From positions 1-61,563 of the IMG/VR virus record IMGVR_UViG_3300044678_000872: a DNA stretch of 61,563 nucleotides; one strand, given 5' to 3'. The position numbers were made by a program, and so were the translations under genes. The stretch comes from a virus. This document shows, one piece after another, positions 1-61,563 of the stretch; position 1 is the first letter of the stretch; every line of letters begins with the position of its first letter. The notes below the pieces were generated by a model. It was not told the origin of the DNA. It saw only the letters and a list, made by a program, of their open reading frames with translations, and did not search any database.

Positions 1-102
1 CGTAAGTCTGGCGACCTCGGCGGGGTCGTGCAGGGAAATAAAATAAAAAAAGGATCGATGTGGGGCGGGCGTTTCCTCAATACCGCTGACCTCTATCGTT
101 AA
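1..102 (+). CDS. 3' end of an unidentified head-module gene (partial)
   Basis: Frame 1 is open from the first base to a TAA at 100-102, giving the last 33 residues of a protein that ends WGGRFLNTADLYR. Its place just before the major capsid gene suggests a portal, capsid protease or scaffold, but too little remains to decide. It has visibly more G and C at third codon positions than the genes that follow. No start is in the window. Confidence 0.55.
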   Translation, partial: RKSGDLGGVVQGNKIKKGSMWGGRFLNTADLYR

Positions 103-130
103 ACAAAATTCACTGGGAGGTGAAAAAAAC

Positions 131-1120
131 ATGTCAGAAGAACAAATTTTAGAAAAGGCAGCCGTTACAGGCGTTATTGCTTCAGGAGGAATTGGTGCGG
201 TTTCAACACCAGCATCACAACTTGGACCAGTAGGAACCGCAACACCATCAGATGGTGGTGGTATCCTAAACGCTGAACAGTCAGCCCAATTTATCGAATA
301 TATTTTCGATCAACAAGTTCTTGCTCGTGATGGTCGCCGTGTAACAATGCGTGGCAACACAGCAGAACTAGAGAAGTTAAACGTTGGTGAACGTGTAATC
401 CGTGCTGCTGCACAAGCAGACGCTGCATACACTAACGCTGGAGTTACTTTCACAAAAGTTGAAATCACAACTAAAAAAGTTAGATTAGACTGGGAAGTAT
501 CATCAGAAGCACTTGAAGACAATATCGAAGGCGCAGGATTGGAAGACCATTTGGTCCGTACAATGACTCGTGCATTCGCTAACGATCTTGAAGACTTAGC
601 AATCAACGGAACAGGTTCAGGAACAAATACATTCCTAAACATCCTTGAAGGCTTTTATGTAAAAGAACAAACTGGTAACAGTGCTGGTACATTTGGTACA
701 GACGTTGAAGACTTGCAAGCACTTGTGCTAGCAATGCCACGTAAGTATCGTGCATCAAGAGCAGCCATGAAGTTCTATGCTTCTAGCGAAACAGTAGCCG
801 ATATCATTAATGGTCTTGGCTCATCTGGAAACCTACCTTCAGAAAGAATCGTAGAACGCGTTATTGATGGTGTAGCACCACAAACATTAGGTGCTCCAAT
901 CCAATACCGTGTACTAGGTATTCCTTTGGTAGAAGTACCATTGATGCCTGCAGGATTCGTATCATTGACATTCCCAGAAAATCGTATTTGGGGATTCCAA
1001 AGAGACGTTACTGTTCATCGTGAGTTCCAACCTAAGAAAGATACTATTGAATATACTACTTTCTTACGTTTCGGAGCACAAATCGAAGAAACAGATGCAG
1101 TAGCATACGCAAAACAATAA
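131..1120 (+). CDS. major capsid protein, HK97 fold
   Basis: A 329-residue protein with the layout of HK97-fold capsid subunits: a Gly/Ala/Ser-rich N-terminal arm (about residues 1-45), then the region ending LNVGERVIRA, an E-loop-like stretch (about 95-130), a long helix rich in D/E/L (about 135-160, EDLAINGTGSG), and a C-terminal part with VPLMPAGF and the FGAQIEETDAVAYAKQ end typical of the A domain. Such subunits form the icosahedral shell. A strong ribosome site (GGGAGGTG) lies 7-8 nt before ATG. Codon use is more host-like than in later genes (GCA, CGT, AAC), as expected for the most highly expressed virion gene. It is followed by hairpins and a new promoter. The fold assignment is by pattern, not by search. 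Confidence 0.88.
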   Translation: MSEEQILEKAAVTGVIASGGIGAVSTPASQLGPVGTATPSDGGGILNAEQSAQFIEYIFDQQVLARDGRRVTMRGNTAELEKLNVGERVIRAAAQADAAYTNAGVTFTKVEITTKKVRLDWEVSSEALEDNIEGAGLEDHLVRTMTRAFANDLEDLAINGTGSGTNTFLNILEGFYVKEQTGNSAGTFGTDVEDLQALVLAMPRKYRASRAAMKFYASSETVADIINGLGSSGNLPSERIVERVIDGVAPQTLGAPIQYRVLGIPLVEVPLMPAGFVSLTFPENRIWGFQRDVTVHREFQPKKDTIEYTTFLRFGAQIEETDAVAYAKQ

Positions 1121-1169
1121 CCTAAATTATTTAGGGAATTAGAGGGGGAGACACTAAAAATGTCTCCCC
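1121..1169 (+). terminator. tandem hairpins after the capsid gene
   Basis: Two hairpins follow the capsid stop codon. The first is a 7-bp stem at 1121-1135 (CCTAAAT/ATTTAGG). The second is a 9-bp stem at 1145-1169 (GGGGAGACA/TGTCTCCCC with a loop of CTAAAAA). The trailing sequence is only moderately T-rich. They may end or attenuate transcription, or protect the capsid mRNA 3' end. Confidence 0.6.
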
Positions 1170-1187
1170 TTCAACATTTTATATAAA

Positions 1188-1196
1188 TGATATAAT
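1188..1196 (+). promoter_or_regulatory. extended -10 promoter (TGATATAAT)
   Basis: TG-A-TATAAT forms an extended -10 element. There is no good -35. Transcription would begin near 1203, just before or in the AAGGAGG ribosome site of the next gene at 1221. Confidence 0.5.
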
Positions 1197-1220
1197 TAGT
1201 AAGGAGGAATTTTATTTATT

Positions 1221-2111
1221 ATGGAAATATTAAATGAAAGACAATATAAGAAAGTTACTTCGCTTACCGCGACTTTTACAGTTTCTCCAAGTGGAACATA
1301 CGTACTAGATTATGAAGACCTTTATACAGGAGAATCATTTTCAGCCTCTGCATCAACAATTTCTGGAGCAGTGTCATTTACTTTAGCACCAAAATATTTA
1401 GACTACACAGGATCCCTAGCAGCCTCAGTTAAAGACTCAAGTGGTAACACTGTCATTATGACAAACATAGAAATCATTAGACCATATTGCAACCTAGATT
1501 CTGTTGCCTCAGCATTATCAATTACTGACGGTAGTGAAATAGGATATGAAAGATTAGCAAGATACATTATAGACTCTCAAACACAAGGCTTTCCATTTGC
1601 TAGAAAAGAAAAAGATATTATAGGCATGGGAATGGACTATCTTCCTATTGATGAAAAAATTTATAAGATATACAAGGTGTATAAAAATGAAGAATTAGTT
1701 TATGACTCAAACCTTAGTGCTAGTGTAAATCTTGTAACATACTCAATTACTAAAGACGGATCTTCAATTACAAATGTAGAAAACGAATCTGATGCTGAAA
1801 ACAAAGTTAATTACAAACCAGTATGGCACGAACGATATTTAGACCCTGCTTTTGCAGACGGATCAGAGTATAGGGTAGATGCCGACTATGGCTGGAAAGT
1901 AGTTCCACAAGATATTCAAGAGGCATGTGAGATGCTGGTACAAGATATCAAGTCTGATAACTTAAGATATATAAATAGATATATAGAGTCATTTGATAAT
2001 GAAGACTTTAAAATTAAATTTGCTAAAAATCCTACCGCTGGTACAGGAAACATGTTTGTTGATAAAATTTTGGAGAAGTATAGAAACAGGCTTCGTATCG
2101 GGGTTTTGTAA
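1221..2111 (+). CDS. putative head-tail connector (adaptor) protein
   Basis: A 296-residue protein placed directly after the capsid gene, where siphophages encode the connector that docks on the portal. Residues 1-90 look like a beta-rich domain with SGTYVLDYEDLY and ISGAVSFTL strands. The rest has the helical character of connector proteins, with VVPQDIQEACEMLVQDI and a basic C-terminus (EKYRNRLRIGVL). A strong ribosome site (AAGGAGG) is followed by a 15-nt AT-rich spacer. The stop overlaps the next start in TAATG. Function is inferred from position and general make-up; no specific motif is decisive. Confidence 0.55.
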   Translation: MEILNERQYKKVTSLTATFTVSPSGTYVLDYEDLYTGESFSASASTISGAVSFTLAPKYLDYTGSLAASVKDSSGNTVIMTNIEIIRPYCNLDSVASALSITDGSEIGYERLARYIIDSQTQGFPFARKEKDIIGMGMDYLPIDEKIYKIYKVYKNEELVYDSNLSASVNLVTYSITKDGSSITNVENESDAENKVNYKPVWHERYLDPAFADGSEYRVDADYGWKVVPQDIQEACEMLVQDIKSDNLRYINRYIESFDNEDFKIKFAKNPTAGTGNMFVDKILEKYRNRLRIGVL

Positions 2112-2584
2112 TGTTTCTTCCATCATCTACTTTAGACGATATATTGTTTCCAATGACTGCAGATGTATACTATGCTGTAACTAAACAACAAGACTATGGA
2201 AACATCTCAAAAACTTGGGTATTTGATAGAAAGATAGATTGTTCAATAATAAGTGAATTATCAACTAGAGGGTTTAATGGAGAACTTAGAACAAAAGGAA
2301 CAGACTTTATTTATGACTCAAATGCTTTTTTAAGAACCAAAGAAGATTTAAGAAAACATACCAATGGAAACTACTACCCTATAACATCTATTTCTATTAC
2401 TAATATCAAAGACCCTTCTGGGAATAATGTTTGGATTAATGGTCAAAATTTAACAAATTCTGCTGCGGTAGTAAATACTAAATATGAAGTAAAAACTATA
2501 GTACCTACATTTGACTATAACCATAACCTAAGACATTTTAGACTTTATATAAGCAAGTCACAGGTTCAGAAGTGGGAGTCATGA
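2111..2584 (+). CDS. putative head closure (stopper) protein
   Basis: A 157-residue, beta-rich protein (many alternating T/S/I/Y segments) in the slot where siphophages encode the head completion protein that plugs the connector. It has no motif that I can name. It is translationally coupled to the previous gene by a TAATG overlap and to the next by ATGA. It could instead be another neck protein. Confidence 0.45.
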   Translation: MFLPSSTLDDILFPMTADVYYAVTKQQDYGNISKTWVFDRKIDCSIISELSTRGFNGELRTKGTDFIYDSNAFLRTKEDLRKHTNGNYYPITSISITNIKDPSGNNVWINGQNLTNSAAVVNTKYEVKTIVPTFDYNHNLRHFRLYISKSQVQKWES

Positions 2585-3267
2585 TTACCACTAAAATAAA
2601 CACAAAAAGTTTACTTGCAACAATGAATAGTGTTATTCAATATACTGAAGGATTTACATCAGAGTTAAAAAAGAATGAAGGAAGATTGTCTAAAAAAATT
2701 GCAGAATCTTCTATAGATGTTTTTTATCAATACCTAGATGGCTTAGCAAGAGTTCATCCAGGAATGCTTCATCATGTTTATGAATGGGGTCAAGTTGGAA
2801 ACTCATCAGCAAGATTATTTGAATTAACTTCAACACTTAATGGAAAGAATGCAATAGTCAGTGCTAACTTTTTACAATCTGATTCAACACCACCAAATAG
2901 TGATCAAGAGTTTTATGATAAAGCAACAATTATGGAAGAAGGAATTCCAGTTGTAATTAATCAAGTTGACGCTCAGGCATTGTTTTTTGAAGTAGATGGA
3001 GAAGAGTTTTTTAGAACTGGACCTATTTATATAGCAAACCCTGGCGGTGCAGCGACAAGAGGTTCTTTTGTTAAAGCATTTAATGAATTTTATGGTGTAT
3101 ATTTTAATCAAGTATATTTAGATTCAATTGGATTTTACAGACACTATTCAGATCCTAAAGAATATAGTAAAAAGTTTAGAAGTGCGTCTAAGAGCAGAAA
3201 TGCTAGATCTTTAGGAAAAGACGCTGCACTATCTTGGATTGCTAAAGGTCCTGGAGGAAGAGTATGA
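2581..3267 (+). CDS. putative neck / tail completion protein
   Basis: A 228-residue protein in the position of HK97 gp10-like tail completion proteins, longer than that family usually is. I place the start at ATG 2581, inside the stop of the previous gene (ATGA) with GGGAG just before it, rather than at GTG 2572. It starts MITTKINTKSLLATMNSV and ends in a Lys/Arg/Ser-rich stretch followed by GPGGRV. It probably joins the neck to the tail; this rests on gene order. Confidence 0.45.
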   Translation: MITTKINTKSLLATMNSVIQYTEGFTSELKKNEGRLSKKIAESSIDVFYQYLDGLARVHPGMLHHVYEWGQVGNSSARLFELTSTLNGKNAIVSANFLQSDSTPPNSDQEFYDKATIMEEGIPVVINQVDAQALFFEVDGEEFFRTGPIYIANPGGAATRGSFVKAFNEFYGVYFNQVYLDSIGFYRHYSDPKEYSKKFRSASKSRNARSLGKDAALSWIAKGPGGRV

Positions 3268-3851
3268 AAATTTATAGACCAGAAAATTTAATTAATGAGT
3301 ATGTGTGGGAACAGTTTAAAACTCAGGCTCCTGCATTTTATAACCTATATCCAAAGACAGTAGGTGGACCAGACTTTATTCCATTTTTTCCAGCGGGTGT
3401 AGGAAATATTCCTCCTGAAGTTATAGATAACGATTTACCATTTATTATCTTTGATAAGTTTACTAAAGTAAGAACAGGTGCTTATAAGTATTTTTATCCT
3501 ATTAAAAGTGAACAGATGAGATATACCATTTATGGTGGATCTTTATCTGGAGATGTTCCAAACGGTGCAAATAGGTATGGTCTCACAATTAATTTAACTA
3601 GTCTTATAACAGCCATACTAGATAGGGAAGACGCAGCAGCATACGATATAAACGAATTTGCGGGCACTCTGAACGACTATAATGACAACTCCTACCCAGA
3701 CCTATTCAAATACAGTTTTCACTGTTTAAATGTGTTTCAATCGGGGTATGCAGAAAGTCAACAAGATGTATCTAATCTAATGGAATATAGACCTTCAAGG
3801 GATTTAATAATAAAGTATGATTATCACTCTAAACAATATAATGAGTCTTAA
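3264..3851 (+). CDS. putative tail terminator protein
   Basis: A 195-residue protein between the neck genes and the major tail protein, where the tail terminator usually lies. Residues around 80-115 (MRYTIYGGSLSG, then GLTINLTSLITAILDRED) resemble the beta-alpha pattern of tail terminators, which cap the tail tube once its length is fixed. ATG overlaps the preceding TGA. No decisive motif. Confidence 0.45.
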   Translation: MKIYRPENLINEYVWEQFKTQAPAFYNLYPKTVGGPDFIPFFPAGVGNIPPEVIDNDLPFIIFDKFTKVRTGAYKYFYPIKSEQMRYTIYGGSLSGDVPNGANRYGLTINLTSLITAILDREDAAAYDINEFAGTLNDYNDNSYPDLFKYSFHCLNVFQSGYAESQQDVSNLMEYRPSRDLIIKYDYHSKQYNES

Positions 3852-3859
3852 AACAACGA

Positions 3860-3865
3860 TATAAT
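3860..3865 (+). promoter_or_regulatory. -10 element before the tail tube gene
   Basis: TATAAT lies in the 68-bp gap before the major tail protein, about 54 nt upstream of its ATG. There is no clear -35. A strong ribosome site (AAGGAGGG) follows. It fits a booster promoter for an abundant virion protein. Confidence 0.4.
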
Positions 3866-3919
3866 AGTATTGAGGAAACAGCCCCACTTTTCCTTACAAA
3901 AAGGAGGGTGAAATAAAAT

Positions 3920-4612
3920 ATGGCAAATTTAGGTAATAGCAATCAAATTATCGTAGGTGCCGCTCGTCTGTTCGTGTCAAAAGGAACAGGTGGAAAAGGT
4001 GCTTTAAAGTATTCACAAGGTTCTGGTTCAGCAGCAGTTTACAACTTCTCTGGCTCAGGCAGCGTATCTGGTATTCCTCCATTCGCAAACGGAACACCGT
4101 TTGCAGACACAATGGAAGCAGCAACAGATTACAACAACGTTGGATACACCATGAATGGTTTGGAATTACAATTCCAACCAGACTTTGGTGAAGTTCAAGT
4201 TGATCAATTACTTGACGTAGCAAAACTTTACAAACAAGGTATGCAAGTTAACTTAGCAACAGCATTCGCTGAAGCAACACTTGAAAACCTATTGTTAGCA
4301 GTTGCTGCTCCAAGTTCAGATAAGTATGATGGTGCAACAGAAGATACATTAATTCTAAATTCTGGTGAACTAGGTGCAGTTCCAGTTGAACGAGCAATCG
4401 TTGCAGTTGGTCCAGGATCTGGAGACCCAGATGCAGTAGGTGCATCAGCAGTAGAACGCGTATATGTAGCACACCGTGCACTTTCAATTGAAAGCGTAAC
4501 AGTTTCTGCAAAGCGTGATGAACCATCAATGTTTGAAGTATCATTCCGTCTACTTCCAGCATCAAACGGATCTTACGGTAAAATCGTAGATCGTGTTCGC
4601 GGTTCAGTCTAA
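3920..4612 (+). CDS. major tail (tube) protein
   Basis: A 230-residue protein with its own upstream -10 element, a strong ribosome site (AAGGAGGG) and a terminator just after it, as expected for the most abundant tail protein. It contains Gly/Ser-rich loops (GSGSAAVYNFSGSGSVSG) and beta-strand stretches such as NGLELQFQPDFGEVQVDQL and FEVSFRLLPASNGSYGKIV, typical of tube proteins whose beta sandwich stacks in hexameric rings. It lies just before the frameshifted tail chaperone genes, the usual order. Codon use is similar to the capsid gene. Confidence 0.75.
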   Translation: MANLGNSNQIIVGAARLFVSKGTGGKGALKYSQGSGSAAVYNFSGSGSVSGIPPFANGTPFADTMEAATDYNNVGYTMNGLELQFQPDFGEVQVDQLLDVAKLYKQGMQVNLATAFAEATLENLLLAVAAPSSDKYDGATEDTLILNSGELGAVPVERAIVAVGPGSGDPDAVGASAVERVYVAHRALSIESVTVSAKRDEPSMFEVSFRLLPASNGSYGKIVDRVRGSV

Positions 4613-4633
4613 CACAACTAAATAAACACTTAG

Positions 4634-4662
4634 CCCATCTCTCTTTTCGAGAGGTGGGTTTT
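4634..4662 (+). terminator. rho-independent terminator
   Basis: A 10-bp stem (CCCATCTCTC/GAGAGGTGGG with one T-G pair, loop TTTTC) is followed at once by TTTT. It separates the abundant tail tube transcript from the chaperone and tape measure genes. Confidence 0.8.
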
Positions 4663-4663
4663 G

Positions 4664-4672
4664 TGCTATAAT
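4664..4672 (+). promoter_or_regulatory. extended -10 promoter (TGCTATAAT)
   Basis: TGC-TATAAT begins right after the terminator's T run and would restart transcription for the chaperone and tape measure genes. The ATG is 26 nt after the -10, with AGGAGG between. No clear -35. Confidence 0.55.
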
Positions 4673-4697
4673 TTTATATATATCCATAGGAGGATAA

Positions 4698-5033
4698 ATG
4701 GCAACAAGTGTCTATGAAGTTGTAGAAGTTGAATTACTAGACGGTACTAAAGTAACAATGAAACCTTTAAAGATCTCTTTATTAAGAGATTTTATGAAAG
4801 AGTTTCAAAAAATATCAGATGCATCAATTGCTGAAGACAACATTAAATCAATGGATCTTCTAGTAAGTTGTGCTGCAATCGCTATGAGACAGTATGATGA
4901 AAAATTAGCAGATAAAGCAAAACTTGAAGAGATTATTGATTTACCAACAGTTTATAAAGTAATTGAAGTGGCTGCAGGAATTAAGTTGAACGACCCAAAC
5001 GCACTAGCGGCGGCTCTAGTTGGGACGAACTAG
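4698..5033 (+). CDS. tail assembly chaperone, short form (gpG-like)
   Basis: A 111-residue protein between the tail tube and tape measure genes, the conserved site of the lambda gpG/gpGT chaperone pair that coats the tape measure during tail assembly. Sequence such as VKLLDGT-like VEVELLDGTKVTMKPLKI and LLRDFMKEFQKI has the look of phage chaperones of this kind. The stop is TAG at 5031-5033. A slippery heptamer 31 nt upstream of the stop allows a longer product. Confidence 0.75.
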   Translation: MATSVYEVVEVELLDGTKVTMKPLKISLLRDFMKEFQKISDASIAEDNIKSMDLLVSCAAIAMRQYDEKLADKAKLEEIIDLPTVYKVIEVAAGIKLNDPNALAAALVGTN

Positions 5034-5368
5034 ATCTCGCCGAGATAGAATCTAAAGTATTTCTTCTGGGATTCTGGAAGAATTACGAAGAACTTGAAGA
5101 TTCATTATCTTTACCTGAGTTGATAGAAATAATATCAACAAAAAGAGATGAAGATTATGAAAATAAAAAATTCTTCGCTTCCTTAAAAGGGATAGATTTA
5201 GATAAAAGTTCTAAGTCGTCTCAAGATGCTTGGGAACAAATGAAGGCAAGGGTTTTCAGCAAAGGAAAAACCTCTAATCCTAACGATATAGTAGCACTAC
5301 AAGGTTCTGCTGCAAGGCAAAAAGGCTTTGGAATCGGACAAGGGTTAGACTATGAGGTGATTAGTTAG
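4698..5368 (+). CDS. tail assembly chaperone, frameshifted long form (gpGT-like)
   Basis: Slipping back one base at CCCAAAC (4994-5000) joins the first reading frame to a second one that is open from 4985 to the TAG at 5366-5368. The fused protein is 223 residues: 101 from the first frame and 122 from the second. The second part is acidic and helical (LAEIESKVFLL, WKNYEELEDSL) and ends just at the GTG start of the tape measure gene (TAGTG). In lambda the long form recruits the tape measure protein. The ATG at 5120 within the second frame is unlikely to be a true start, since the open frame reaches far upstream of it. Confidence 0.8.
4994..5041 (+). promoter_or_regulatory. programmed -1 frameshift signal
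   Basis: CCCAAAC lies in the correct phase (C CCA AAC) for a -1 slip. Nine nt downstream starts a stem-loop: outer GGCG (5009-5012) with CGCC (5038-5041), and inner CTAGTT (5016-5021) with AACTAG (5028-5033). Slippery heptamer plus structure is the classical arrangement. Confidence 0.8.
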
Positions 5369-8300
5369 TGGCTGACGTAGCCAAAGGTATTATTGACATT
5401 GAGATCAATACTGGTAATGCCGCTGCCCAATTAAAGGCTTTACAACAACAAATTAATGCTTTTACCCTTTCGGTAAATAAAAACAATTCATTTCAATCAA
5501 ATGCTGCTGCAAAATATACAAGTGAACTAAAAGATTTAATAAACGCAAGCAGATTCTTTACAGCAGAAACAGTAAAGATGAGAACATCTGCTGGTGCTCT
5601 TGATGCTACCTTAAGAAAAGGTCAAGGAACTCTTGGTCAATTCTTTAATGCCAAGTTTAATAGAAACAGTGCTTTATTTGCAGAGACTATGGGTCTTGCA
5701 TCAGAACGTGCAAGAACAATGCAAACTCAATTTATTGCAACTACTGGTGCTTCCAGAGGTATGCAAGAAGCATTGGCTATCAGACCACTTGCAGCATTTA
5801 ACTCACAGTTAACAATCGCTTCTCAAAGATCTCAAATTCTTACATCGATGTTCAAACAAGGAACAACACAATTAATTAATTTTGGTAAAAACGTACAGTG
5901 GGCTGGTCGTCAGTTGATGGTTGGTTTTACATTACCACTAACGGTATTTGGAACTACTGCAGGAAAAACCTTTATGGAATTAGAAAAACAAGCAGTAGCA
6001 TTTAAAAAAGTTTATGGAGATATCTTTACAACTCCAGCAGAATTACAAGGAAACCTTGAATCAGTTATGGCTCTTGGTAGAGAATATACAAAATATGGAA
6101 TTGCAGTTAAAGACACAGTAGGGCTGGCTGCCCAGGCTGCAGCAGCAGGTCGTAGAAATAAAGATTTAACAGATGCTGTAACTCAGGCAACAAGATTAGC
6201 AACTCTTGGTCAAATGAGTCAAAATGAAGCCCTTGATACTACTATTGCTTTACAGAGTGCATTTAGACTTAGCGGTCAAGAACTAGCAGATACAGTTAAC
6301 TTCTTAAACATGGTAGAAAACCAAACAGTTGTTAGTTTACAAGATTTGGCTGCAGCAATTCCGCGTGTTGCTCCAGTTATTCAAGGTTTAGGTGGAGATG
6401 TAAAAGATATGTCAGTATTTCTTGCAGCAATGCAAGAAGGTGGAGTATCAGCAGAACAAGGTGCTAACGCATTAAAGTCAGGTCTTGGATCTTTAATTAA
6501 CCCAACAAAAGCAGCAACCCAAATGCTTGCTGGATTTAACATTAATCTTGATGCTATTATTCAAGCAAATCGTGGTGACTTAATGGGTACAGTTATGGAA
6601 TTTGGAAAAGCATTACAAACATTAGATGAATTTTCAAGACAACAAGTTCTAGAACAAGTATTTGGTAAATTTCAATATGCACGTCTAGGAGCATTATTTG
6701 AGAACATTGTTAGAGATGGATCTCAAGCAAATCAAGTATTACAAACAATGGGCTTTAGTTCTGAACAATTAAGACAAACAGCAGAAAAAGAATTAGGGGT
6801 AATCGAAAATTCTTTTGGTGTTCAATTAATCGCGGCTATTGAAAAATTTAAATTAGCAATTGCACCTATAGGACAACTATTTGTTGAACTTGCTATTCCT
6901 GTTGTAAACTTTATCACTAGCATTGTTGATAAATTTAACAGTCTTCCAGACTTTACAAAGAAATTTATAGCATTTGCAACTATCATTACTGGTCTTGTTA
7001 TTCCTGCTGGAACTATGTTCTTTGGTTTATTAATGAACTTAAGTGGAACTCTTGCAAAACTTTTACAATCTATTGGAATATTTTCTAAAGGATTAATGAA
7101 AGGTGGACTCCTTGGCGGAGTTCAAGCACTGACACAATCAATGAAATACTTATCTCTTGAAGAAATAGATGCTGCTATTGCAGCAAAACAATTAGGTAAT
7201 GCAACAATGTCTTCGAACGATGCTTTTCGACAACAAGTTGCAGCAGCAGAGGGTGCTAGAGTTGCAGTTAAAAATCTTGGAGATACATATCAATATCTGA
7301 TTGCAAGAATGGCAGAGGCTGCTGGATTATCTAAAGTTACTTTTGCAACACCAGGTACTGCATTAAAAACAGCACAAGCCAGATCAAAAAATATTAAAGG
7401 TGCATTTCCAAGAAGATTTGCTACTGGTGGACCAGTTCCAGGAAGTGGAAATCAAGATACAGTCCCAGCAATGCTTACCCCTGGAGAATTTGTTGTAACA
7501 AAAGATGCAACTAAGAGTATAGGTACAAAATTTTTAGAAAGATTAAATATGGGTGGAGTTGCTGGATATAAGAATGGCACTAAAAAAATAGAAAATCAAA
7601 TAAATTTAGAAGCAATGAAAAATGAAGCAGGTGCTACAACATCAACGCAATCTGAAAGACAATCTACATTAGGTGCATCACAAAGAGCACATAATATTGC
7701 AGGACAAACAGCGGTTGCTGGACCTGGCGGCGTATCTACTTCTAGAGGAGTTATACCAGAAGGTTATACTTACCAAAAATTAGCAGATAGAATAATAGAT
7801 ATTGATGCTACATTAAACAATAATTTAAAAGATAAAGGTGTAACTGGAAGACAGTTGTTAAATGATTTTAAAGCAAGAAAAATGTCTGTATTTCAAACTA
7901 TGGATAATCAATTTGTTAATTTCTTTGAGGATGAAAAGATAAGATTACAAACAACAACAAATTTAAACTCAGGTCAAATTGCAAAAAAATTAAGACAGAT
8001 TGAAGCAAATTATACTAAAACTAAAAAACAAATATATAGAAGATATATTAAAACATTTTCAAGATATCCAGATAGAGTATTTACAGACACCGATCTAGGG
8101 AAAGTGTCAAATCAAGTTTATAGGGTTTTTGATAAAAACAGTACATTGAAAAATTTTCACAATGAACTTAAACAGTTTCGTAGTACAAGAATAAGAAAAA
8201 CAGAATTAAAAGAAACCGCTAGATCTGCAGGATTATCTACAAAAGGAACCATACCAGAACTGTTAAATAGAATAGAAGATGATAGAGTTGCAAAAGGTTT

Positions 8301-11300
8301 AGCACCAATGGATTCTAAACTAAAATCAAATATTATAAATAGAGGAACAAATGAACCAGCAAAAGGATCAAAAGAGTCAAGATTGTTTTATGGAGATAAA
8401 AATAAAGGTGGAAGATTTAATAGACGTGAATATGTAAAAACTATAGCAAAAGTACTTGGTAAAAAATTTGCTAAAGGTGGATCTGTTCCATCATTGTTAA
8501 CACCTGGTGAGTTTGTTGTAAATAAAGATGCAGCCGCTGCTAATAGACCATTCCTTGATGCATTAAATGCTGGTCAAGTAAAGAAATTCCAATTTGGAAC
8601 ACCAGCAGCAGAATATGACACAGAGGCTGGTCCAATGACAAGAAGTCAAAGCAGAAAAATGGGAATAAGATCAGTTGGTAATAGAGTACGTGGTGGAGCA
8701 AGTGCTGCATCATTTGGAGGATTTTTAGTTGGAGGAGCATTACAAACAAGTTCTAATGAAGCAGCAAGGTCAATTGGTGGAGTAGTTATTGCAGCATCAA
8801 TGGCACAGCAAGCATTTTCATTGCTTGGTCCAGTGGTAAAAAAGTTAGCAATAAGGTTGCCAATGCTTACAAATCCAGTAGGTTTAGCAATAACAGGATT
8901 TATGGCAACAGCAGGAATTTTAACATACGTTTTTAACAAACAACTTGCAAAGTTAACAGATGCTAGTGCCGCAATGACTAGAGCAATGTATGGTGGATCA
9001 GAAAGTTTAGAAAATTTTGCACAGGCATATGGAAGAAAAACTTTTAGACAACAAGCGATTGAATCAGCAACGTCTGCTGTTGGAGGTCAAACATCTCAAG
9101 AAAGTCAACAATTCTCATCTCAGTTTATGCAACAAGATCAAGGTCAACAATTATTAGAATCAATTAGGAAGATAAGAAAAGAAGGTGGAGATGCCGTACA
9201 AGCACTTAGAAATCAATTATCTCAGGCAGTTGTGTCTGGATTAATAACTACTGAAGAGGCTAAGACAATAGCAAAAGATGTTGGCGTAGCATTAAATGAT
9301 CAAAATTTAGCAGTTAATGCTGTAGGACAAATTGTTGAGTTGTTAGGTCCAAATGGAGAAAAGTTAGATAATAACACAATGCAAATTATTGCTGAAATTA
9401 GTCCAAAATTTAACTTTGCAGAAATGCGAGCACAAGCAGAAAAAGCATATCAAGAAGATACTGGATTTTTTGCAAAACTATTTGGAAGAAAAGAAGACCA
9501 AACTCAGGCAGTACTTACTGCAGATGTAGTGCAAGGATTAGCAATAACTACTGAAAATTTTGCAAATGCAACAGCAAAAGCAAGAGATCAATATATAAAT
9601 GGACAAATTGATCTTAAAAAATATAACGAAGAAATAGCAGCATATGCAGTAGCGGTGGGAACAGAGTCTACTAAGGCTACTCAAATATTTGCTAGAAATA
9701 TTGGGATTTCTGTTAATGATATAGAAAAGTTTGCTAAAGAAGTAGAAGTTAAAGGCTCATATGGTGATAAAGTTTGGACAGAGCCAACAAAAAGAGCAAA
9801 ACAAATACAAGCATTTTTTAAAGAACAAAGAAATGGCATTGACACAATGCTAGAAGGACTTGGAGACAAGACTTCTAATGAACTAATTAATGGAATATTA
9901 AAGTTTTCTGGTGGAGAGGGTCCTAAGTCAGCAGAAATATTTAATCAAATGCTTACTGGAACTTTAAGCCAAGATTTACTTAACCAAATTGTAACGTTTT
10001 TAAATAGTCAAGGGTTAACAGATGCAGCAAATCAATTTAAAAGTAAATTTGCTATTTCAACAAGACCAGCAGGTTTTATAGGACCAGTTGCACCTAACAG
10101 TGTGACCCCAGGAGAAGAACAACCTCCAGAGCCTGCACAAAAATCTAAAATTCAATTATTACAAGAGTCAATTACACAAACAAAAGAGTACACAAAAGCA
10201 ATAGATACTTTAATGAAGAAAGGTTTAACAGCAGAAGCGGCTGCTAATTTAGATGCTGCTACAGCAATTGAAATTGTAAAAACTGGTAGATATAAATTAA
10301 TAAAATCAATTAATGATCAAGTTACTGCACAAGCAGTATTGCAAAATGTTTTAAAGTCAAAAGATGAAAGAAGACAAGATATTCTTGACGCAGAAAATGA
10401 TGCAATAGATAATAATATTAGTTTAATTCAAGATCAAATAAATGCAGTTAATAGATTAAATGAACTTGATCAAAGACAAGTTAGTTTAAGGCAAAAAGGT
10501 TTAGATGAACTTTCAAAGAAAGAAACTGCAGTTAATAAAGTTTACAACGATAGGGTAAGTGCTCTTACTAGAGTTAAAGAAGCCAATGCTCAAGTAACTC
10601 AACAACAACAAGATAGAGTTAATCTTGCTTCAGCATTGACTGGTGGAGATATTGCTGCCGCAGCCCAAGCCGCTGCAACTATGACAGAAAATTTTGCATC
10701 AGGTCAAATAGATCAAGCACAAGCAGAATTAGATCTTCAAAGACAAAGAGAAGTTGAAGCCTTGACGGTATCTGTAAATGGTCAATTATTAACTAGACAA
10801 CAAATAGAATCACAGATTGATGTATTTAATGAAAGAATATATCAAAGAAACTTAGCAACATTACCTTTACAAGATCAAATATTTGGACAAGAACAAAGAA
10901 AATTAGCAATACAAAGAGAAATTGATAATATTCAATTAAACATAAGACAGAAACAAATACAAGAAGAGCAAAGGGCTGGAAGACTAGTTGGATATTATAA
11001 GTCAATGGCTTGGTGGACTAATCAAAGAGCCAAAGGTACATTTGAAGGAGAACCTCAAGCAACTGGTGGAGTTATACAAAAGAAAGCATTTGGTGGATTT
11101 TTAAAATATACATCTAATGAGCCAGCACCAGGAATGGCAATGGGTGGAAAGATGAAAAAGTATGCAGTTGGAAACATTGTTCCAGGGCTTGGAAATACAG
11201 ATAGGGTTCCAGCATTACTTACACCAGGAGAATTTGTTGTTAGAAAATCAGTAGCCTCAGAAAATATGGATATGTTGAAAGCATTAAATGGGGATGTGTT

Positions 11301-11505
11301 CCCATCAATAAAAGGTGGAAATCCTTCAGTAGAATTGGGTTCTGTACCAACAACACAAGCAACTATAAATAATACTCCAGTGTATACTTATAATGTAAAC
11401 GTAAATGTTCCAAATACAGATGCTTCTCCAGAACAAATAGCAAATGTAGTTGTAGCAAAACTTAGAAGAACATCAGATGCAAATTTAAGGAGTAGTAGAT
11501 TTTAA
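5368..11505 (+). CDS. tail tape measure protein
   Basis: A 2045-residue protein, the longest in the window, directly after the tail chaperones. The N-terminal third (about 200-450) contains the TP901-type tape measure core (MELEKQAVAFKKVYGD, LAAQAAAAGRR, AAIPRVAPVIQGLG, EGGVSAEQGANALKSGL). Hydrophobic stretches near residues 515-570 and 1150-1200 may insert in the host membrane. Three copies of a motif with the core LTPGEFVV occur near residues 700, 1045 and 1950, each after a Gly-rich turn. A long Gln/Ala-rich helical region precedes the C-terminus. At about 0.15 nm per residue, it predicts a tail of roughly 300 nm. It starts with GTG overlapping the previous stop (TAGTG) and ends TAATG into the next gene. 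Confidence 0.93.
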   Translation: MADVAKGIIDIEINTGNAAAQLKALQQQINAFTLSVNKNNSFQSNAAAKYTSELKDLINASRFFTAETVKMRTSAGALDATLRKGQGTLGQFFNAKFNRNSALFAETMGLASERARTMQTQFIATTGASRGMQEALAIRPLAAFNSQLTIASQRSQILTSMFKQGTTQLINFGKNVQWAGRQLMVGFTLPLTVFGTTAGKTFMELEKQAVAFKKVYGDIFTTPAELQGNLESVMALGREYTKYGIAVKDTVGLAAQAAAAGRRNKDLTDAVTQATRLATLGQMSQNEALDTTIALQSAFRLSGQELADTVNFLNMVENQTVVSLQDLAAAIPRVAPVIQGLGGDVKDMSVFLAAMQEGGVSAEQGANALKSGLGSLINPTKAATQMLAGFNINLDAIIQANRGDLMGTVMEFGKALQTLDEFSRQQVLEQVFGKFQYARLGALFENIVRDGSQANQVLQTMGFSSEQLRQTAEKELGVIENSFGVQLIAAIEKFKLAIAPIGQLFVELAIPVVNFITSIVDKFNSLPDFTKKFIAFATIITGLVIPAGTMFFGLLMNLSGTLAKLLQSIGIFSKGLMKGGLLGGVQALTQSMKYLSLEEIDAAIAAKQLGNATMSSNDAFRQQVAAAEGARVAVKNLGDTYQYLIARMAEAAGLSKVTFATPGTALKTAQARSKNIKGAFPRRFATGGPVPGSGNQDTVPAMLTPGEFVVTKDATKSIGTKFLERLNMGGVAGYKNGTKKIENQINLEAMKNEAGATTSTQSERQSTLGASQRAHNIAGQTAVAGPGGVSTSRGVIPEGYTYQKLADRIIDIDATLNNNLKDKGVTGRQLLNDFKARKMSVFQTMDNQFVNFFEDEKIRLQTTTNLNSGQIAKKLRQIEANYTKTKKQIYRRYIKTFSRYPDRVFTDTDLGKVSNQVYRVFDKNSTLKNFHNELKQFRSTRIRKTELKETARSAGLSTKGTIPELLNRIEDDRVAKGLAPMDSKLKSNIINRGTNEPAKGSKESRLFYGDKNKGGRFNRREYVKTIAKVLGKKFAKGGSVPSLLTPGEFVVNKDAAAANRPFLDALNAGQVKKFQFGTPAAEYDTEAGPMTRSQSRKMGIRSVGNRVRGGASAASFGGFLVGGALQTSSNEAARSIGGVVIAASMAQQAFSLLGPVVKKLAIRLPMLTNPVGLAITGFMATAGILTYVFNKQLAKLTDASAAMTRAMYGGSESLENFAQAYGRKTFRQQAIESATSAVGGQTSQESQQFSSQFMQQDQGQQLLESIRKIRKEGGDAVQALRNQLSQAVVSGLITTEEAKTIAKDVGVALNDQNLAVNAVGQIVELLGPNGEKLDNNTMQIIAEISPKFNFAEMRAQAEKAYQEDTGFFAKLFGRKEDQTQAVLTADVVQGLAITTENFANATAKARDQYINGQIDLKKYNEEIAAYAVAVGTESTKATQIFARNIGISVNDIEKFAKEVEVKGSYGDKVWTEPTKRAKQIQAFFKEQRNGIDTMLEGLGDKTSNELINGILKFSGGEGPKSAEIFNQMLTGTLSQDLLNQIVTFLNSQGLTDAANQFKSKFAISTRPAGFIGPVAPNSVTPGEEQPPEPAQKSKIQLLQESITQTKEYTKAIDTLMKKGLTAEAAANLDAATAIEIVKTGRYKLIKSINDQVTAQAVLQNVLKSKDERRQDILDAENDAIDNNISLIQDQINAVNRLNELDQRQVSLRQKGLDELSKKETAVNKVYNDRVSALTRVKEANAQVTQQQQDRVNLASALTGGDIAAAAQAAATMTENFASGQIDQAQAELDLQRQREVEALTVSVNGQLLTRQQIESQIDVFNERIYQRNLATLPLQDQIFGQEQRKLAIQREIDNIQLNIRQKQIQEEQRAGRLVGYYKSMAWWTNQRAKGTFEGEPQATGGVIQKKAFGGFLKYTSNEPAPGMAMGGKMKKYAVGNIVPGLGNTDRVPALLTPGEFVVRKSVASENMDMLKALNGDVFPSIKGGNPSVELGSVPTTQATINNTPVYTYNVNVNVPNTDASPEQIANVVVAKLRRTSDANLRSSRF

Positions 11506-12089
11506 TGGCTACATCAACATATTTTCAAAATAGATTTGAATATGCAAGACCACAGGCTATAGCATGGGCTAATTCATACACAATAAGTGGTGGATTATTT
11601 CTTCCAGAAGGTAATACTGAAGGAGAAGACTTTTTAATTTTATCTGATCATAATAGAAGTGATATTAATTTTACAAAACAAAGATTAGAAAACAAACAAA
11701 GAATGATTTCAGGAGCAATGCGTTCATACCACATTGCAGATAAGGTTAACGTATCATGGTCTTGGGAAATGCTTCCATCAAGAGCCTTTAGTGGTGACCC
11801 TGGATTTGATTCCTCTGGACTACAAACATATTCAGCAACTGAATACACAGCAGACGGAGGAGCAGGAGGGGTTGACATAGTTAAATGGTACGAAAATCAC
11901 CCTGGCTCTTTCTTTATGTTTTTAGCATACGATAGATTTGATAGATTTGAAAGTGTTCCATATTCACACTTAGGACAATATAATGAAGTAGTAGAAGTTT
12001 ATTTTTCTGACTTTGATTATTCGGTTATTAAAAGAGGTCCAACAACACATGATTTCTGGAATATATCGGTAGCAGTTGAGGAAGTATAA
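11505..12089 (+). CDS. minor tail protein (distal-tail position)
   Basis: A 194-residue protein immediately after the tape measure gene, the usual place for the distal tail protein that starts the tail tip. It is rich in aromatic residues (WSWEMLPSRAF, FFMFLAYDRFDRFESVPYS) and ends with a predicted beta region (EVVEVYFSDFDYSVI). Coupled by TAATG on both sides. Role from position. Confidence 0.55.
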   Translation: MATSTYFQNRFEYARPQAIAWANSYTISGGLFLPEGNTEGEDFLILSDHNRSDINFTKQRLENKQRMISGAMRSYHIADKVNVSWSWEMLPSRAFSGDPGFDSSGLQTYSATEYTADGGAGGVDIVKWYENHPGSFFMFLAYDRFDRFESVPYSHLGQYNEVVEVYFSDFDYSVIKRGPTTHDFWNISVAVEEV

Positions 12090-15000
12090 TGTTTACAGAT
12101 GAAGACTTATTAGATCATCTCCAAACAGTAAATACCTTACAAATAGAATCACTGGTAACTGCTGAATGGAATCTTAATGATTTGCAAGAAATAAATAACT
12201 ATGGAAATTATAGATATAGACCAAACGATTCTGCATCTCCAATATACAACGCACTTATTTCTTCTTATGATAGTAATGATGAAGGTAATTTTTATTTAGA
12301 TTCTTTAGAGTCAACAGTTATATCAGAATATGCTGTGGATAATAATGATGCATCTTTATTGTTTACTACCCCAGAAGTTGATAGGTCTTTATACTTTTCA
12401 CTAAAAGAATGTTTTCAACCATTTAGACCAAGGTCGGGTATTAATAAAGTATTATTTTTTAATGATAAGTATGTTGATAATATAACTTCAGCAAGAAGAC
12501 CAAGATATTATTTTGCATCTAGATATGATAAATTTAAATACTGGAATTCATATAGAAAAGAACTATATAAAGCAAGTGCTAGTGCAAACTTTATTAGTAA
12601 AGAAAGGGGTATATCAAGTCAATCTGATGTAAATGAAATAGGTTATGAGATTGAAGATACAGTACCATTTATAGTTTATGAGGATGATTTTGCTATTAAT
12701 AGAATAGTTGTTAAAATGCAAACTAACTTAGCAGAGTCATCAAAAGGTTTAGTAAGAAATGTTTTAGATGGCGTAAGTTTAGAAGATCCTTTAGGAGATA
12801 GAACTAAATCAAGCATCCCAAAACGTTGGAATATTCAATATCTAGATCAAAGTGATAACTGGATAAATGCTATATCATTTGACGAGGACAGCACAAGAAG
12901 AGATGGAACTGATGTTGTTAAATGGGATGGGTATACAGAAATTTATTATGGCTTGATTGTGCCAGATGACTATAAAAATAATTTTAATTTAGTAGATAGT
13001 TTAAGTTCAAGTGCATTTTTAGTTAATGGACTTTTAGCAGGAGAGTCATATTTAGTTGGTTCAGACATAAATAATGCTGGAGAACTTTATATTTGGAATG
13101 GATCATCTTGGGATATATCTGTACCAGAGTATGGTTTTTCTTTGGTAGAAGATGATGACACAAAAAGAATTGGAATGGTTAGAACATTAGTTGATCCAGA
13201 ATATTTTGATACTGATGGGGTTAGAACGTATAGGGAAGTAAAGTATATACGAGGTTTGCGGGTAGTGGTAGAAACAATGTATGGACCTAATACTACTTTT
13301 GATTTAATAGAATTATCTCCTAGGCTAAAAGCAGATATATCAAACTATGTAGTATCATTTGAAACAAATAGATCTTTGGCTAAGTCAAATACTGGTTTGC
13401 CAGTGGGTGGACTAGTTGCATCTAATGGTCAAATTAATTTAATGAACTATGATGAAACTTTTAGTGAAAACAATGAAGATAGTCTTATTCAAGGACTATT
13501 AAAGCCAAATGTAAAGTTTGATTTTTATGAAGGAATTTTAGATGTAAATGGATTTGATAAATTTATACCAATTAAAACTTTATACTCAGAAGAGTTTCCT
13601 GTAGTTGTAGGTGGATTATCTGATATATCAGTTTCACTTAGAGATAGTTATTTTAGATTTGAAACAGCGGTAGCACCTTCAATATTATTAAACAATACTA
13701 CACTTACAAAAGCAGTAGCAGTTTTATTAGATAATATTGGGTTTAGTAATTATATATTTAAAAATATAACAACAAAAAATGATCCAGTTATTCCGTATTT
13801 CTTTGTTGAGCCAGATGCTTCAGTTTCAGAAATATTGGAAAGACTTTCTGTCTCAACACAAACAGCAATGTTTTTTGACGAAAACAATGATTTTGTAATA
13901 ATGACAAAAGACTATCTACTGCCAGAAACAGCAGATAGGTCAACTGACTATATTTTATACGGAGAAAGAACAGCAGTATCTAGTGGATCAGTTTTACCAA
14001 ACATTATTAGTGTAGAAGGGGTAGAAACAAAGATTCTTAATAATGGAAAAATTAACTATATTACTAGATATATTCAAAGATCTGCAGCATCATTATCTCA
14101 AGCAACTAAAGTTGATGAAGATAGAACTTACATATATAAACCAGTTTTATTATGGGAAGTTGGAAATGATATAGCAACAAAAACAATTAACGAACAGTCT
14201 AAATCAACTGGATTTGCATTGGGTGCTGTTGCTTTAAATACAACACTTAGTGCTGAGCCGCCACGAGTAGAAAGTAATGTAGTTATAAATAACATTATAG
14301 ACTTAGGAGAAAATGTTTACTGGCTTCCAAGATTTCAAGGGTACATGTATGCAAATGGAGAGATTATTAGATATGACGCTGTTGAATATATAATTCCAGG
14401 TCAAGGAGTAAGTTGGATATCAAATAATCAAGAGTATCAAAAATATTTTTCTACATTACCATTTAATGGAAAAATGTATCCAACTGGAAATGTTAGAATA
14501 TACTCAGAGCCATACTATATTAATTTAACTTCTGCAAGTGTTGTTGGTTTAGATCCAGGAGTAACTTATAAAAACGGAGAAGTAAAAACTCACGGTAGAG
14601 CACAGTTTGGTACAACAATAACAGAGCATAGTTCTGGACTACCTTCATACTGGTCAAACAATAATAATGTTCGTGGTTTAAAAATGTCTTCTAATTATAT
14701 TTTTACTACAACACCAACAGATTTAATTAGTAAGCCACAAAAAGCAAGCACAGCCTTAACTATTGGTATGGATAATACAACAGCATTATCGTCAACAAGA
14801 ACTGGTATTATTGCAAACTTTATGCGTCAATCTATACCATCTGATGACGTAATTAAAGATTATAAAACAACTTCATCTGGAACAATTCAATCATCAGCAT
14901 TTGTATTTACAGGTCCAACTCCAATGCCAACAGCAATAGATAAAAGAGATTTTGTTACATATGTTTATAAAGAACTAGAGTCAGACTTTAAGCACTTTGG

Positions 15001-16456
15001 AACTAGGATGAGAATTATTGGAAAATCAAAATCTGGAGATAAAGTTTTAACACCTCAAAATGCTACTGACTACTACACGGTAGAACCTCTAATTGCAAAC
15101 GATACTCCAAAAATTGAAGGTGGCTCTGGAGGTATATCATTTCTTTTAAATCCAGATAAAGGTCAAGGATATTTTTATGAAATAATATCTTTAACTGGAG
15201 ATAACTTAGAAAGATACACAACAGCAGATGGAACTACAGGTCAAACAACAAGTGTTGTTCACAACATTATATTTTATAAAGTACAGCCAGGAACAGTAAA
15301 CGGACAAACAGTAGCAGTTCCTTATAAACTGTGGGGTGGTCTTGGAAAAATATTAGTAGATGAGGGAAGATTTGTTGGAAATGACAGGGTAGTAAATCAA
15401 CAAAATCCAACAGTATATGATTTATCTGCTGAATACGAAGACATTGGAACAACTAGAAGATTTTATTTATATTTAAACAATACTTTAATATCTATAGTAG
15501 ACGATACAGATCCTTTACCAATATATAACAATATTGCTTTATTTACTAGAGGATCTTCAAAATGTATGTTTGATAATGTATACTCTTTAAAAAATCTTCA
15601 AAGTAAAGAAAGTAGTGTTTCTGTAGTTAATAGTACATCCAAACCTTTTTCAAATAGAGAGATTCTTTCATCAGATGCATTAAGAACATACGCAATATCT
15701 GGAATAGTTCAATCAACATATTTATCTGGTATTAGTGCAAACAGTGGTCCTAAGTATTCAATATACTATGATGAGTTTGGAACTATATTAAGAGAGTGTG
15801 CATATTTTAATATTAAGTACGATAAAGCATATCCAGCATTTTTAGCATTCTTAGCACCAACATTTAATAGTGAAAGAACGTATACAGCCTCTGGATTTAG
15901 AGCGGGGTCATATGGTGCAGAATTTTTAATTTTTAATAATACAGATAAGGCTATAGTTCTTGATGAAACTTCAGGTAGTTATCTAAGAATTATAGGGGTT
16001 ACATTTACACAAAATACATCAAATGTATTGACAGTAGACGATTACTTTAAAGATTTATCTAATTTCAGTGATCCAGTAATTGTTAACAATGTTATTACTT
16101 CTCCACAGATATCAGACAAAACATATCAAAGTGTTAAAACAAGTAGATCAAAGTATGGAGATAGATCTTTTAGTTTAGAGTCCCCATATATTCAAAGCGA
16201 TGATCAAGCACGAGATATAATGGATTGGATGATTAAAAAAACTATAAGACCAAGAAAGAATGTTTACATTGAAACTTTTGGTACCCCACATTTACAGTTA
16301 GGTGACTTAGTGACAATAGATTATAGATTTCCAGAGCAAAATAATCAAGAAGGAACTTTGTTTGTTGATAAAGATAAAAAATTTGTTATTACAGAAATAT
16401 TTTATTCTAGATCAACTAGTGGTGTAAGAAATAGGTTAAGGATGGTTGAAGCATAA
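12089..16456 (+). CDS. large minor tail protein / tail tip hub
   Basis: A 1455-residue protein after the distal tail gene, where siphophages encode the large baseplate or tip hub. No catalytic motif stands out. Residues about 1130-1175 (EDIGTTRRFYLYLNNTLISIVDD, FDNVYSLKN) look like a concanavalin-like carbohydrate-binding sandwich. The C-terminal part, with HLQLGDLVTIDYRF and RSTSGVRNRLRMVEA, resembles hub ends that make beta structure. It probably forms the tail tip and may hold receptor-binding domains. Overlaps both neighbours by one base. Confidence 0.6.
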   Translation: MFTDEDLLDHLQTVNTLQIESLVTAEWNLNDLQEINNYGNYRYRPNDSASPIYNALISSYDSNDEGNFYLDSLESTVISEYAVDNNDASLLFTTPEVDRSLYFSLKECFQPFRPRSGINKVLFFNDKYVDNITSARRPRYYFASRYDKFKYWNSYRKELYKASASANFISKERGISSQSDVNEIGYEIEDTVPFIVYEDDFAINRIVVKMQTNLAESSKGLVRNVLDGVSLEDPLGDRTKSSIPKRWNIQYLDQSDNWINAISFDEDSTRRDGTDVVKWDGYTEIYYGLIVPDDYKNNFNLVDSLSSSAFLVNGLLAGESYLVGSDINNAGELYIWNGSSWDISVPEYGFSLVEDDDTKRIGMVRTLVDPEYFDTDGVRTYREVKYIRGLRVVVETMYGPNTTFDLIELSPRLKADISNYVVSFETNRSLAKSNTGLPVGGLVASNGQINLMNYDETFSENNEDSLIQGLLKPNVKFDFYEGILDVNGFDKFIPIKTLYSEEFPVVVGGLSDISVSLRDSYFRFETAVAPSILLNNTTLTKAVAVLLDNIGFSNYIFKNITTKNDPVIPYFFVEPDASVSEILERLSVSTQTAMFFDENNDFVIMTKDYLLPETADRSTDYILYGERTAVSSGSVLPNIISVEGVETKILNNGKINYITRYIQRSAASLSQATKVDEDRTYIYKPVLLWEVGNDIATKTINEQSKSTGFALGAVALNTTLSAEPPRVESNVVINNIIDLGENVYWLPRFQGYMYANGEIIRYDAVEYIIPGQGVSWISNNQEYQKYFSTLPFNGKMYPTGNVRIYSEPYYINLTSASVVGLDPGVTYKNGEVKTHGRAQFGTTITEHSSGLPSYWSNNNNVRGLKMSSNYIFTTTPTDLISKPQKASTALTIGMDNTTALSSTRTGIIANFMRQSIPSDDVIKDYKTTSSGTIQSSAFVFTGPTPMPTAIDKRDFVTYVYKELESDFKHFGTRMRIIGKSKSGDKVLTPQNATDYYTVEPLIANDTPKIEGGSGGISFLLNPDKGQGYFYEIISLTGDNLERYTTADGTTGQTTSVVHNIIFYKVQPGTVNGQTVAVPYKLWGGLGKILVDEGRFVGNDRVVNQQNPTVYDLSAEYEDIGTTRRFYLYLNNTLISIVDDTDPLPIYNNIALFTRGSSKCMFDNVYSLKNLQSKESSVSVVNSTSKPFSNREILSSDALRTYAISGIVQSTYLSGISANSGPKYSIYYDEFGTILRECAYFNIKYDKAYPAFLAFLAPTFNSERTYTASGFRAGSYGAEFLIFNNTDKAIVLDETSGSYLRIIGVTFTQNTSNVLTVDDYFKDLSNFSDPVIVNNVITSPQISDKTYQSVKTSRSKYGDRSFSLESPYIQSDDQARDIMDWMIKKTIRPRKNVYIETFGTPHLQLGDLVTIDYRFPEQNNQEGTLFVDKDKKFVITEIFYSRSTSGVRNRLRMVEA

Positions 16457-17193
16457 TGGCTAAAAAAGGTACAACTAGACCATCAGGAAATACTGCTAAA
16501 GCACCAATTACTTCTAGTTCTCCAGCAGTAAAAAAATTAGCAGAGGCTGTTAAAAAAGCAAATACTGGAGTTCAGGGCACAAAAAAATCAGGAACATCTA
16601 GTAACAATTTATTTGCATACTCTTATACAAAACCATTTTATGCTAAAGTGGAAACAGATAAAACAAAAAAGAAAAAATCAAAAACTTTGCCAGGAGAAAC
16701 TCCTGCACCACCAGCCCCACCACCACCAGGTCCACCAGTATATGACGATAACATTCCTTATACTCCACCACCAGTTATGGTGCCAGAAAGAGATGTTGTT
16801 AATTTAGCGGTAGAACAACTTGATTCAAAAACTATAGAGAACTTACTATTTGAAAATATAGGAGCAAATGAATTAACTAAGTTTGTTAGACATGATACTG
16901 TGCAAGGAAATAATCCACTATACAATATTATTTCTAATCTATCAGACATTAGAAGAAAGTTTGACCCTGTTGATCTAATATCAGTTCAGGTACCAGACTC
17001 ACCATTTCAGGGTAACTCTATAGATTTAAATAAAAAAATTCCAACAGAAGAATATTTACAAGCATTAGGATTAACTGATTATGTATACATAGATTCAAAC
17101 GGAGATTTGATAATAGAGGTTGTTAATATGAGAGATAAAGAGATAGTAGAAGTCCAGATAGATTCAAATGGTACAATATACGAGGTGAACTAA
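16456..17193 (+). CDS. proline-rich minor tail protein
   Basis: A 245-residue protein with a basic, low-complexity N-terminal half (Lys/Thr/Ser, then a Pro run near residues 80-110 with PAPPAPPPPGPP) and an acidic, ordered C-terminal half (about 115-245). The layout suggests a flexible linker attached to a folded adaptor. It lies in the tail tip and fibre cluster and probably links hub and fibre. No known family recognised. Confidence 0.45.
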   Translation: MAKKGTTRPSGNTAKAPITSSSPAVKKLAEAVKKANTGVQGTKKSGTSSNNLFAYSYTKPFYAKVETDKTKKKKSKTLPGETPAPPAPPPPGPPVYDDNIPYTPPPVMVPERDVVNLAVEQLDSKTIENLLFENIGANELTKFVRHDTVQGNNPLYNIISNLSDIRRKFDPVDLISVQVPDSPFQGNSIDLNKKIPTEEYLQALGLTDYVYIDSNGDLIIEVVNMRDKEIVEVQIDSNGTIYEVN

Positions 17194-17194
17194 T

Positions 17195-18346
17195 TTGATT
17201 ACAACAGACGGAAAACAGATAATTGCTAAGTATCTTTTAGATCAAGCACCAGCATTTGCAACCCATATTGCTGCTGGATGTGGAACTAAGCCACTGCTTA
17301 GTGGAGATGAGGCAAACATATCTGCCTCAGTTCAATCATTAGATTTTGAATTATTCAGAGAGCCAATTCTTGCAAAAGGTTTTGTAAATGAAGGTGGAGT
17401 AGAAAAAATAGTTTTTAAGGCTCAAATGCCAACTACCCAAAGATATTTAATTTCAGAGGTAGGTCTTTATCCAGCAGGAACAAATGTTATCGCTGGAAAA
17501 TATGATAGTAGATTGTTAGTTACATTTACATCAGCAGAACCTTGGTCATATGTAACAAATGGATCAGCATCTGCTATAGAGTTTGAACCAAATGGAGTTT
17601 TAAATTTAACAAGTGGAAGTGCAATAACTAACGACATTACCACAACAACAAAGGGTCAATTCATAAATTCTGATTCTACAATATTTAATACATCTTCAAG
17701 ATCATCTAGATTAGAGCAGCCAAGACTGCTTAGTCGTGCATTAATGGTTAGTGGGAGTAGTTCATTTTTAACACTAGACCCAGGGGACCCAACTAAACTT
17801 ATAGCAACTAGTAGTGCTTCTTATATAGAAAATAGTAGTATAAATTTTGATTTTAGTCAAAACATTACTACAGATAAATTAAAACTAGCATTTAGTTTAT
17901 TAAGTAGAACTGCTTCAGTAGACACCGCACCAGACTCTGTTAGAATTCTTTTAGAGTTTACAAATGGAACAACGTTACCAGGTACCTCACCAAAAGCAAA
18001 GTTAAGTATGATACTTTCATCATCTGACTTTCAGGTAGATGGTAATGCAAATAGGTATGTAGTAGTAACTAAATCTTTATCTAATTTTGAAAGAGATACA
18101 GATTTTACATTTTCAAATATTAATGGAATAAGGATATATACATCTATTTTAGTTGGGGGTGTGCCAACAGATAATTATTTAGTTGCATACGATGGGTTAA
18201 GAATAGACAATGTATCTACAATTAATCCACTATATTCTTTAGTAGGTTATGATGTTATTAAAACAGATAACGGTTTACCAATTTTAAAACAAGAAAATAC
18301 AAATAATTATATAGAGTATAGATTTGGTATTGGAGTGACGTCTTAA
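17195..18346 (+). CDS. tail fibre-type protein
   Basis: A 383-residue protein starting with TTG one base after the previous stop, with GAGGTG as ribosome site. The N-terminus (MITTDGKQIIAKYLLDQAPAF) and a following region about aerial features such as ISEVGLYP resemble phage tail fibre attachment domains that begin with 'TDGK..IAKYL'. The rest is Ser/Thr-rich beta sequence with a LFLDL-like pattern suited to a sandwich domain near residues 180-340. Probably part of the adsorption apparatus; no enzyme motif. Confidence 0.5.
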   Translation: MITTDGKQIIAKYLLDQAPAFATHIAAGCGTKPLLSGDEANISASVQSLDFELFREPILAKGFVNEGGVEKIVFKAQMPTTQRYLISEVGLYPAGTNVIAGKYDSRLLVTFTSAEPWSYVTNGSASAIEFEPNGVLNLTSGSAITNDITTTTKGQFINSDSTIFNTSSRSSRLEQPRLLSRALMVSGSSSFLTLDPGDPTKLIATSSASYIENSSINFDFSQNITTDKLKLAFSLLSRTASVDTAPDSVRILLEFTNGTTLPGTSPKAKLSMILSSSDFQVDGNANRYVVVTKSLSNFERDTDFTFSNINGIRIYTSILVGGVPTDNYLVAYDGLRIDNVSTINPLYSLVGYDVIKTDNGLPILKQENTNNYIEYRFGIGVTS

Positions 18347-18816
18347 TGGCAAAGGTTATTATTCCTTTAGAAGAATTGCCACCACCAAATCGTGACGGAA
18401 CCCATGTTGTAAGATTTAGAATAATTACTGACGGTAGAGCAAGCATTTCAGAGTGGTCTAAACTTTTTAGAATGCAAAGTATTGGTCAGATAAGTGATGG
18501 TCTAGTATCCGCTAACTTAACAGTATTAAAAGTAGGTGGTCCATATGAAGTAAGATGGACACCGAGCATTGAAACTTTAGCATCAACTTCTGCATCAGCA
18601 AGTGTCAATAGTTATGATATATTTGTAGATGAAAATGATGGGAATGGATTAAAATATTACTCTAGAGTAAATACAAACTCAGTAACTGTATATAGTGATA
18701 CAACAACTAGCATTAGAGTATATGGTCAGTTACCAACACATCCAACTCCACCAATTACATCTCTTGCATTAAAAGAAACATTTGGAGTTTTTGATACAGG
18801 GATGATTAGTTTATGA
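18346..18816 (+). CDS. small tail protein with Fn3-like domain
   Basis: A 156-residue protein. Residues about 65-145 (VGGPYEVRWTPSIET, SYDIFVDENDG, YYSRVNTNSVTVYS, SIRVYGQLP) have the strand pattern of a fibronectin type III fold, common in tail-tip decorations. ATG overlaps the previous stop and its own stop overlaps the next ATG. Fold assignment is by eye. Confidence 0.45.
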   Translation: MAKVIIPLEELPPPNRDGTHVVRFRIITDGRASISEWSKLFRMQSIGQISDGLVSANLTVLKVGGPYEVRWTPSIETLASTSASASVNSYDIFVDENDGNGLKYYSRVNTNSVTVYSDTTTSIRVYGQLPTHPTPPITSLALKETFGVFDTGMISL

Positions 18817-21086
18817 GTGGATCCTATCCAAAAGTATTCGATACATCAACAAATCAATGGACAAATCTTCTTGATGAAAATTTTACAATAGATGCTATTG
18901 GTGGTATTACATCAGCAAGTCCTCAAGCAGATGATATTTTTAGATATGTTTCAGCATCTGGTGAATACATAAATACACCACTTGTTGCTGTTTTAGAAGG
19001 AAAGGATATATCAATAAATACTATTAATGCTGGTAGTGGATCGGTAGTCGGTAGTTTAATAATGGGAAGTGGGTCCGTATCTGGAAACTTATCTGTAGGA
19101 AGTACTTTAACAGTTGGTGGAGTATTAATTAGTGGCGGAGGAGGCTCTGGAAGTGTTAGCAATGAACAAATTCAAGACGGAGCAGCACCCTTATTTAATC
19201 ACGCATTTCATACTAACATAACAGCAACTTATGATGACGCAAATAACAGAGTTTTACTTTCAACTTCAGCAAGCCCAACAACAGAAAATATTCAAGATGT
19301 TGTTGCTCCATTATTAAACCATGCTTTTCATACTAACGTAACAGCAACTTACGATGACGCAAATAACAGAGTTTTACTTAATTCAACTGCAGCAAATACA
19401 ACAGAACAGATTCAAGACGCTGCAGCATTATTATTAGATCACGCGTTTCATACAAGAGTAACTGCAGTATATGACGATGTAAACAATAGGGTACTATTAA
19501 CATCTAGTGCATCAGCAACTATATCATCAGAAGACATTCAAGACGCAACATCACCTTTATTTGATCACGCTTTTCACACCAACATAACAGCAACCTATGA
19601 TGATGCAAACAATAGAATTTTACTAGCAGCAAGCCTACCATCTGGAACAACTGGACAAACTAATTTTTATGACGTTGTAAGAGATTATGCAGTTGTTGCT
19701 GGAGAAGCAAATTCAACAACTAAAATTCAAAATGCTTTAAATGCAGCAAGAGACGCGGGTAGTGGAATAGTTTACATTCCAGCAGGAACTTATAATTTAC
19801 AAAGTACTTTAAGAATATACACTGGAACAACACTATACTTAACCCCTAAAACAGTAATGTTTAGACAGTTTGCAGATACAGCAATGCTTGTTAATGGTGA
19901 CTCAGGTGCAAGTTATTCTGGATATTCTGGTCAAAGCAATATAAGGATTATTGGTGGTATTTGGGAATCAAGAGGACAGGCTTATCCAATTGATCCAGCC
20001 ATGGGTATTAGTATTGGTCATGCAACAGATGTAATTATTCAAGATTTAACTATATCAAATATTGGTGGATACCATGCTATTGAAATTAACTCTAGTAAAA
20101 ATGTTAGAATACAAAATTGTAGATTTGTTGGATATGTTAATACAGGAAGTCGTGGATATTCAGAAGCAATTCAGATTGATTTAGCAAAAAGTTCAGGAGT
20201 TTTTGGTGCATTTGGTTCATATGATAATACTCCTTGTGAAGATGTTATTATTCAAGGATGTTATTTTGGAGCATCTGGGACTGCTGGAACTACAGCGTGG
20301 GCAACTGGTATAGGAACACATAGTTATACAGCAACTTATTATCATAAATATTGTAAATTTATTGATAACACATTTGAAGGATTAACTGAATATGCTATTA
20401 GAACATTCAACATGTATAGTGATTTGCTCATTAGAGGAAATACAATTAAAAATTGTTTTGGTGGAATAGCAATAGGACCAGACGCTGGTGGAACTGAAGT
20501 TTCTCCTGGCATAACAGTAAACTATGCTGAGCCAGACGGTCCAGATATGCTTTTGTATGCAGATGGTCATACATCTTATAACATTACAATTGCAGACAAT
20601 ATTATTGACAATAGTGGAACTACAGGAACAAATGGTATATGGGTAATAGATGCAGAAAATGTGAATATAACAAATAATACGATTAAAGGTATAACTAGAT
20701 CTGGAAGTAATTTAGCAGACGGCATTCTTTTTGTTGGGGTAAAAAATGGAATAATATCTAATAATTTATTACAAGATATAGGAGACGATGGAATAGATCT
20801 TAGAGCAAGTTCTTTAAATATTCTGGTATCTAATAATGTTACTAGAAACGTATCTAAAACCACAAATAATACTTTTCGTCATATATACCTTAGTGAATCA
20901 ACTAGTAATTGTTCTATAATTGGAAATAGAGGGTATAGAAGCAGTGGAAATATAGCACTTAATGGACTTCATTTTACAGGTACTACAAGTGTTATAAAGT
21001 TTTTTGGAAATTTCTTTGGATCTTCTGCAACAAATGCAGTAAGTAATGCATCCACTGGATCAAGCGATTTAGCCACTAATGGCTAA
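18813..21086 (+). CDS. tailspike with N-terminal repeats and pectate-lyase-like beta helix
   Basis: A 757-residue protein. Residues about 117-275 hold four tandem repeats with cores IQD, HAFHTN and YDDANNRVLL. From about residue 285 there is a Pectate_lyase_3-type start (FYDVVRDYAVVAGE, IQNALNAARDAGSG, VYIPAGTYNL), then a parallel beta-helix with repeated N-rich rungs (VIIQDLTISNIGG, NVRIQNCRF, NVNITNNTIKGI). Such spikes bind and often cleave surface glycans; I cannot see which catalytic residues apply. It is the best candidate for the receptor-binding or depolymerase protein and completes the tail fibre cluster. Confidence 0.75.
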   Translation: MSGSYPKVFDTSTNQWTNLLDENFTIDAIGGITSASPQADDIFRYVSASGEYINTPLVAVLEGKDISINTINAGSGSVVGSLIMGSGSVSGNLSVGSTLTVGGVLISGGGGSGSVSNEQIQDGAAPLFNHAFHTNITATYDDANNRVLLSTSASPTTENIQDVVAPLLNHAFHTNVTATYDDANNRVLLNSTAANTTEQIQDAAALLLDHAFHTRVTAVYDDVNNRVLLTSSASATISSEDIQDATSPLFDHAFHTNITATYDDANNRILLAASLPSGTTGQTNFYDVVRDYAVVAGEANSTTKIQNALNAARDAGSGIVYIPAGTYNLQSTLRIYTGTTLYLTPKTVMFRQFADTAMLVNGDSGASYSGYSGQSNIRIIGGIWESRGQAYPIDPAMGISIGHATDVIIQDLTISNIGGYHAIEINSSKNVRIQNCRFVGYVNTGSRGYSEAIQIDLAKSSGVFGAFGSYDNTPCEDVIIQGCYFGASGTAGTTAWATGIGTHSYTATYYHKYCKFIDNTFEGLTEYAIRTFNMYSDLLIRGNTIKNCFGGIAIGPDAGGTEVSPGITVNYAEPDGPDMLLYADGHTSYNITIADNIIDNSGTTGTNGIWVIDAENVNITNNTIKGITRSGSNLADGILFVGVKNGIISNNLLQDIGDDGIDLRASSLNILVSNNVTRNVSKTTNNTFRHIYLSESTSNCSIIGNRGYRSSGNIALNGLHFTGTTSVIKFFGNFFGSSATNAVSNASTGSSDLATNG
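19164..19628 (+). repeat. four in-frame repeats in the tailspike gene
   Basis: Copies begin near 19164, 19284, 19404 and 19530, a period of 120-126 bp. Each encodes IQD, then about 10 residues later HAFHT, then YDD.NNR.LL. The DNA copies are similar but not identical, so the repeats have diverged while keeping the protein core. Confidence 0.85.
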
Positions 21087-21088
21087 CA

Positions 21089-21097
21089 TGATATACT
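21089..21097 (+). promoter_or_regulatory. extended -10 element (TGATATACT)
   Basis: TGA-TATACT lies 10 nt before the ATG at 21107, with GGAGG in between. Transcription from it would start at or after the ribosome site, so either the message is nearly leaderless or the match is fortuitous. Confidence 0.35.
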
Positions 21098-21106
21098 GGA
21101 GGTATT

Positions 21107-21529
21107 ATGGCAGCAATATCACTACCTGAACGTGGACAACCACTAGACGTAAACTATATTTACGACATAGTAAGTCAGGTTAATTCTATTGAAAACAGAA
21201 TAGCGGTTAGAAACACGTCTGTTTCAAATATAAATGGTAATACTGATACCACAAGCAATCTTAGATTTTATGCACAACAACAGGCTTTAATTACAAGCGA
21301 ATCAAAAGCCAACACTACTGAAACAATTACGTTTACATATCCAGTGTTTAAGTTTGCCCCTGTTGTAACAGCAACAGTAGTAAACAGATCTGGATCAACC
21401 TATGGTGACGATGTTATATGCACCTTAAGAAATATAACAACTTCAACAGCGGCAGTAGTAGTTAGATTTAACTCTGCTGGAAAAGTTGACCTTTTGGTTA
21501 ACCTGGTAGCAGTGGGCATACCTAACTAA
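21107..21529 (+). CDS. small tail/receptor-binding-type protein
   Basis: A 140-residue protein at the end of the tail cluster. Residues about 1-35 (LPERGQPLDVNYIYDIVSQVNSIE) look like a helical trimerisation or attachment segment. Residues 65-140 (ETITFTYPVFKFAPVVTATV, VVVRFNSAGKVDLLVNLVAVG) resemble an H-type-lectin-like sandwich often found at fibre ends. A GGAGG ribosome site precedes the ATG. Role inferred. Confidence 0.45.
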   Translation: MAAISLPERGQPLDVNYIYDIVSQVNSIENRIAVRNTSVSNINGNTDTTSNLRFYAQQQALITSESKANTTETITFTYPVFKFAPVVTATVVNRSGSTYGDDVICTLRNITTSTAAVVVRFNSAGKVDLLVNLVAVGIPN

Positions 21530-21533
21530 TTTA

Positions 21534-21542
21534 TGATATACT
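21534..21542 (+). promoter_or_regulatory. extended -10 element (TGATATACT), nearly leaderless gene
   Basis: TGA-TATACT ends 9 nt before the ATG at 21551, and there is no ribosome site. It would begin the early/replication transcription unit with a leader of only a few bases. Confidence 0.5.
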
Positions 21543-21550
21543 TTTGAACC

Positions 21551-21769
21551 ATGGCACAAATAGTAAATCAAGAATATTTAATCTGTAGCAAATGCTCTGG
21601 CAGAATGCTAGTAGATAGAGTATTTCTATCTTATGATCATCTAGAGGTATACTGCTTGGTTTGTGGAAAAAGAGAGATGTTTAATCATCCAGATAAGCAT
21701 GGAGAAGTTCCAAGATGGATAATGAAAGTAGAGAAAGCCAGGTTAAAAATAACTGGCAACAGCCTATAA
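21551..21769 (+). CDS. zinc-ribbon protein
   Basis: A 72-residue protein with two CxxC knuckles (CSKC near residue 13 and CLVC near 36), which should bind one zinc ion. It opens the replication region, so it may act on transcription or DNA, but no known family is clear. It has no ribosome site and starts about 9 nt after a -10 element. Its last 55 nt overlap the next gene. Confidence 0.6.
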   Translation: MAQIVNQEYLICSKCSGRMLVDRVFLSYDHLEVYCLVCGKREMFNHPDKHGEVPRWIMKVEKARLKITGNSL

Positions 21770-22260
21770 AGCCAAGTTCAAAGATATTTTTTTTAAATAA
21801 AGATATTGTTAGATTGGTACATACAAACAGGGCTAATAACATTTGTGTTGTATATAATTTTATAAAAGATAAAGAGCAAACCTTACTATATTCTGATTTT
21901 AAAAAGCATAGAAAAAAAGCATACACAGTTAAAAATATGTTAAAAATATTTGGTAGATCAAGAATACAACTAGAAAGATGGATTAAAAAAGAACTTGTTT
22001 TGCCCCCAACAGGTGCTGTAGTTGGAGGAAAAAGAGTATTTGGAGAAATGGCATATTATTCAGAAGAAGACATCTTTACAATTCGTGATGTTCTTGCTAC
22101 AATACATACAGGAAGACCAAGGAAAGATGGAAGAATTAATTCAAGAAAAAATGTTCCTACAGAAAAGGACTTGCGTTCTTTGCTTGGAGATGCTATGATG
22201 TTATATACCAAAACAAAAAGTGGGGAATTTATCCCTATTTGGACAGAAGAAACGTGGTGA
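21715..22260 (+). CDS. MerR-type helix-turn-helix DNA-binding protein
   Basis: A 181-residue protein. Residues about 65-125 (YTVKNMLKIFGRSRIQLERWI, LVLPPTGAVVGGKRVF, MAYYSEEDIFTIRDVL) fit a MerR-like winged helix: helix-turn-helix, a wing with GKRVF, then the Y(S/T)EEDI helix. The C-terminus is basic. It could regulate phage genes or act in replication near the helicase. The start used overlaps the previous gene by 55 nt; a later start is possible. Confidence 0.6.
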   Translation: MDNESRESQVKNNWQQPIKPSSKIFFLNKDIVRLVHTNRANNICVVYNFIKDKEQTLLYSDFKKHRKKAYTVKNMLKIFGRSRIQLERWIKKELVLPPTGAVVGGKRVFGEMAYYSEEDIFTIRDVLATIHTGRPRKDGRINSRKNVPTEKDLRSLLGDAMMLYTKTKSGEFIPIWTEETW

Positions 22261-22263
22261 ATT

Positions 22264-22464
22264 ATGTCTGACAAGACAACGGTATCGGTAACACTTGGTT
22301 ATACTTTAAATTTAGGAAATTTTCAAAGTTTGAGACTAGATCTAGGATGCACTGACTTCCTTCGTGAAGGCGAAGATGAAGACAAGGCTATGGAAAGAGT
22401 ATATAACTTTATTGAAAATAAACTAGTTAATAAAATTGAGGAAGCCAAGAAAGAACTAGAGTAG
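22264..22464 (+). CDS. small conserved-type protein
   Basis: A 66-residue protein with a beta N-terminus (TVSVTLGYTLNLGNFQSLRLDLG) and an acidic helical end. It is of a kind common in actinophage replication clusters, but I do not know its role. The stop overlaps the next GTG. Confidence 0.5.
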   Translation: MSDKTTVSVTLGYTLNLGNFQSLRLDLGCTDFLREGEDEDKAMERVYNFIENKLVNKIEEAKKELE

Positions 22465-22769
22465 TGGCACAGAAGCAATTACGACATGCATTACTTACAA
22501 GATATAAAAAATTGGCTATTTCTAATAGCATTGATTCTAATATTAATATTCACATAGAGCAGTGGGCTGCCGATTCTTTAATTGAGTCATATGGTTTAGA
22601 TATGTGCTATGAGTTGTTAGATTATTATTTTAGAATATCAGAGACTCCTAGTTGGAAATGGTTTGCTAATAACGCAGATAAGTTATACAAGAACTTGCAA
22701 GGTAAGAAAGAAGATGATAGAATTAGGACAGTACTTCGTGAACAAGCAAAAGATTGGTTAAATAAATAA
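22464..22769 (+). CDS. small protein next to the helicase, possible loader
   Basis: A 101-residue basic protein starting with GTG inside the previous stop (TAGTG). It has Trp/Tyr-rich helices (CYELLDYYFRI, PSWKWFANNADKLY). Its place one base before the DnaB-like helicase suggests a helper of helicase loading; no motif proves this. Confidence 0.45.
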   Translation: MAQKQLRHALLTRYKKLAISNSIDSNINIHIEQWAADSLIESYGLDMCYELLDYYFRISETPSWKWFANNADKLYKNLQGKKEDDRIRTVLREQAKDWLNK

Positions 22770-23995
22770 TGTCAGCAGAATTAGAAGGTAAAGTATTATC
22801 TGCTGTATTAAAAGATAAACAAGTACACATATTATTACAAGCAAATCCAGATGCTTTGTTTAAAACCCATAAAGATGTTTGGGATTTTATTAGAACATAT
22901 CAAGAACAAAATAGTACAGTTCCGCCAATTAATTTGGTAATAGAAAAATTTAGAGATTTTAATCCTCTTGGAGAAATTGGTGGTACAAAACACCATTTAG
23001 AAGAATTAAGAACAGAACATTTACAAAGTAGTTTAAGTAATGTACTCATGGATACAGCGGGAAAGTTAAAGTTAAATCAGCCAGTAGAAGCATTAAATAG
23101 TATTATTTCTAAAACTGCTGATCTAAAAAGAATTACTGCAGAAATTAGAGACATTGATGCTGTAGATGTAGATGATGCTGTAGCATATTATGAGCACGTA
23201 AAGGAGATGCATGATAAAGGTATTCACGGTATTCAAACAGGGCTTGCAGGTTTTGACAACTATCTTCCTGCGGGTATTACTGCTGGTCAGTTTGGCATTC
23301 TTCTTGCTTATCCTGCTATTGGTAAGTCTTGGCTCGCACTTTTTATGGCTGTTCAAGCATGGAAGAATGGAAGAAAACCATTATTTATCTCGTTAGAAAT
23401 GACAGAGTCAGAGGTTCGTAATCGTGCTTATACAATTATGGGTCAAGGAATGTGGTCTCATAGAAAACTAAGTTCTGGAATTGTAGATACTGAATCATTT
23501 AAGAATTGGGGAAAGACTCACTTAGAAAGAATGCCATCATTTCACATTGTTTCTAATGATGGACTAGGAGAAGTGTCTCCATCAATTTTGCGGGGTAAGA
23601 TAGATCAATATAATCCTGATATAGTATTCGTTGACTATATTCAATTAATGCAATCAAATAATTATACTGATAATGAAGTAGTAAAAATTAAAAATATATC
23701 TAGAGAATTAAAGATCCTTGCTATATCTGCACAGGTTCCTATAGTTGCAATTGCTTCTGCTACCCCAGATGATGCTACAGACATGTATACAGTTCCGTCA
23801 TTAGGGCAGGTAGCCTGGTCTAGACAGTTAGCCTATGATGCTGATTGGGTATTGGCATTAGGTCGTGCAGCAGGAAGTAGTATTTTAGAGTGCGTATTTA
23901 GAAAGAATAGGCATGGATTTTGTGGAGATTTTATGATTGATATTGATTTTGATAGCGGTAGGTTTATGTATAAAGATAATGAGCCTTCTTCATAA
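22769..23995 (+). CDS. replicative DNA helicase, DnaB-like
   Basis: A 408-residue protein with a DnaB-like N-terminal helical domain (1-120) and a RecA-like C-terminal motor. The Walker A is YPAIGKSW near residue 180, Walker B is DIVFVDYIQLMQ near 285, and a VAWSRQLAYDADWVLALGR stretch contains the arginine-finger and sensor region. It unwinds DNA at the fork, driven by nucleotide hydrolysis, together with the primase encoded 260 bp downstream. Slightly shorter than bacterial DnaB (about 470). Confidence 0.9.
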   Translation: MSAELEGKVLSAVLKDKQVHILLQANPDALFKTHKDVWDFIRTYQEQNSTVPPINLVIEKFRDFNPLGEIGGTKHHLEELRTEHLQSSLSNVLMDTAGKLKLNQPVEALNSIISKTADLKRITAEIRDIDAVDVDDAVAYYEHVKEMHDKGIHGIQTGLAGFDNYLPAGITAGQFGILLAYPAIGKSWLALFMAVQAWKNGRKPLFISLEMTESEVRNRAYTIMGQGMWSHRKLSSGIVDTESFKNWGKTHLERMPSFHIVSNDGLGEVSPSILRGKIDQYNPDIVFVDYIQLMQSNNYTDNEVVKIKNISRELKILAISAQVPIVAIASATPDDATDMYTVPSLGQVAWSRQLAYDADWVLALGRAAGSSILECVFRKNRHGFCGDFMIDIDFDSGRFMYKDNEPSS

Positions 23996-24002
23996 ATAAC
24001 GT

Positions 24003-24011
24003 TGATATAAT
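24003..24011 (+). promoter_or_regulatory. extended -10 promoter with leaderless start
   Basis: TGA-TATAAT ends at 24011 and the ATG of the next gene is at 24018, exactly 7 nt on, the usual distance to the first transcribed base. There is no ribosome site. No -35 match. Confidence 0.65.
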
Positions 24012-24017
24012 TATGGT

Positions 24018-24332
24018 ATGTCGTATAGCCATAAAAAAATACAACAGTTTTACTTAGAAGGTGAAATCTTTGATGATTCTCATATCTCTAGGTTAAAAGA
24101 TCAATATGTATTTATGCTTGTAAACGGCATGAGAAGTAAAGGATATGTTCCTAGATATGATATTGACACAGACTTTACTATAAGTTATAATGGTAAGACA
24201 TTTGATTTTAAATTATCAGTTTATGGGGTTTATGTTGGAAAGGTTAAAGCAAAATGCATTCTAGGCATAGACAAAAATACGACAATAATGTTGAATACTA
24301 CACAGAAACTCAGATCAGAAGAAGTCTTTTAG
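24018..24332 (+). CDS. small protein of unknown function before primase
   Basis: A 104-residue protein with KLSVYGVYVGKVKAKCILGID as a central beta region. I recognise no family. Its ATG is at the predicted transcription start, so the message is leaderless. The last 79 nt overlap the primase start, an unusually large overlap for this window. Confidence 0.5.
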   Translation: MSYSHKKIQQFYLEGEIFDDSHISRLKDQYVFMLVNGMRSKGYVPRYDIDTDFTISYNGKTFDFKLSVYGVYVGKVKAKCILGIDKNTTIMLNTTQKLRSEEVF

Positions 24333-25207
24333 CCTCTGGCATAGAGATAGTTTCAGAAGTAGATATAGACTTTATTATATTTTGTCCATTTCATAATAAC
24401 TCAAGAACACCTGCTGGAGAAATTCACAAAACAAACGGAATGTTTTATTGCTTTGCTTGTCAGGAAACTAAAGAACTAACAGAAGTTATAATGCAAGCCT
24501 CTGGTAGATCATACTTTGAAGCAGCAAGACTTATAGACTCTAAGTCTGATAATAAAAATTTAGTTGAGGTATTGCAAGAAACATTAGATAAGATTGTAGA
24601 GTTTCAAGAGTATGATTTATCTATGATAGAAAGATTAAATGAGAATGCTTTAAACTCTAGTAGAGCAGCAACATATTATAAGTCTAGGAAGATAACTAAA
24701 GATAGTGTATTAAAATATAAACTTGGATTTTCAGAAAAACAAGATATGGTTACTATACCTGTTTATTCTCCAGATGGATTATGTTTAGGGTTTGTTGGAA
24801 GATCCATAGAGGGAAAAGTTTTTAAAAATACTCCTGGTCTTCCTAAAAGTAAAACTTTATTTAATTTACAAAGGGCAAAAAGACACGATAAGGTTTTTGT
24901 TGTAGAGTCTTCATTTGATGCTATTAGACTAGAGCAAGTAGGGGTGCATGCAGTAGCAACACTTGGAGCAACAATATCTAAAGAACAAAGAAAACTTTTA
25001 AAACAATATTTTAATCAGGTTATTGTTTTAGGAGATAATGATGAGGCTGGACAAAATATGTCTAAAAAAATGATATCTTTTTTTGGATCAGGATGCATAG
25101 CACCAACGCTTCCAGAGGGAATAAAAGATGTGTCAGATTTATCAGACGAAGATTTAAAAAACTTTGTAAATAGATTTGACGACATGCTGTCCACTGTGCT
25201 ACAATAA
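24254..25207 (+). CDS. DNA primase, DnaG type
   Basis: A 317-residue protein. Near residues 44-72 a CHC2-type zinc finger (CPFH ... CFAC) for template binding; near 215-275 a Toprim domain with VVESSFDAIR, ATLGATIS and LGDNDEAG, which carries the metal-binding acidic residues. It makes RNA primers for the phage polymerase. It lacks a clear helicase-interaction C-terminal domain and is half the length of bacterial DnaG (about 580), which is normal for phages. Overlaps the previous gene by 79 nt. Confidence 0.88.
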   Translation: MHSRHRQKYDNNVEYYTETQIRRSLLASGIEIVSEVDIDFIIFCPFHNNSRTPAGEIHKTNGMFYCFACQETKELTEVIMQASGRSYFEAARLIDSKSDNKNLVEVLQETLDKIVEFQEYDLSMIERLNENALNSSRAATYYKSRKITKDSVLKYKLGFSEKQDMVTIPVYSPDGLCLGFVGRSIEGKVFKNTPGLPKSKTLFNLQRAKRHDKVFVVESSFDAIRLEQVGVHAVATLGATISKEQRKLLKQYFNQVIVLGDNDEAGQNMSKKMISFFGSGCIAPTLPEGIKDVSDLSDEDLKNFVNRFDDMLSTVLQ

Positions 25208-25248
25208 TATAACGCTCATATACAGAGCAAATACTAAGGAGAAAAAGT

Positions 25249-25899
25249 ATGTCAATTATTAAAGGGTTAAAGAATATCGAAGCAGTTATTGATAAACCAA
25301 AATCAAATGCTTCAGGAGAAAAAGTAACTTGGCTTAAGTTAGAAGATGGTCAAAGTTCTCAAATAAGATTCGTTAGCGAATTAGATGCAGACTCCCCACA
25401 CTATGAAGAAAAGCGTGGCGTTGCAATTGTTGTAAGTGAACACTCAAATCCAGATGACTATAAACGTAAAGCAGCATGTACTGCTGATACACAAGGTCGT
25501 TGTTTTGGATGTGAAATGTTTAGAAAGAATCCAAAAGGTGGTTGGAGAGCACGTCTTCGTTTCTACTGTAACGTATTAGTAGATAATGGAATTGATGCAC
25601 CTCATATTGCTGTTTGGAGTATGGGTGTAAGCAAGGCTGCAACATTTAACACAATTAGAGAATACATGTCAGATTCAACCAGTATCTCAAATATGGTTTG
25701 GAAATTAAAAAGAAATGGAAAAGGAACAGAAACAAATTATGTTCTACTTCCAATGAAACAAGATTCAGAACCATTTAACTGGGGATCATATGAATACCCT
25801 AATCTTGAAAAAGTTGTTAGAGAAGTTCCGTATGCAGAACAAGAAAACTTCTTTATTGGCTTTAGTAATGAAGCAACCTCAGCGTCTGTTGACTGGTAA
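25249..25899 (+). CDS. putative single-stranded DNA-binding protein with zinc motif
   Basis: A 216-residue protein between primase and polymerase. Residues about 25-110 (TWLKLEDGQSSQIRFVSELD, WRARLRFYCNVLVDNG) look like an OB-fold interrupted by a Cys motif (C...GRCFGCEM), as in T4 gp32-like binding proteins. The C-terminus is acidic-aromatic (SASVDW), typical of ssDNA-binding proteins that recruit partners. A strong AAGGAG site precedes it. A separate bacterial-type SSB is encoded at 38699. Function is inferred. Confidence 0.55.
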   Translation: MSIIKGLKNIEAVIDKPKSNASGEKVTWLKLEDGQSSQIRFVSELDADSPHYEEKRGVAIVVSEHSNPDDYKRKAACTADTQGRCFGCEMFRKNPKGGWRARLRFYCNVLVDNGIDAPHIAVWSMGVSKAATFNTIREYMSDSTSISNMVWKLKRNGKGTETNYVLLPMKQDSEPFNWGSYEYPNLEKVVREVPYAEQENFFIGFSNEATSASVDW

Positions 25900-25918
25900 G
25901 TAACTGAAAGGCTATGGC

Positions 25919-28900
25919 TTGAATTACGTTCCTTTACACGTTCATACACACTATTCATTAATGGATGGTGTTGCAACTCCAGAAGAGTATTGTAAACGTG
26001 CAAAACAAAACGGCATGACAGCCATAGCCATTACAGATCATGGTGCACTATCTGGACATCGTCCTATGTATCGTGCTGCAAAAGAGCAGGGTATAAAGCC
26101 AATCCTTGGCATAGAAGGATATATTACTAATGATAGATTTGATCAAAGAGATAAAAAAGCAAGAGCAGGAGATCCTTTAGATTTAGTTTACAATCATATT
26201 GTTATTCTTGCTAAGAATCAACAAGGGTTAGAAAATTTAAATAGATTAAATGAAATAGGTTGGACAGAAGGATTTTATAAAAAACCTAGAATTGATTTTG
26301 AAGTATTAGAAAAACACAAAGAAGGCTTGATTGTTCTATCAGCCTGCATGTCTGGTCTTATTGCGAAGGCTTTAGAGTTTAAAGAATATGCTGTTGCAAA
26401 AAAACATCTTAAGTGGTTTAAAGAAGTTTTTGGTGAAGATTTTTATGTTGAATTAATGCCTCACAATTCTAAAGAACTTAATAATGAATTATTAGAACTA
26501 GCAGACTCTATGGATATAAAGTCTGTAGTTACACCAGACTGTCATCACGCAAGTACAGATCAAAAAATAATTCAAGAAATTATGTTGTTGTTAAACACTC
26601 ATGCAAAACTACAAAAAGATGCTAAGTTTGAAAAGTCTCAAAAGATAGACAATGTTATGAAACGTTTAGACTATTTGTATGGTGAAGATAGACCAATGTC
26701 TTTTAGATCTTTTGACATACACCTACTTTCATATGATGAAATGAAGCAGGCTATGAATATGCAGGGTATAACTAGAGAAGATATATATACTAACACTTTA
26801 GATATAGCAGATAAGATAGAAGATTATGATATTAAATCTGGATTAGATTTATTGCCTACAAAAATAGATAATCCTCATATGGGATTAGTAGATTTAGCAT
26901 TAAAAGGTTTAACAGAAAAAGGATTATATGATATTCCAGAGTATAGAGAAAGAATGCAAGAAGAGTTAGATATCATTAGAGATAAAAATTTTTCTCCTTA
27001 TTTTTTAATTGTAAGTAATATGCTTAACTGGGCAAAGAGCCAAGGAATTTTAGTAGGTCCAGGTCGTGGATCGGCTGCTGGTTCTTTAGTTTGCTATGCA
27101 CTTGGAATAACAGATATTGATCCAATAAAGTATGGTCTTTTGTTTTTTAGATTTGTTAACCCAGATAGAAATGATTTTCCAGATATTGATTCTGATATTG
27201 CAGATAATAGAAGAGATGAACTTAAAATGTATCTTGAGTCTCAATATCAAAATGTAGCATCTATTGCAACATTCTTAATGTTTAAAGGAAAGGGTGTAGT
27301 AAGAGATGTTTCTAGAGCATTCAATATACCTTTGTCAGAAGTAAATAAGGTTTTAAAAACTGTTGACGATTGGGATGATTTTATAAAATCTAAAAATGCT
27401 CAATGGTTTAGATTAAAATACCCAGATGTTGTTAAGTATGGAGAGCAGTTGCGTGGTCGAATTAGAGGTACAGGAATTCATGCTGCTGGTGTTGTGACAG
27501 CAAAAGAACCTATTTTTAAATATGCACCACTTGAAACTAGATCATCACCTGGAAGTAAAGAAAGAATTCCAGTAGTTGCTGTTGATATGGAAGAGGTAGC
27601 AGATATTGGTTTGATTAAACTAGATGTTTTAGGATTAAAAACTTTAACTGTTATTGATGATACATTAAAAGTAATTAAAAAAAGACATAAGATAAATATT
27701 GATTTAAAAGAAATTCCATTAGATGATCCTAAAGTTTATGAAATGCTTTCTGATGGAAGAACAAAAGGAGTGTTTCAATGTGAAGCAACTCCTTATACAA
27801 ACCTATTAGTTAAAATGGGTGTAAATAATTTAGACGAATTGGCTGCCTCTAATGCACTTGTTAGACCAGGAGCAATGAATACAATTGGTAAATCATATCT
27901 TGCAAGAAAGCATGGTAGAGAAATAACAGAATACATTCATCCTATTATGCAAAATTTTACTAAAGATACATATGGTTGTGTTTTATATCAAGAACAAGTT
28001 ATGCAGGCTTGTGTTTATCTTGGTGGCATGACAATGTCAGAAGCAGACAAGGTACGTAAGATTATTGGTAAGAAAAAAGATGCAAAAGAATTTGATGAAT
28101 TTAAAGACAGATTTGTCACTGGTGCATCAAAACATATTACCCCATTCAAAGCAGAGGGTCTATGGCACGATTTTGAGGCACATGCAGGCTATTCATTTAA
28201 TAAGTCACACGCAGTTGCTTACTCAACTTTATCATACTGGACTGCTTGGTTAAAGTACTACTACGGTATTGAGTTTATGTATTCTTTATTAAAAAATGAA
28301 CAAGATAAAGATGCTAGAACAGAATATCTAATTGAGGCAAAGCGAATGGGAATTGCATTAAAGTTACCACATATTAATGAATCTGATAGTGATTTTAAGA
28401 TCGAGGGTAAAGGAATAAGAATAGGACTATCTGCTATCAAGTGGATATCAGATGGAATATCTTCTAAGATCATAGATAAAAGACCTTTTGAAACATATAA
28501 ACAATTTTCAGATTTTGTTTTTACAAAAGGTAGTGGTGTAAACTCAAGAGCAATTGCAGCACTTAACGCAGTAGGAGCATTAACATTTCCTGATAACACA
28601 AGGGATGAAGTTTCTATTAGAGAAAATTTATATGAGTATTTAAATTTGCCAGAATTTAAAACAACAGTTCCACAACATTACTATGCATATATAGATGACG
28701 TAGAAGATTTTGATGAGGTTGGTGTATTTATTTTAATGGGAGTAATTAAAAATATTAAAAGAGGAAAGGGTTGGTCTCGTGTAGAAATAATGGATGCAAC
28801 AGGAATGCTTGGTATATTTGATGATGAAGATACAAAAATTGAACCAGGTAAAACATATATTTTAGCAGTAGCAAATAATAGAATTATGGAAGCAGTTCCT

Positions 28901-29200
28901 GTAGATGAAGTTAAAGATTCATTGAGCAATCCATTAATTAAATTCTTAAATTATAAAACACTTCCCTATAGCGGAGAAGAGTATTATGTGCTATCATTTA
29001 AACCTAGAACAACAAAAGCAGGAAAGAAAATGGCTAACATGATAGTTGCAGATACAAGTAGAGATATGAAATCAATAGTTATATTTCCAGCAAAATATTC
29101 AGAAGGCTTTATGAAGTGTGAGCCAGGTAAGGCTAAAAAGATGACTTTTGAAACAGCAAAAGATGGAACAGAAGTCCTAAGAGAAGTTATAAACGGATAG
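25919..29200 (+). CDS. dnaE: DNA polymerase III alpha subunit (DnaE-like)
   Basis: A 1093-residue C-family polymerase. The PHP domain is at the N-terminus (residues 5-50, LHVHTHYSLMDG, AITDHGALSG), the palm begins near 375 (VGPGRGSAAGSLVCYALGI) and carries the catalytic acids near 418 (FPDIDSDIADNRRDEL), and finger/DRRYH region GIHAAGVVTA follows near 520; QEQVMQ and KSHAVAYS lie near 695-765. A C-terminal OB domain ends the protein. It starts with TTG after GAAAGG. It is a full-length bacterial replicase, so the phage builds its own fork. Confidence 0.93.
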   Translation: MNYVPLHVHTHYSLMDGVATPEEYCKRAKQNGMTAIAITDHGALSGHRPMYRAAKEQGIKPILGIEGYITNDRFDQRDKKARAGDPLDLVYNHIVILAKNQQGLENLNRLNEIGWTEGFYKKPRIDFEVLEKHKEGLIVLSACMSGLIAKALEFKEYAVAKKHLKWFKEVFGEDFYVELMPHNSKELNNELLELADSMDIKSVVTPDCHHASTDQKIIQEIMLLLNTHAKLQKDAKFEKSQKIDNVMKRLDYLYGEDRPMSFRSFDIHLLSYDEMKQAMNMQGITREDIYTNTLDIADKIEDYDIKSGLDLLPTKIDNPHMGLVDLALKGLTEKGLYDIPEYRERMQEELDIIRDKNFSPYFLIVSNMLNWAKSQGILVGPGRGSAAGSLVCYALGITDIDPIKYGLLFFRFVNPDRNDFPDIDSDIADNRRDELKMYLESQYQNVASIATFLMFKGKGVVRDVSRAFNIPLSEVNKVLKTVDDWDDFIKSKNAQWFRLKYPDVVKYGEQLRGRIRGTGIHAAGVVTAKEPIFKYAPLETRSSPGSKERIPVVAVDMEEVADIGLIKLDVLGLKTLTVIDDTLKVIKKRHKINIDLKEIPLDDPKVYEMLSDGRTKGVFQCEATPYTNLLVKMGVNNLDELAASNALVRPGAMNTIGKSYLARKHGREITEYIHPIMQNFTKDTYGCVLYQEQVMQACVYLGGMTMSEADKVRKIIGKKKDAKEFDEFKDRFVTGASKHITPFKAEGLWHDFEAHAGYSFNKSHAVAYSTLSYWTAWLKYYYGIEFMYSLLKNEQDKDARTEYLIEAKRMGIALKLPHINESDSDFKIEGKGIRIGLSAIKWISDGISSKIIDKRPFETYKQFSDFVFTKGSGVNSRAIAALNAVGALTFPDNTRDEVSIRENLYEYLNLPEFKTTVPQHYYAYIDDVEDFDEVGVFILMGVIKNIKRGKGWSRVEIMDATGMLGIFDDEDTKIEPGKTYILAVANNRIMEAVPVDEVKDSLSNPLIKFLNYKTLPYSGEEYYVLSFKPRTTKAGKKMANMIVADTSRDMKSIVIFPAKYSEGFMKCEPGKAKKMTFETAKDGTEVLREVING

Positions 29201-29212
29201 AAAGATAGGTAT

Positions 29213-30220
29213 ATGAAAACAATAGAAATAGAAGATTTCTTATCTCAATTAAATCCTGAGTTAAGGAAAAGAGTTAGCAATGCAACAGATATAGAAGTTC
29301 ATAAACAAAAAACACCAAGTATAAGTCTTAACAATGCACTTAAGGGTGGCTTTGCATACGGTAGACAGGTTTTAGTTTGGGGTAATAAGTCTGCTGGTAA
29401 GTCTTCTTTTTGTTTACAAATGATTGGTGAAGCACAAAAAGAAGGAAAGTTATGTGCATGGATAGATGCTGAGCAATCTTTTGATCCAGAGTGGGCTAAA
29501 AAACTTGGCGTAGATACAGATAAATTAGTATACTCTGCTGCAAGAACTATTAATGATATGGTAGATGTTGCTACTCAATTAATGAAAGCAAAGGTAGACA
29601 TTATAATAGTAGATTCTATATCTGCATTATTACCTGCTATATATTTTGAAAAAGATTCTGATGAACTAAAGGCTTTAGAAAACACTAAACAAATAGGTGC
29701 AGAAGCCAAAGATATGACTAATGCTGTAAAGATGCTTAACTATGCAAATAATCAAGATGGTCAAACATTGTTGGTACTAATTTCACAATTAAGAAATAAC
29801 ATTGGTGCGATGTATGCATCTCATATGCCAACAGGTGGTTTAGCCGTTAAGTTTTTCTCTAGCACTGTAGTAAAACTATGGTCAAGTGACTCTGATAACA
29901 ATGCGTTAAAGTCAAAGATTACAGTAGGAGATAAATTAATTGAAGGCAAGGTTGGTAGAAAAGTTAACTGGCACATTGATTTTAATAAAACTGGACCAGG
30001 ATTTCTTGCTGGAGAATATGATTTTTATTTTGATGGAGATACCATCGGGGTAGATAAGGTAGCAGATCTTGTAGACACTGCAGAACTTTTAGGCATTATT
30101 GAAAAAGGTGGGGCTTGGTATACAGTTCTTGGTGAAAGACTACAGGGCAGAGCAAAGGTAATTGAATACCTAAAAGACAATCCAGAGAAATTAAAAGAAC
30201 TTGAATCAACAATTAAATAA
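29213..30220 (+). CDS. RecA/UvsX-like recombinase
   Basis: A 335-residue protein. Walker A GNKSAGKSS near residue 57, Walker B VDIIIVDSISALLP near 139, and a loop with QIGAEAKDMTNAVKMLNYANN. It lacks the long RecA C-terminal extension. It forms filaments on single-stranded DNA for strand exchange, in recombination-linked replication and repair with the nuclease and resolvases that follow. The preceding gap is 12 bp, with GATAGGT as a weak ribosome site. Confidence 0.9.
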   Translation: MKTIEIEDFLSQLNPELRKRVSNATDIEVHKQKTPSISLNNALKGGFAYGRQVLVWGNKSAGKSSFCLQMIGEAQKEGKLCAWIDAEQSFDPEWAKKLGVDTDKLVYSAARTINDMVDVATQLMKAKVDIIIVDSISALLPAIYFEKDSDELKALENTKQIGAEAKDMTNAVKMLNYANNQDGQTLLVLISQLRNNIGAMYASHMPTGGLAVKFFSSTVVKLWSSDSDNNALKSKITVGDKLIEGKVGRKVNWHIDFNKTGPGFLAGEYDFYFDGDTIGVDKVADLVDTAELLGIIEKGGAWYTVLGERLQGRAKVIEYLKDNPEKLKELESTIK

Positions 30221-30371
30221 CAAATATACTTTATATCCTGGTAAGTTTATTTGCCATACATGTAAAGCAATAGCAGCAACAGCAAGGATGTATAAAGAAA
30301 CACAAGAGTTAACGTGGATGTGTGCTGAAAAGCATTTGTCTAAAGTTTCTTTTAACGTAAGAGGATATTGA
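30201..30371 (+). CDS. small zinc-finger protein, TTG start
   Basis: A 56-residue open frame beginning with TTG inside the recA end and stopping in TGATG with the next gene. It carries FICHTC near residue 18 and MCAEKH near 40, a C-x2-C ... C-x3-H set that could hold zinc. The Cys/His pattern and coupling make it likely real; the exact start is uncertain since no good ribosome site is seen. Confidence 0.5.
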   Translation: MNQQLNNKYTLYPGKFICHTCKAIAATARMYKETQELTWMCAEKHLSKVSFNVRGY

Positions 30372-30673
30372 TGAGTGAGCGTAGCGAGTTAAAGCGAATC
30401 GGTGCTAAACCACATGTCAATTCAGGTAGAGGACCAGTCAAGGCTGATGGATCATTGGATGACTTCGTTGTAGATGTCAAGGAATATTCCAAATCCTATT
30501 CTGTCAGCCAAGACTCTTGGGCTAAGATTGTATCAGACACAATGAAAGTAGATAGAAAAAAGGATCCAGCACTTATGGTAGTTTTAGGCGAAGGAAATAA
30601 AAAAGTTCGTCTTGCTATAATAGAGTGGGAAGTATTCGAACAGTTGAGAGAGAGCAATGGAAACAACAGTTGA
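30371..30673 (+). CDS. Hjc-like resolvase / PD-(D/E)XK nuclease
   Basis: A 100-residue protein starting at the ATG of TGATG, with AGAGG as ribosome site. Motif: SGRGPVKADG, then DDFVVDVKEY, a D ... DxK pattern of the PD-(D/E)XK fold, followed by SYSVSQDSWAKI as in archaeal-type Holliday junction resolvases. It would cut branched recombination intermediates made by the RecA-like protein upstream. The family match is by pattern only. Confidence 0.6.
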   Translation: MSERSELKRIGAKPHVNSGRGPVKADGSLDDFVVDVKEYSKSYSVSQDSWAKIVSDTMKVDRKKDPALMVVLGEGNKKVRLAIIEWEVFEQLRESNGNNS

Positions 30674-30968
30674 TATATTAAATAAAGTATCTGTGTTAAA
30701 TGACATTTCTGAATATATGAAAGACGAAGAGTTAACTAATGCATTAGTAGTAGTTGCTAAATTAATTTCAAACCCAGATATCCCTCCAGCAAAGGCTACA
30801 TTATTAATAACTCAGTTACAAGCATATTCTGCAAAGTTTGGAATGCTTGCATCTTGGTACTCTCATGTAAAAAAAGATGAAAGAGTAAAGAAAAATTTAT
30901 ATTATTCTGCTAGAGAAGCAATAGATAAACTAGTTGATGCTCTTAAATATAGTGTAAGGACTTACTAA
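30657..30968 (+). CDS. small helical protein
   Basis: A 103-residue, mainly helical protein with a recognisable conserved-phage look (NPDIPPAKATLLITQLQAYSAKF) but no known role. It overlaps the resolvase gene by 17 nt and the nuclease gene by one base (TAATG). Likely part of the recombination cluster. Confidence 0.5.
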   Translation: METTVDILNKVSVLNDISEYMKDEELTNALVVVAKLISNPDIPPAKATLLITQLQAYSAKFGMLASWYSHVKKDERVKKNLYYSAREAIDKLVDALKYSVRTY

Positions 30969-31744
30969 TGAGTAAAAGGCTGGTAAATAAAATTAATACA
31001 AAAGATTCAAATTCAATAAATATAAACTCTAATGATATTATTAAAAAAATACATGAGGGGTATGAGGCTCAAAGCAAAATAAAAGATGGAGTAAGAGTAA
31101 GAAAAGGATTTACAGCATCTGGATTAACTTATGGTGCTGGTCATTGTCCAAGAATGTGGTACTTGTGGTTTGAGGGAAATGAAGCAAAATCAAATAATGA
31201 CTGGTATTCAGTAGCAAACATGGACTCTGGAAACGATAGACATACTAGAATTCAAGAGGCTATGGATACTGCAGGTATCTTGATTACAAAAGAAGCGATA
31301 TTAAAAAACGAAGATCCAGTTATATCTATGAGGACAGATGCAATAATAAAGTGGGAAGATCAAGAAATTCTTACTGAAATTAAAACTATGTCTGAAGATT
31401 CATTTCAAAGAGCATATAAGCCTAGAAGATATCATATAGAACAATTATTAATCTATATGCGGGTAATGAGAAAAACATTTGCATACTTAATATATGAATC
31501 AAAGAATAGCCATGAGATGAAGTTTTTTGATATTCATATAAATCAAAAATATAAAGACTTTACTAATTACTTATGGGACTGGATGAAAAAAGTTCAAAAG
31601 GCTTTTGATGATCAAACCCTTCCTGAAAATCCTTATAGAAATAAATATAACTCAAAGGTTTGTAAGTCATGTGATTTTTTTGAAGCATGTCAAACTAAGC
31701 CTGAAGGTGTTATTAAAATTGAGGCTAGGAAAGAACTTGAATGA
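30968..31744 (+). CDS. Cas4/RecB-like exonuclease
   Basis: A 258-residue PD-(D/E)XK nuclease: motif RTDAIIKWEDQEILTEIKT near residues 118-136 gives the D ... ExK centre, and YHIEQLLIYM near 153 is the motif IV helix with Q. Four Cys (one in GHCPRMW near 59, three in KVCKSCDFFEACQ near 236-246) match the Fe-S cluster of Cas4/AddB-like enzymes. It probably makes single-strand ends for recombination. Confidence 0.75.
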   Translation: MSKRLVNKINTKDSNSININSNDIIKKIHEGYEAQSKIKDGVRVRKGFTASGLTYGAGHCPRMWYLWFEGNEAKSNNDWYSVANMDSGNDRHTRIQEAMDTAGILITKEAILKNEDPVISMRTDAIIKWEDQEILTEIKTMSEDSFQRAYKPRRYHIEQLLIYMRVMRKTFAYLIYESKNSHEMKFFDIHINQKYKDFTNYLWDWMKKVQKAFDDQTLPENPYRNKYNSKVCKSCDFFEACQTKPEGVIKIEARKELE

Positions 31745-32034
31745 TAAAGATATGCCAGTGGTGCGAAAAGGAGTTTAAGTCTGTTAGCAAAAATCAGATT
31801 TATTGTAAATCAGAATGTCGCATTGAGTCAACTAAACAAAAAATTACTCAAAGATATCAAACCTCTAAGTTTAAAAATAGAATTGGTAAAGAAAGAAGAT
31901 GTGCTGGAGGTTGTGATACTTTGTTAAGTGTTTACAATGATGCTGGTTTTTGTGATAACTGTTTGGTAAATAACAAGAAGGTAGACAAATTTATAAAAGA
32001 CATAAAGGATTATTTTGATTATGAAAAAAAATAA
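31741..32034 (+). CDS. double zinc-finger protein
   Basis: A 97-residue protein with CQWCEKEF and YCKSEC (finger 1) and CAGGCDTLL and FCDNC (finger 2). The basic middle (KITQRYQTSKFKN) could bind nucleic acid. It lies between the Cas4-like nuclease and the RuvC-like resolvase (ATGA overlap on the left), suggesting a DNA-processing accessory. No family named. Confidence 0.55.
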   Translation: MIKICQWCEKEFKSVSKNQIYCKSECRIESTKQKITQRYQTSKFKNRIGKERRCAGGCDTLLSVYNDAGFCDNCLVNNKKVDKFIKDIKDYFDYEKK

Positions 32035-32629
32035 ACTTTTATATGTTGGACATCCTAAAAGTATTTTAGCAATAGATGCCTCTACTAACTCTATGGCTTT
32101 CTCTGTTTATGTAGAAAAAAAGTTAGTTAAGTTTGGAAAGATTAACTTTCATGGTAATCATGTTTATGAAAAAGCAGGGGATGCATGCAAAAAACTTATA
32201 CCTTTTCTAAAAGATTTTGATGTAGAAGCAGTTGTTATTGAGTCTGCAATATATACAAACTCACAAAAAACCGCTATGTACTTGGCTTTAGTTCAAGGAG
32301 CAATTATTGGATCAGTACAAGTTTATGGAAATAGAAATGTTGTTTCTTGTTCTCCTGTTGCTTGGCAAAATTGGATTGGAAATAAAAAGTTAAGTAAAGA
32401 AGAAAAACAAGTTATTAGGAATGCTAGCCCTGATCATTCATTTTCTTGGTATAAACAAAAAGAAAGAGAGTTCAGAAAAGCAAGAACTATAAAATATGTA
32501 AACATAAATTTTGATATAAATACAGATGATGATGATGTTGCTGATGCTATAGCAATAGGTTGGTATGCAACTAATAATTGGAATAAACTAGTAAATGAAC
32601 CTAAAAACATTGACAAGGCTCAGGGTTAG
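32021..32629 (+). CDS. RuvC-like Holliday junction resolvase
   Basis: A 202-residue RNase H-fold nuclease: SILAIDASTNSMAF near residue 14 gives the first Asp, AVVIESAIY near 70 the Glu, and DDDDVADAIAI near 170 the C-terminal acids. It resolves four-way junctions before packaging. It may start at TTG 32015 (5 nt after AAAGGA) instead of ATG 32021. A second candidate resolvase lies at 30371. Confidence 0.75.
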   Translation: MKKNKLLYVGHPKSILAIDASTNSMAFSVYVEKKLVKFGKINFHGNHVYEKAGDACKKLIPFLKDFDVEAVVIESAIYTNSQKTAMYLALVQGAIIGSVQVYGNRNVVSCSPVAWQNWIGNKKLSKEEKQVIRNASPDHSFSWYKQKEREFRKARTIKYVNINFDINTDDDDVADAIAIGWYATNNWNKLVNEPKNIDKAQG

Positions 32630-32638
32630 TGATAGAAT
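32610..32638 (+). promoter_or_regulatory. near-consensus promoter in the end of the RuvC-like gene
   Basis: TTGACA, 17 nt, TAGAAT. Transcription would start near 32645, inside the next small gene, and so would serve the terminase genes downstream. If the small gene starts at ATG 32637, its start lies within the -10, so that message could not contain it in full. Confidence 0.5.
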
Positions 32639-32789
32639 GAAACTGTATACAAATAAGGCTTGGCTAACTAAAAGGGTTATAAATGATAAAAAGACTCCTG
32701 AAGATATTGCAAAAGAATGCGGATGCAGTACAGAGACTATCTATGTATACATGGCAAAATTTAATATTAAAAAAACGAAGAGGAAATAA
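32637..32789 (+). CDS. small helix-turn-helix protein
   Basis: A 50-residue protein with TPEDIAKECGCSTETIYVYM, a clear helix-turn-helix, and a basic end. The frame is open further upstream (ATG 32595), but ATG 32637 gives the usual compact form starting MKLYTNKAWLTKR. Ends in TAATG with the next gene. It probably binds DNA; which site is unknown. Confidence 0.55.
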   Translation: MKLYTNKAWLTKRVINDKKTPEDIAKECGCSTETIYVYMAKFNIKKTKRK

Positions 32790-33124
32790 TGGCTGAGTAT
32801 AAGACTCCAAACTTTGAAAAAGAACTAGAAGATAGAATGAAGTTTATTCGTGATATCTCAACCCAAGCACCTGCGGGTAGAAAGATCTTGGATGAATGTT
32901 TAGATATAGCAGAACTACTTATTAAAAAGAATCAATCATATGGTAGTTCATATAGCCATCCTATAAATATATTTAGTAAGTCTACCCCAAAAGAACAGAT
33001 ATTTATTCGTATTGATGATAAACTTAATAGAATACACAAGGGCAAAGAGTATGCTTCTGAAGATACTATTTTAGATCTTATTGGATACCTTGTATTATTA
33101 AGGACATTAGATGACAACAGATGA
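32789..33124 (+). CDS. DUF1599-like protein
   Basis: A 111-residue helical protein with KNQSYGSSYSHPINIF and IRIDDKLNRI ... EDTILDLIGYLVLL, the pattern of the DUF1599/MazG-related family, thought to act on nucleotides. Acidic and Asp/Glu positions at the helix ends fit metal binding. It overlaps the small terminase gene by 14 nt. The family call is moderate. Confidence 0.55.
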   Translation: MAEYKTPNFEKELEDRMKFIRDISTQAPAGRKILDECLDIAELLIKKNQSYGSSYSHPINIFSKSTPKEQIFIRIDDKLNRIHKGKEYASEDTILDLIGYLVLLRTLDDNR

Positions 33125-33629
33125 TTTAGTAAAACACTTAGACCTTGTAAACCAAGTTGCTTCTGAGTACTTAAAAGGTTTTGATGCTTCTCAAATTTCA
33201 AACACCTTGGATATTCCACGCCCAAGAGTTATGGCACTGCTTAACGATTGGCGTTCTTTAGTTTCAAATAATCAAGCCATTCATGCAAGAGCAAAAGAAG
33301 CACTTGCTGGAGCAGATCAACACTACTCATCTTTAATTAGAAAAACATATGAAGTTATAGATGCCGCAGACTCTACTGCAAATCTAACAGCAAAAACAAC
33401 CGCTATCAAACTGATAGCAGATATTGAAAGTAAAAGACTTGAGATGCTGCAAAAAGCGGGGTTGTTAGATAATAAAGAAATAGCAGAACAAATTATTGAA
33501 ATGGAAAGAAAGCACGACATATTAATTAAAATACTAAAAGATATTGCTTCATCTCATCCTGAAATAAGGGAAGAAATTGTAAAAAGACTTTCAGAGATTC
33601 AAACTGAGGTGATTGTAATTGACAATTGA
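33111..33629 (+). CDS. putative terminase small subunit
   Basis: A 172-residue protein directly before the large terminase (11-nt overlap). Residues 20-50 (EYLKGFDASQISNTLDIPRPRVMALLNDW) form a helix-turn-helix for DNA recognition, followed by a long helical and coiled-coil region (100-160). Small terminase subunits choose the packaging site and feed DNA to the motor. Call based on helix-turn-helix plus position. Confidence 0.65.
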   Translation: MTTDDLVKHLDLVNQVASEYLKGFDASQISNTLDIPRPRVMALLNDWRSLVSNNQAIHARAKEALAGADQHYSSLIRKTYEVIDAADSTANLTAKTTAIKLIADIESKRLEMLQKAGLLDNKEIAEQIIEMERKHDILIKILKDIASSHPEIREEIVKRLSEIQTEVIVIDN

Positions 33630-35391
33630 TTTTAGTGATTTTATAGAAGCATTGGATGAAAGTCCTTTTTTAGAAAACCCAGTAGATGTTAGAACATTTG
33701 TTACAGGTAAAGATTATTTAAATCAACCAGAGTTATCTGAATATCAATATACTCTTGTAGAATGTATGAGCCAAATATATAAAGAAGAAGATGTTGAAAG
33801 ATGGTTGGGTAAAGAAGAAGGAAAAGATCATTATAAAAAATATACTAAGCAAGAAGTTATTCTTATGTGTGGAAAAGGTAGTGGTAAAGATCATACTTCT
33901 ACTATTGGTTGTGCTTATATTGTATATAAACTATTATGTTTAAAAGATCCATCAAGATATTTTGGCAAGCCATCTAACGATGCTATAGATTTGATTAACG
34001 TAGCGGTAAACGCTCAACAAGCGAAGAACGTATTCTTTAAAGGCTTTAAATCAAAGATTGAAGGATCTCCTTGGTTTGCTGGAAAGTATGAAGCAAAGGT
34101 AGATAATATAGAATTTAATAAATCAATTACAGTTTACTCTGGACATTCTGAGCGTGAATCAGCAGAAGGATTAAACTTAATTTTAGCAGTACTAGATGAA
34201 ATCTCTGGATTTTCAATGGAAACTTCTTCAGGAAATGATCAGGGTAAGACAGCAGATAACTTATATAAAGCATTTAGAGGATCTGTAGATTCACGTTTTC
34301 CAGATTTTGGTAAAGTAATACTATTATCTTTTCCTAGATTTAAAGGTGATTTTATTTCTCAAAGATATGAAGATGTGGTTGCAGAGAAAGAAACTACATT
34401 AAGAACTTATGAGTTTACAATAAACCCACTACTTAGCGATGATGATACAAATAATAAGTTTCAAATAGAATGGGATGAAGATCATATCATATCTTATAAG
34501 TACCCTGGAGTTTTTGCTTTACGTAGACCAACGTGGGAAATGAATCCAACTAGAAAAATTGAAGATTTTAAATTAGCATTTTTTACAGATCCTTCAGATG
34601 CTTTAATGCGTTTTGCCTGTATGCCAACAGTTTCATCAGATGCATTTTTTAAATCAAGAGAGAAAATAGAAAAAGGTTTGTCTAATAGAAACCCATTAGA
34701 TAGCGTTAGAAGATTTGATATTAACTTTAAACCAAATCCAGATACAGTTTATTATGTTCACGCAGATCTTGCACAAAAGCATGATAAGTGTGCAGTTGCA
34801 ATAAGCCATGTTGATAAGTGGGTAAGTGTACAATCTTTTAATGACTATGAACAAATTGTTCCATTTGTTGTAGTAGATGCTATTGCTTGGTGGGAGCCAC
34901 ATCGTGAAGGACCAGTAGACTTAAGTGAAGTAAAGAATTGGATTATAGATTTAAGAAGACAAGGATTTAATTTAGGATTAGTAACTTTTGATCGTTGGCA
35001 ATCATTTGATATCCAACAAGAATTAAAGCAGGTAGGGATAAAGACTGAAACTTTATCTGTAGCGAAGAAACATTATGAAGATTTAACTATGTTGTTTTAT
35101 GAAGAAAGATTAGTAGCCCCACATATAGATATATTATTAGAAGAATTATTAGAACTTAGAATTATAGGAAATAGGGTAGATCATCCTCGTAAAAAATCAA
35201 AAGACTTGGCTGATGCTATGTGTGGATCAGTTTATAACTCTATATCAAATACAGAAAGAAATAGAATTAAAGAAATAGATATTCATACTTGGTCTCAGGG
35301 CGGTACAGACTCAGACAATGCAGATGATTTTTTTCCAGATAAGATTAAAGGTAGTTCCTTAGATTGGAACGGAGGGTACCGTCTTGTCTGA
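33619..35391 (+). CDS. terminase large subunit
   Basis: A 590-residue packaging motor. Walker A CGKGSGKDHTS near residue 84, Walker B LILAVLDEIS near 187, coupling motif region FKGDFISQRYEDV near 245, and a C-terminal RNase H-like nuclease with VHADLAQKHDKCAVAI (first Asp) near 376, LVTFDRWQSFDIQ (second) near 456 and a final KDLADAMCGSVY (near 530). It pumps and cuts DNA into heads. It starts with TTG. The portal is not adjacent, which is uncommon. Confidence 0.92.
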   Translation: MTIDFSDFIEALDESPFLENPVDVRTFVTGKDYLNQPELSEYQYTLVECMSQIYKEEDVERWLGKEEGKDHYKKYTKQEVILMCGKGSGKDHTSTIGCAYIVYKLLCLKDPSRYFGKPSNDAIDLINVAVNAQQAKNVFFKGFKSKIEGSPWFAGKYEAKVDNIEFNKSITVYSGHSERESAEGLNLILAVLDEISGFSMETSSGNDQGKTADNLYKAFRGSVDSRFPDFGKVILLSFPRFKGDFISQRYEDVVAEKETTLRTYEFTINPLLSDDDTNNKFQIEWDEDHIISYKYPGVFALRRPTWEMNPTRKIEDFKLAFFTDPSDALMRFACMPTVSSDAFFKSREKIEKGLSNRNPLDSVRRFDINFKPNPDTVYYVHADLAQKHDKCAVAISHVDKWVSVQSFNDYEQIVPFVVVDAIAWWEPHREGPVDLSEVKNWIIDLRRQGFNLGLVTFDRWQSFDIQQELKQVGIKTETLSVAKKHYEDLTMLFYEERLVAPHIDILLEELLELRIIGNRVDHPRKKSKDLADAMCGSVYNSISNTERNRIKEIDIHTWSQGGTDSDNADDFFPDKIKGSSLDWNGGYRLV

Positions 35392-35734
35392 TGAAGAAGA
35401 TTTAAGCGATATCATTTTAAAACTAATAGAAATGGGTGCATTAGAAGTTAGAGGATATGATGATGTAAGCAATCAGTTTATTTATAATCTAACCCCCCAG
35501 TGTCAAGAGTTAATGCCAGAGTTATTTGATGAACACTTTAAGATGATTAATGAACTAGCCTTCAAATTATGGTCAAAGGAACTAATAGAAATGACCTTTG
35601 ATAAAAACGGTATTCCAATGGTTATGCCTAAAGATATAGAACATACAAGATCTATTATGTATACCCTGCCAGATGAAGAAAGATTCTTTCTAGAGAACCT
35701 TATAAATAAGTATGAAAAAGACATGAAAGAATAG
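35384..35734 (+). CDS. small protein after the terminase
   Basis: A 116-residue acidic, helical protein with TTG start overlapping the terminase end. MGALEVRGYDDVSNQFIYNLT near residues 17-37 looks like a wing of a winged helix; LPDEERFFLENLINKYEKD ends it. It is likely part of the packaging or head cluster; role not known. Confidence 0.5.
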   Translation: MSDEEDLSDIILKLIEMGALEVRGYDDVSNQFIYNLTPQCQELMPELFDEHFKMINELAFKLWSKELIEMTFDKNGIPMVMPKDIEHTRSIMYTLPDEERFFLENLINKYEKDMKE

Positions 35735-35743
35735 TGATATAAT
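35735..35743 (+). promoter_or_regulatory. extended -10 promoter with leaderless start
   Basis: TGA-TATAAT ends at 35743; the ATG of the next gene is at 35750, again 7 nt on. No ribosome site and no -35 are seen. Confidence 0.65.
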
Positions 35744-35749
35744 TTTATT

Positions 35750-36652
35750 ATGCCTTACGATATTATAAGAAATGGTCCAGGATGCAATGGCGGCTATGCC
35801 GTTGTAGGACCTTCAGGTGCACTTGGGTGCCATAAAACAAGAGGCTCTGCTATTCAACAACAACGTGCTTTATATGCAGCAGAAGCAGATAGTAAAAAAG
35901 TTGTAAAAGCAGAAGAGTGGGAAGGTAAGCCACTATACGATGAATTGTCAGATGCAGAAAGAATGCTTGCAGATTCATTATTAAAGTTAGCACAAGAGGC
36001 AGGACCTCTTGATAAAGCAGAAGGAATTTGGGTTGGCTATGTAGATGGTGAAAATAATGAAAATAATTCCATAGGAGTAAACTGTGGAAACTGTGCACTA
36101 CATAAATCATCAGTTGCTTGTGCAATATTAGAAATGCCAATTGAAGAAGAAGGTGCCTGCAGATTTGCAGTAATACCAGATGGATATGTCACCGTAGGAA
36201 ACGATAACTCAGATGACATGAACGATGATTTTGATATGTCAAAGGCTTCACTTGCAGATTTAGATTTAAGACCAACAGACTCAATGGCAAACAATGCTCG
36301 TAGAGGTTTAGAATTAAGAAGAAAATTTGGTCGTGGCGGTACAGCAGTTGGAGTTGCTCGTGCTCGTGATCTTATGAATAAAAATAAATTAAGTCCAAGT
36401 ACAGTACTAAGAATGTATTCTTTCTTTTCTCGTCACGAAGTAGACAAGCAAGGTAAAGATTGGAACAACTCAGAAAGACCATCTAATGGAAAAATTGCTT
36501 GGCTTCTATGGGGTGGCGATTCAGGATACGCATGGGCTACATCAAAAAGAAATGCAATTATGAGAATCAGATCACAAAAATCTGATGGTGTTTGGATAGA
36601 TTCTCCATTTAGTTTACAAAAATATATTGACAAAACCGACTTTGAACTGTAG
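35750..36652 (+). CDS. Cys-rich head-associated protein of unknown role
   Basis: A 300-residue protein in three parts. Residues 1-45 (GYAVVGPSGALGCHKTRGSAIQQQRALYAAE) form a module often found in phage head proteins. Residues about 105-145 have NCGNC, ACAI and ACRF, four Cys spaced like a small Fe-S or zinc site. Residues about 180-285 (NNARRGLELRRKFGRG, GVARARDLMNKNKLS, GKIAWLLWGGDSGYAWA) form a second recurrent phage module that I have seen near capsid maturation genes. Leaderless start. It could help head assembly, but its activity is unknown. Confidence 0.5.
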   Translation: MPYDIIRNGPGCNGGYAVVGPSGALGCHKTRGSAIQQQRALYAAEADSKKVVKAEEWEGKPLYDELSDAERMLADSLLKLAQEAGPLDKAEGIWVGYVDGENNENNSIGVNCGNCALHKSSVACAILEMPIEEEGACRFAVIPDGYVTVGNDNSDDMNDDFDMSKASLADLDLRPTDSMANNARRGLELRRKFGRGGTAVGVARARDLMNKNKLSPSTVLRMYSFFSRHEVDKQGKDWNNSERPSNGKIAWLLWGGDSGYAWATSKRNAIMRIRSQKSDGVWIDSPFSLQKYIDKTDFEL

Positions 36653-36676
36653 AATAGAATAGTCGAAAGGTTAGTG

Positions 36677-36817
36677 ATGAATAGTGAAAAATCTGTTGAG
36701 GTTTTACAATCTTTGCTTCAGTATTATCGTGCAAAGTGCTCCCAACTTGAGTATGAGTTTCTTCTCTTCAAAGTTAATACCGAACTTAAACTTAAAGAAT
36801 CAAAAACCAAAGAATAA
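36677..36817 (+). CDS. small coiled-coil protein
   Basis: A 46-residue helical protein (SVEVLQSLLQYYRAK, LEYEFLLFKVN) with a GAAAGG ribosome site 6-7 nt before ATG. A longer frame overlapping it (from 36684) is not the real gene. Likely a phage accessory; no function known. Confidence 0.6.
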   Translation: MNSEKSVEVLQSLLQYYRAKCSQLEYEFLLFKVNTELKLKESKTKE

Positions 36818-36836
36818 AAATAAAGGTAAATCTCAA

Positions 36837-37046
36837 ATGAAAAACTTAATAGATAAAGATAGTGTCAATGTTGCTATAGTAAATGATAAAGCATATTGGG
36901 TACACAACAATACATTCTATACTGCAGTAATAATGGAAAATGGAGAGATAGATGCAGACAATGCATCCCCTGTAGATGTTTTTACCGCTTCTAAAAAAGA
37001 GGCTAAAAATCTTTTAAAGATCCTAGATTCACTTAAAGAAAAATAA
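36837..37046 (+). CDS. small soluble protein, KAYW module
   Basis: A 69-residue protein with NDKAYWVHNNTFYTAVI and an Asp-rich middle. It matches the C-terminal part of the next gene (NKAYWMYNNKLYCGDI), so the two are tandem paralogues. Ribosome site AAAGG. Function unknown. Confidence 0.6.
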   Translation: MKNLIDKDSVNVAIVNDKAYWVHNNTFYTAVIMENGEIDADNASPVDVFTASKKEAKNLLKILDSLKEK

Positions 37047-37051
37047 AATAC

Positions 37052-37324
37052 ATGTATTCTAACCCAATCTATTATGTCCTACTAGGCATATCCTTTATAA
37101 GTTTTTGTAGTTATATTTATAATGTCAGGGAAGCAAAGAAATTAAAAAATATTGAACTTATAGATGTAACAACCATTGACAACAAAGCATATTGGATGTA
37201 TAATAATAAGTTATACTGTGGAGACATTTATAATAACTCTATAAAAGGTAAAAGTGCTATAGAGATAGATACCTTTGGTATGAAGCCAAAAGACGTAGAA
37301 GAAATGGTCAGGAATTTTAAATGA
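37052..37324 (+). CDS. membrane-anchored KAYW-module protein
   Basis: A 90-residue protein: an N-terminal membrane segment (about residues 6-22, YYVLLGISFISFCSYIY) and a soluble module similar to the previous gene. The anchor places the module at the inner face of the host membrane or outside it. Role unknown. ATG follows the last stop by 5 nt and its stop overlaps the next ATG (ATGA). Confidence 0.6.
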   Translation: MYSNPIYYVLLGISFISFCSYIYNVREAKKLKNIELIDVTTIDNKAYWMYNNKLYCGDIYNNSIKGKSAIEIDTFGMKPKDVEEMVRNFK

Positions 37325-37671
37325 TAATAGTTGTAGAGGGAACAAAAGGTTTCTCTGACTATGAAATTTTTATGAGAGCAATGGGCGTTGCTTTATCTAA
37401 TGCAGTTGTGAATAATGAGATTCAAGTATGGTCTGCAGGTCCTCATAAAATAAATAATTTTACTGCAGCATTTTGTAACTCATCTGAAAACTATTTAAAA
37501 CAAAAAGGATTTAAAGTTACTTTTTCAAAAACAAGTCCAGTTTGGATCGCTCAAAACTTGTCTTACGTTAATTACTTTGCTTTTTTCAGTTTACCTAAAG
37601 AATCATTATCCAGACTTGTGCAGCAAGCACAACAAGTAGAAAGTTGCGAAGTTGGAATTTTTAGATATTAG
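37321..37671 (+). CDS. conserved-type phage protein, SLOG-like
   Basis: A 116-residue protein starting with a beta strand and EGTKGFSDYEIFMRAMGVAL, which resembles Rossmann-like nucleotide-binding (SLOG/DprA-type) starts in other actinophages. Remaining beta-alpha alternation fits. What it binds is not visible. Overlaps the next gene by 20 nt. Confidence 0.45.
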   Translation: MIIVVEGTKGFSDYEIFMRAMGVALSNAVVNNEIQVWSAGPHKINNFTAAFCNSSENYLKQKGFKVTFSKTSPVWIAQNLSYVNYFAFFSLPKESLSRLVQQAQQVESCEVGIFRY

Positions 37672-37954
37672 TCTTAACAATTGGTCTATTATAGTATTTT
37701 TCTTTTATGCAATATTTTTAATTTGTATGACCTTAGCAGTTTTTGGGGGTCGTGGAAATAGATTATTGTTTTCGTTTATAGTTATAACTTTTGTACTATA
37801 TAATACAACATTGTTTTTATATGGATTATCAACGTCACAAATAGGTTTTATTCTTATAGTAGTGTTTCAGTTTTTTCTTACCCTTCTTACTTTTATATAT
37901 TTAAATAATGATGTACCAGCACTAGGAGATAAGGGTTTTATTGATGAGGATTAA
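37652..37954 (+). CDS. three-segment membrane protein
   Basis: A 100-residue protein with membrane segments near residues 11-32, 40-58 and 63-83, then an acidic tail (GDKGFIDED). TTG start inside the previous gene. It could be a holin-like or superinfection protein, though it lies outside the lysis region. Confidence 0.5.
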   Translation: MEFLDISLNNWSIIVFFFYAIFLICMTLAVFGGRGNRLLFSFIVITFVLYNTTLFLYGLSTSQIGFILIVVFQFFLTLLTFIYLNNDVPALGDKGFIDED

Positions 37955-38165
37955 TGGTTTTAGTAAGATGGAAAGTATAGTAAAGTCTAATCCAGATCTT
38001 AGTTGGGATAACTGGTGCGTAGTTGTTGAAACAGAAGATGATGGGTACTATACTAAAAACGGAGTGTTTAAAGATAAAAAGTGGAAAAGTCAATATAGAT
38101 TTGAAATGGTGGATTACGGTGTGTGGGAAATTCCAGATAGGTTTCTAACACATGTACAAGTTTAA
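37944..38165 (+). CDS. small protein of unknown function
   Basis: A 73-residue protein, rich in Trp, Tyr and Asp (SWDNWCVVVETEDDGYYTKNG). Start placed at ATG 37944. Overlaps WhiB by 14 nt. No family recognised. Confidence 0.5.
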   Translation: MRINGFSKMESIVKSNPDLSWDNWCVVVETEDDGYYTKNGVFKDKKWKSQYRFEMVDYGVWEIPDRFLTHVQV

Positions 38166-38433
38166 TGATAACGCACAGTGTCTTAATATGGACACAAATT
38201 TATTTTTTGATAAATACGAAGAAGATAAAAATGTATCTGTTGTTGTTGACGCATTGTGCGTTAGGTGTCCAGCACAAAGACAATGCCTTGCCTACGCAGT
38301 CAGTAACCAAGAATGGGGAGTTTGGGGTGGAGTTTATTTTGAGGGTGGAAAGATATCTAAAGAGTTTAATTCTCATAAAACAAAAGAAGACTGGTTTAAT
38401 GTTTGGTCTGGTATTGTAATGGATGCTAACTAA
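38152..38433 (+). CDS. WhiB-like Fe-S transcription factor
   Basis: A 93-residue protein with the four WhiB cysteines (C10, C36, C39, C45; C-x25-C-x2-C-x5-C) that hold a 4Fe-4S cluster, then the GVWGG turn (residues 56-60) that contacts sigma factor, and a short basic C-terminus. WhiB proteins occur only in Actinobacteria and their phages, so this is the best host clue. Phage versions (such as TM4 WhiBTM4) are known to interfere with host WhiB control. Probably redirects host transcription. Confidence 0.88.
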   Translation: MYKFNDNAQCLNMDTNLFFDKYEEDKNVSVVVDALCVRCPAQRQCLAYAVSNQEWGVWGGVYFEGGKISKEFNSHKTKEDWFNVWSGIVMDAN

Positions 38434-38678
38434 TGTATACATCACTAATGAAAAAAGCAGTTCGTTCTTTTAAAGTACCAAAAGATTTTAAGATAGACAT
38501 ACTTGACTATGATACCTTTCTTACGATACAATTTTATGAGAGCCAGTGGAAACATTACACTGACACAGAAAGATTTCAATGCATACAATACTTAAATAAA
38601 GTAAAGGGTGCATTGGAAAATCTAGGGGCAAAGGTTGCATTAGACCCTATCCTAGATGTAAAATATCCGAGCAAGTAG
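38433..38678 (+). CDS. small protein after WhiB
   Basis: An 81-residue protein with a basic start (SLMKKAVRSFKVPKDFK) and aromatic middle. TAATG overlap with WhiB suggests joint expression. Function unknown. Confidence 0.5.
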   Translation: MYTSLMKKAVRSFKVPKDFKIDILDYDTFLTIQFYESQWKHYTDTERFQCIQYLNKVKGALENLGAKVALDPILDVKYPSK

Positions 38679-38698
38679 AATCAGAGAGAGGTAAAAAT

Positions 38699-39100
38699 AT
38701 GCCAGCAATTACAACAATTGTAGGTAATTTAGTTAGAGATCCAGAAGAAAAAAGTTTTGGACCTGACAAGAACGTAACAAACATCCGTGTTGCCTGTACA
38801 GACCGTATGCCAGATGGCAAGGGTGGATGGAAAGATGGAGATACAGCATTTTATAACGTATCTGCATGGAGAAGCCTAGGAAAATATATGGCTTCTTCAC
38901 TAAAAAAGGGCGATAGAGTTATCGTTCAAGGTAAAATCAAATACCATGAATTTAAAAAAAGTGATGGTAGCAATGGTCATGCTTATGAAATTGAAGCATC
39001 TGATCTTGGTATATCCTTAAATGCTAAAACAGCAAAGGGCGGTAGTGAAACAACTACTATCAATACTACATCTAATGAATCAAATCCTTGGGAATCATAA
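38699..39100 (+). CDS. ssb: single-stranded DNA-binding protein
   Basis: A 133-residue OB-fold protein of bacterial SSB type: TIVGNLVRDPEEKSF at the start, VSAWRSLGKYMASSLKKGDRVIVQGKI in the middle, a disordered Thr/Ser/Asn tail and a final NPWES end (acidic tip less developed than in bacteria). It coats exposed DNA during replication and repair. AGAGAGAGG precedes the ATG. Confidence 0.9.
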   Translation: MPAITTIVGNLVRDPEEKSFGPDKNVTNIRVACTDRMPDGKGGWKDGDTAFYNVSAWRSLGKYMASSLKKGDRVIVQGKIKYHEFKKSDGSNGHAYEIEASDLGISLNAKTAKGGSETTTINTTSNESNPWES

Positions 39101-39103
39101 GGC

Positions 39104-39122
39104 TATAATTAGATAGTATAAT
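39104..39122 (+). promoter_or_regulatory. two -10 elements in the ssb-lysis gap
   Basis: TATAAT occurs twice, at 39104-39109 and 39117-39122, 13 nt apart, followed directly by a terminator hairpin. Either could start a short RNA or be attenuated. Confidence 0.4.
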
Positions 39123-39124
39123 TG

Positions 39125-39161
39125 TAGAGGGTAGAGAAATCTGCCCTCTATTTTATTTATT
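39125..39161 (+). terminator. rho-independent terminator / attenuator
   Basis: A stem TAGAGGG-T-AGA with GAAA loop and TCT-G-CCCTCTA, then TTTTATTTATT. It is within 3 nt of the last -10 element and before the AGGAG site of the next gene, so it could act as an attenuator of the lysis region. Confidence 0.8.
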
Positions 39162-39173
39162 AGGAGACAATAA

Positions 39174-39560
39174 ATGGGAATGTATATTCAAGAAAAAGAT
39201 GATAAAGTAAAACAATCATTTAAGCCTAAAAAATGGCAGCCAATGATATTAAATGGAAAAGATGCAATTGTTCCTACAGAAGCAGGTAAATGCTTTTGGG
39301 AAGCACAACTACATTTGACCTTACCTAAAACAGGTAGACCAACATATGTAAAGATGAACTACTCAAGAGACTATAAAGGTAAAAACGATACCACTGGAAC
39401 AAATACATACGCTATTCCAGCAGATGTAGAATCTGTACAGTTTACACTCTCATGGTACTTTAATGCTAAACCAGACACACCAATTTCGTGTATGGTTTAT
39501 CACAATGGATCAACAGACATTGTTTCTGAAATAAGACAATTCAAAGGAATGATATTATAA
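39174..39560 (+). CDS. beta-rich protein in the lysis region
   Basis: A 128-residue protein with a beta-sandwich appearance (ECQLHLTL-like AQLHLTLPKTGRPTYVKMNYSR, SVQFTLSWYFNAKPDTPISCMVYHN). It may be a lectin-like partner of the endolysin, binding the cell wall. AGGAG site, and it ends in TAATG at the peptidase. No catalytic motif. Confidence 0.5.
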   Translation: MGMYIQEKDDKVKQSFKPKKWQPMILNGKDAIVPTEAGKCFWEAQLHLTLPKTGRPTYVKMNYSRDYKGKNDTTGTNTYAIPADVESVQFTLSWYFNAKPDTPISCMVYHNGSTDIVSEIRQFKGMIL

Positions 39561-39949
39561 TGGCATCACCAATTAAAGATGGAAAGATTACAACAGCATA
39601 CAAAAAACTAGGTAAGATGTGGTCGAAAGGCTATCATACTGGGGTCGACTATGCAGTTAAGACAGGAACACCAGTACTTGCAGTTGCAGATGGAAAGATT
39701 GAACCAGCAAGTTGGGGAAAATCTTATGGAACTCAAGCAGTACAAAAAGTTGAAGGCGGATGGGTAATTTATGCACATCTATCAAAACTTGATGTAAAAG
39801 CAGGAGATAAAGTAACCAAGGGTCAACAAATTGGATTAAGTGGAAACACAGGAAACTCTTCTGGACCACACTTACATTTTGAAATGCGTGACAACATTCG
39901 TTGGTCAGCAGGAAAAGATTTAGATCCAACAGCAATTCTTAACTCATAA
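39560..39949 (+). CDS. M23 peptidase endolysin
   Basis: A 129-residue LytM/M23 metallopeptidase: H26 and D30 (YHTGVD), H73 (YAHLSKLD), and H104-x-H106 (GPHLHFE) form the zinc site. It cuts peptide cross-links in the wall. No signal peptide and no wall-binding domain; export would need a holin or the wall-binding role may lie in the neighbour upstream. The smallest possible endolysin form. Confidence 0.88.
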   Translation: MASPIKDGKITTAYKKLGKMWSKGYHTGVDYAVKTGTPVLAVADGKIEPASWGKSYGTQAVQKVEGGWVIYAHLSKLDVKAGDKVTKGQQIGLSGNTGNSSGPHLHFEMRDNIRWSAGKDLDPTAILNS

Positions 39950-39974
39950 TATATTATATTTTTAAATAATAAAG

Positions 39975-39980
39975 TATAAT
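39975..39980 (+). promoter_or_regulatory. -10 element before the secreted repeat protein
   Basis: TATAAT, 36-66 nt before the start of the next gene, no clear -35. Transcription would start near 39987 and include the GGAG site. Confidence 0.4.
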
Positions 39981-40015
39981 GTAAGTAGGCATATATTGCC
40001 TTGGAGTGAAAAGGA

Positions 40016-41413
40016 ATTAATAAAAGAAGACTTAAAATAAGAGCAATGCTTTTAGCACCATTGTTATTAGCATTGTTCTTTTCTTTTGTACCCCAAACTA
40101 ATGCAAACGTAGCACCTTGTGATACTTATCAAGTAAACGGTGGCGATCAAGCATTCTTAATGAATTTAAATACACCTCTTGAATGGGGTGGAACAGTTTA
40201 TACAAATAATATTTATGTAAGTCCAAAAGGAACTATTACATTTGGTGTAGGAGATTATACATTTTGGACTTTCCCACCAAGTCCATCTATATCAATTGGA
40301 TCTTGGGATTACCATGCATTTGCTAATACACCAGGTGCTCAGTGGGATCCTGGTTGGGGTGTAGGAAAAGATTTATATGTAAGATATGGATCAACTGCAA
40401 CATCTATATGTGTTGATTGGAAAGTAATGTTGTGGGGTCAAACAACTGGAGATCCTGTTTATATTAGAATGTTAGCAGAAGTAAATCCAGTTAATTATAC
40501 TTGGACTCCAACTTATCAAGTAAGTTCTAATGCACCAGCAGGTGCAAGATATGGTGCTAGATATGTTCAGAATGGTCAAGTTTTTCCATTAAGTGTTCAA
40601 ACCATTACAGAGCCACCCGCTCCAAGTCCTACGCCAACTCCTACGGAAACTCCTACGCCTACTCCAACACCTACACCAACACCTACTGAAACACCTTCAG
40701 AAAGCCCTACACCTACTCCTACGCCTACAGAAACAGTAGAGCCTAGTCCAGAGCCAACTCCTACAGAAACTCAGAGTCCAAATCCTGATCCAGTTGGTCC
40801 AGGTCCAACTGAAGAACCTGTTGTTGTACCAACTGACGAACCAGTAGAAGAAGTCCAAGAAGAAACGCCAGTGGAAGAAGAACAAGTTTTAGAACCTTCA
40901 CCTGAACCAACTCCTTTAGAAGAAATTATAGCAGTTGAAGAAGAAATGAATAATGCAATTGAAGAACTATTGGTTAATGAAGAAGAAATTACAGATGAAC
41001 AGTTAGAAAACATTGCAGAATTATTAATTCAAAACTATGAAGTAGATGAAGCAATGCCAGTAGCAGATTTAATTGAAGGATTAAATGATGAGCAAACTTT
41101 AGAATTTTTAGAACAATTAGATGAGAATCAAATAATTGAATACCGTGAAGGTGTTGAATTAGAAGCAGGTGTTGCAGTTGTATTTGAACAACTGTCAGAC
41201 CCTGCAGCCTTATTAGGAGAGTTTGTATCAGATCCAGGACAAGTGTTAGAAGCACTTGGACAATTGGGTGCTGATATGACAGAAGAAGAAAGAGAGGACT
41301 CACAAACAGTTGTTGTTGCAACAGTTATTGTGGGTCAATTAATAGGATCTGTAGCAATGTCTTCAAGCATAGTACAGATGAATGCAAGAGCAGAAATAAG
41401 GAGGATAACATGA
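40016..41413 (+). CDS. secreted Pro/Thr-repeat protein with lectin-like domain
   Basis: About 465 residues. From an ATT at 40016 the frame reads [10 protein letters not shown] before the first ATG (40046), giving a complete signal peptide with a basic n-region, then [13 protein letters not shown] and a likely cut after QTNA. GGAGTG lies 7 nt before the ATT, while ATG 40046 has no ribosome site. A beta-rich domain follows (about 35-195 from ATT), then a Thr/Pro repeat region (about 200-255), a Glu-rich region and a C-terminal hydrophobic helix near the end ([17 protein letters not shown]). It may sit in the envelope between membrane and wall. If ATG is used the product is 455 residues. Function unknown. 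Confidence 0.6.
40618..40790 (+). repeat. Pro-Thr-Glu codon repeat
   Basis: Runs of CCT-ACG / CCA-ACA-type codons encode PTPTPTE units. The repeat has no frame break. Such tracts expand and contract easily and form stiff linkers. Confidence 0.85.
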
Positions 41414-41895
41414 TAAAGGCAATACTAAAACCTTTTAAGTTTATCTTCAAAGCAGTTAAGTTCGTAGTTATGTTACCCATAAACCTAGTTAAGTTTATTC
41501 TAATCAAGGTTATGGCGGTAATTAAATATGTTCTTAATCTTGTTTGGAAGATACTTAAAGGTATATATAAAGGAATAGTCGTGGTAATTAAAGAAGCAAG
41601 TCAAGTTATTACCTGGATTATTACAAGTATCTGGAATGCAATTAAATGGGTATTTATTAATACCTGGAAATTAATTGTATGGGTATTTGAAAAAGCAGTA
41701 AAGTTAGTTAAATTTATATGGGCATGGCTAGTAGAAGCATTTGTAGAAACATTAAACCAATTGTGGACATTGCTAGGTATGTTCGCAGCATGGCTAGTAC
41801 TTGAAGGTAGTGCAAAAACTATCGTAGGGTATGCAATTATAACTGTCTTAATCGTATGGCTAGTAACTATACGAATAAGGGAAGGAGACGAATAA
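41410..41895 (+). CDS. amphipathic membrane protein of the lysis region
   Basis: A 161-residue protein with repeating hydrophobic-basic helices ([48 protein letters not shown]) and a strong terminal membrane segment (about 135-155). It resembles membrane-disrupting or membrane-coating helices. Could be a holin, spanin-like or pore-helper protein. ATGA overlap with the previous gene. Confidence 0.5.
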
Positions 41896-42179
41896 TGGCA
41901 AAAGAAACAAAACTAGATGACGAAAAAGCAATGGGAGCAGTCAGTGGTATTAAAAATATTCTTCTTAGAATAATCGCTGTATTTGCAGCCAATGGGCTTG
42001 GAGTTATTGGTGCTGGTGCAATCATCGGTATCGACACTATGAGTGCAATAATTCTTGCAGGAACTCTAGGTGTTGCTACAGTAGTTGAAAAACTAGCACG
42101 AGGATTCATTGATGATGGAAGACTAAGCATTGATGAAATCAATAGTGCATTTAACTCAGTAGATAAGAAAGCAAATTAA
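41895..42179 (+). CDS. putative holin
   Basis: A 94-residue protein with two membrane segments (about 20-50 and 52-66) and charged ends, the size and shape of class II holins. AAGGAG site. It follows the amphipathic membrane protein and is close to the M23 endolysin, so a lysis role is likely though the order is not fixed. Confidence 0.55.
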   Translation: MAKETKLDDEKAMGAVSGIKNILLRIIAVFAANGLGVIGAGAIIGIDTMSAIILAGTLGVATVVEKLARGFIDDGRLSIDEINSAFNSVDKKAN

Positions 42180-42234
42180 TACTGGGGGGAATCTGGCTTA
42201 GGAGATCTAGGGCTGGAGGTTTTTGGCTGGTGGG

Positions 42235-42263
42235 TTGCCTAAAACACTTTGAAGGGGTATAAT
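42235..42263 (+). promoter_or_regulatory. promoter with leaderless start
   Basis: TTGCCT, 17 nt, TATAAT, then the next ATG 7 nt later (42270). The gap before it (42181-42234) is G-rich with no gene. Confidence 0.65.
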
Positions 42264-42269
42264 TGTACT

Positions 42270-42401
42270 ATGTCAGATTCTAACTATTGTCAAGATTGTA
42301 AAAGATTAAAAGATATTGCTTGTACTTGTGGTATGTCATTTGGGGACAAGATTAAGACTTCCAACGTAAATTGGGCTTCTTGGTCTGATACTAGAAAGTA
42401 A
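42270..42401 (+). CDS. zinc-ribbon microprotein (43 aa), leaderless
   Basis: A 43-residue frame with YCQDC near residue 6 and ACTC near 17, a CxxC-CxC pair. It starts at the predicted transcription start. The match of promoter, ATG and Cys pattern makes it credible. No function known. Confidence 0.6.
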   Translation: MSDSNYCQDCKRLKDIACTCGMSFGDKIKTSNVNWASWSDTRK

Positions 42402-42402
42402 C

Positions 42403-42543
42403 TTGACTTGGGAATTTTTGTTGACAATAGGTATTTTTTCAGGTATGATGGTATTTACAGAACCAGGAATCTACGAGTATTTAAGAAAGAAGAAGTATGT
42501 TAAACGATCCAAAAGCAAAAAGCATACATCAGAGTTTTATTAA
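42403..42543 (+). CDS. possible small membrane protein (46 aa), TTG start
   Basis: A 46-residue frame: a short membrane segment near residues 4-18 (FLLTIGIFSGMMVF) then a basic tail (YLRKKKYVKRSKSKK). It overlaps the next gene by 47 nt and has no ribosome site, so it may not be expressed. It also overlaps the promoter at 42421. Confidence 0.35.
   Translation: MTWEFLLTIGIFSGMMVFTEPGIYEYLRKKKYVKRSKSKKHTSEFY
42421..42449 (+). promoter_or_regulatory. consensus-like promoter
   Basis: TTGACA, 17 nt, TATGAT. Transcription would start near 42456, about 40 nt before the ATG at 42497. Confidence 0.65.
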
Positions 42544-42679
42544 AAAGTTTGGTCAAAGAGTAGATATAGATTATCTTAATACAGAAGATGTAGTTAATTT
42601 CTTTTTACAGTCCTCTGATGAATACGATAGACAAGTGTTACAAAATAGATTAGATAGATATAATGCAAATCAACGCTAG
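42497..42679 (+). CDS. small helical protein
   Basis: A 60-residue protein, LNTEDVVNFFLQSSDEYDRQVLQNRLDRYN near the end, mainly helical. AAGAAG precedes the ATG. Overlaps the zinc-ribbon gene by 17 nt. Unknown role. Confidence 0.5.
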   Translation: MLNDPKAKSIHQSFIKKFGQRVDIDYLNTEDVVNFFLQSSDEYDRQVLQNRLDRYNANQR

Positions 42680-42845
42680 AGGCATTCCTACTAGATGTTG
42701 CCCTATGTGTGGCACCAATATATTTAAAGTTTTAGTTACATTTGACGAAGAATATAATATAGAGCAATATTTATTAGATTCAGAGTGTGCAGAATGTGGA
42801 ACTTTAGTTACAGCCCCAACACCATTAGATTTGGAAACTACATGA
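42663..42845 (+). CDS. zinc-ribbon protein
   Basis: A 60-residue protein with CCPMC near residue 12 and CAEC near 42, a classical zinc ribbon. It ends in ATGA with the next gene. Role unknown; one of several CxxC proteins in the window. Confidence 0.6.
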   Translation: MQINARGIPTRCCPMCGTNIFKVLVTFDEEYNIEQYLLDSECAECGTLVTAPTPLDLETT

Positions 42846-43579
42846 AGATAAAATTTGTACCAATAAAAACAGCAATGCATGATAATAGTACCTATATTGA
42901 TTTGCCAGTTCCAGCAACTAATTTAATACCTGAATGGTTTAAAGAAATGCCACAACATATGAGTGGTGAAAAAAAAGATGCATTGTTTAAATTTAGTAAT
43001 CATGCAACAAACACAACAGTGAAAGCATGTTCTCCATTTTTAGACGGATTAAGTTCGGGTTACATATTTACTCTTCCATCAGATGTAGAGGTAAGAAGAA
43101 CTACAGATGAACATAATTTAAAATTTAGATATAGGGTAAATGAAGAAATTATATCTAACCATGATCCAATTCAACACCCAGGAATGCCAGTTCCAGAAGG
43201 TGGACAATTTAGTAATGTATTCAAGTGGTCATTTCCTTATAGAATTATTACGCCAAAAGGTTACAGCATGTTGTTTACTCATCCACTGAATAGACACGAC
43301 CTTCCTTTTAGAACATTTAGTGGAGTTGTAGAAACAGATTCATACACTCTTGCTGTTCAATTCCCATTTCAATTTACAAAAGAATTAGAAAAAGGTGATT
43401 CCTATATTATAAAGAAAGGAACCCCAGTTGTACAAATGGTTCCAATTAAAAGAGATAGTTGGGAACGAGAAAAGATTAAGCCAAATGAAGATGAAATTAA
43501 AAAGAATGTGTTTGAATATTTTTCTACAATTTCAAGATCATACAAGAAAAACTTTTGGCAAAAAAAAGAATATAAATAA
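42842..43579 (+). CDS. conserved-type phage protein (beta-rich, P-W-F motif)
   Basis: A 245-residue protein with IPEWFKEMP near residue 30 and a beta-rich middle and end (VVETDSYTLAVQFPFQF, YIIKKGTPVVQMVP). Start ATG 42842 overlaps the previous stop; a longer frame upstream is not needed. It appears to be a distant paralogue of the gene at 50565 (shared order of beta strands and the K-x-G-x-P turn). No known activity. Confidence 0.5.
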   Translation: MKIKFVPIKTAMHDNSTYIDLPVPATNLIPEWFKEMPQHMSGEKKDALFKFSNHATNTTVKACSPFLDGLSSGYIFTLPSDVEVRRTTDEHNLKFRYRVNEEIISNHDPIQHPGMPVPEGGQFSNVFKWSFPYRIITPKGYSMLFTHPLNRHDLPFRTFSGVVETDSYTLAVQFPFQFTKELEKGDSYIIKKGTPVVQMVPIKRDSWEREKIKPNEDEIKKNVFEYFSTISRSYKKNFWQKKEYK

Positions 43580-43587
43580 GGAGAATA

Positions 43588-43854
43588 ATGGCACAAAAGA
43601 AAACATCTGATAGAAATACTAACAGAGCAAATGGCAAGGCTATAAAACAAAATCCTAAAGAGCCTAATGTTGGTGCTACAGGTAAAAGTCGTGGTGGATA
43701 TAATTTGGCTAAAAGACCAGATAAGGCTGCTGCTTGGGATGCTGCTAAAAAACGTCTTGCTCGTAAGGCTCGTAGAAAAGCGGCTAACCTAGCCTATAAG
43801 CATGGAGTAAGAACAGGACAACTTAAGAGGTCTACAGCAAGTGCAGATTCGTAA
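43588..43854 (+). CDS. Lys/Arg-rich protein
   Basis: An 88-residue, strongly basic protein with a C-terminal KR/A helix (AAKKRLARKARRKAANLAYKH). Likely binds DNA or RNA, perhaps as a nucleoid-like protein. AAGGAG site. Overlaps the next GTG by 14 nt. Confidence 0.5.
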   Translation: MAQKKTSDRNTNRANGKAIKQNPKEPNVGATGKSRGGYNLAKRPDKAAAWDAAKKRLARKARRKAANLAYKHGVRTGQLKRSTASADS

Positions 43855-44050
43855 GCATAAGGATTATCGTGTCAATGAACTTGCAGAATTGATAGAGCAT
43901 TTGCAAGACGTAAAGTATCACATAAAGCCTTTTGAAATGGCAGAGGCTATTGTGATCTTTATGGATGATTTGCGGGGTAAAGAGTATGCTAGAAAAATAC
44001 AAGACTATGTAAAGTCTGACTACAAGTTTCAATCAAAGAATAAGGTATAA
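43841..44050 (+). CDS. small helical protein, GTG start
   Basis: A 69-residue mostly helical protein with EYARKIQDYVKSDYKF at the end. It contains in its end the -10 element of the thermonuclease gene. Function unknown. Confidence 0.5.
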   Translation: MQIRKHKDYRVNELAELIEHLQDVKYHIKPFEMAEAIVIFMDDLRGKEYARKIQDYVKSDYKFQSKNKV

Positions 44051-44051
44051 T
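44046..44051 (+). promoter_or_regulatory. -10 element of the nuclease-FtsZ operon, leaderless
   Basis: TATAAT ends 7 nt before the ATG at 44058. There is no clear -35 and no TG. It drives the nuclease, FtsZ and two glycosyltransferase-like genes as one unit. Confidence 0.6.
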
Positions 44052-44057
44052 ATTACT

Positions 44058-44462
44058 ATGTATGAATATAATGTAAAAAAGGTTTATAAAGTAGTGGATG
44101 GAGATACCATTGATGTTGATATTGATTTGGGCTTTAATGTTTCTTATTTCCAACGTGTCCGCCTTGCAGGTATCGACACACCAGAATCTCGCACAACAGA
44201 CTTACGAGAAAAAGAACTAGGATTACAATCAAAAGAGTGGCTTAAAAAGAAACTGGAAGGTGCTGAAAACATTGTTATTAAAACACAAAAACCAGATTCA
44301 ACAGAAAAATATGGTCGCATTCTAGGTGACTTACATATTAAGGGTTTTGATAAGTCCCTTAATCAAATGATGATTGATGAAGGATACGCTTGGGGATACA
44401 TGGGAGATACTAAAGTTAAAGACTTTCCAGCACTATTAGCAAAAAGAAACAAAAAGGCATAA
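44058..44462 (+). CDS. thermonuclease-like protein (SNase)
   Basis: A 134-residue staphylococcal nuclease fold protein: VDGDTIDVDID at residues 13-23, RLAGIDTPES with R35, D40 and E43, and KYGRILG with R87, the catalytic set. It has no signal peptide, so it would act in the cell, perhaps to break down host DNA or RNA. First gene of the operon that contains FtsZ. Confidence 0.85.
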   Translation: MYEYNVKKVYKVVDGDTIDVDIDLGFNVSYFQRVRLAGIDTPESRTTDLREKELGLQSKEWLKKKLEGAENIVIKTQKPDSTEKYGRILGDLHIKGFDKSLNQMMIDEGYAWGYMGDTKVKDFPALLAKRNKKA

Positions 44463-44463
44463 A

Positions 44464-45393
44464 GTGTTAGCAGATATCAAAGTAGTTGGCTGCGGTGGCG
44501 GTGGAGTCAATGCTATTAATCGTATGGTTGACATGGGTTTATCTGGAGTTGAATTTGTTGCATTAAATACAGATGCTCAAGCATTAATTACAAGTCCAGC
44601 AAATATAAAATTAGATATTGGTCGTAACGTTACCAAAGGACTTGGTGCAGGTGCTGATCCAGAACAAGGAAGATTAGCAGCAGAAGAAAATATAGATGAT
44701 ATTAAAGATATAGTTTTTGGTTCAGACATGGTGTTTGTTACAGCAGGTATGGGTGGCGGAACAGGAACAGGAAGTGCTCCAGTAGTTGCAAGAGCAGCAA
44801 AAGATGTTGGTGCATTAACAATAGGTATTGTTACTACCCCATTCTTTTTTGAAGGTAAACAAAGAATGAATAAAGCCTTAGCGGGTATAGAAAAATTAAA
44901 AGAAAACGTAGATACTATTATAGTAATTCCTAATGAAAACTTATTAACTCTATTAAGTCCAAAAGTAACTATGACAGAAGCATTTGAAGAAGTAGATACT
45001 ATTTTATTAAAAGGTATTGCTTCTATTACTGATTTAATTACTACCCCTGGATTTATTAACGTGGACTTTGCAGACGTAAGACGTGTAATGGAGAACGCAG
45101 GAACAGCATTTATGGGTCTTGGATTTGGAGAAGGAAAGAATAGAGCAGATCAAGCAGCAGAGTCAGCAACTACTAGCCCTATATTGGATGTTAACTTAAA
45201 GGGTGCAAAAGGTATATTGCTTTCAATTGCATCAGCATCAAATATTACTATGGCTGAAGTTTCAACTATAACAAATGCAGTTTCAGAAAATGCTCATGAG
45301 GATGCAAACATAATTTTTGGTACAGTTGTTGATGAATCACTTGAAGATCAGATTCGTGTAACTGTAATTGCAACTGGTTTTGACGGTGAATAG
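44464..45393 (+). CDS. ftsZ: phage-encoded FtsZ (tubulin-like cell-division GTPase), core only
   Basis: A 309-residue protein that covers exactly the FtsZ core. It has GCGGGGVNAINRM (residues 9-21), NTDAQAL (35-41), GAGADPEQG (61-69), the tubulin signature GGGTGTG (97-103), VTTPFFFEG (123-131), and the T7 loop NVDFADV (199-205) that completes the GTPase site of the next subunit. It ends VIATGFDGE, where bacterial FtsZ would go on to a linker and a C-terminal tail for SepF or FtsA/ZipA. Style (GGGGVNAINRM, ATGFDG) is like actinobacterial FtsZ, not PhuZ or TubZ. Starts GTG after AAGG; stop TAGTG with the next gene. Confidence 0.95.
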   Translation: MLADIKVVGCGGGGVNAINRMVDMGLSGVEFVALNTDAQALITSPANIKLDIGRNVTKGLGAGADPEQGRLAAEENIDDIKDIVFGSDMVFVTAGMGGGTGTGSAPVVARAAKDVGALTIGIVTTPFFFEGKQRMNKALAGIEKLKENVDTIIVIPNENLLTLLSPKVTMTEAFEEVDTILLKGIASITDLITTPGFINVDFADVRRVMENAGTAFMGLGFGEGKNRADQAAESATTSPILDVNLKGAKGILLSIASASNITMAEVSTITNAVSENAHEDANIIFGTVVDESLEDQIRVTVIATGFDGE

Positions 45394-46058
45394 TGTCAGA
45401 ACCGCTTCATCATTTTTATCATATATACTCTAAAGGTCAATGGGAAGTTCCAGTACAAGATCACATTAGAGCATTAAAACAATACGGAATATATAATAAA
45501 CTATCTTCATTAAACGTAGGCATAGTGGGACCTCCAGAAACTAGAGAGGCTGTTAAAAATTATTTAAACTCTCAAGATATAAAATATAACGTATGCACTG
45601 AGGTAGATGATGGCTGGGAACAAGAAACATTAGATGAATTGTGGAACTTTGCAAAAAATAATGATGGTTATGCTTTATACGCACATACTAAAAATGCTGT
45701 AAACATAAACCCTCTTCATGTTTCTTGGAGAAAGTCTATGACATATTATAATGTTGTTAATTGGCAAAGTTGTGTTAAACTATTAGATAATAATTATTGT
45801 GCTGTAGGATGTCACTATTTATTAATAGATAACAAACTAGATGAAAGAATGCATGGCTTTTATGCAGGAACATATTGGTGGACGAAGATGAAATATTTAA
45901 AAAATTTTCCAAGACCAGCAAGAACTAATAGGTATGACGCAGAGGGTTGGATTGGATTTTTAAAACCTGTTGCAGAAGATATGGGTGATACATACGTTTT
46001 TCATGACTATACTCCATTTCACCCAGCAAGTGGATTAGGGTTTGTAACAGAATGGTAA
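45393..46058 (+). CDS. glycosyltransferase-like protein, copy 1
   Basis: A 221-residue protein with HHFYHIYSKGQWEVPVQDHI at the start, DGYALYAHTKNA near 90-101 and a GFYAGTYWWTKMKYLKNFP stretch near 155-174. The HTK motif and WW region belong to a glycosyltransferase-like family of uncertain activity. Closely related to the next gene. GTG start overlaps the FtsZ stop, which suggests translation together. Confidence 0.55.
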   Translation: MSEPLHHFYHIYSKGQWEVPVQDHIRALKQYGIYNKLSSLNVGIVGPPETREAVKNYLNSQDIKYNVCTEVDDGWEQETLDELWNFAKNNDGYALYAHTKNAVNINPLHVSWRKSMTYYNVVNWQSCVKLLDNNYCAVGCHYLLIDNKLDERMHGFYAGTYWWTKMKYLKNFPRPARTNRYDAEGWIGFLKPVAEDMGDTYVFHDYTPFHPASGLGFVTEW

Positions 46059-46699
46059 ATAACATATATCATTTTTATCACATATACGCTAATGGCAGTT
46101 GGAAAGATCCAGTAGATCAACATATAAAAGCATTAAAAAAATCTGGTTTGTATGAAGAAATAAAAACTTTAAAAATAGGATTAGTTGGTACATCAACAAG
46201 AATACAATCAGTAAAAGATTATTTATTAAGTATAGATATTAACTTTGAAGTAGTTGCAGAAAGTTTAACTGGGTGGGAACAAACTACGCAGATACCATTA
46301 CATCAGTTTGCACAGTCAAATGATGGATATGTTCTTTATGCACACACAAAAGGTGCTCATTCACAACAGCATCCTAACATTCCTTGGAGAGAAACTATGA
46401 TTCATTTTAATGTTTTAAAATGGAAAGAGTGCGTTGAAGCATTAAAAGACCATGACACAGCAGGATGTTTTTGGATACCAAGTGCTCCAAACTCACCAGA
46501 ACATTCTGGACACAATGGGTTTTACGGTGGAACTTTTTGGTGGACAACTTTAAAATTTATTAGAACCTTGCCAGAGCCAATGCTTGATCATAGGTGGAGA
46601 GCAGAGGGGTGGATAGGCATTAGACAAAATATTGATGGGCTAAAACCATTTTCATTCTTGCCAGGTAGTCCAGGAAACTATGTTGCTTTAGATGTCTAA
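46052..46699 (+). CDS. glycosyltransferase-like protein, copy 2
   Basis: A 215-residue protein similar to its upstream neighbour along its length: YHFYHIYANGSWKDPVDQHI, DGYVLYAHTKGA, GFYGGTFWWTTLKFIRTLP. Tandem duplication followed by divergence is clear. Its end overlaps the opposite-strand gene by 12 nt. It may act on host surface sugars or virion proteins; substrate unknown. Confidence 0.55.
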   Translation: MVNNIYHFYHIYANGSWKDPVDQHIKALKKSGLYEEIKTLKIGLVGTSTRIQSVKDYLLSIDINFEVVAESLTGWEQTTQIPLHQFAQSNDGYVLYAHTKGAHSQQHPNIPWRETMIHFNVLKWKECVEALKDHDTAGCFWIPSAPNSPEHSGHNGFYGGTFWWTTLKFIRTLPEPMLDHRWRAEGWIGIRQNIDGLKPFSFLPGSPGNYVALDV

Positions 46700-47464
46700 A
46701 ACAATACATTTAAATCTATTAATAACTAATTCATAATCTTCGTGGCGATTCATATTCTCCATCGTAATACTTTCTATACCATCTAAATTTTTTATACATT
46801 TATTTATATACTTTAAGTAAGTTTTATTTTTCATAAAGTCAGCATAGTTATTGTTAGAAATGTGTATGCTTTTAACATAATTTGGATTAGGCATAGACCC
46901 AGATTCAATGTATTCATTTGCGGTATCAAAATGAGCATAAAGATTATCTATGTTTGACTCTTCTATAAACTTATTAATATAATCAGATTCATATCCAAAG
47001 TTATTGTTATACACCCTTGCATTGTTTTCTAAACAAAAAGATATTCCACGTTTACTAAATATAGATGATACAAAGTCAAAAAATATAAAATACTCAGTGA
47101 CATCGTCTCCCTGCCTTGTTGAAGGAGATCCATAAACTACGTGCTTTGCACCAAGCATAGAAGCATAGACAGCAACCTGATCAAAATGCTTTGAAAGGTA
47201 TATATAATCATCTTTGTTTAATTTACATATCTCAAAGTCTATTCCAAAGGTAATGCTTTGAAATGAATTAACTTTTAGTCCAGCCCTTTGTATTTTAAAT
47301 TTAAGATCTTCAATATCTTTTACTGATACGTCTTGCCATTTTTTATCTAACACATAGGTCAATGGTAGTTCTACATACTCAAAACCATATCTTTTTATTG
47401 TATGTAAGACTGTCTCTAACTTCTCTTCTTCAAGAAGACCTAGCAATGATACCGCTGTTATCAT
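46688..47464 (-). CDS. TIM-barrel sugar isomerase/epimerase-like protein
   Basis: A 258-residue protein with the beta-alpha pattern of the xylose isomerase-like (AP endonuclease 2) superfamily: KRYGFEYVELPLTYV near 25-40, AKHVVYGSP, ISFCLENNA with the conserved Glu, DNLYAHFDTAN with metal-binding His/Asp, and VKSIHISNN. It probably changes a sugar. Last gene of the leftward operon, overlapping the SDR gene by 35 nt. Confidence 0.65.
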   Translation of the reverse strand: MITAVSLLGLLEEEKLETVLHTIKRYGFEYVELPLTYVLDKKWQDVSVKDIEDLKFKIQRAGLKVNSFQSITFGIDFEICKLNKDDYIYLSKHFDQVAVYASMLGAKHVVYGSPSTRQGDDVTEYFIFFDFVSSIFSKRGISFCLENNARVYNNNFGYESDYINKFIEESNIDNLYAHFDTANEYIESGSMPNPNYVKSIHISNNNYADFMKNKTYLKYINKCIKNLDGIESITMENMNRHEDYELVINRFKCIVLDI

Positions 47465-48200
47465 ATATAAATACCCTCATATCCTCTAGTACGTCCTTCT
47501 TGCTAATCAAATAATTCCAATGGTTATAGGTTGTTTTCATATCATATACCACATCAGCCTTCTCAACATAATTTTTTGATTTATATTTAAATAGATCAAA
47601 AACTTCTTGGTTTGTTATAGGTTGGGTAGCACAGTTAAGAATTTTTATATCCTGAGTTTGTACAAATTTAATCATTTGTTGTACAAGATTTACATTTATC
47701 CATTGCAGTTGGTTGTGTGGATTAACTGTATCTAAATAATCATAGTTCCTTGTAATTAAGTCAAAAAGTATGTTCTTCTTCATACCCTCACCATAGACCG
47801 TAGGAAGCCTCAAAATGCGGTAATTTAGCCCTTTTACGGCATCTTCTAGCAGCCTTCTATGGTTGCTATAGGGTTGATCAGAAAACGTCTCATCTAGTTC
47901 AAAATTTCTATTTCCTTTTGAGTAATCAAATATGTCACAAGTGGATATGTGTATTACTTCATTAGCAGTTGAAGCCTTTACAGCCTCTATAAGTCTAGAT
48001 ACCTTAGCCAAATCATCTTGTGGATTTTTATTTGCTTGCCACTTCACGGCTGAAGGTGCTGCAATTATTAGGGTATCGTGATTAATATCTGGTAGTTTAT
48101 GTATATTTTTAGAGTTATAAATATTACCTATTTGTTTGCCATAGTCTTTCATTAACTGTTGACCTATGAAACCTGAGTATCCAACTAAACTAATTGCCAT
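47430..48200 (-). CDS. NAD(P)-dependent sugar epimerase/dehydratase (SDR)
   Basis: A 256-residue extended SDR-like protein. The nucleotide-binding turn is GYSGFIG near residue 8, HISTCDIFDY carries the catalytic Ser/Thr region, and a Tyr-x3-Lys is not plain (YSNHRRLLED; Tyr present, Lys replaced by Arg). Later ILRLPTVYGEGMKKN fits the sugar-binding half. Substrate unknown. Start at ATG 48200 overlaps the previous gene's end. Confidence 0.65.
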   Translation of the reverse strand: MAISLVGYSGFIGQQLMKDYGKQIGNIYNSKNIHKLPDINHDTLIIAAPSAVKWQANKNPQDDLAKVSRLIEAVKASTANEVIHISTCDIFDYSKGNRNFELDETFSDQPYSNHRRLLEDAVKGLNYRILRLPTVYGEGMKKNILFDLITRNYDYLDTVNPHNQLQWINVNLVQQMIKFVQTQDIKILNCATQPITNQEVFDLFKYKSKNYVEKADVVYDMKTTYNHWNYLISKKDVLEDMRVFIYDNSGIIARSS

Positions 48201-49254
48201 CAATTTCCCTCTTAACTAATTCATAAGTAGATACTATAGATGAAATTTTACCACAGAGTACTGATATCACACAACCATCTCTTACAATAGATGTAGTCCT
48301 AAGATCATTAATGTCTTCTCTAAGTTTTACTTTTGGAGACAGATATAGTTCTTTTATTGGGGTAGAATTATTTACTCCTTTAAAATACTCTGAGCAATGA
48401 GTTAATAGTTTATGTATATCAGATTTAAGCATTAGATCTTTATATATTAAATCTCTTCTAAGTTTAGTTATAAATTCTTTGTAGTATACAGTTCTAAAAT
48501 ATGGGGTATAAGAAACACTAGATAGAGTTATATCACCTAATCCATTCTGATAGGCTGATACATACTTACCATCCATAATAGTAATACAAACATCTTCTTT
48601 GAAGAAGTTATCTACAATTGGAATAATACATATCTCATATTTTAAATTAAGCATTTTATCTTTTGACACTATACCAAGGTTAGGACTATTGTATGTACAG
48701 TTAATAATAAAATCATACTTCTCATCATCTATTTTGTTACCATCAATTTCAATAATATTTCTTTTAAGTTTCAAGGATATATTTTTAGAGTTCATAATCC
48801 TTTCTTTAAAGTATTCGTATGCCTTCTTTAAGTTTATAACTTCTTCTGTGGTAGATATCCCACCCTCAATTAGTTCAGTATTCACAAAAGGCTCAACCTC
48901 AAAGTTATCTATTTCTCTAAAGGGTACTCCAAAACTTTTATATTTATTGATATAGTCTTCCAAGTTTACTTTGCTATTCTTTTCTATTAAGTAATAGTTA
49001 TCTTTAACAGGAGATATTAAATCATAATACTTGTCTTTAAATGATTGATAGTTGTTTAGTATTTGATCAATCGTTTCATTAGACCTCGGATAGTGAAACC
49101 CCTTGTGTATTCTATGCTGATTGTTTGAAGCAGCACCTTTAAATATATCTTTTCCTTTTTCATATAAATCAATTTGTATATCTGGATAATCATTTACAAG
49201 TTCTAGGGCAATAGAGCATCCATAAAATCCCGCTCCAATAATTGCAATCTTCAT
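48190..49254 (-). CDS. FAD-dependent oxidoreductase (DAO-like)
   Basis: A 354-residue protein beginning with the FAD dinucleotide fold (IAIIGAGFYGCSIALEL, then DLYEKG for the ribose), HRIHKGFHYPRS as in D-amino acid oxidase-type enzymes, and DFIINCTYNSPNLG. It would oxidise an amine or sugar. In the leftward operon, coupled by ATG overlap on both sides. Confidence 0.7.
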   Translation of the reverse strand: MKIAIIGAGFYGCSIALELVNDYPDIQIDLYEKGKDIFKGAASNNQHRIHKGFHYPRSNETIDQILNNYQSFKDKYYDLISPVKDNYYLIEKNSKVNLEDYINKYKSFGVPFREIDNFEVEPFVNTELIEGGISTTEEVINLKKAYEYFKERIMNSKNISLKLKRNIIEIDGNKIDDEKYDFIINCTYNSPNLGIVSKDKMLNLKYEICIIPIVDNFFKEDVCITIMDGKYVSAYQNGLGDITLSSVSYTPYFRTVYYKEFITKLRRDLIYKDLMLKSDIHKLLTHCSEYFKGVNNSTPIKELYLSPKVKLREDINDLRTTSIVRDGCVISVLCGKISSIVSTYELVKREIDGN

Positions 49255-49970
49255 TAGACTGTCACATTCATTTCAGAAAGTCTGCCGTTCCAGTTTGATT
49301 GGGCTTTGTATATGTCTAAGTATTGAAAGTTTCTAATTCTTCTAGGAGTGCTTGTTCCATATGGATTTTCAATTTGAATAGTTTGATCCCTACTTCCACA
49401 AAGTTCTGTAAAGTTCCCATCTTGATACTTTAATAAATGATCTTCAAAGTCAACGCCCCATTGTTTTTTTAACTGAATCATTCTTGGATCAGTCGATGTG
49501 TTCTTGCAGTTTAAAACTCTATCAATTTGATTGGTCAACCAAGATATTTTATATAATCCTATATTCATAGATACAGTTATGTCTAATGGACATGTATCTC
49601 TACCATCTTCTGGAAAATACTTTTCTAAATTAAACACAAAATTAGGACCAACCCAACAGGTATCGTGCATATAGAAGATGTAGTCGTAATCTTTATAGGC
49701 TTCCTGGTTTTCTACAATATGAATCATGGGGGTATATTCAAATGAATTCTGTTGTTCACAATATATCTTATGTATACCAAACTTATTTCTTAATTCTATC
49801 TCTTTACTAGATGCCTCTATAGGGTCCTGAAAGTCACCCATAACTAACAGGATGCTATCTCTTTTTATTCCAGCCTCTAACAATGACCATATATTCTTAT
49901 CTATAGTTGTTTCATAAAAGCCTTTGCATGAAGATACAGCAAAAAGGACATTGTAGTTTTTTATTCTCAT
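49254..49970 (-). CDS. glycosyltransferase-like protein of the leftward cassette
   Basis: A 238-residue protein with DYIFYMHDTCWVGPNF near residues 93-108, which could be a metal-binding DxD-type motif, and VLFAVSSCKGF and LVMGDFQDP in the N-terminal half. It looks like a small GT-A glycosyltransferase. First gene of the leftward operon, starting about 10 nt after an extended -10. Confidence 0.5.
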   Translation of the reverse strand: MRIKNYNVLFAVSSCKGFYETTIDKNIWSLLEAGIKRDSILLVMGDFQDPIEASSKEIELRNKFGIHKIYCEQQNSFEYTPMIHIVENQEAYKDYDYIFYMHDTCWVGPNFVFNLEKYFPEDGRDTCPLDITVSMNIGLYKISWLTNQIDRVLNCKNTSTDPRMIQLKKQWGVDFEDHLLKYQDGNFTELCGSRDQTIQIENPYGTSTPRRIRNFQYLDIYKAQSNWNGRLSEMNVTV

Positions 49971-49973
49971 ATC

Positions 49974-50002
49974 TTGTCAATTATATCAGTGCGTGCTATA
50001 AT
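49974..50002 (+). promoter_or_regulatory. near-consensus promoter for hsp20
   Basis: TTGTCA, 17 nt, TATAAT. Transcription begins near 50009 and gives a leader of about 54 nt with AAGGAGG at its end. Its -35 overlaps the -10 of the opposite promoter. Confidence 0.7.
49980..49988 (-). promoter_or_regulatory. extended -10 promoter for the leftward sugar cassette
   Basis: On the minus strand TGA-TATAAT, 10 nt before the ATG of the gene ending at 49970. It overlaps the hsp20 -35, so the two promoters may exclude each other. Confidence 0.55.
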
Positions 50003-50062
50003 ATTATGGTTACTCTGCCGAATGGGGGGTAGCAAATAACTCGCTGAAAAGGAGGCAAAAAC

Positions 50063-50491
50063 ATGGTAAGTTCACTAATGCGACAAATGCAACTAGAACC
50101 TTTTTTCTTAGGTTTTGATGATGCATTTAATCAGTTGATGGGATTAAAAAATGACCTCAACAAACATATTTCAAATTATCCACCTTACAATATCAAAAAA
50201 ATTGACGACAATGAATTTGAATTAGAATTCGCTGTTGCTGGTTTTGATAAAAAAGATGTCAAGGTTATGATGGATATGGGCAAACTCCGTGTTTCTGGAA
50301 CAATTGGGGAAAGAGAAGACAGTGCAGAATTTCTACATAAAGGAATTGCTACACGATCATTCTCTTCTACATTTGCTCTAGGAGAACACGTTGAAGTTGA
50401 ATCAGCCGAGGTAGAAAATGGACTACTCAAGGTACGTCTAAAAAAATATCTGCCAAAGCATTTACAACCTAAAGAAATTATAGTAAGATAA
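50063..50491 (+). CDS. small heat shock protein Hsp20
   Basis: A 142-residue alpha-crystallin-type chaperone: VAGFDKKDVKVMMDMGKLRVSG is the core start and ENGLLKVRLKKYLP carries the terminal Leu motif; the N-terminus (LEPFFLGFDDAF) is the usual aromatic arm. It holds unfolding proteins. Similar Hsp20s are known in cyanophages. It has its own strong promoter and a structured 54-nt leader. Confidence 0.88.
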   Translation: MVSSLMRQMQLEPFFLGFDDAFNQLMGLKNDLNKHISNYPPYNIKKIDDNEFELEFAVAGFDKKDVKVMMDMGKLRVSGTIGEREDSAEFLHKGIATRSFSSTFALGEHVEVESAEVENGLLKVRLKKYLPKHLQPKEIIVR

Positions 50492-50529
50492 TAGTATTCC
50501 TTTTAGTAGGGGAATCTGGAAGGCGGGGG

Positions 50530-50558
50530 TTGACAAGACCTTCGCCTTCTGCTATTCT
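50530..50558 (+). promoter_or_regulatory. promoter with leaderless start
   Basis: TTGACA, 17 nt, TATTCT, then ATG 7 nt after the -10 (50565). The element lies inside a hairpin (GAAGGCG at 50519-50525 with CGCCTTC at 50543-50549), so it could also form an attenuator. Confidence 0.7.
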
Positions 50559-50564
50559 AAGCCT

Positions 50565-51302
50565 ATGAAAGTATATTGGGCTCCTGTTAACTATAACTTA
50601 TTTGCAGCACCTAAAGATAGCAATATGTTTTATTATGACCCAAGATCTTTGCTTTCCATTCTTAATGATTCAAGGAATAAAGAAACAGATATATCAAATT
50701 TTTTTAGATGCCCAACTGTTACAGGATTAACAAAAAATATTTTTATACTAGAAAATCCATTAGAGACTAATACAATATTAGATAGAAAAACTAATAAATT
50801 TAAAGTTAACAATAATATGCAGTTAAAATTTACTAAGCCACATGAACCATCTATAAATCAAAACCTATTATTTACTCATGAATTACAGTGGATATTTTTT
50901 ACCGAAGAGCCTAGTTTAAAAATGACTTTAACATCTCCATATTTTTCTTATGCTCCTCATACTCAATATGGATCTATTGTTCCAGGAAGTTTTGATATTG
51001 GAAAATGGTTTAGAAATATAAACTTAGAATTTAACATCTGGAATGATAAGGATGAACTACATATCAAAGAGGGAGAGCCATTGGCTTATGTTCACTTTGA
51101 TACAGATAAAACAGTGGAATTAGTTAGATTTAACTTAAACACTCAACTAAAAACTTACATCGACAGTATTGCTAAACTAAGTAGTTATGAGCCGAGGGTA
51201 CCACTTTTATCACGGTATGAAAGGTTTAAAAGAACTAGAATGAAAGACTTAATAATGAAAGAAATAAAAGCAAATATAGTTGACAATACTTATAACATTT
51301 GA
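50565..51302 (+). CDS. conserved-type phage protein, distant paralogue of 42842 gene
   Basis: A 245-residue beta-rich protein. The order of features in 42842-43579 is repeated: a long N-terminal beta region, a mid segment with a large hydrophobic core, and KEGEPLAYVHFDTDK near the end matching KKGTPVVQMVPIK. It has a leaderless start. Function unknown. Confidence 0.5.
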   Translation: MKVYWAPVNYNLFAAPKDSNMFYYDPRSLLSILNDSRNKETDISNFFRCPTVTGLTKNIFILENPLETNTILDRKTNKFKVNNNMQLKFTKPHEPSINQNLLFTHELQWIFFTEEPSLKMTLTSPYFSYAPHTQYGSIVPGSFDIGKWFRNINLEFNIWNDKDELHIKEGEPLAYVHFDTDKTVELVRFNLNTQLKTYIDSIAKLSSYEPRVPLLSRYERFKRTRMKDLIMKEIKANIVDNTYNI

Positions 51303-51308
51303 TATCAT
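51280..51308 (+). promoter_or_regulatory. near-consensus promoter for speD
   Basis: TTGACA, 17 nt, TATCAT. Transcription would begin near 51315, giving a 20-nt leader. No good ribosome site is seen before the ATG at 51335. Confidence 0.6.
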
Positions 51309-51334
51309 AGATAGTCTAACAGATTGGAAAAAAT

Positions 51335-51727
51335 ATGCCACTACATAACCACTTAATGGTTAATGGTTTTACCCTATTCCCACCACAAGATACAAAGTTA
51401 GCAGAAGACTGGATGAAGTCCCTTGTTGAATCAATCGGTATGAAGATTGTTCAAGGTCCTTTTGCATCTTATGTAGATAAAGAAGGAAATCGTGGTTTAA
51501 CAATTGCAACTATTATTGAAACATCTCACATTGCAATGCATGTATGGGACGAGCCAGATCCAGCATTAGTTCAGTTTGATTTATACACTTGCTCAACTCT
51601 AGATGTTGAAATGATATTAAAAAATCTACAAGATAGTATAGGATTATTCAATTATCAAACAATGGTAGTTGAAAGAAAAGAAGGCTTCAATATCATTCCA
51701 GAAGATAAATGGATTGAACTAGCATGA
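51335..51727 (+). CDS. speD: S-adenosylmethionine decarboxylase proenzyme (SpeD)
   Basis: A 130-residue protein of the short bacterial type. The processing site is ETSHIAMHVW with S64 and H69, and C86 in FDLYTCS; these correspond to S63, H68 and C83 of the Thermotoga enzyme. The self-cleaved serine becomes the pyruvoyl group. It supplies decarboxylated AdoMet for spermidine, which may help pack DNA. Cyanophages also carry speD. Confidence 0.85.
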   Translation: MPLHNHLMVNGFTLFPPQDTKLAEDWMKSLVESIGMKIVQGPFASYVDKEGNRGLTIATIIETSHIAMHVWDEPDPALVQFDLYTCSTLDVEMILKNLQDSIGLFNYQTMVVERKEGFNIIPEDKWIELA

Positions 51728-51993
51728 CAATGCCAGACTGGTCAAACTGGGATTCTCATAAATTATTAATAGAAGCAGAATATAAAAATAGGATGAATTT
51801 CTTTGAATGGCGTGACCTTGGTCTTGCTAACAAATGGATATCAGAATCATTTTGCGATACTCATGACACAGGGTATATGACAGACGAAGAAGAGCAAGCA
51901 TGGGAAAACGGAGAAGATCCATGCATGGTTGTATTCAGAGTCTGGGAAGACAATATAGAAACTGAGTCTGGCAATAACGAAAAACTATTTTAA
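51724..51993 (+). CDS. small acidic protein
   Basis: An 89-residue acidic protein with Trp-rich WSNWDSHKLL and TDEEEQAWENGEDP. ATGA overlap with speD suggests joint expression. No family recognised. Confidence 0.5.
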   Translation: MTMPDWSNWDSHKLLIEAEYKNRMNFFEWRDLGLANKWISESFCDTHDTGYMTDEEEQAWENGEDPCMVVFRVWEDNIETESGNNEKLF

Positions 51994-51998
51994 TAACT

Positions 51999-52826
51999 AT
52001 GTTGTTAGAAGATAGAATAAAAGAATTAGGGTATTCCTTTACGTCTAATAACAATGTAATTAAAGTTATAGTTCCAGACGCTGATAGAATCAATGTTATA
52101 AATAATCTATCTAAAGAATTAGATTGTGAGATATCTAAAGACTCAGTATCATCTTTAGGAAGTTTGCGTATTGACAATAAAAAGATATACGTAAAGCCTT
52201 TAGAAAGCCAAACAAAGGGTACTGAAGCAGCCGTATTTACTCACCTTCAAAGTCAATTTAATGAGATAGGAAATCCTATAGTTCTTCATATAGGATCAAA
52301 AACTTATTTTATAGATGGGGTAAGAAAAGTTAGAGGATTTAAAAAAGCAGACTTTGTATTTACTTTTCAAAGTATGCCTGTTGTTTACTGCTCTCATAAG
52401 ACTGACGATAAGTTTTTCCAATGGGCGGGGTTTACAGAAAAAGGAATTAAATATCATCCTGAAGTATCTATCTTTATAGATGATCTTATTAATAAGTTTA
52501 AAGATACTGAAGATATATCTTTGTACTCTAAGACATTAAAAAGATGTATTGAAGATGATGATTTAAAACTTTTAGCAGTGTATGGAAGTGGGGAAAAGAG
52601 GGTGGAGTTTGTATTAAAAGATAGTATTACTCTAAAGAAGGTAAACGATAGTGAGTATGAACTAACTGGTGTACAATATGAATACCCTCAGATTCCTGGT
52701 GGAGATGATGAACCTGTCTTGGTTGCAAGAATGGCTACTAATAGACAGCAACGCATACTGCCAAAGCATTTTAATGGAGTAAGGTTAAGTATATTCCCAA
52801 GCCATAGAACTGGCAAAGATTTTTAG
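51999..52826 (+). CDS. unknown 275-aa protein
   Basis: It has beta-alpha start (IKVIVPDADRINVINNLSKEL), a central HIGSKTYFIDGVRKVRGFKKADFVF with charged residues that could be a nuclease-like core, and a basic end (RMATNRQQRILPKHF). I do not recognise it. It could be a DNA- or RNA-acting phage enzyme. No ribosome site; starts 5 nt after the previous stop. Confidence 0.45.
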   Translation: MLLEDRIKELGYSFTSNNNVIKVIVPDADRINVINNLSKELDCEISKDSVSSLGSLRIDNKKIYVKPLESQTKGTEAAVFTHLQSQFNEIGNPIVLHIGSKTYFIDGVRKVRGFKKADFVFTFQSMPVVYCSHKTDDKFFQWAGFTEKGIKYHPEVSIFIDDLINKFKDTEDISLYSKTLKRCIEDDDLKLLAVYGSGEKRVEFVLKDSITLKKVNDSEYELTGVQYEYPQIPGGDDEPVLVARMATNRQQRILPKHFNGVRLSIFPSHRTGKDF

Positions 52827-52841
52827 TATAAAGGAGAAATT

Positions 52842-53144
52842 ATGGAAAATTATGTTTTGTTAGACTTTTGGGCTGATTGGTGTGCACCATGTAAAATGAT
52901 GAAGCCTATTATAGATAAGATCGAGGCAGACTATCCTAACCTTACTGTGGTTAGAGTAAACGTAGATGAGGACGCGGCGATGGTACAAGACTATAATGTT
53001 AGTTCTGTTCCTACATATATTTTGATGAATAAAGATAAAGAGATTTTGAGTTTCGCGACAGGTGCTATGCCTGAGTTTAAGTTTAAAAAAGAATTAAAGT
53101 TAGATGTTTTAGAGTTCGGCGAAAACAGTACAAATGCTTCCTAA
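52842..53144 (+). CDS. thioredoxin
   Basis: A 100-residue thioredoxin with the WCAPC active site (W13, C14, C17) and the cis-Pro SVPTYI near 63-68. It reduces protein disulfides and may serve the phage redox state or polymerase, as host thioredoxin does for T7. AAGGAG site. No reductase is seen in the window. Confidence 0.9.
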   Translation: MENYVLLDFWADWCAPCKMMKPIIDKIEADYPNLTVVRVNVDEDAAMVQDYNVSSVPTYILMNKDKEILSFATGAMPEFKFKKELKLDVLEFGENSTNAS

Positions 53145-53265
53145 TCTAAGTCCCTTAGAAATAAGCATTGCATTGCTAGGTTTTAGCCTATTGACTTTTG
53201 CTTCTCTTTATACTATACTTGAATACAGAAGTAAGGGAAAACACATAGATAAGAAAAGGTGGTAG
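53134..53265 (+). CDS. small membrane protein (43 aa)
   Basis: A 43-residue protein: one membrane segment (about residues 9-28, EISIALLGFSLLTFASLYTI) and a basic tail (YRSKGKHIDKKRW). Its ATG lies within the end of the thioredoxin gene. Probably real from gene spacing; function unknown. Confidence 0.5.
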   Translation: MLPNLSPLEISIALLGFSLLTFASLYTILEYRSKGKHIDKKRW

Positions 53266-53267
53266 GT

Positions 53268-53483
53268 GTGGGTAAAGAAGTGTTGGATAGAGAAGATGTT
53301 GTTAGTATGATTGAAGAAATTAATGATGTGTTTCGTAGGGTAGAAGAAGAAGGTATAGACCAAAATGGTTATGATTCTAATGAGTATCTTACCTTTAAAG
53401 AAATACGTAAAGATATTGTGGGTATTATAAATAACCATATGAATTATATGGATGGTGGAAGGGGCACTGGAACTGATGTCTAG
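53268..53483 (+). CDS. small acidic helical protein
   Basis: A 71-residue protein starting with GTG 53268 after AAGGTGG; an upstream GTG at 53259 is possible. Helical, EEINDVFRRVEEEG, and EYLTFKEIRKDIVGIINNH. Overlaps the next gene by 8 nt. Function unknown. Confidence 0.5.
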   Translation: MGKEVLDREDVVSMIEEINDVFRRVEEEGIDQNGYDSNEYLTFKEIRKDIVGIINNHMNYMDGGRGTGTDV

Positions 53484-53706
53484 GTTTTATGATAAGGACT
53501 TTAATCCTTTATTCCCAGATGATAGTATTTCTGACATTGTAAGGCAAGATAGGGATGCCCAAGATGCTAAGTTGGATAGGATTGTTAGAGAGTCCTCTCA
53601 TCGTAGAGAGATCATGATGGCACAGAAAATTATTGATGAGAATACCCTTTGTCTTTCTGGGGTTGAACCTTGTGAGTTTTGCTACAACGAACTTAATAAC
53701 GAATGA
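53476..53706 (+). CDS. small protein with Cys pair
   Basis: A 76-residue protein, start ATG 53476 overlapping the previous stop. An Asp/Arg-rich helix (DIVRQDRDAQDAKLDRIVRE) leads to LCLSG and CEFC near the end. A possible zinc-binding tail. Function unknown. Confidence 0.5.
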   Translation: MSRFYDKDFNPLFPDDSISDIVRQDRDAQDAKLDRIVRESSHRREIMMAQKIIDENTLCLSGVEPCEFCYNELNNE

Positions 53707-53798
53707 TCTACTACATAGCATTGTTGACAACATTAAACACCGCCTACATTGTGTACAAAGAATATAGGTATTGGAAGGCAGCAAAAGATTTATGGTAA
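53703..53798 (+). CDS. small membrane protein (31 aa)
   Basis: A 31-residue frame with one hydrophobic segment (YYIALLTTLNTAYIVY) and a basic/aromatic tail (KEYRYWKAAKDLW). ATGA overlap with the previous gene and overlap with the next (TTTATGGTAA). Too short to be sure but well placed. Confidence 0.45.
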   Translation: MIYYIALLTTLNTAYIVYKEYRYWKAAKDLW

Positions 53799-54193
53799 AT
53801 AAAGATGTAATTATTAAATTGGTTGAAGAGTTGGATAAGTACTACGTTATGGATGGTACTGAGTATGAGTCTTTTATTCATAATATGATTTATGATGATT
53901 ACGAAAAAGATCCAGAAGGTTCATTTTTTATGGATTCTTCTCACCATTTTAGTATTGGTGTAACTTTAAAGTTTTTTGCAAAATTAGGCTTAGATGTTCT
54001 TGAAGAGGTAAATAGTCGGGATGATCTTTTGTTTGCTCAGATAAATAAAAGTTTGAAGAATAATGAAGTTTTTACAGAACTTGTTGAAAAAGAATTTGAC
54101 TTTGTCAATCCTTCTATGGAGCAGGCTGAAAGACGTTTGGAAGAATATATTGAGAAACACAGAAAGGAACTAGAAGATGGTGAAATGGCATAA
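53792..54193 (+). CDS. acidic protein of unknown function
   Basis: A 133-residue protein, start at ATG 53792 (overlap with the preceding stop). It has an acidic and helical character (ELVEKEFDFVNPSMEQAERRLEEYIEK). An upstream TTG (53771) is less likely. No family known. Confidence 0.5.
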   Translation: MVNKDVIIKLVEELDKYYVMDGTEYESFIHNMIYDDYEKDPEGSFFMDSSHHFSIGVTLKFFAKLGLDVLEEVNSRDDLLFAQINKSLKNNEVFTELVEKEFDFVNPSMEQAERRLEEYIEKHRKELEDGEMA

Positions 54194-54578
54194 GGCTAAC
54201 CTTGACCCTGAAGATATAGCAAAAATTATTCGTGAGGGTAGGGAAGAAAACGATAAAAAGTTTGAAACCTATGCAGAATATGTAGGATATATTGCCAAAG
54301 ACAATGATAGGATTCTTAATGAATATGACCATGATCATTCTAAATGTGAACCTAATGAAGAGACTAAACAAGCCATGATAGAGGCTATAAAAGAGTCTAT
54401 GGATGATGTATTTGTAAGTTCTGTAGATGGCTCTGAAAGCACCCTTATGGAAGTGTTAGATGCCCTTGGATCTGACTATGATGAAGATGGCATACCTTAT
54501 TGGGAAGATGATAGTGGCTTAGCCCAACGTGGCTATAATTATAAAGACCAACAAATCGAGGGTAGGGATAATGTCTGA
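54177..54578 (+). CDS. acidic protein of unknown function
   Basis: A 133-residue acidic protein with LDPEDIAKIIREGREEND and a middle Ser/Asp segment (SSVDGSESTLMEVLD). Probably part of the microprotein string. Function unknown. Confidence 0.5.
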   Translation: MVKWHKANLDPEDIAKIIREGREENDKKFETYAEYVGYIAKDNDRILNEYDHDHSKCEPNEETKQAMIEAIKESMDDVFVSSVDGSESTLMEVLDALGSDYDEDGIPYWEDDSGLAQRGYNYKDQQIEGRDNV

Positions 54579-54822
54579 ACAATGGAAAGCAAGTAATCTG
54601 CAATATAGATATGCTAATTGGGAAAATATTGAAATGTGGCAAGAAAGAAAGTGGGCTAGTAAGGCAAGTGATATTACTATAACTAAGCCAGATGGAACAG
54701 TTGAGGTTCGTCCTAATCCTGTTAAACCTTTTATCCCTAAGAAGAAAAGAAAAAAGGGTCTTAATGATAAAAGACAAAAAATGTTTGACGGTAATTACAT
54801 AAAAGGTAAAGATAATGTTTAA
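54571..54822 (+). CDS. small basic protein
   Basis: An 83-residue protein, start at ATG 54571. Trp-rich N-terminus (SEQWKASNLQYRYANWENIEMW) and a basic end (PKKKRKKGLNDKRQKMF). It may bind nucleic acid. Overlaps neighbours by 8 nt on each side. Confidence 0.5.
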   Translation: MSEQWKASNLQYRYANWENIEMWQERKWASKASDITITKPDGTVEVRPNPVKPFIPKKKRKKGLNDKRQKMFDGNYIKGKDNV

Positions 54823-55009
54823 AAGAGAAATTAAAGAAGTACTAGATGACATTAGATATTCTGAAGAACTATTATCTATGGAAGAATTATCTGATGCTAT
54901 GAAAGATTATATCAAGTATACTGATGAATTGATTGTATCTTTACAAGCCTATATTGACTATCTATTAATAGGTGAAGATAGTATTGATGGGGACGATATT
55001 AAGCCTTAA
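54815..55009 (+). CDS. small acidic helical protein
   Basis: A 64-residue protein of helices with IRYSEELLSMEELSDAMK and a short hydrophobic YIDYLL. TAATG overlap with the next gene. Function unknown. Confidence 0.5.
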   Translation: MFKREIKEVLDDIRYSEELLSMEELSDAMKDYIKYTDELIVSLQAYIDYLLIGEDSIDGDDIKP

Positions 55010-55152
55010 TGTGGATTATAGAGACTGTTAAGGATAAAGAAAGCCAGGAATATAATCAGGCTAGATGCTATGCTTGCGGGTATACAATGAATACAGATCT
55101 ATTCACTAGAGATGATTTAACAATGATTATGGAAGCACATAAATGCAAATAA
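55009..55152 (+). CDS. zinc-binding microprotein (47 aa)
   Basis: A 47-residue frame that starts in TAATG: CYAC at residues 20-23 and H44/C46 near the end (AHKC). A plausible zinc knuckle. It is the last clear rightward gene of the string. No function known. Confidence 0.55.
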   Translation: MWIIETVKDKESQEYNQARCYACGYTMNTDLFTRDDLTMIMEAHKCK

Positions 55153-55195
55153 TCGGGGTAAATAAAGACCCTTTCTTAATCCTTTATATAACCAT

Positions 55196-55291
55196 ATGAA
55201 CAATAGAACCAATGAAGATATGTTCCTATTCTGGTTTATTATATGCATGTCCATGACCATATTATTGTTCCTAATTACCCCCAAAAAATAA
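55196..55291 (+). CDS. possible small membrane protein (31 aa)
   Basis: A 31-residue frame: NRTNEDMFLFWFIICMSMTI then a Leu-rich run, one membrane segment. No ribosome site is visible, so expression is unproven. Confidence 0.35.
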   Translation: MNNRTNEDMFLFWFIICMSMTILLFLITPKK

Positions 55292-55595
55292 AACAAAATA
55301 GAACAATACTATACTAAATATGTTATAAGATATAAAAATATAGAATGATATGGAATAAAATGGAGGGAAATGGGTGATTGGGCATTTGCCCGCCCTTTCG
55401 TAATCCTTTGCAGCACCGCTGCCCTATCATAATATTTATAATATGTCAATAGTTTTGGGCATATTTTTATATATTCGTAATGTTTTTTTGCCCTTTTATT
55501 TTGCATAATTCTGGGTATATTTTGATAGATTCTTAATACTTTTTGATAGATAGTATATGTATTCTTCCAGATAATATGCAGATTTTTATAGATAA
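55292..55595 (+). other. convergent intergenic region
   Basis: About 300 nt of AT-rich DNA without a gene where rightward and leftward units meet. It holds a small hairpin (GGGCA-TT-TGCCC, 55380-55391), runs such as TTTTTTTG and, near the end, a copy of the ATTCTGGG...TTCTTAATAC repeat. I see no good terminator. Confidence 0.6.
55508..55540 (-). repeat. direct repeat, copy A, downstream of the Ntn-hydrolase gene
   Basis: ATTCTGGG, a 13-nt spacer, then GATTCTTAATACT. A similar copy lies at 56247-56280 on the other side of the gene. Confidence 0.6.
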
Positions 55596-56147
55596 TTATA
55601 TTGAGTCAAAATATATTGGTCCTTTACATGAAGGACTATATTCTATTGCACTTTCTACTGCTATTTTTAATCTTCTATTTATATCTTTGTACCCGCGGGT
55701 TGTGTATAGGGAACCGAAGGCTATGGTGCCGCCCGATCCTATGGCACCTTCGGTGATCTCGTTGAGTTGGAAGTCGGAGGAATCAAATTCGAAGAGGCGT
55801 CCACGCACGGCGATCAACGCCAGGATGCCGCCATCCTTATCATCGGCGGGGGAAGTAGAAGGAGAATATATACCTATAGCATTCTTAAATACTTGACAAA
55901 ATTTAGTTCTTAAAAATCTAGTTAATTCTTTTCCATTATATCCAGAAGGATCTGGAAGATCTATAGAATGTAATAATTGTCCTAAACCTGTTTCACCAGC
56001 ATAACCTATTAAATATTTTCCATTCTTTTGTATCTTAGGATCAATAATAGATATCATAATACTTTCATCCGATGCCCCCGAATCCGCAGCCATAAAAACT
56101 TTGCGGGGGGTAGAAAGATTATCTACTATACCTACTATACAAGTCAT
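55596..56147 (-). CDS. Ntn-hydrolase, proteasome-beta-like
   Basis: A 183-residue protein starting MTCIVGIV, with Thr2 in the place of the catalytic N-terminal nucleophile after Met removal, and VFMAADSGASD with the Asp-Ser turn near residues 18-26, then DGGILALIAVRGRLFEFD and GAIGSGGTIAFGSLY. This is the layout of HslV/20S beta-type Ntn hydrolases. Activity on proteins is possible but not shown. The DNA from about 55690 to 55855 is strikingly GC-rich while the frame stays open. A consensus-like promoter and AAAGG lead it. Confidence 0.75.
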   Translation of the reverse strand: MTCIVGIVDNLSTPRKVFMAADSGASDESIMISIIDPKIQKNGKYLIGYAGETGLGQLLHSIDLPDPSGYNGKELTRFLRTKFCQVFKNAIGIYSPSTSPADDKDGGILALIAVRGRLFEFDSSDFQLNEITEGAIGSGGTIAFGSLYTTRGYKDINRRLKIAVESAIEYSPSCKGPIYFDSI

Positions 56148-56183
56148 AATAATATACCTTTGATCATAATATATACCTCACTA

Positions 56184-56212
56184 ATAATACCATTGAATAA
56201 AAAATAAGTCAA
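56184..56212 (-). promoter_or_regulatory. leftward promoter for the Ntn-hydrolase gene
   Basis: On the minus strand TTGACT, 17 nt, TATTAT. Transcription begins near 56177, giving a leader of about 30 nt. Confidence 0.75.
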
Positions 56213-56246
56213 TAACTGGCATTCTTATATAGTCCTTCTTAATACT

Positions 56247-56280
56247 ATTCTGGGAAAAAAATCTTGACATTCTTAATACT
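56247..56280 (-). repeat. direct repeat, copy B, upstream of the Ntn-hydrolase gene
   Basis: ATTCTGGG, a 15-nt spacer, then ATTCTTAATACT. It matches copy A at 55508-55540. A third TTCTTAATACTAT lies at 56236, so the segment is a double repeat. Confidence 0.6.
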
Positions 56281-56287
56281 ATATGGT

Positions 56288-56345
56288 AGAGCCGATCTGC
56301 GCGGACCCAGGACCCCAGGGCACGATCCCTGAGAGCCCAGGTCAA
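56288..56345 (-). other. GC-rich structured intergenic element
   Basis: It contains a 5-bp hairpin (CAGGG-CACGAT-CCCTG at 56316-56331) flanked by CCAGG/CCCAGG runs and GCGC at its left edge. It lies between the leftward gene ending at 56353 and the next promoter, the same place as the tRNA and the other two structured elements. No gene in it. Confidence 0.5.
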
Positions 56346-56352
56346 CTAGGTC

Positions 56353-56619
56353 TTACTTGGCAGCCTCGTCTATCATGTCATCATAGTCTTTATAGTCTTT
56401 GTCTGGGTCTATATCCATTTCTTTACAAAGTTGAACAAAGGTATCGTCTATGATTTTGACACCCTCATCATTTAAGGTACAAAGGTTAGCATTGACAGAT
56501 ATTGCCAATGGAATACCTAAATCATTGTAGGTAAAAAAATCATCATGCAATCCTGTTCCTAAAGTTATGGTAGAGGTACTGAACTCCACAATAGCCTGAA
56601 TTTTATTATCTGTGTCCAC
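56353..56619 (-). CDS. small acidic protein
   Basis: An 88-residue protein starting with GTG (GGAGAGG upstream). N-terminus beta (QAIVEFSTSTITLGTGL), end Asp-rich (DPDKDYKDYDDMID). Overlaps the next gene by 14 nt. Function unknown. Confidence 0.5.
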   Translation of the reverse strand: MDTDNKIQAIVEFSTSTITLGTGLHDDFFTYNDLGIPLAISVNANLCTLNDEGVKIIDDTFVQLCKEMDIDPDKDYKDYDDMIDEAAK

Positions 56620-56875
56620 GATATTCCTCTCCGTTGATATTGACTAACTTGTCTTCTGGATATGCTACTATGAACTTGTCTGGTATGTCAAGCCCATGTC
56701 TGTCTATCTGATAGTTAATTCCGTCTGCAAGGTTCTTAGCAGTTATCGCAATACTATCTTCTTGTTTGATTAGATAGAAAGGAATAGCGTACTTCCAATC
56801 AGACAGAGTTAATCTACTATCAGCCATTAGGTCTGCTAGTTTCTGTGCTATCTTTTCTGTTTTAATTTTAACCAC
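56606..56875 (-). CDS. small protein with leaderless GTG start
   Basis: An 89-residue protein (VKIKTEKIAQKLADLMADS, then WKYAIPFYLI). GTG lies 6 nt after TAAACT. Function unknown. Confidence 0.5.
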   Translation of the reverse strand: MVKIKTEKIAQKLADLMADSRLTLSDWKYAIPFYLIKQEDSIAITAKNLADGINYQIDRHGLDIPDKFIVAYPEDKLVNINGEEYRGHR

Positions 56876-56880
56876 CCTTT

Positions 56881-56909
56881 AGTTTATCACTTCATACCGA
56901 TTTGGTCAA
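56881..56909 (-). promoter_or_regulatory. leftward promoter
   Basis: Minus strand TTGACC, 17 nt, TAAACT. The -10 ends 6 nt before the GTG at 56875, so the transcript is leaderless. Confidence 0.65.
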
Positions 56910-56912
56910 GCC

Positions 56913-57140
56913 TTAGTCTTCGAACGTGTCAAGCATTACTATCTTAAGATAACTACCATCGGGTACAGATATAGTCTTAGTTTCATCATAATTATCTAAA
57001 ACTATAATATCCCATCCATCATTAGTATCTAATAGATTTATAACTTGAAATACTTCTTGCTTTAGTTTAATTAGATCCCCGACTTCGAGGTAATTAACTA
57101 GAATTCGATCTACTACTTTATATTCTTCCATCGTTATCAT
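56913..57140 (-). CDS. small beta-rich protein
   Basis: A 75-residue protein with VNYLEVGDLIKLKQEVFQV, an Sh3-like strand pattern, and SVPDGSYLKIV. AGGAG precedes ATG. Function unknown. Last gene of the microprotein string. Confidence 0.5.
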   Translation of the reverse strand: MITMEEYKVVDRILVNYLEVGDLIKLKQEVFQVINLLDTNDGWDIIVLDNYDETKTISVPDGSYLKIVMLDTFED

Positions 57141-57148
57141 TATATCTC

Positions 57149-57556
57149 CTATTCTCTATCTAGTTGTACTATGATATTTAACATATCATCATATGGTTTT
57201 TCTGTTATGAAGTACCCGATTCTGTTGACAAAGCACCAACCATTAACAATACAGGTATGCCCCTCTTCATCATCGATATACGTCCAGATACGGTTTGGCT
57301 CATTTTGACCAATAGCAGCCACATGGTCATACTCGGCACCGTAGGTCTCAAACATTAGACCTCCAGAGCCATCGTTAAAGGAAGCATTCTTATCTAAGTG
57401 GTTTACCATTGGTTTAAAATGAAACTCCCACTCTTCTACAGATAACAATACTTGATTGTAGTATGGTGAGTCTGGATTAATATCTGGGTCCAAGCAACTA
57501 CACAACTCGTTGCCACAGAAGTCACAGCCCTCTTCGAATTCTTCACTCACTGCCAT
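57149..57556 (-). CDS. Cys-rich protein of unknown function
   Basis: A 135-residue protein with CDFCGNELCSC near residue 10 and further Cys pairs (HTCIVNGWCF). A zinc- or Fe-binding start is likely. Start uncertain among ATGs at 57565, 57559 and 57556; I chose the last. It overlaps the upstream gene by 14 nt. Confidence 0.5.
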   Translation of the reverse strand: MAVSEEFEEGCDFCGNELCSCLDPDINPDSPYYNQVLLSVEEWEFHFKPMVNHLDKNASFNDGSGGLMFETYGAEYDHVAAIGQNEPNRIWTYIDDEEGHTCIVNGWCFVNRIGYFITEKPYDDMLNIIVQLDRE

Positions 57557-57791
57557 CATCCTCATATAAAATAGTCATGTCAAAGTTATCTAAAGCACCA
57601 TCAGAATATTGAACATGGTCCATATAATTCATATTCATATATTCTTCAATTGCTGTTTCTAACTCATCAGTGTCATCGTCTGCAGTCATATCGTTAAATG
57701 CTGGATAGATATCTGCAATCTCTTCAGCAGACAAACTTACGTTAGCCCACATTTGAAGACCAACTTCAACACTATCTATATACTTAGCCAT
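57543..57791 (-). CDS. small acidic protein
   Basis: An 82-residue protein starting at ATG 57791 after AGGAGG (57800-57805), with SLSAEEIADIYPAFNDMTADDDTDELE. A longer frame upstream is not needed. The first bases overlap the end of the zinc microprotein. Function unknown. Confidence 0.55.
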   Translation of the reverse strand: MAKYIDSVEVGLQMWANVSLSAEEIADIYPAFNDMTADDDTDELETAIEEYMNMNYMDHVQYSDGALDNFDMTILYEDDGSE

Positions 57792-57885
57792 TTGTTTCCT
57801 CCTCGTTTGGTAAGAATTCATACACAACTGTTTGACATTTACTGCACTCCATATTACCTGTACAGCCGTTTGGGCAATTAGACAT
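57784..57885 (-). CDS. zinc-binding microprotein (33 aa)
   Basis: A 33-residue frame: CPNGC and ECSKC, two knuckles near residues 4-8 and 14-17. AAAGG precedes ATG, and its end overlaps the next ATG. Too short for routine gene calling, but strongly placed. Confidence 0.6.
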   Translation of the reverse strand: MSNCPNGCTGNMECSKCQTVVYEFLPNEEETNG

Positions 57886-58129
57886 TCTGTTTCCTTTCCC
57901 AGTTTAGTCGGTGCCACTGAATATCATATAACAGATTGGACACTTCTACAAGTGCGTCCATTCTTGCACACATAATATCCAATTCTTCTTTAGTCCAAGT
58001 AGGCATGTCCATTTGCCATGAAAGGTCAGCCATAAGAACTTTTAATCTACCTGATAAAATTTCATCTGTAGATATATTGTATTTAAAGTAAGACTGTAAT
58101 TGTCTTAGTTCTTTATCTTCTTCTACCAT
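57878..58129 (-). CDS. small helical protein
   Basis: An 83-residue protein, start ATG 58129 with GGAGCC upstream (instead of a longer frame). Trp-rich helices: DLSWQMDMPTWTKEELDIM, LLYDIQWHRLNW. Function unknown. Confidence 0.55.
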   Translation of the reverse strand: MVEEDKELRQLQSYFKYNISTDEILSGRLKVLMADLSWQMDMPTWTKEELDIMCARMDALVEVSNLLYDIQWHRLNWERKQNV

Positions 58130-58320
58130 GCTGGCTCCAATCCAAATGGTGGGGGTGGTACGGCTTCTTCCCATTGAGAGTCTACTTCACCTTCAACAAC
58201 TTTGCAACCCTCTGGCATAGGTTCGCTACCAAAGTATGCGTCATAGGCTTTATAGGCTGTTTCTTCGTCTGGTGCTTCTATGTGATACCAAGTACCTGAC
58301 AATACATTAAACTTAGGCAT
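58123..58320 (-). CDS. small protein, Pro-rich end
   Basis: A 65-residue protein with TWYHIEAPDEETAYKAYDAYFG, the pattern of a phage conserved fold, and a Pro-rich end (EAVPPPPFGLEPAW). Start overlaps the upstream stop (TAATG). Function unknown. Confidence 0.55.
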   Translation of the reverse strand: MPKFNVLSGTWYHIEAPDEETAYKAYDAYFGSEPMPEGCKVVEGEVDSQWEEAVPPPPFGLEPAW

Positions 58321-58406
58321 TAGTAACCTGCCTTACATTCTGAGTTGTGACCAAAAGTAAAGTTGCAACCACATACCCAATGATGACAATTACATTTGTC
58401 TGACAT
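58320..58406 (-). CDS. Cys/His-rich microprotein (28 aa)
   Basis: A 28-residue frame: CNCHHWVCGC then H and C, six metal ligands in 20 residues. GGAGG lies before ATG, and both ends overlap neighbours by TAATG. An unusual metal-binding peptide. Confidence 0.6.
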   Translation of the reverse strand: MSDKCNCHHWVCGCNFTFGHNSECKAGY

Positions 58407-58546
58407 TATTCCTCCACCTTAATCATATAGGCTAGTACCTCTAGACTATTACAATTAACACAATCACAGTCTCCCACATGACCCTCTACCTTGTCAAGCA
58501 TATCTGTAAGTATTTTTTCAATGGGGGTATCTAAATCAAAATCCAT
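58406..58546 (-). CDS. Cys-containing microprotein (46 aa)
   Basis: A 46-residue frame: an acidic helix (TPIEKILTDMLDKVEG), CDCVNC near residue 27 and an end helix. TAATG overlap with the next gene. Function unknown. Confidence 0.55.
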   Translation of the reverse strand: MDFDLDTPIEKILTDMLDKVEGHVGDCDCVNCNSLEVLAYMIKVEE

Positions 58547-58706
58547 AATGACCCTCTCTAACATAAAATGAATAAGCCTGGGCAAATCTATTCCATACTC
58601 TTAATCCATCACAATTTTTACAATAGAATGATCCTGGAATATCTGAGCATTCCCATTGACAATTGTCACCTTGTTTTGTATCATACCAACAAAGATCGGT
58701 TACCAT
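58536..58706 (-). CDS. zinc-ribbon protein
   Basis: A 56-residue protein: VTDLCWYDTK, CQWEC, and YCKNCDGLRVW, Cys sets near residues 5, 16-20 and 29-32. ATG 58706 overlaps the upstream TAA. A longer frame upstream exists but overlaps the next gene. Function unknown. Confidence 0.55.
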   Translation of the reverse strand: MVTDLCWYDTKQGDNCQWECSDIPGSFYCKNCDGLRVWNRFAQAYSFYVREGHYGF

Positions 58707-58816
58707 GATTGTGTTCCTGTTCTCATATACCATTGGACATAACATATATTACATCTCATATAGGCTTTGAATTTACCTAAGTCTGTGTTACAATCTAAAC
58801 ATTTATAATCACTCAT
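58700..58816 (-). CDS. zinc-ribbon microprotein (38 aa)
   Basis: A 38-residue frame with CLDC at residues 6-9 and CNIC at 22-25. Start overlaps the end of the upstream gene, stop overlaps the next ATG. A minimal zinc ribbon. Confidence 0.6.
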   Translation of the reverse strand: MSDYKCLDCNTDLGKFKAYMRCNICYVQWYMRTGTQSW

Positions 58817-59069
58817 TAGCAAACCTACTTTCTAGTTCTGCCATAATATCTTGTTGCCATTGTCTATGTATACCATCTGTGTTAAAATCCCAAAACTCCA
58901 CGGCTTGGTCATGAACAAATCTAGTTACATCCATCCATGCAGTTTCACCATAGAATTTTTTAGCATGATGACCATTTAAACTAACTTTATAATCAGCCCA
59001 ATAATCTTCGGGGTTGACAAAAACTTCTAATCCATTTTTACTATATATACTTTTATACTTATTATCCAT
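58809..59069 (-). CDS. small protein heading the microprotein operon
   Basis: An 86-residue protein with GLEVFVNPEDYWADYKVSLNG and a helical end. AAGGTGG-like upstream; promoter at 59102. It starts the array of about ten leftward small genes. Function unknown. Confidence 0.55.
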   Translation of the reverse strand: MDNKYKSIYSKNGLEVFVNPEDYWADYKVSLNGHHAKKFYGETAWMDVTRFVHDQAVEFWDFNTDGIHRQWQQDIMAELESRFANE

Positions 59070-59101
59070 ATACCCACCTTAATATAGTTCCACCATAAAT
59101 A

Positions 59102-59130
59102 AATATACCCTCTTAATGGGATAAAGTCAA
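59102..59130 (-). promoter_or_regulatory. leftward promoter for the microprotein array
   Basis: Minus strand TTGACT, 17 nt, TATATT. Upstream there are repeated TTAAGAA-type motifs (59134-59156), which may be an operator. Confidence 0.75.
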
Positions 59131-59178
59131 GAACATTCTTAAAGGTTCTTAATAGGTATAAAACAGACATCGACTGCG

Positions 59179-59251
59179 CGATCCTGACCAGATTTGAACT
59201 GGCGACCTCTACCGTGACAGGGTAGCGTTCTAACCACTGAACTACAGGACC
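59179..59251 (-). tRNA. tRNA-Asp (anticodon GTC)
   Basis: A 73-nt cloverleaf: 7-bp acceptor (GGTCCTG/CAGGATC with one G-T pair), 4-bp D stem (GTTC/GAAC), 5-bp anticodon stem (CTACC/GGTAG) with loop CTGTCAC, T stem GCCAG/CTGGT with loop TTCAAAT, and discriminator G. CCA is not encoded. It lies between the DUF932 gene and the next promoter. Confidence 0.95.
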
Positions 59252-59288
59252 AGGTAGGCAGTTTTAATTCATGCCCAGGAATTTTAAT

Positions 59289-60296
59289 TTATTTAACTCC
59301 AGCCAATTCCTTGACGGCTCTAAATAATTTATTTTTTTCTGCGTTTGCCATAGCGTCAAAACCAGAAGCAGAAGCAAGACGATTTTCTGAATTATTCTTG
59401 CGTTCTTGCTTGTAGTAATCTAGGCGTTCTGTTAAGGCATTGAACATGCCCCATGCAGTACCCTTGATGTTTGCATTAGTAGGTGAGTCAAAATATAAAT
59501 CATTGACTAGATTTATTTTACTGTCCCACTTAGTAACACTTGCTTTTTTATCCTTATCTGGTTTTGGATAAATTGCAGTAATGATGTCATAGACTTGTTT
59601 GTCATTGACTTTTGTTTCAAATAAGGCTTTGGCTTCTTTTTCAAAGTCGTCCATATATTGAATTGTTAATCCAAGAGCCTCTCTTGCAACTTGAATCTTT
59701 CCCTCAACTGTTGCAGTATGGCGTAGTTTGAAAGATTGTTTCACACTACCCAATGCAAGGTTAAGAGTATTTTGGCACACAACTCTAACAGGTGTGATAC
59801 TTGCTTGAACAGCAACTGAGCCGTCATGTGAGGTATGCACTAAGAGATAGGTTGTAGTTTTATCATTAGCACCATTAGGGTCTAAAGTAAATTCTTTAGG
59901 AATTACTAAAGAGCCAAATACGATTGTGCCATTTTTAATTGAACCAGCAGATTCCCAACTTGCACCACCATGCAATAGGTTATCTCCAAATTCAAATAGT
60001 TGTTCGTTTTGAACAACTTTGTATCTTTCGCCAACAACACCTAAAATGTCTGTGCCGTTGTCAAATGGATTAGTGCGTGTCACATAGTAATTTGATTTGT
60101 GACTACGATAGTTTTCTGGATTTTGAATTTCCTCTAACTGTATATTCCAATTAGATAGTTTTGCACTATCTAACATTGTGCTAGTGTTAATGTGTTCGTC
60201 CTTATCGAACAACACGTTTGCTAGACCATGCCAAGCAGGTGCACCTCTAAGTGCAAATGCTACTTGCCCATCTTTTTCTTCTAAGGCGTGTGCCAT
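59289..60296 (-). CDS. DUF932 protein (TIGR03299 type)
   Basis: A 335-residue protein with the DUF932 start (HALEEKDGQVAFALRGAPAWHGL), GVVGERYKVVQNEQLFEF and VRVVCQNTLNLAL. Members are common on phages and plasmids, and some have been linked to DNA repair or conjugation; the role here is unknown. AAAGGA precedes the ATG; promoter at 60326. Confidence 0.85.
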   Translation of the reverse strand: MAHALEEKDGQVAFALRGAPAWHGLANVLFDKDEHINTSTMLDSAKLSNWNIQLEEIQNPENYRSHKSNYYVTRTNPFDNGTDILGVVGERYKVVQNEQLFEFGDNLLHGGASWESAGSIKNGTIVFGSLVIPKEFTLDPNGANDKTTTYLLVHTSHDGSVAVQASITPVRVVCQNTLNLALGSVKQSFKLRHTATVEGKIQVAREALGLTIQYMDDFEKEAKALFETKVNDKQVYDIITAIYPKPDKDKKASVTKWDSKINLVNDLYFDSPTNANIKGTAWGMFNALTERLDYYKQERKNNSENRLASASGFDAMANAEKNKLFRAVKELAGVK

Positions 60297-60325
60297 AGGG
60301 TTTTCCTTTCGTTGTAGATATTTAT

Positions 60326-60354
60326 ATCTTATATTAAAGGTCTGACAATGTCAA
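60326..60354 (-). promoter_or_regulatory. leftward promoter for the DUF932 gene
   Basis: Minus strand TTGACA, 17 nt, TAAGAT. TSS near 60319. Good match to the -35. Confidence 0.8.
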
Positions 60355-60409
60355 GGATTTCAGGATTATATTTCTACTCTTCTTAAAAGAACAAATCGGA
60401 CATCGGTTG

Positions 60410-60507
60410 CGCGATCCTGGAGCCGCAAACCCTACGGATGCGGTCCAGGTTCTAAATACCGTTGTGGAACCTAGGTGATTACACAGTTCAAACCACAGCG
60501 GCATTTA
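60410..60507 (-). other. structured intergenic element (two hairpins)
   Basis: Hairpin 1 (60416-60449): CCTGGA + CCGCA stem with TGCGG and TCCAGG. Hairpin 2 (60453-60507): 15-bp stem TAAATGCCGCTGTGG with CCACAACGGTATTTA (one G-T pair and one mismatch). The element lies downstream of the gene at 60520 and before the next promoter. Its left edge, CAGGATCGCGCA-N2-CGATGTC, is nearly the same as that after tRNA-Asp. It could be a small RNA or a tRNA relic; it does not fold as a tRNA. Confidence 0.55.
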
Positions 60508-60519
60508 GAATTCTATTGT

Positions 60520-60957
60520 CTACCAACTAGATTGATATTTGAATGACCATTCTTCGGGGTATTCAGTCAAGACCTTTTCTAATTGTTCTATAGTGTCTTG
60601 AATATCACTAAAGTAGTATTCGTTATATTCATAGTTACCAAAGAAGAATCCCTCTTGCCTTGGCAATAAAGTTTTTGCCTCTTCTTTATCTATTAATACA
60701 ATCTTACAAGTATCTAATAATAATTGTAGTTGGTCTCGTGACACGTAGTATTCTTCACAGTTGTCAACACCATTTTGGACGTGGTCAACAAACCATTTAT
60801 GAATCTGATTTGCTTTTCTCCAATAAGCAACTTGAACTTCTAGCGTTGCAGTATCAAGTGCAAACGGTGCCTCTTGAACTAGTTTATTATAAAGGTCTGG
60901 ATTTTTCCAGCCATTGAAAGTCATTTGTCTTGCTGTTAAATACATATCTAATCCCAT
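60520..60957 (-). CDS. conserved-type phage protein (MGLDMYLTA)
   Basis: A 145-residue protein of a well-known phage type that starts MGLDMYLTARQ and has a QVAYWRKANQIHKWFVDHVQ helix. Function unknown. AAAAGG lies before the ATG; promoter at 60991. Confidence 0.7.
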   Translation of the reverse strand: MGLDMYLTARQMTFNGWKNPDLYNKLVQEAPFALDTATLEVQVAYWRKANQIHKWFVDHVQNGVDNCEEYYVSRDQLQLLLDTCKIVLIDKEEAKTLLPRQEGFFFGNYEYNEYYFSDIQDTIEQLEKVLTEYPEEWSFKYQSSW

Positions 60958-60990
60958 TTGAATTCCTTTTCTAGTAGGGTTGGTGAGCAG

Positions 60991-61018
60991 TTTATACCCA
61001 TGCTCAGGGGGTTGTCAA
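60991..61018 (-). promoter_or_regulatory. leftward promoter
   Basis: Minus strand TTGACA, 16 nt, TATAAA. Confidence 0.75.
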
Positions 61019-61109
61019 GAGTGGGGGCTAGGCGATTTGCAAGCCCCGACCCTTGCCTTTGGCTACCATGTATATGGAACTAATATCCATGTGTATGGTT
61101 ATGCCAAAT
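61019..61109 (-). other. GC-rich structured intergenic element
   Basis: A hairpin GGGGCT (61024-61029) with AGCCCC (61042-61047), and a second imperfect one around 61066-61098 (CCATGTATATGGA with TCCATGTGTATGG). As in three other leftward gaps, structure lies between a gene end and a promoter. Confidence 0.5.
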
Positions 61110-61563
61110 CTATAAGTATCTACTTACAGATTGGTAAGTTGAGGTTGAGACTACTTCCTCATCTGACATACTTAGAACACGAATTGCATTTTGTATTTCT
61201 GCAAGTCTATCCTCGAAGCCACCAATATAGTTGCGACCATATCCTTGTGATTGAAAGGGTGGCTTAGGTGCTTCTGGTTCTACTGGTATCTTATCTCTTG
61301 GAACTTCTACTTCAACATCAACTCTGATATTGTCATCATTATGCCAAGCATTTCTAACAGAAATAGTCTTTTGTTTATCTTTTACTGAGTCAAGATGAGC
61401 ATAAGCAATCTGGGCTACTTTGTTTTTCCAATCAGCGTAGTCTGTTTCATGCTTACTTAATAGCAACTCATAATTCATTTGTTGGTTTTTCATTTCTTCT
61501 ACTTTTACTTCTAATGCTTTGATAACCTTAGTTCTGGCTACCTTTACATTTATTGCTTTTGCC
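61110..61563 (-). CDS. unknown protein, 5' end cut by the window
   Basis: The minus-strand frame is open from the stop at 61110 to the window edge. An internal ATG at 61493 would give 127 residues, but the frame continues to the edge as AKAINVKVARTKV with no stop, and the two bases beyond the edge could complete an ATG. Features: a basic helical N-terminus, WHNDDNIRVDVEVEVPRDKIP, and a Pro-rich region. Function unknown. Confidence 0.55.
   Translation of the reverse strand, partial: AKAINVKVARTKVIKALEVKVEEMKNQQMNYELLLSKHETDYADWKNKVAQIAYAHLDSVKDKQKTISVRNAWHNDDNIRVDVEVEVPRDKIPVEPEAPKPPFQSQGYGRNYIGGFEDRLAEIQNAIRVLSMSDEEVVSTSTYQSVSRYL

Follow-up and report, generated by a model that had tools for sequence, protein, structure and literature searches.

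An inherited and probably maintained GC-rich island in the gene of an AAH-type proteasome homologue of an actinophage

A proteasome-like gene and its described relatives

AAH proteins, with WP_035979212 as their representative, are placed in group I as compact, beta-like subunits nearest to BPH and HslV; they are distributed over alpha-proteobacteria and Actinobacteria and also occur in phages, and the study describing them found none in actinobacteria-specific phages (PMC8665760). PPH proteins have about 140 residues and lack the second helix (PMC8665760). WhiB genes serve as a marker for calling actinophages (PMC10202952; PMC6802176). The DNA analysed here, a stretch of 61,563 nucleotides referred to below as the window, encodes WhiB (Pfam). 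Its host is thus actinobacterial and the AAH-type protein sits in an actinophage, in agreement with the preliminary description, which had spoken of a phage of a proteasome-bearing phylum. The gene under study is the following:

55596–56147, minus strand: gene of a proteasome-like Ntn hydrolase (putative AAH type), 183 aa, from the ORF, its homologues, profile matches and a fold model

The ORF starts with MT and contains AADSGASD, as had been read from the letters. The protein has 25 close relatives in IMG/VR (75–99% identity) and a wider family of well over 100 relatives, in which 143 stretches were confirmed; together with a match to the PHROG “peptidase HslV family” (PHROG 1040; E 9.5e-17, residues 1–179), whose functional label is an annotation, this indicates a real gene. 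In a search with a profile built from 40 family members, BPH ranked best (E 2.4e-8), followed by archaeal proteasome beta and HslV, with E below 0.003 for proteasome beta and HslV. The nucleophile Thr2, which would become Thr1 after the predicted removal of Met, is T in 161 of 165 aligned homologues (S in one, gap in three), Asp22 (Asp17) is D in 162 with three gaps, and Lys38 (Lys33) is K in 164 with one gap; Gly51 is proposed as the equivalent of Gly47. The AlphaFold model (pLDDT 88.9, pTM 0.85) has the four-layer alpha-beta-beta-alpha fold, with BPH and HslV as top PDB matches (prob 1.00). The best solved folds are BPH (5ovs, 5ovt, 5ovu) and HslV (1m4y), with TM 0.66–0.75 at 17–21% identity; a ring assembly like theirs is predicted.

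Judged by profile matches, fold and conserved residues, which agree with the earlier reading as a proteasome-beta-like enzyme with a threonine nucleophile, the protein is a Ntn-hydrolase of the proteasome/HslV superfamily, and it would probably act as an N-terminal-threonine peptidase in a self-compartmentalising ring. An HslV that works with an HslU partner was considered and set aside, since the 61.5-kb record, itself possibly incomplete, gave no AAA_2 or AAA match and hence neither an HslU-type nor another AAA+ unfoldase partner for the PHROG 1040 match. Membership in PPH was rejected as well, given the 183 residues and the modelling of both helices of the first pair (residues 53–61 and 72–94).

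The protein resembles AAH as a compact group I type homologue of about 180 residues, beta-like and with BPH as its top match, and it has the matching host spread: most of the genome relatives listed belong either to Azospirillum and Rhizobiales or to Streptomyces, Actinoplanes and Frankia, and the phage relatives comprise many IMG/VR loci. We therefore tentatively assign it to the AAH branch, an assignment made by distribution and by a length that excludes PPH. The differences from these genome relatives are considerable, in that the phage protein is only about 30% identical to them, the phage clade has a specific insertion LSTPR and carries AGETGLGQ in place of TSSFRMGQ, and the phage gene is AT-rich with a GC3 island. 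The analysis places an AAH-type homologue in a phage clade that includes a WhiB-bearing actinophage, the link that the describers of AAH reported as missing (PMC8665760). A claim to the first AAH in an actinophage nevertheless needs care, because Gordonia phage Daredevil, another actinophage, has an uncharacterized protein (A0A345MIR8) with the same predicted fold (TM 0.79), although at 22% identity this protein is absent from the sequence search at E 1e-5.

Extent, edges and inheritance of the island

There are two islands in the gene, a main one and a smaller one, each with its edge runs:

55689–55853, minus strand: main GC3 island, codons 99–153, from GC3 and the composition of 4-fold sites
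55845–55853, minus strand: 5' boundary of the main island, C-run TCC CCC GCC; every compared sequence except L009 has CCCCC
55692–55697, minus strand: 3' boundary of the main island, CGC GGG in the window; most relatives have CGGGGG or AGGGGG, and L040 and L041 have lost it
56076–56111, minus strand: mini GC3 island, codons 13–24, around the catalytic Asp, with GC only at particular 4-fold codons
56103–56111, minus strand: 5' boundary of the mini-island, C-run ACC CCC CGC, from sequence comparison
56076–56081, minus strand: 3' boundary of the mini-island, G-run TCG GGG, from sequence comparison

An in-frame GC-rich patch had been recognised before, and GC3 bears it out with sharper edges than those given at the time: the transition takes one or two codons. 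Within the main island GC3 is 0.69–0.70 over 40–55 codons, compared to 0.00–0.33 in 15-codon blocks of the rest of the gene and to a mean of 0.19 (top 40-codon window 0.525) in the other phage genes. When synonymous codons were permuted within the gene, 0 of 20,000 permutations gave as strong a block. At 4-fold sites C is at 0.51 and G at 0.15 in the main island, against 0.05 and 0.03 outside; codons ending in G are thus also raised, contrary to a pure C-ending optimum. In the AlphaFold model the island spans the unstructured loop (97–105) that follows the second helix, four beta-strands and one helix, and the loop before helix 156–170, so that its edges coincide with loops.

The mini-island is an addition to the earlier account, which had missed it. 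Both islands start with C-runs and end with G-runs, which are rare elsewhere; C6 at codons 13–15, G5 at 23–24, C5 at 99–101 and G5 at 151–152 are conserved in most relatives. A general Chi-like motif was rejected, because three of the four occurrences of CCCCCG/CGGGGG in the window fall in this gene. In L041 (2936–3094) and at the 3' end of the gene in L040, the stretch of GC-rich codons runs on into the C-terminal region and the closing G-run is lost, as if this run marked the limit of the island (n = 2).

A literature search for GC3 islands in phages returned nothing directly comparable. Codon choice reportedly varies along single genes. Here, the invariant residues 44–67 have a GC3 near 0 and the patch has 0.6–0.7, and protein conservation alone would thus not predict the island. 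Silent sites in the main island rank with the most variable ones in the gene, whereas codons 63–99 just before it are the most constrained, which indicates that composition is kept rather than the exact sequence.

GC3 is higher in the patch than in the rest, with differences of +0.23 to +0.61, in the window and in each of the 24 relatives that cover enough of the gene, down to 75% identity. The preliminary description had suggested another phage, or a copy in a host, as the source of the patch, and had itself named the same bias inherited by close relatives as an observation that would speak against this origin; it is what the 24 relatives display. The contigs of this clade are all AT-rich (34–37% GC) and, by their names, derive from about 20 metagenome datasets. 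The island is restricted to the one clade: in 60 distant homologues the patch-minus-rest difference in GC3 has a mean of -0.01 (sd 0.08), and an effect that is family-wide or driven by amino acids was rejected on this ground.

In the parsimony, folding, GC3 excess, alternative-frame and maximum likelihood (ML) tests on the relatives, the patch was set as codons 100–154, one codon off; this offset cannot create the effect. A two-state ML model with free root yielded an equilibrium GC3 of 0.45–0.59 for the patch and of 0.10–0.16 for the rest, and the equilibrium of the rest was rejected for the patch in all six tree/taxon settings (2dlnL 35–91). In parsimony, the patch showed 32–45 AT-to-GC and 52–66 GC-to-AT changes over all three trees. 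The PHI test shows pervasive recombination, with p < 0.001 for most parts of the gene. Rates based on trees are thus overestimated, the decay test is blurred, and tree-free evidence becomes important: among conserved 4-fold columns, both C and G occur at least twice in 6 of 13 in the patch vs. 1 of 21 outside. Subject to this caveat of recombination, the island does not decay.

Forces that may keep the island GC-rich

We consider it probable that the GC-rich island of this AAH-type gene is maintained as well as inherited. As the force that keeps it, our leading but tentative candidate is selection on translation through local codon choice. The island is an inherited block of C- and G-ending synonymous codons over one structural module, in which a continuing force probably holds the composition GC-rich while the rest of the gene stays near the AT-rich optimum of the phage, and codons ending in C might be read faster or more accurately while the module is translated and folds. 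Instead, an ancestor could have taken up the patch by in-frame recombination from a GC-rich phage or host, followed by a slow drift towards AT. The location of the sharp edges in protein loops would suit such an import, and so would the lower GC3 of more divergent relatives, the lack of correlation between patch and rest in their identities to distant homologues, and the best match of the patch, which lies on a contig of 68% GC (L091; 0.50 for the patch vs. 0.28 for the rest). However, passive decay is the model rejected by the two-state ML test, with recombination as the caveat, and C and G are both frequent in the same columns. Analysed apart from the rest, the patch protein has a tree in which L077/L078, the sister in the tree of the rest, is accepted as sister too (p-AU 0.62), and a foreign placement was rejected on this ground; scans of IMG/VR and GTDB found neither a GC-rich donor nor a GC-rich close relative, and a first search of genomes with the close clade brought up no host copy. 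We regard import with subsequent decay as quite improbable. A recently imported mosaic segment was rejected, given the presence of the patch in close relatives and a phylogeny that is not discordant. The jump in composition taken alone could also point to an assembly chimera, the mosaic that had initially been a concern; since many contigs, assembled independently in the roughly 20 datasets, show this structure too, a chimera is hardly credible.

GC-biased gene conversion focused on the block, or homologous exchange that recurs there, could keep it rich in GC with no benefit to the phage. It would be in line with the frequent recombination in the gene, with the faster silent change in the patch, and with a per-site AT-to-GC flux that, in the parsimony counts, is raised there at a similar per-site GC-to-AT flux. 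We nevertheless think it unlikely: the PHI signal runs through the whole gene and is no stronger in the patch, so that a patch-specific hotspot was rejected, the skew of C over G (0.51 to 0.15) is unexpected under a symmetric bias, and the edge motif CCCCCG/CGGGGG hardly occurs in the window outside this gene. The conserved edge runs, rare elsewhere, would be accommodated by a nucleic-acid element overlapping the code, that is, an RNA structure, an antisense gene or a protein-binding site in which the complementary C- and G-runs pair or are recognised, and four of the more divergent relatives do fold with z near -3. Yet z against synonymous shuffles averages about -0.8 and is close to 0 within the group to which the window belongs, and covariation is absent (term -0.36 kcal/mol); a conserved RNA structure on either strand was rejected on these grounds. 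No alternative frame is open across all relatives. An overlapping gene was likewise rejected: a plus-strand ORF of 117 aa (55543–55896) is open in the window, but many relatives have stops in its frame (antisense -1). Since, in addition, silent sites vary most inside the patch, such an element also seems to us an unlikely explanation. That the islands represent a new sort of cis-acting element, defined by composition, bounded by inward-facing CCCCCG/CGGGGG runs within a coding sequence and selected on base composition more than on the precise sequence, is a speculative idea to which we give little credence; if true, it would imply control of translation rate, of co-translational assembly or of the fate of the mRNA of a phage proteasome homologue.

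Viral genes can contain an abrupt step in GC that is old, inherited and, as is probable here, actively maintained. Because such islands are possible, mosaicism should not be scored on composition alone. If the island is selected, its many natural variants offer a ready series for testing silent sites in a small foldable enzyme.

Flanking DNA and neighbouring genes

Upstream and downstream of the gene, the following elements were found:

56184–56212, minus strand: sigma-70-like promoter of the gene, TTGACT-17-TATTAT, with TTGAC(A/T) conserved in relatives
56236–56277, minus strand: two upstream copies of ATTA[AC]GAA (56236 and 56270), from the motif count
55397–55537, minus strand: three downstream copies of ATTA[AC]GAA (55397, 55474 and 55530), in a conserved intergenic block

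Two direct repeats of about 33 nt had been noted on either side of the gene. They are real and conserved, in that 55508–55540 and 56247–56280 share ATTCTGGG and ATTCTTAATACT; the intervening bases differ, and what had looked like a simple flanking duplication resolves into copies of the shorter ATTA[AC]GAA. In 17 of 18 related loci this motif occurs 1–3 times upstream and 1–4 times downstream of the gene, nearly always on the strand of the gene, compared to 0–0.64 per kb elsewhere in those loci. The upstream copies lie just before the promoter and the downstream copies between convergent gene sets. The simplest guess is a binding site for a regulator.

The conserved intergenic block between the convergent genes (55160–55595) contains TATTGACA..TATGATAGGG, ATTACGA repeats and CAATCACCCATTTTCCTCCATTTTATTCCA, common to nearly all 17 aligned sequences. 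On its plus strand, GGAGG and ATG GGT GAT TGG are present; a short leader ORF might be encoded there, or else a small RNA. Upstream of the gene lies a GC-rich non-coding segment (56276–56372). Several relatives have a tRNA-Asp in this slot, one of them also a tRNA-Glu, and others have a hairpin-like sequence, which suggests that tRNAs come and go here. The segment thus fits a slot for a tRNA or a terminator, but in the window no tRNA was found at this position.

An operon occupies 56.3–61.5 kb, and its homologues regularly precede the gene in relatives. One of its genes (57149–57565) encodes a small Cys-rich protein; this gene and its homologues (in L005, L036, L010 and others) repeatedly reach a GC3 of 0.55–0.68 in a 40-codon window and are possibly a second GC3 island. 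Codon choice thus varies regionally, so that the island may be a regional feature and not as special as it seems.

Further genes of the window were noted in passing. A phage-encoded FtsZ is found at 44464–45393, with both its GTPase domain (Pfam, 5e-46) and its C-terminal domain (Pfam, 1e-31). The ORFs at 50063–50491, 51335–51727 and 52842–53144 comprise Hsp20 and S-adenosylmethionine decarboxylase domains (Pfam) and, by eye, a thioredoxin-like ORF. At 46688–49970, minus-strand ORFs that by eye resemble sugar- or NAD-dependent enzymes break the plus-strand gene array.
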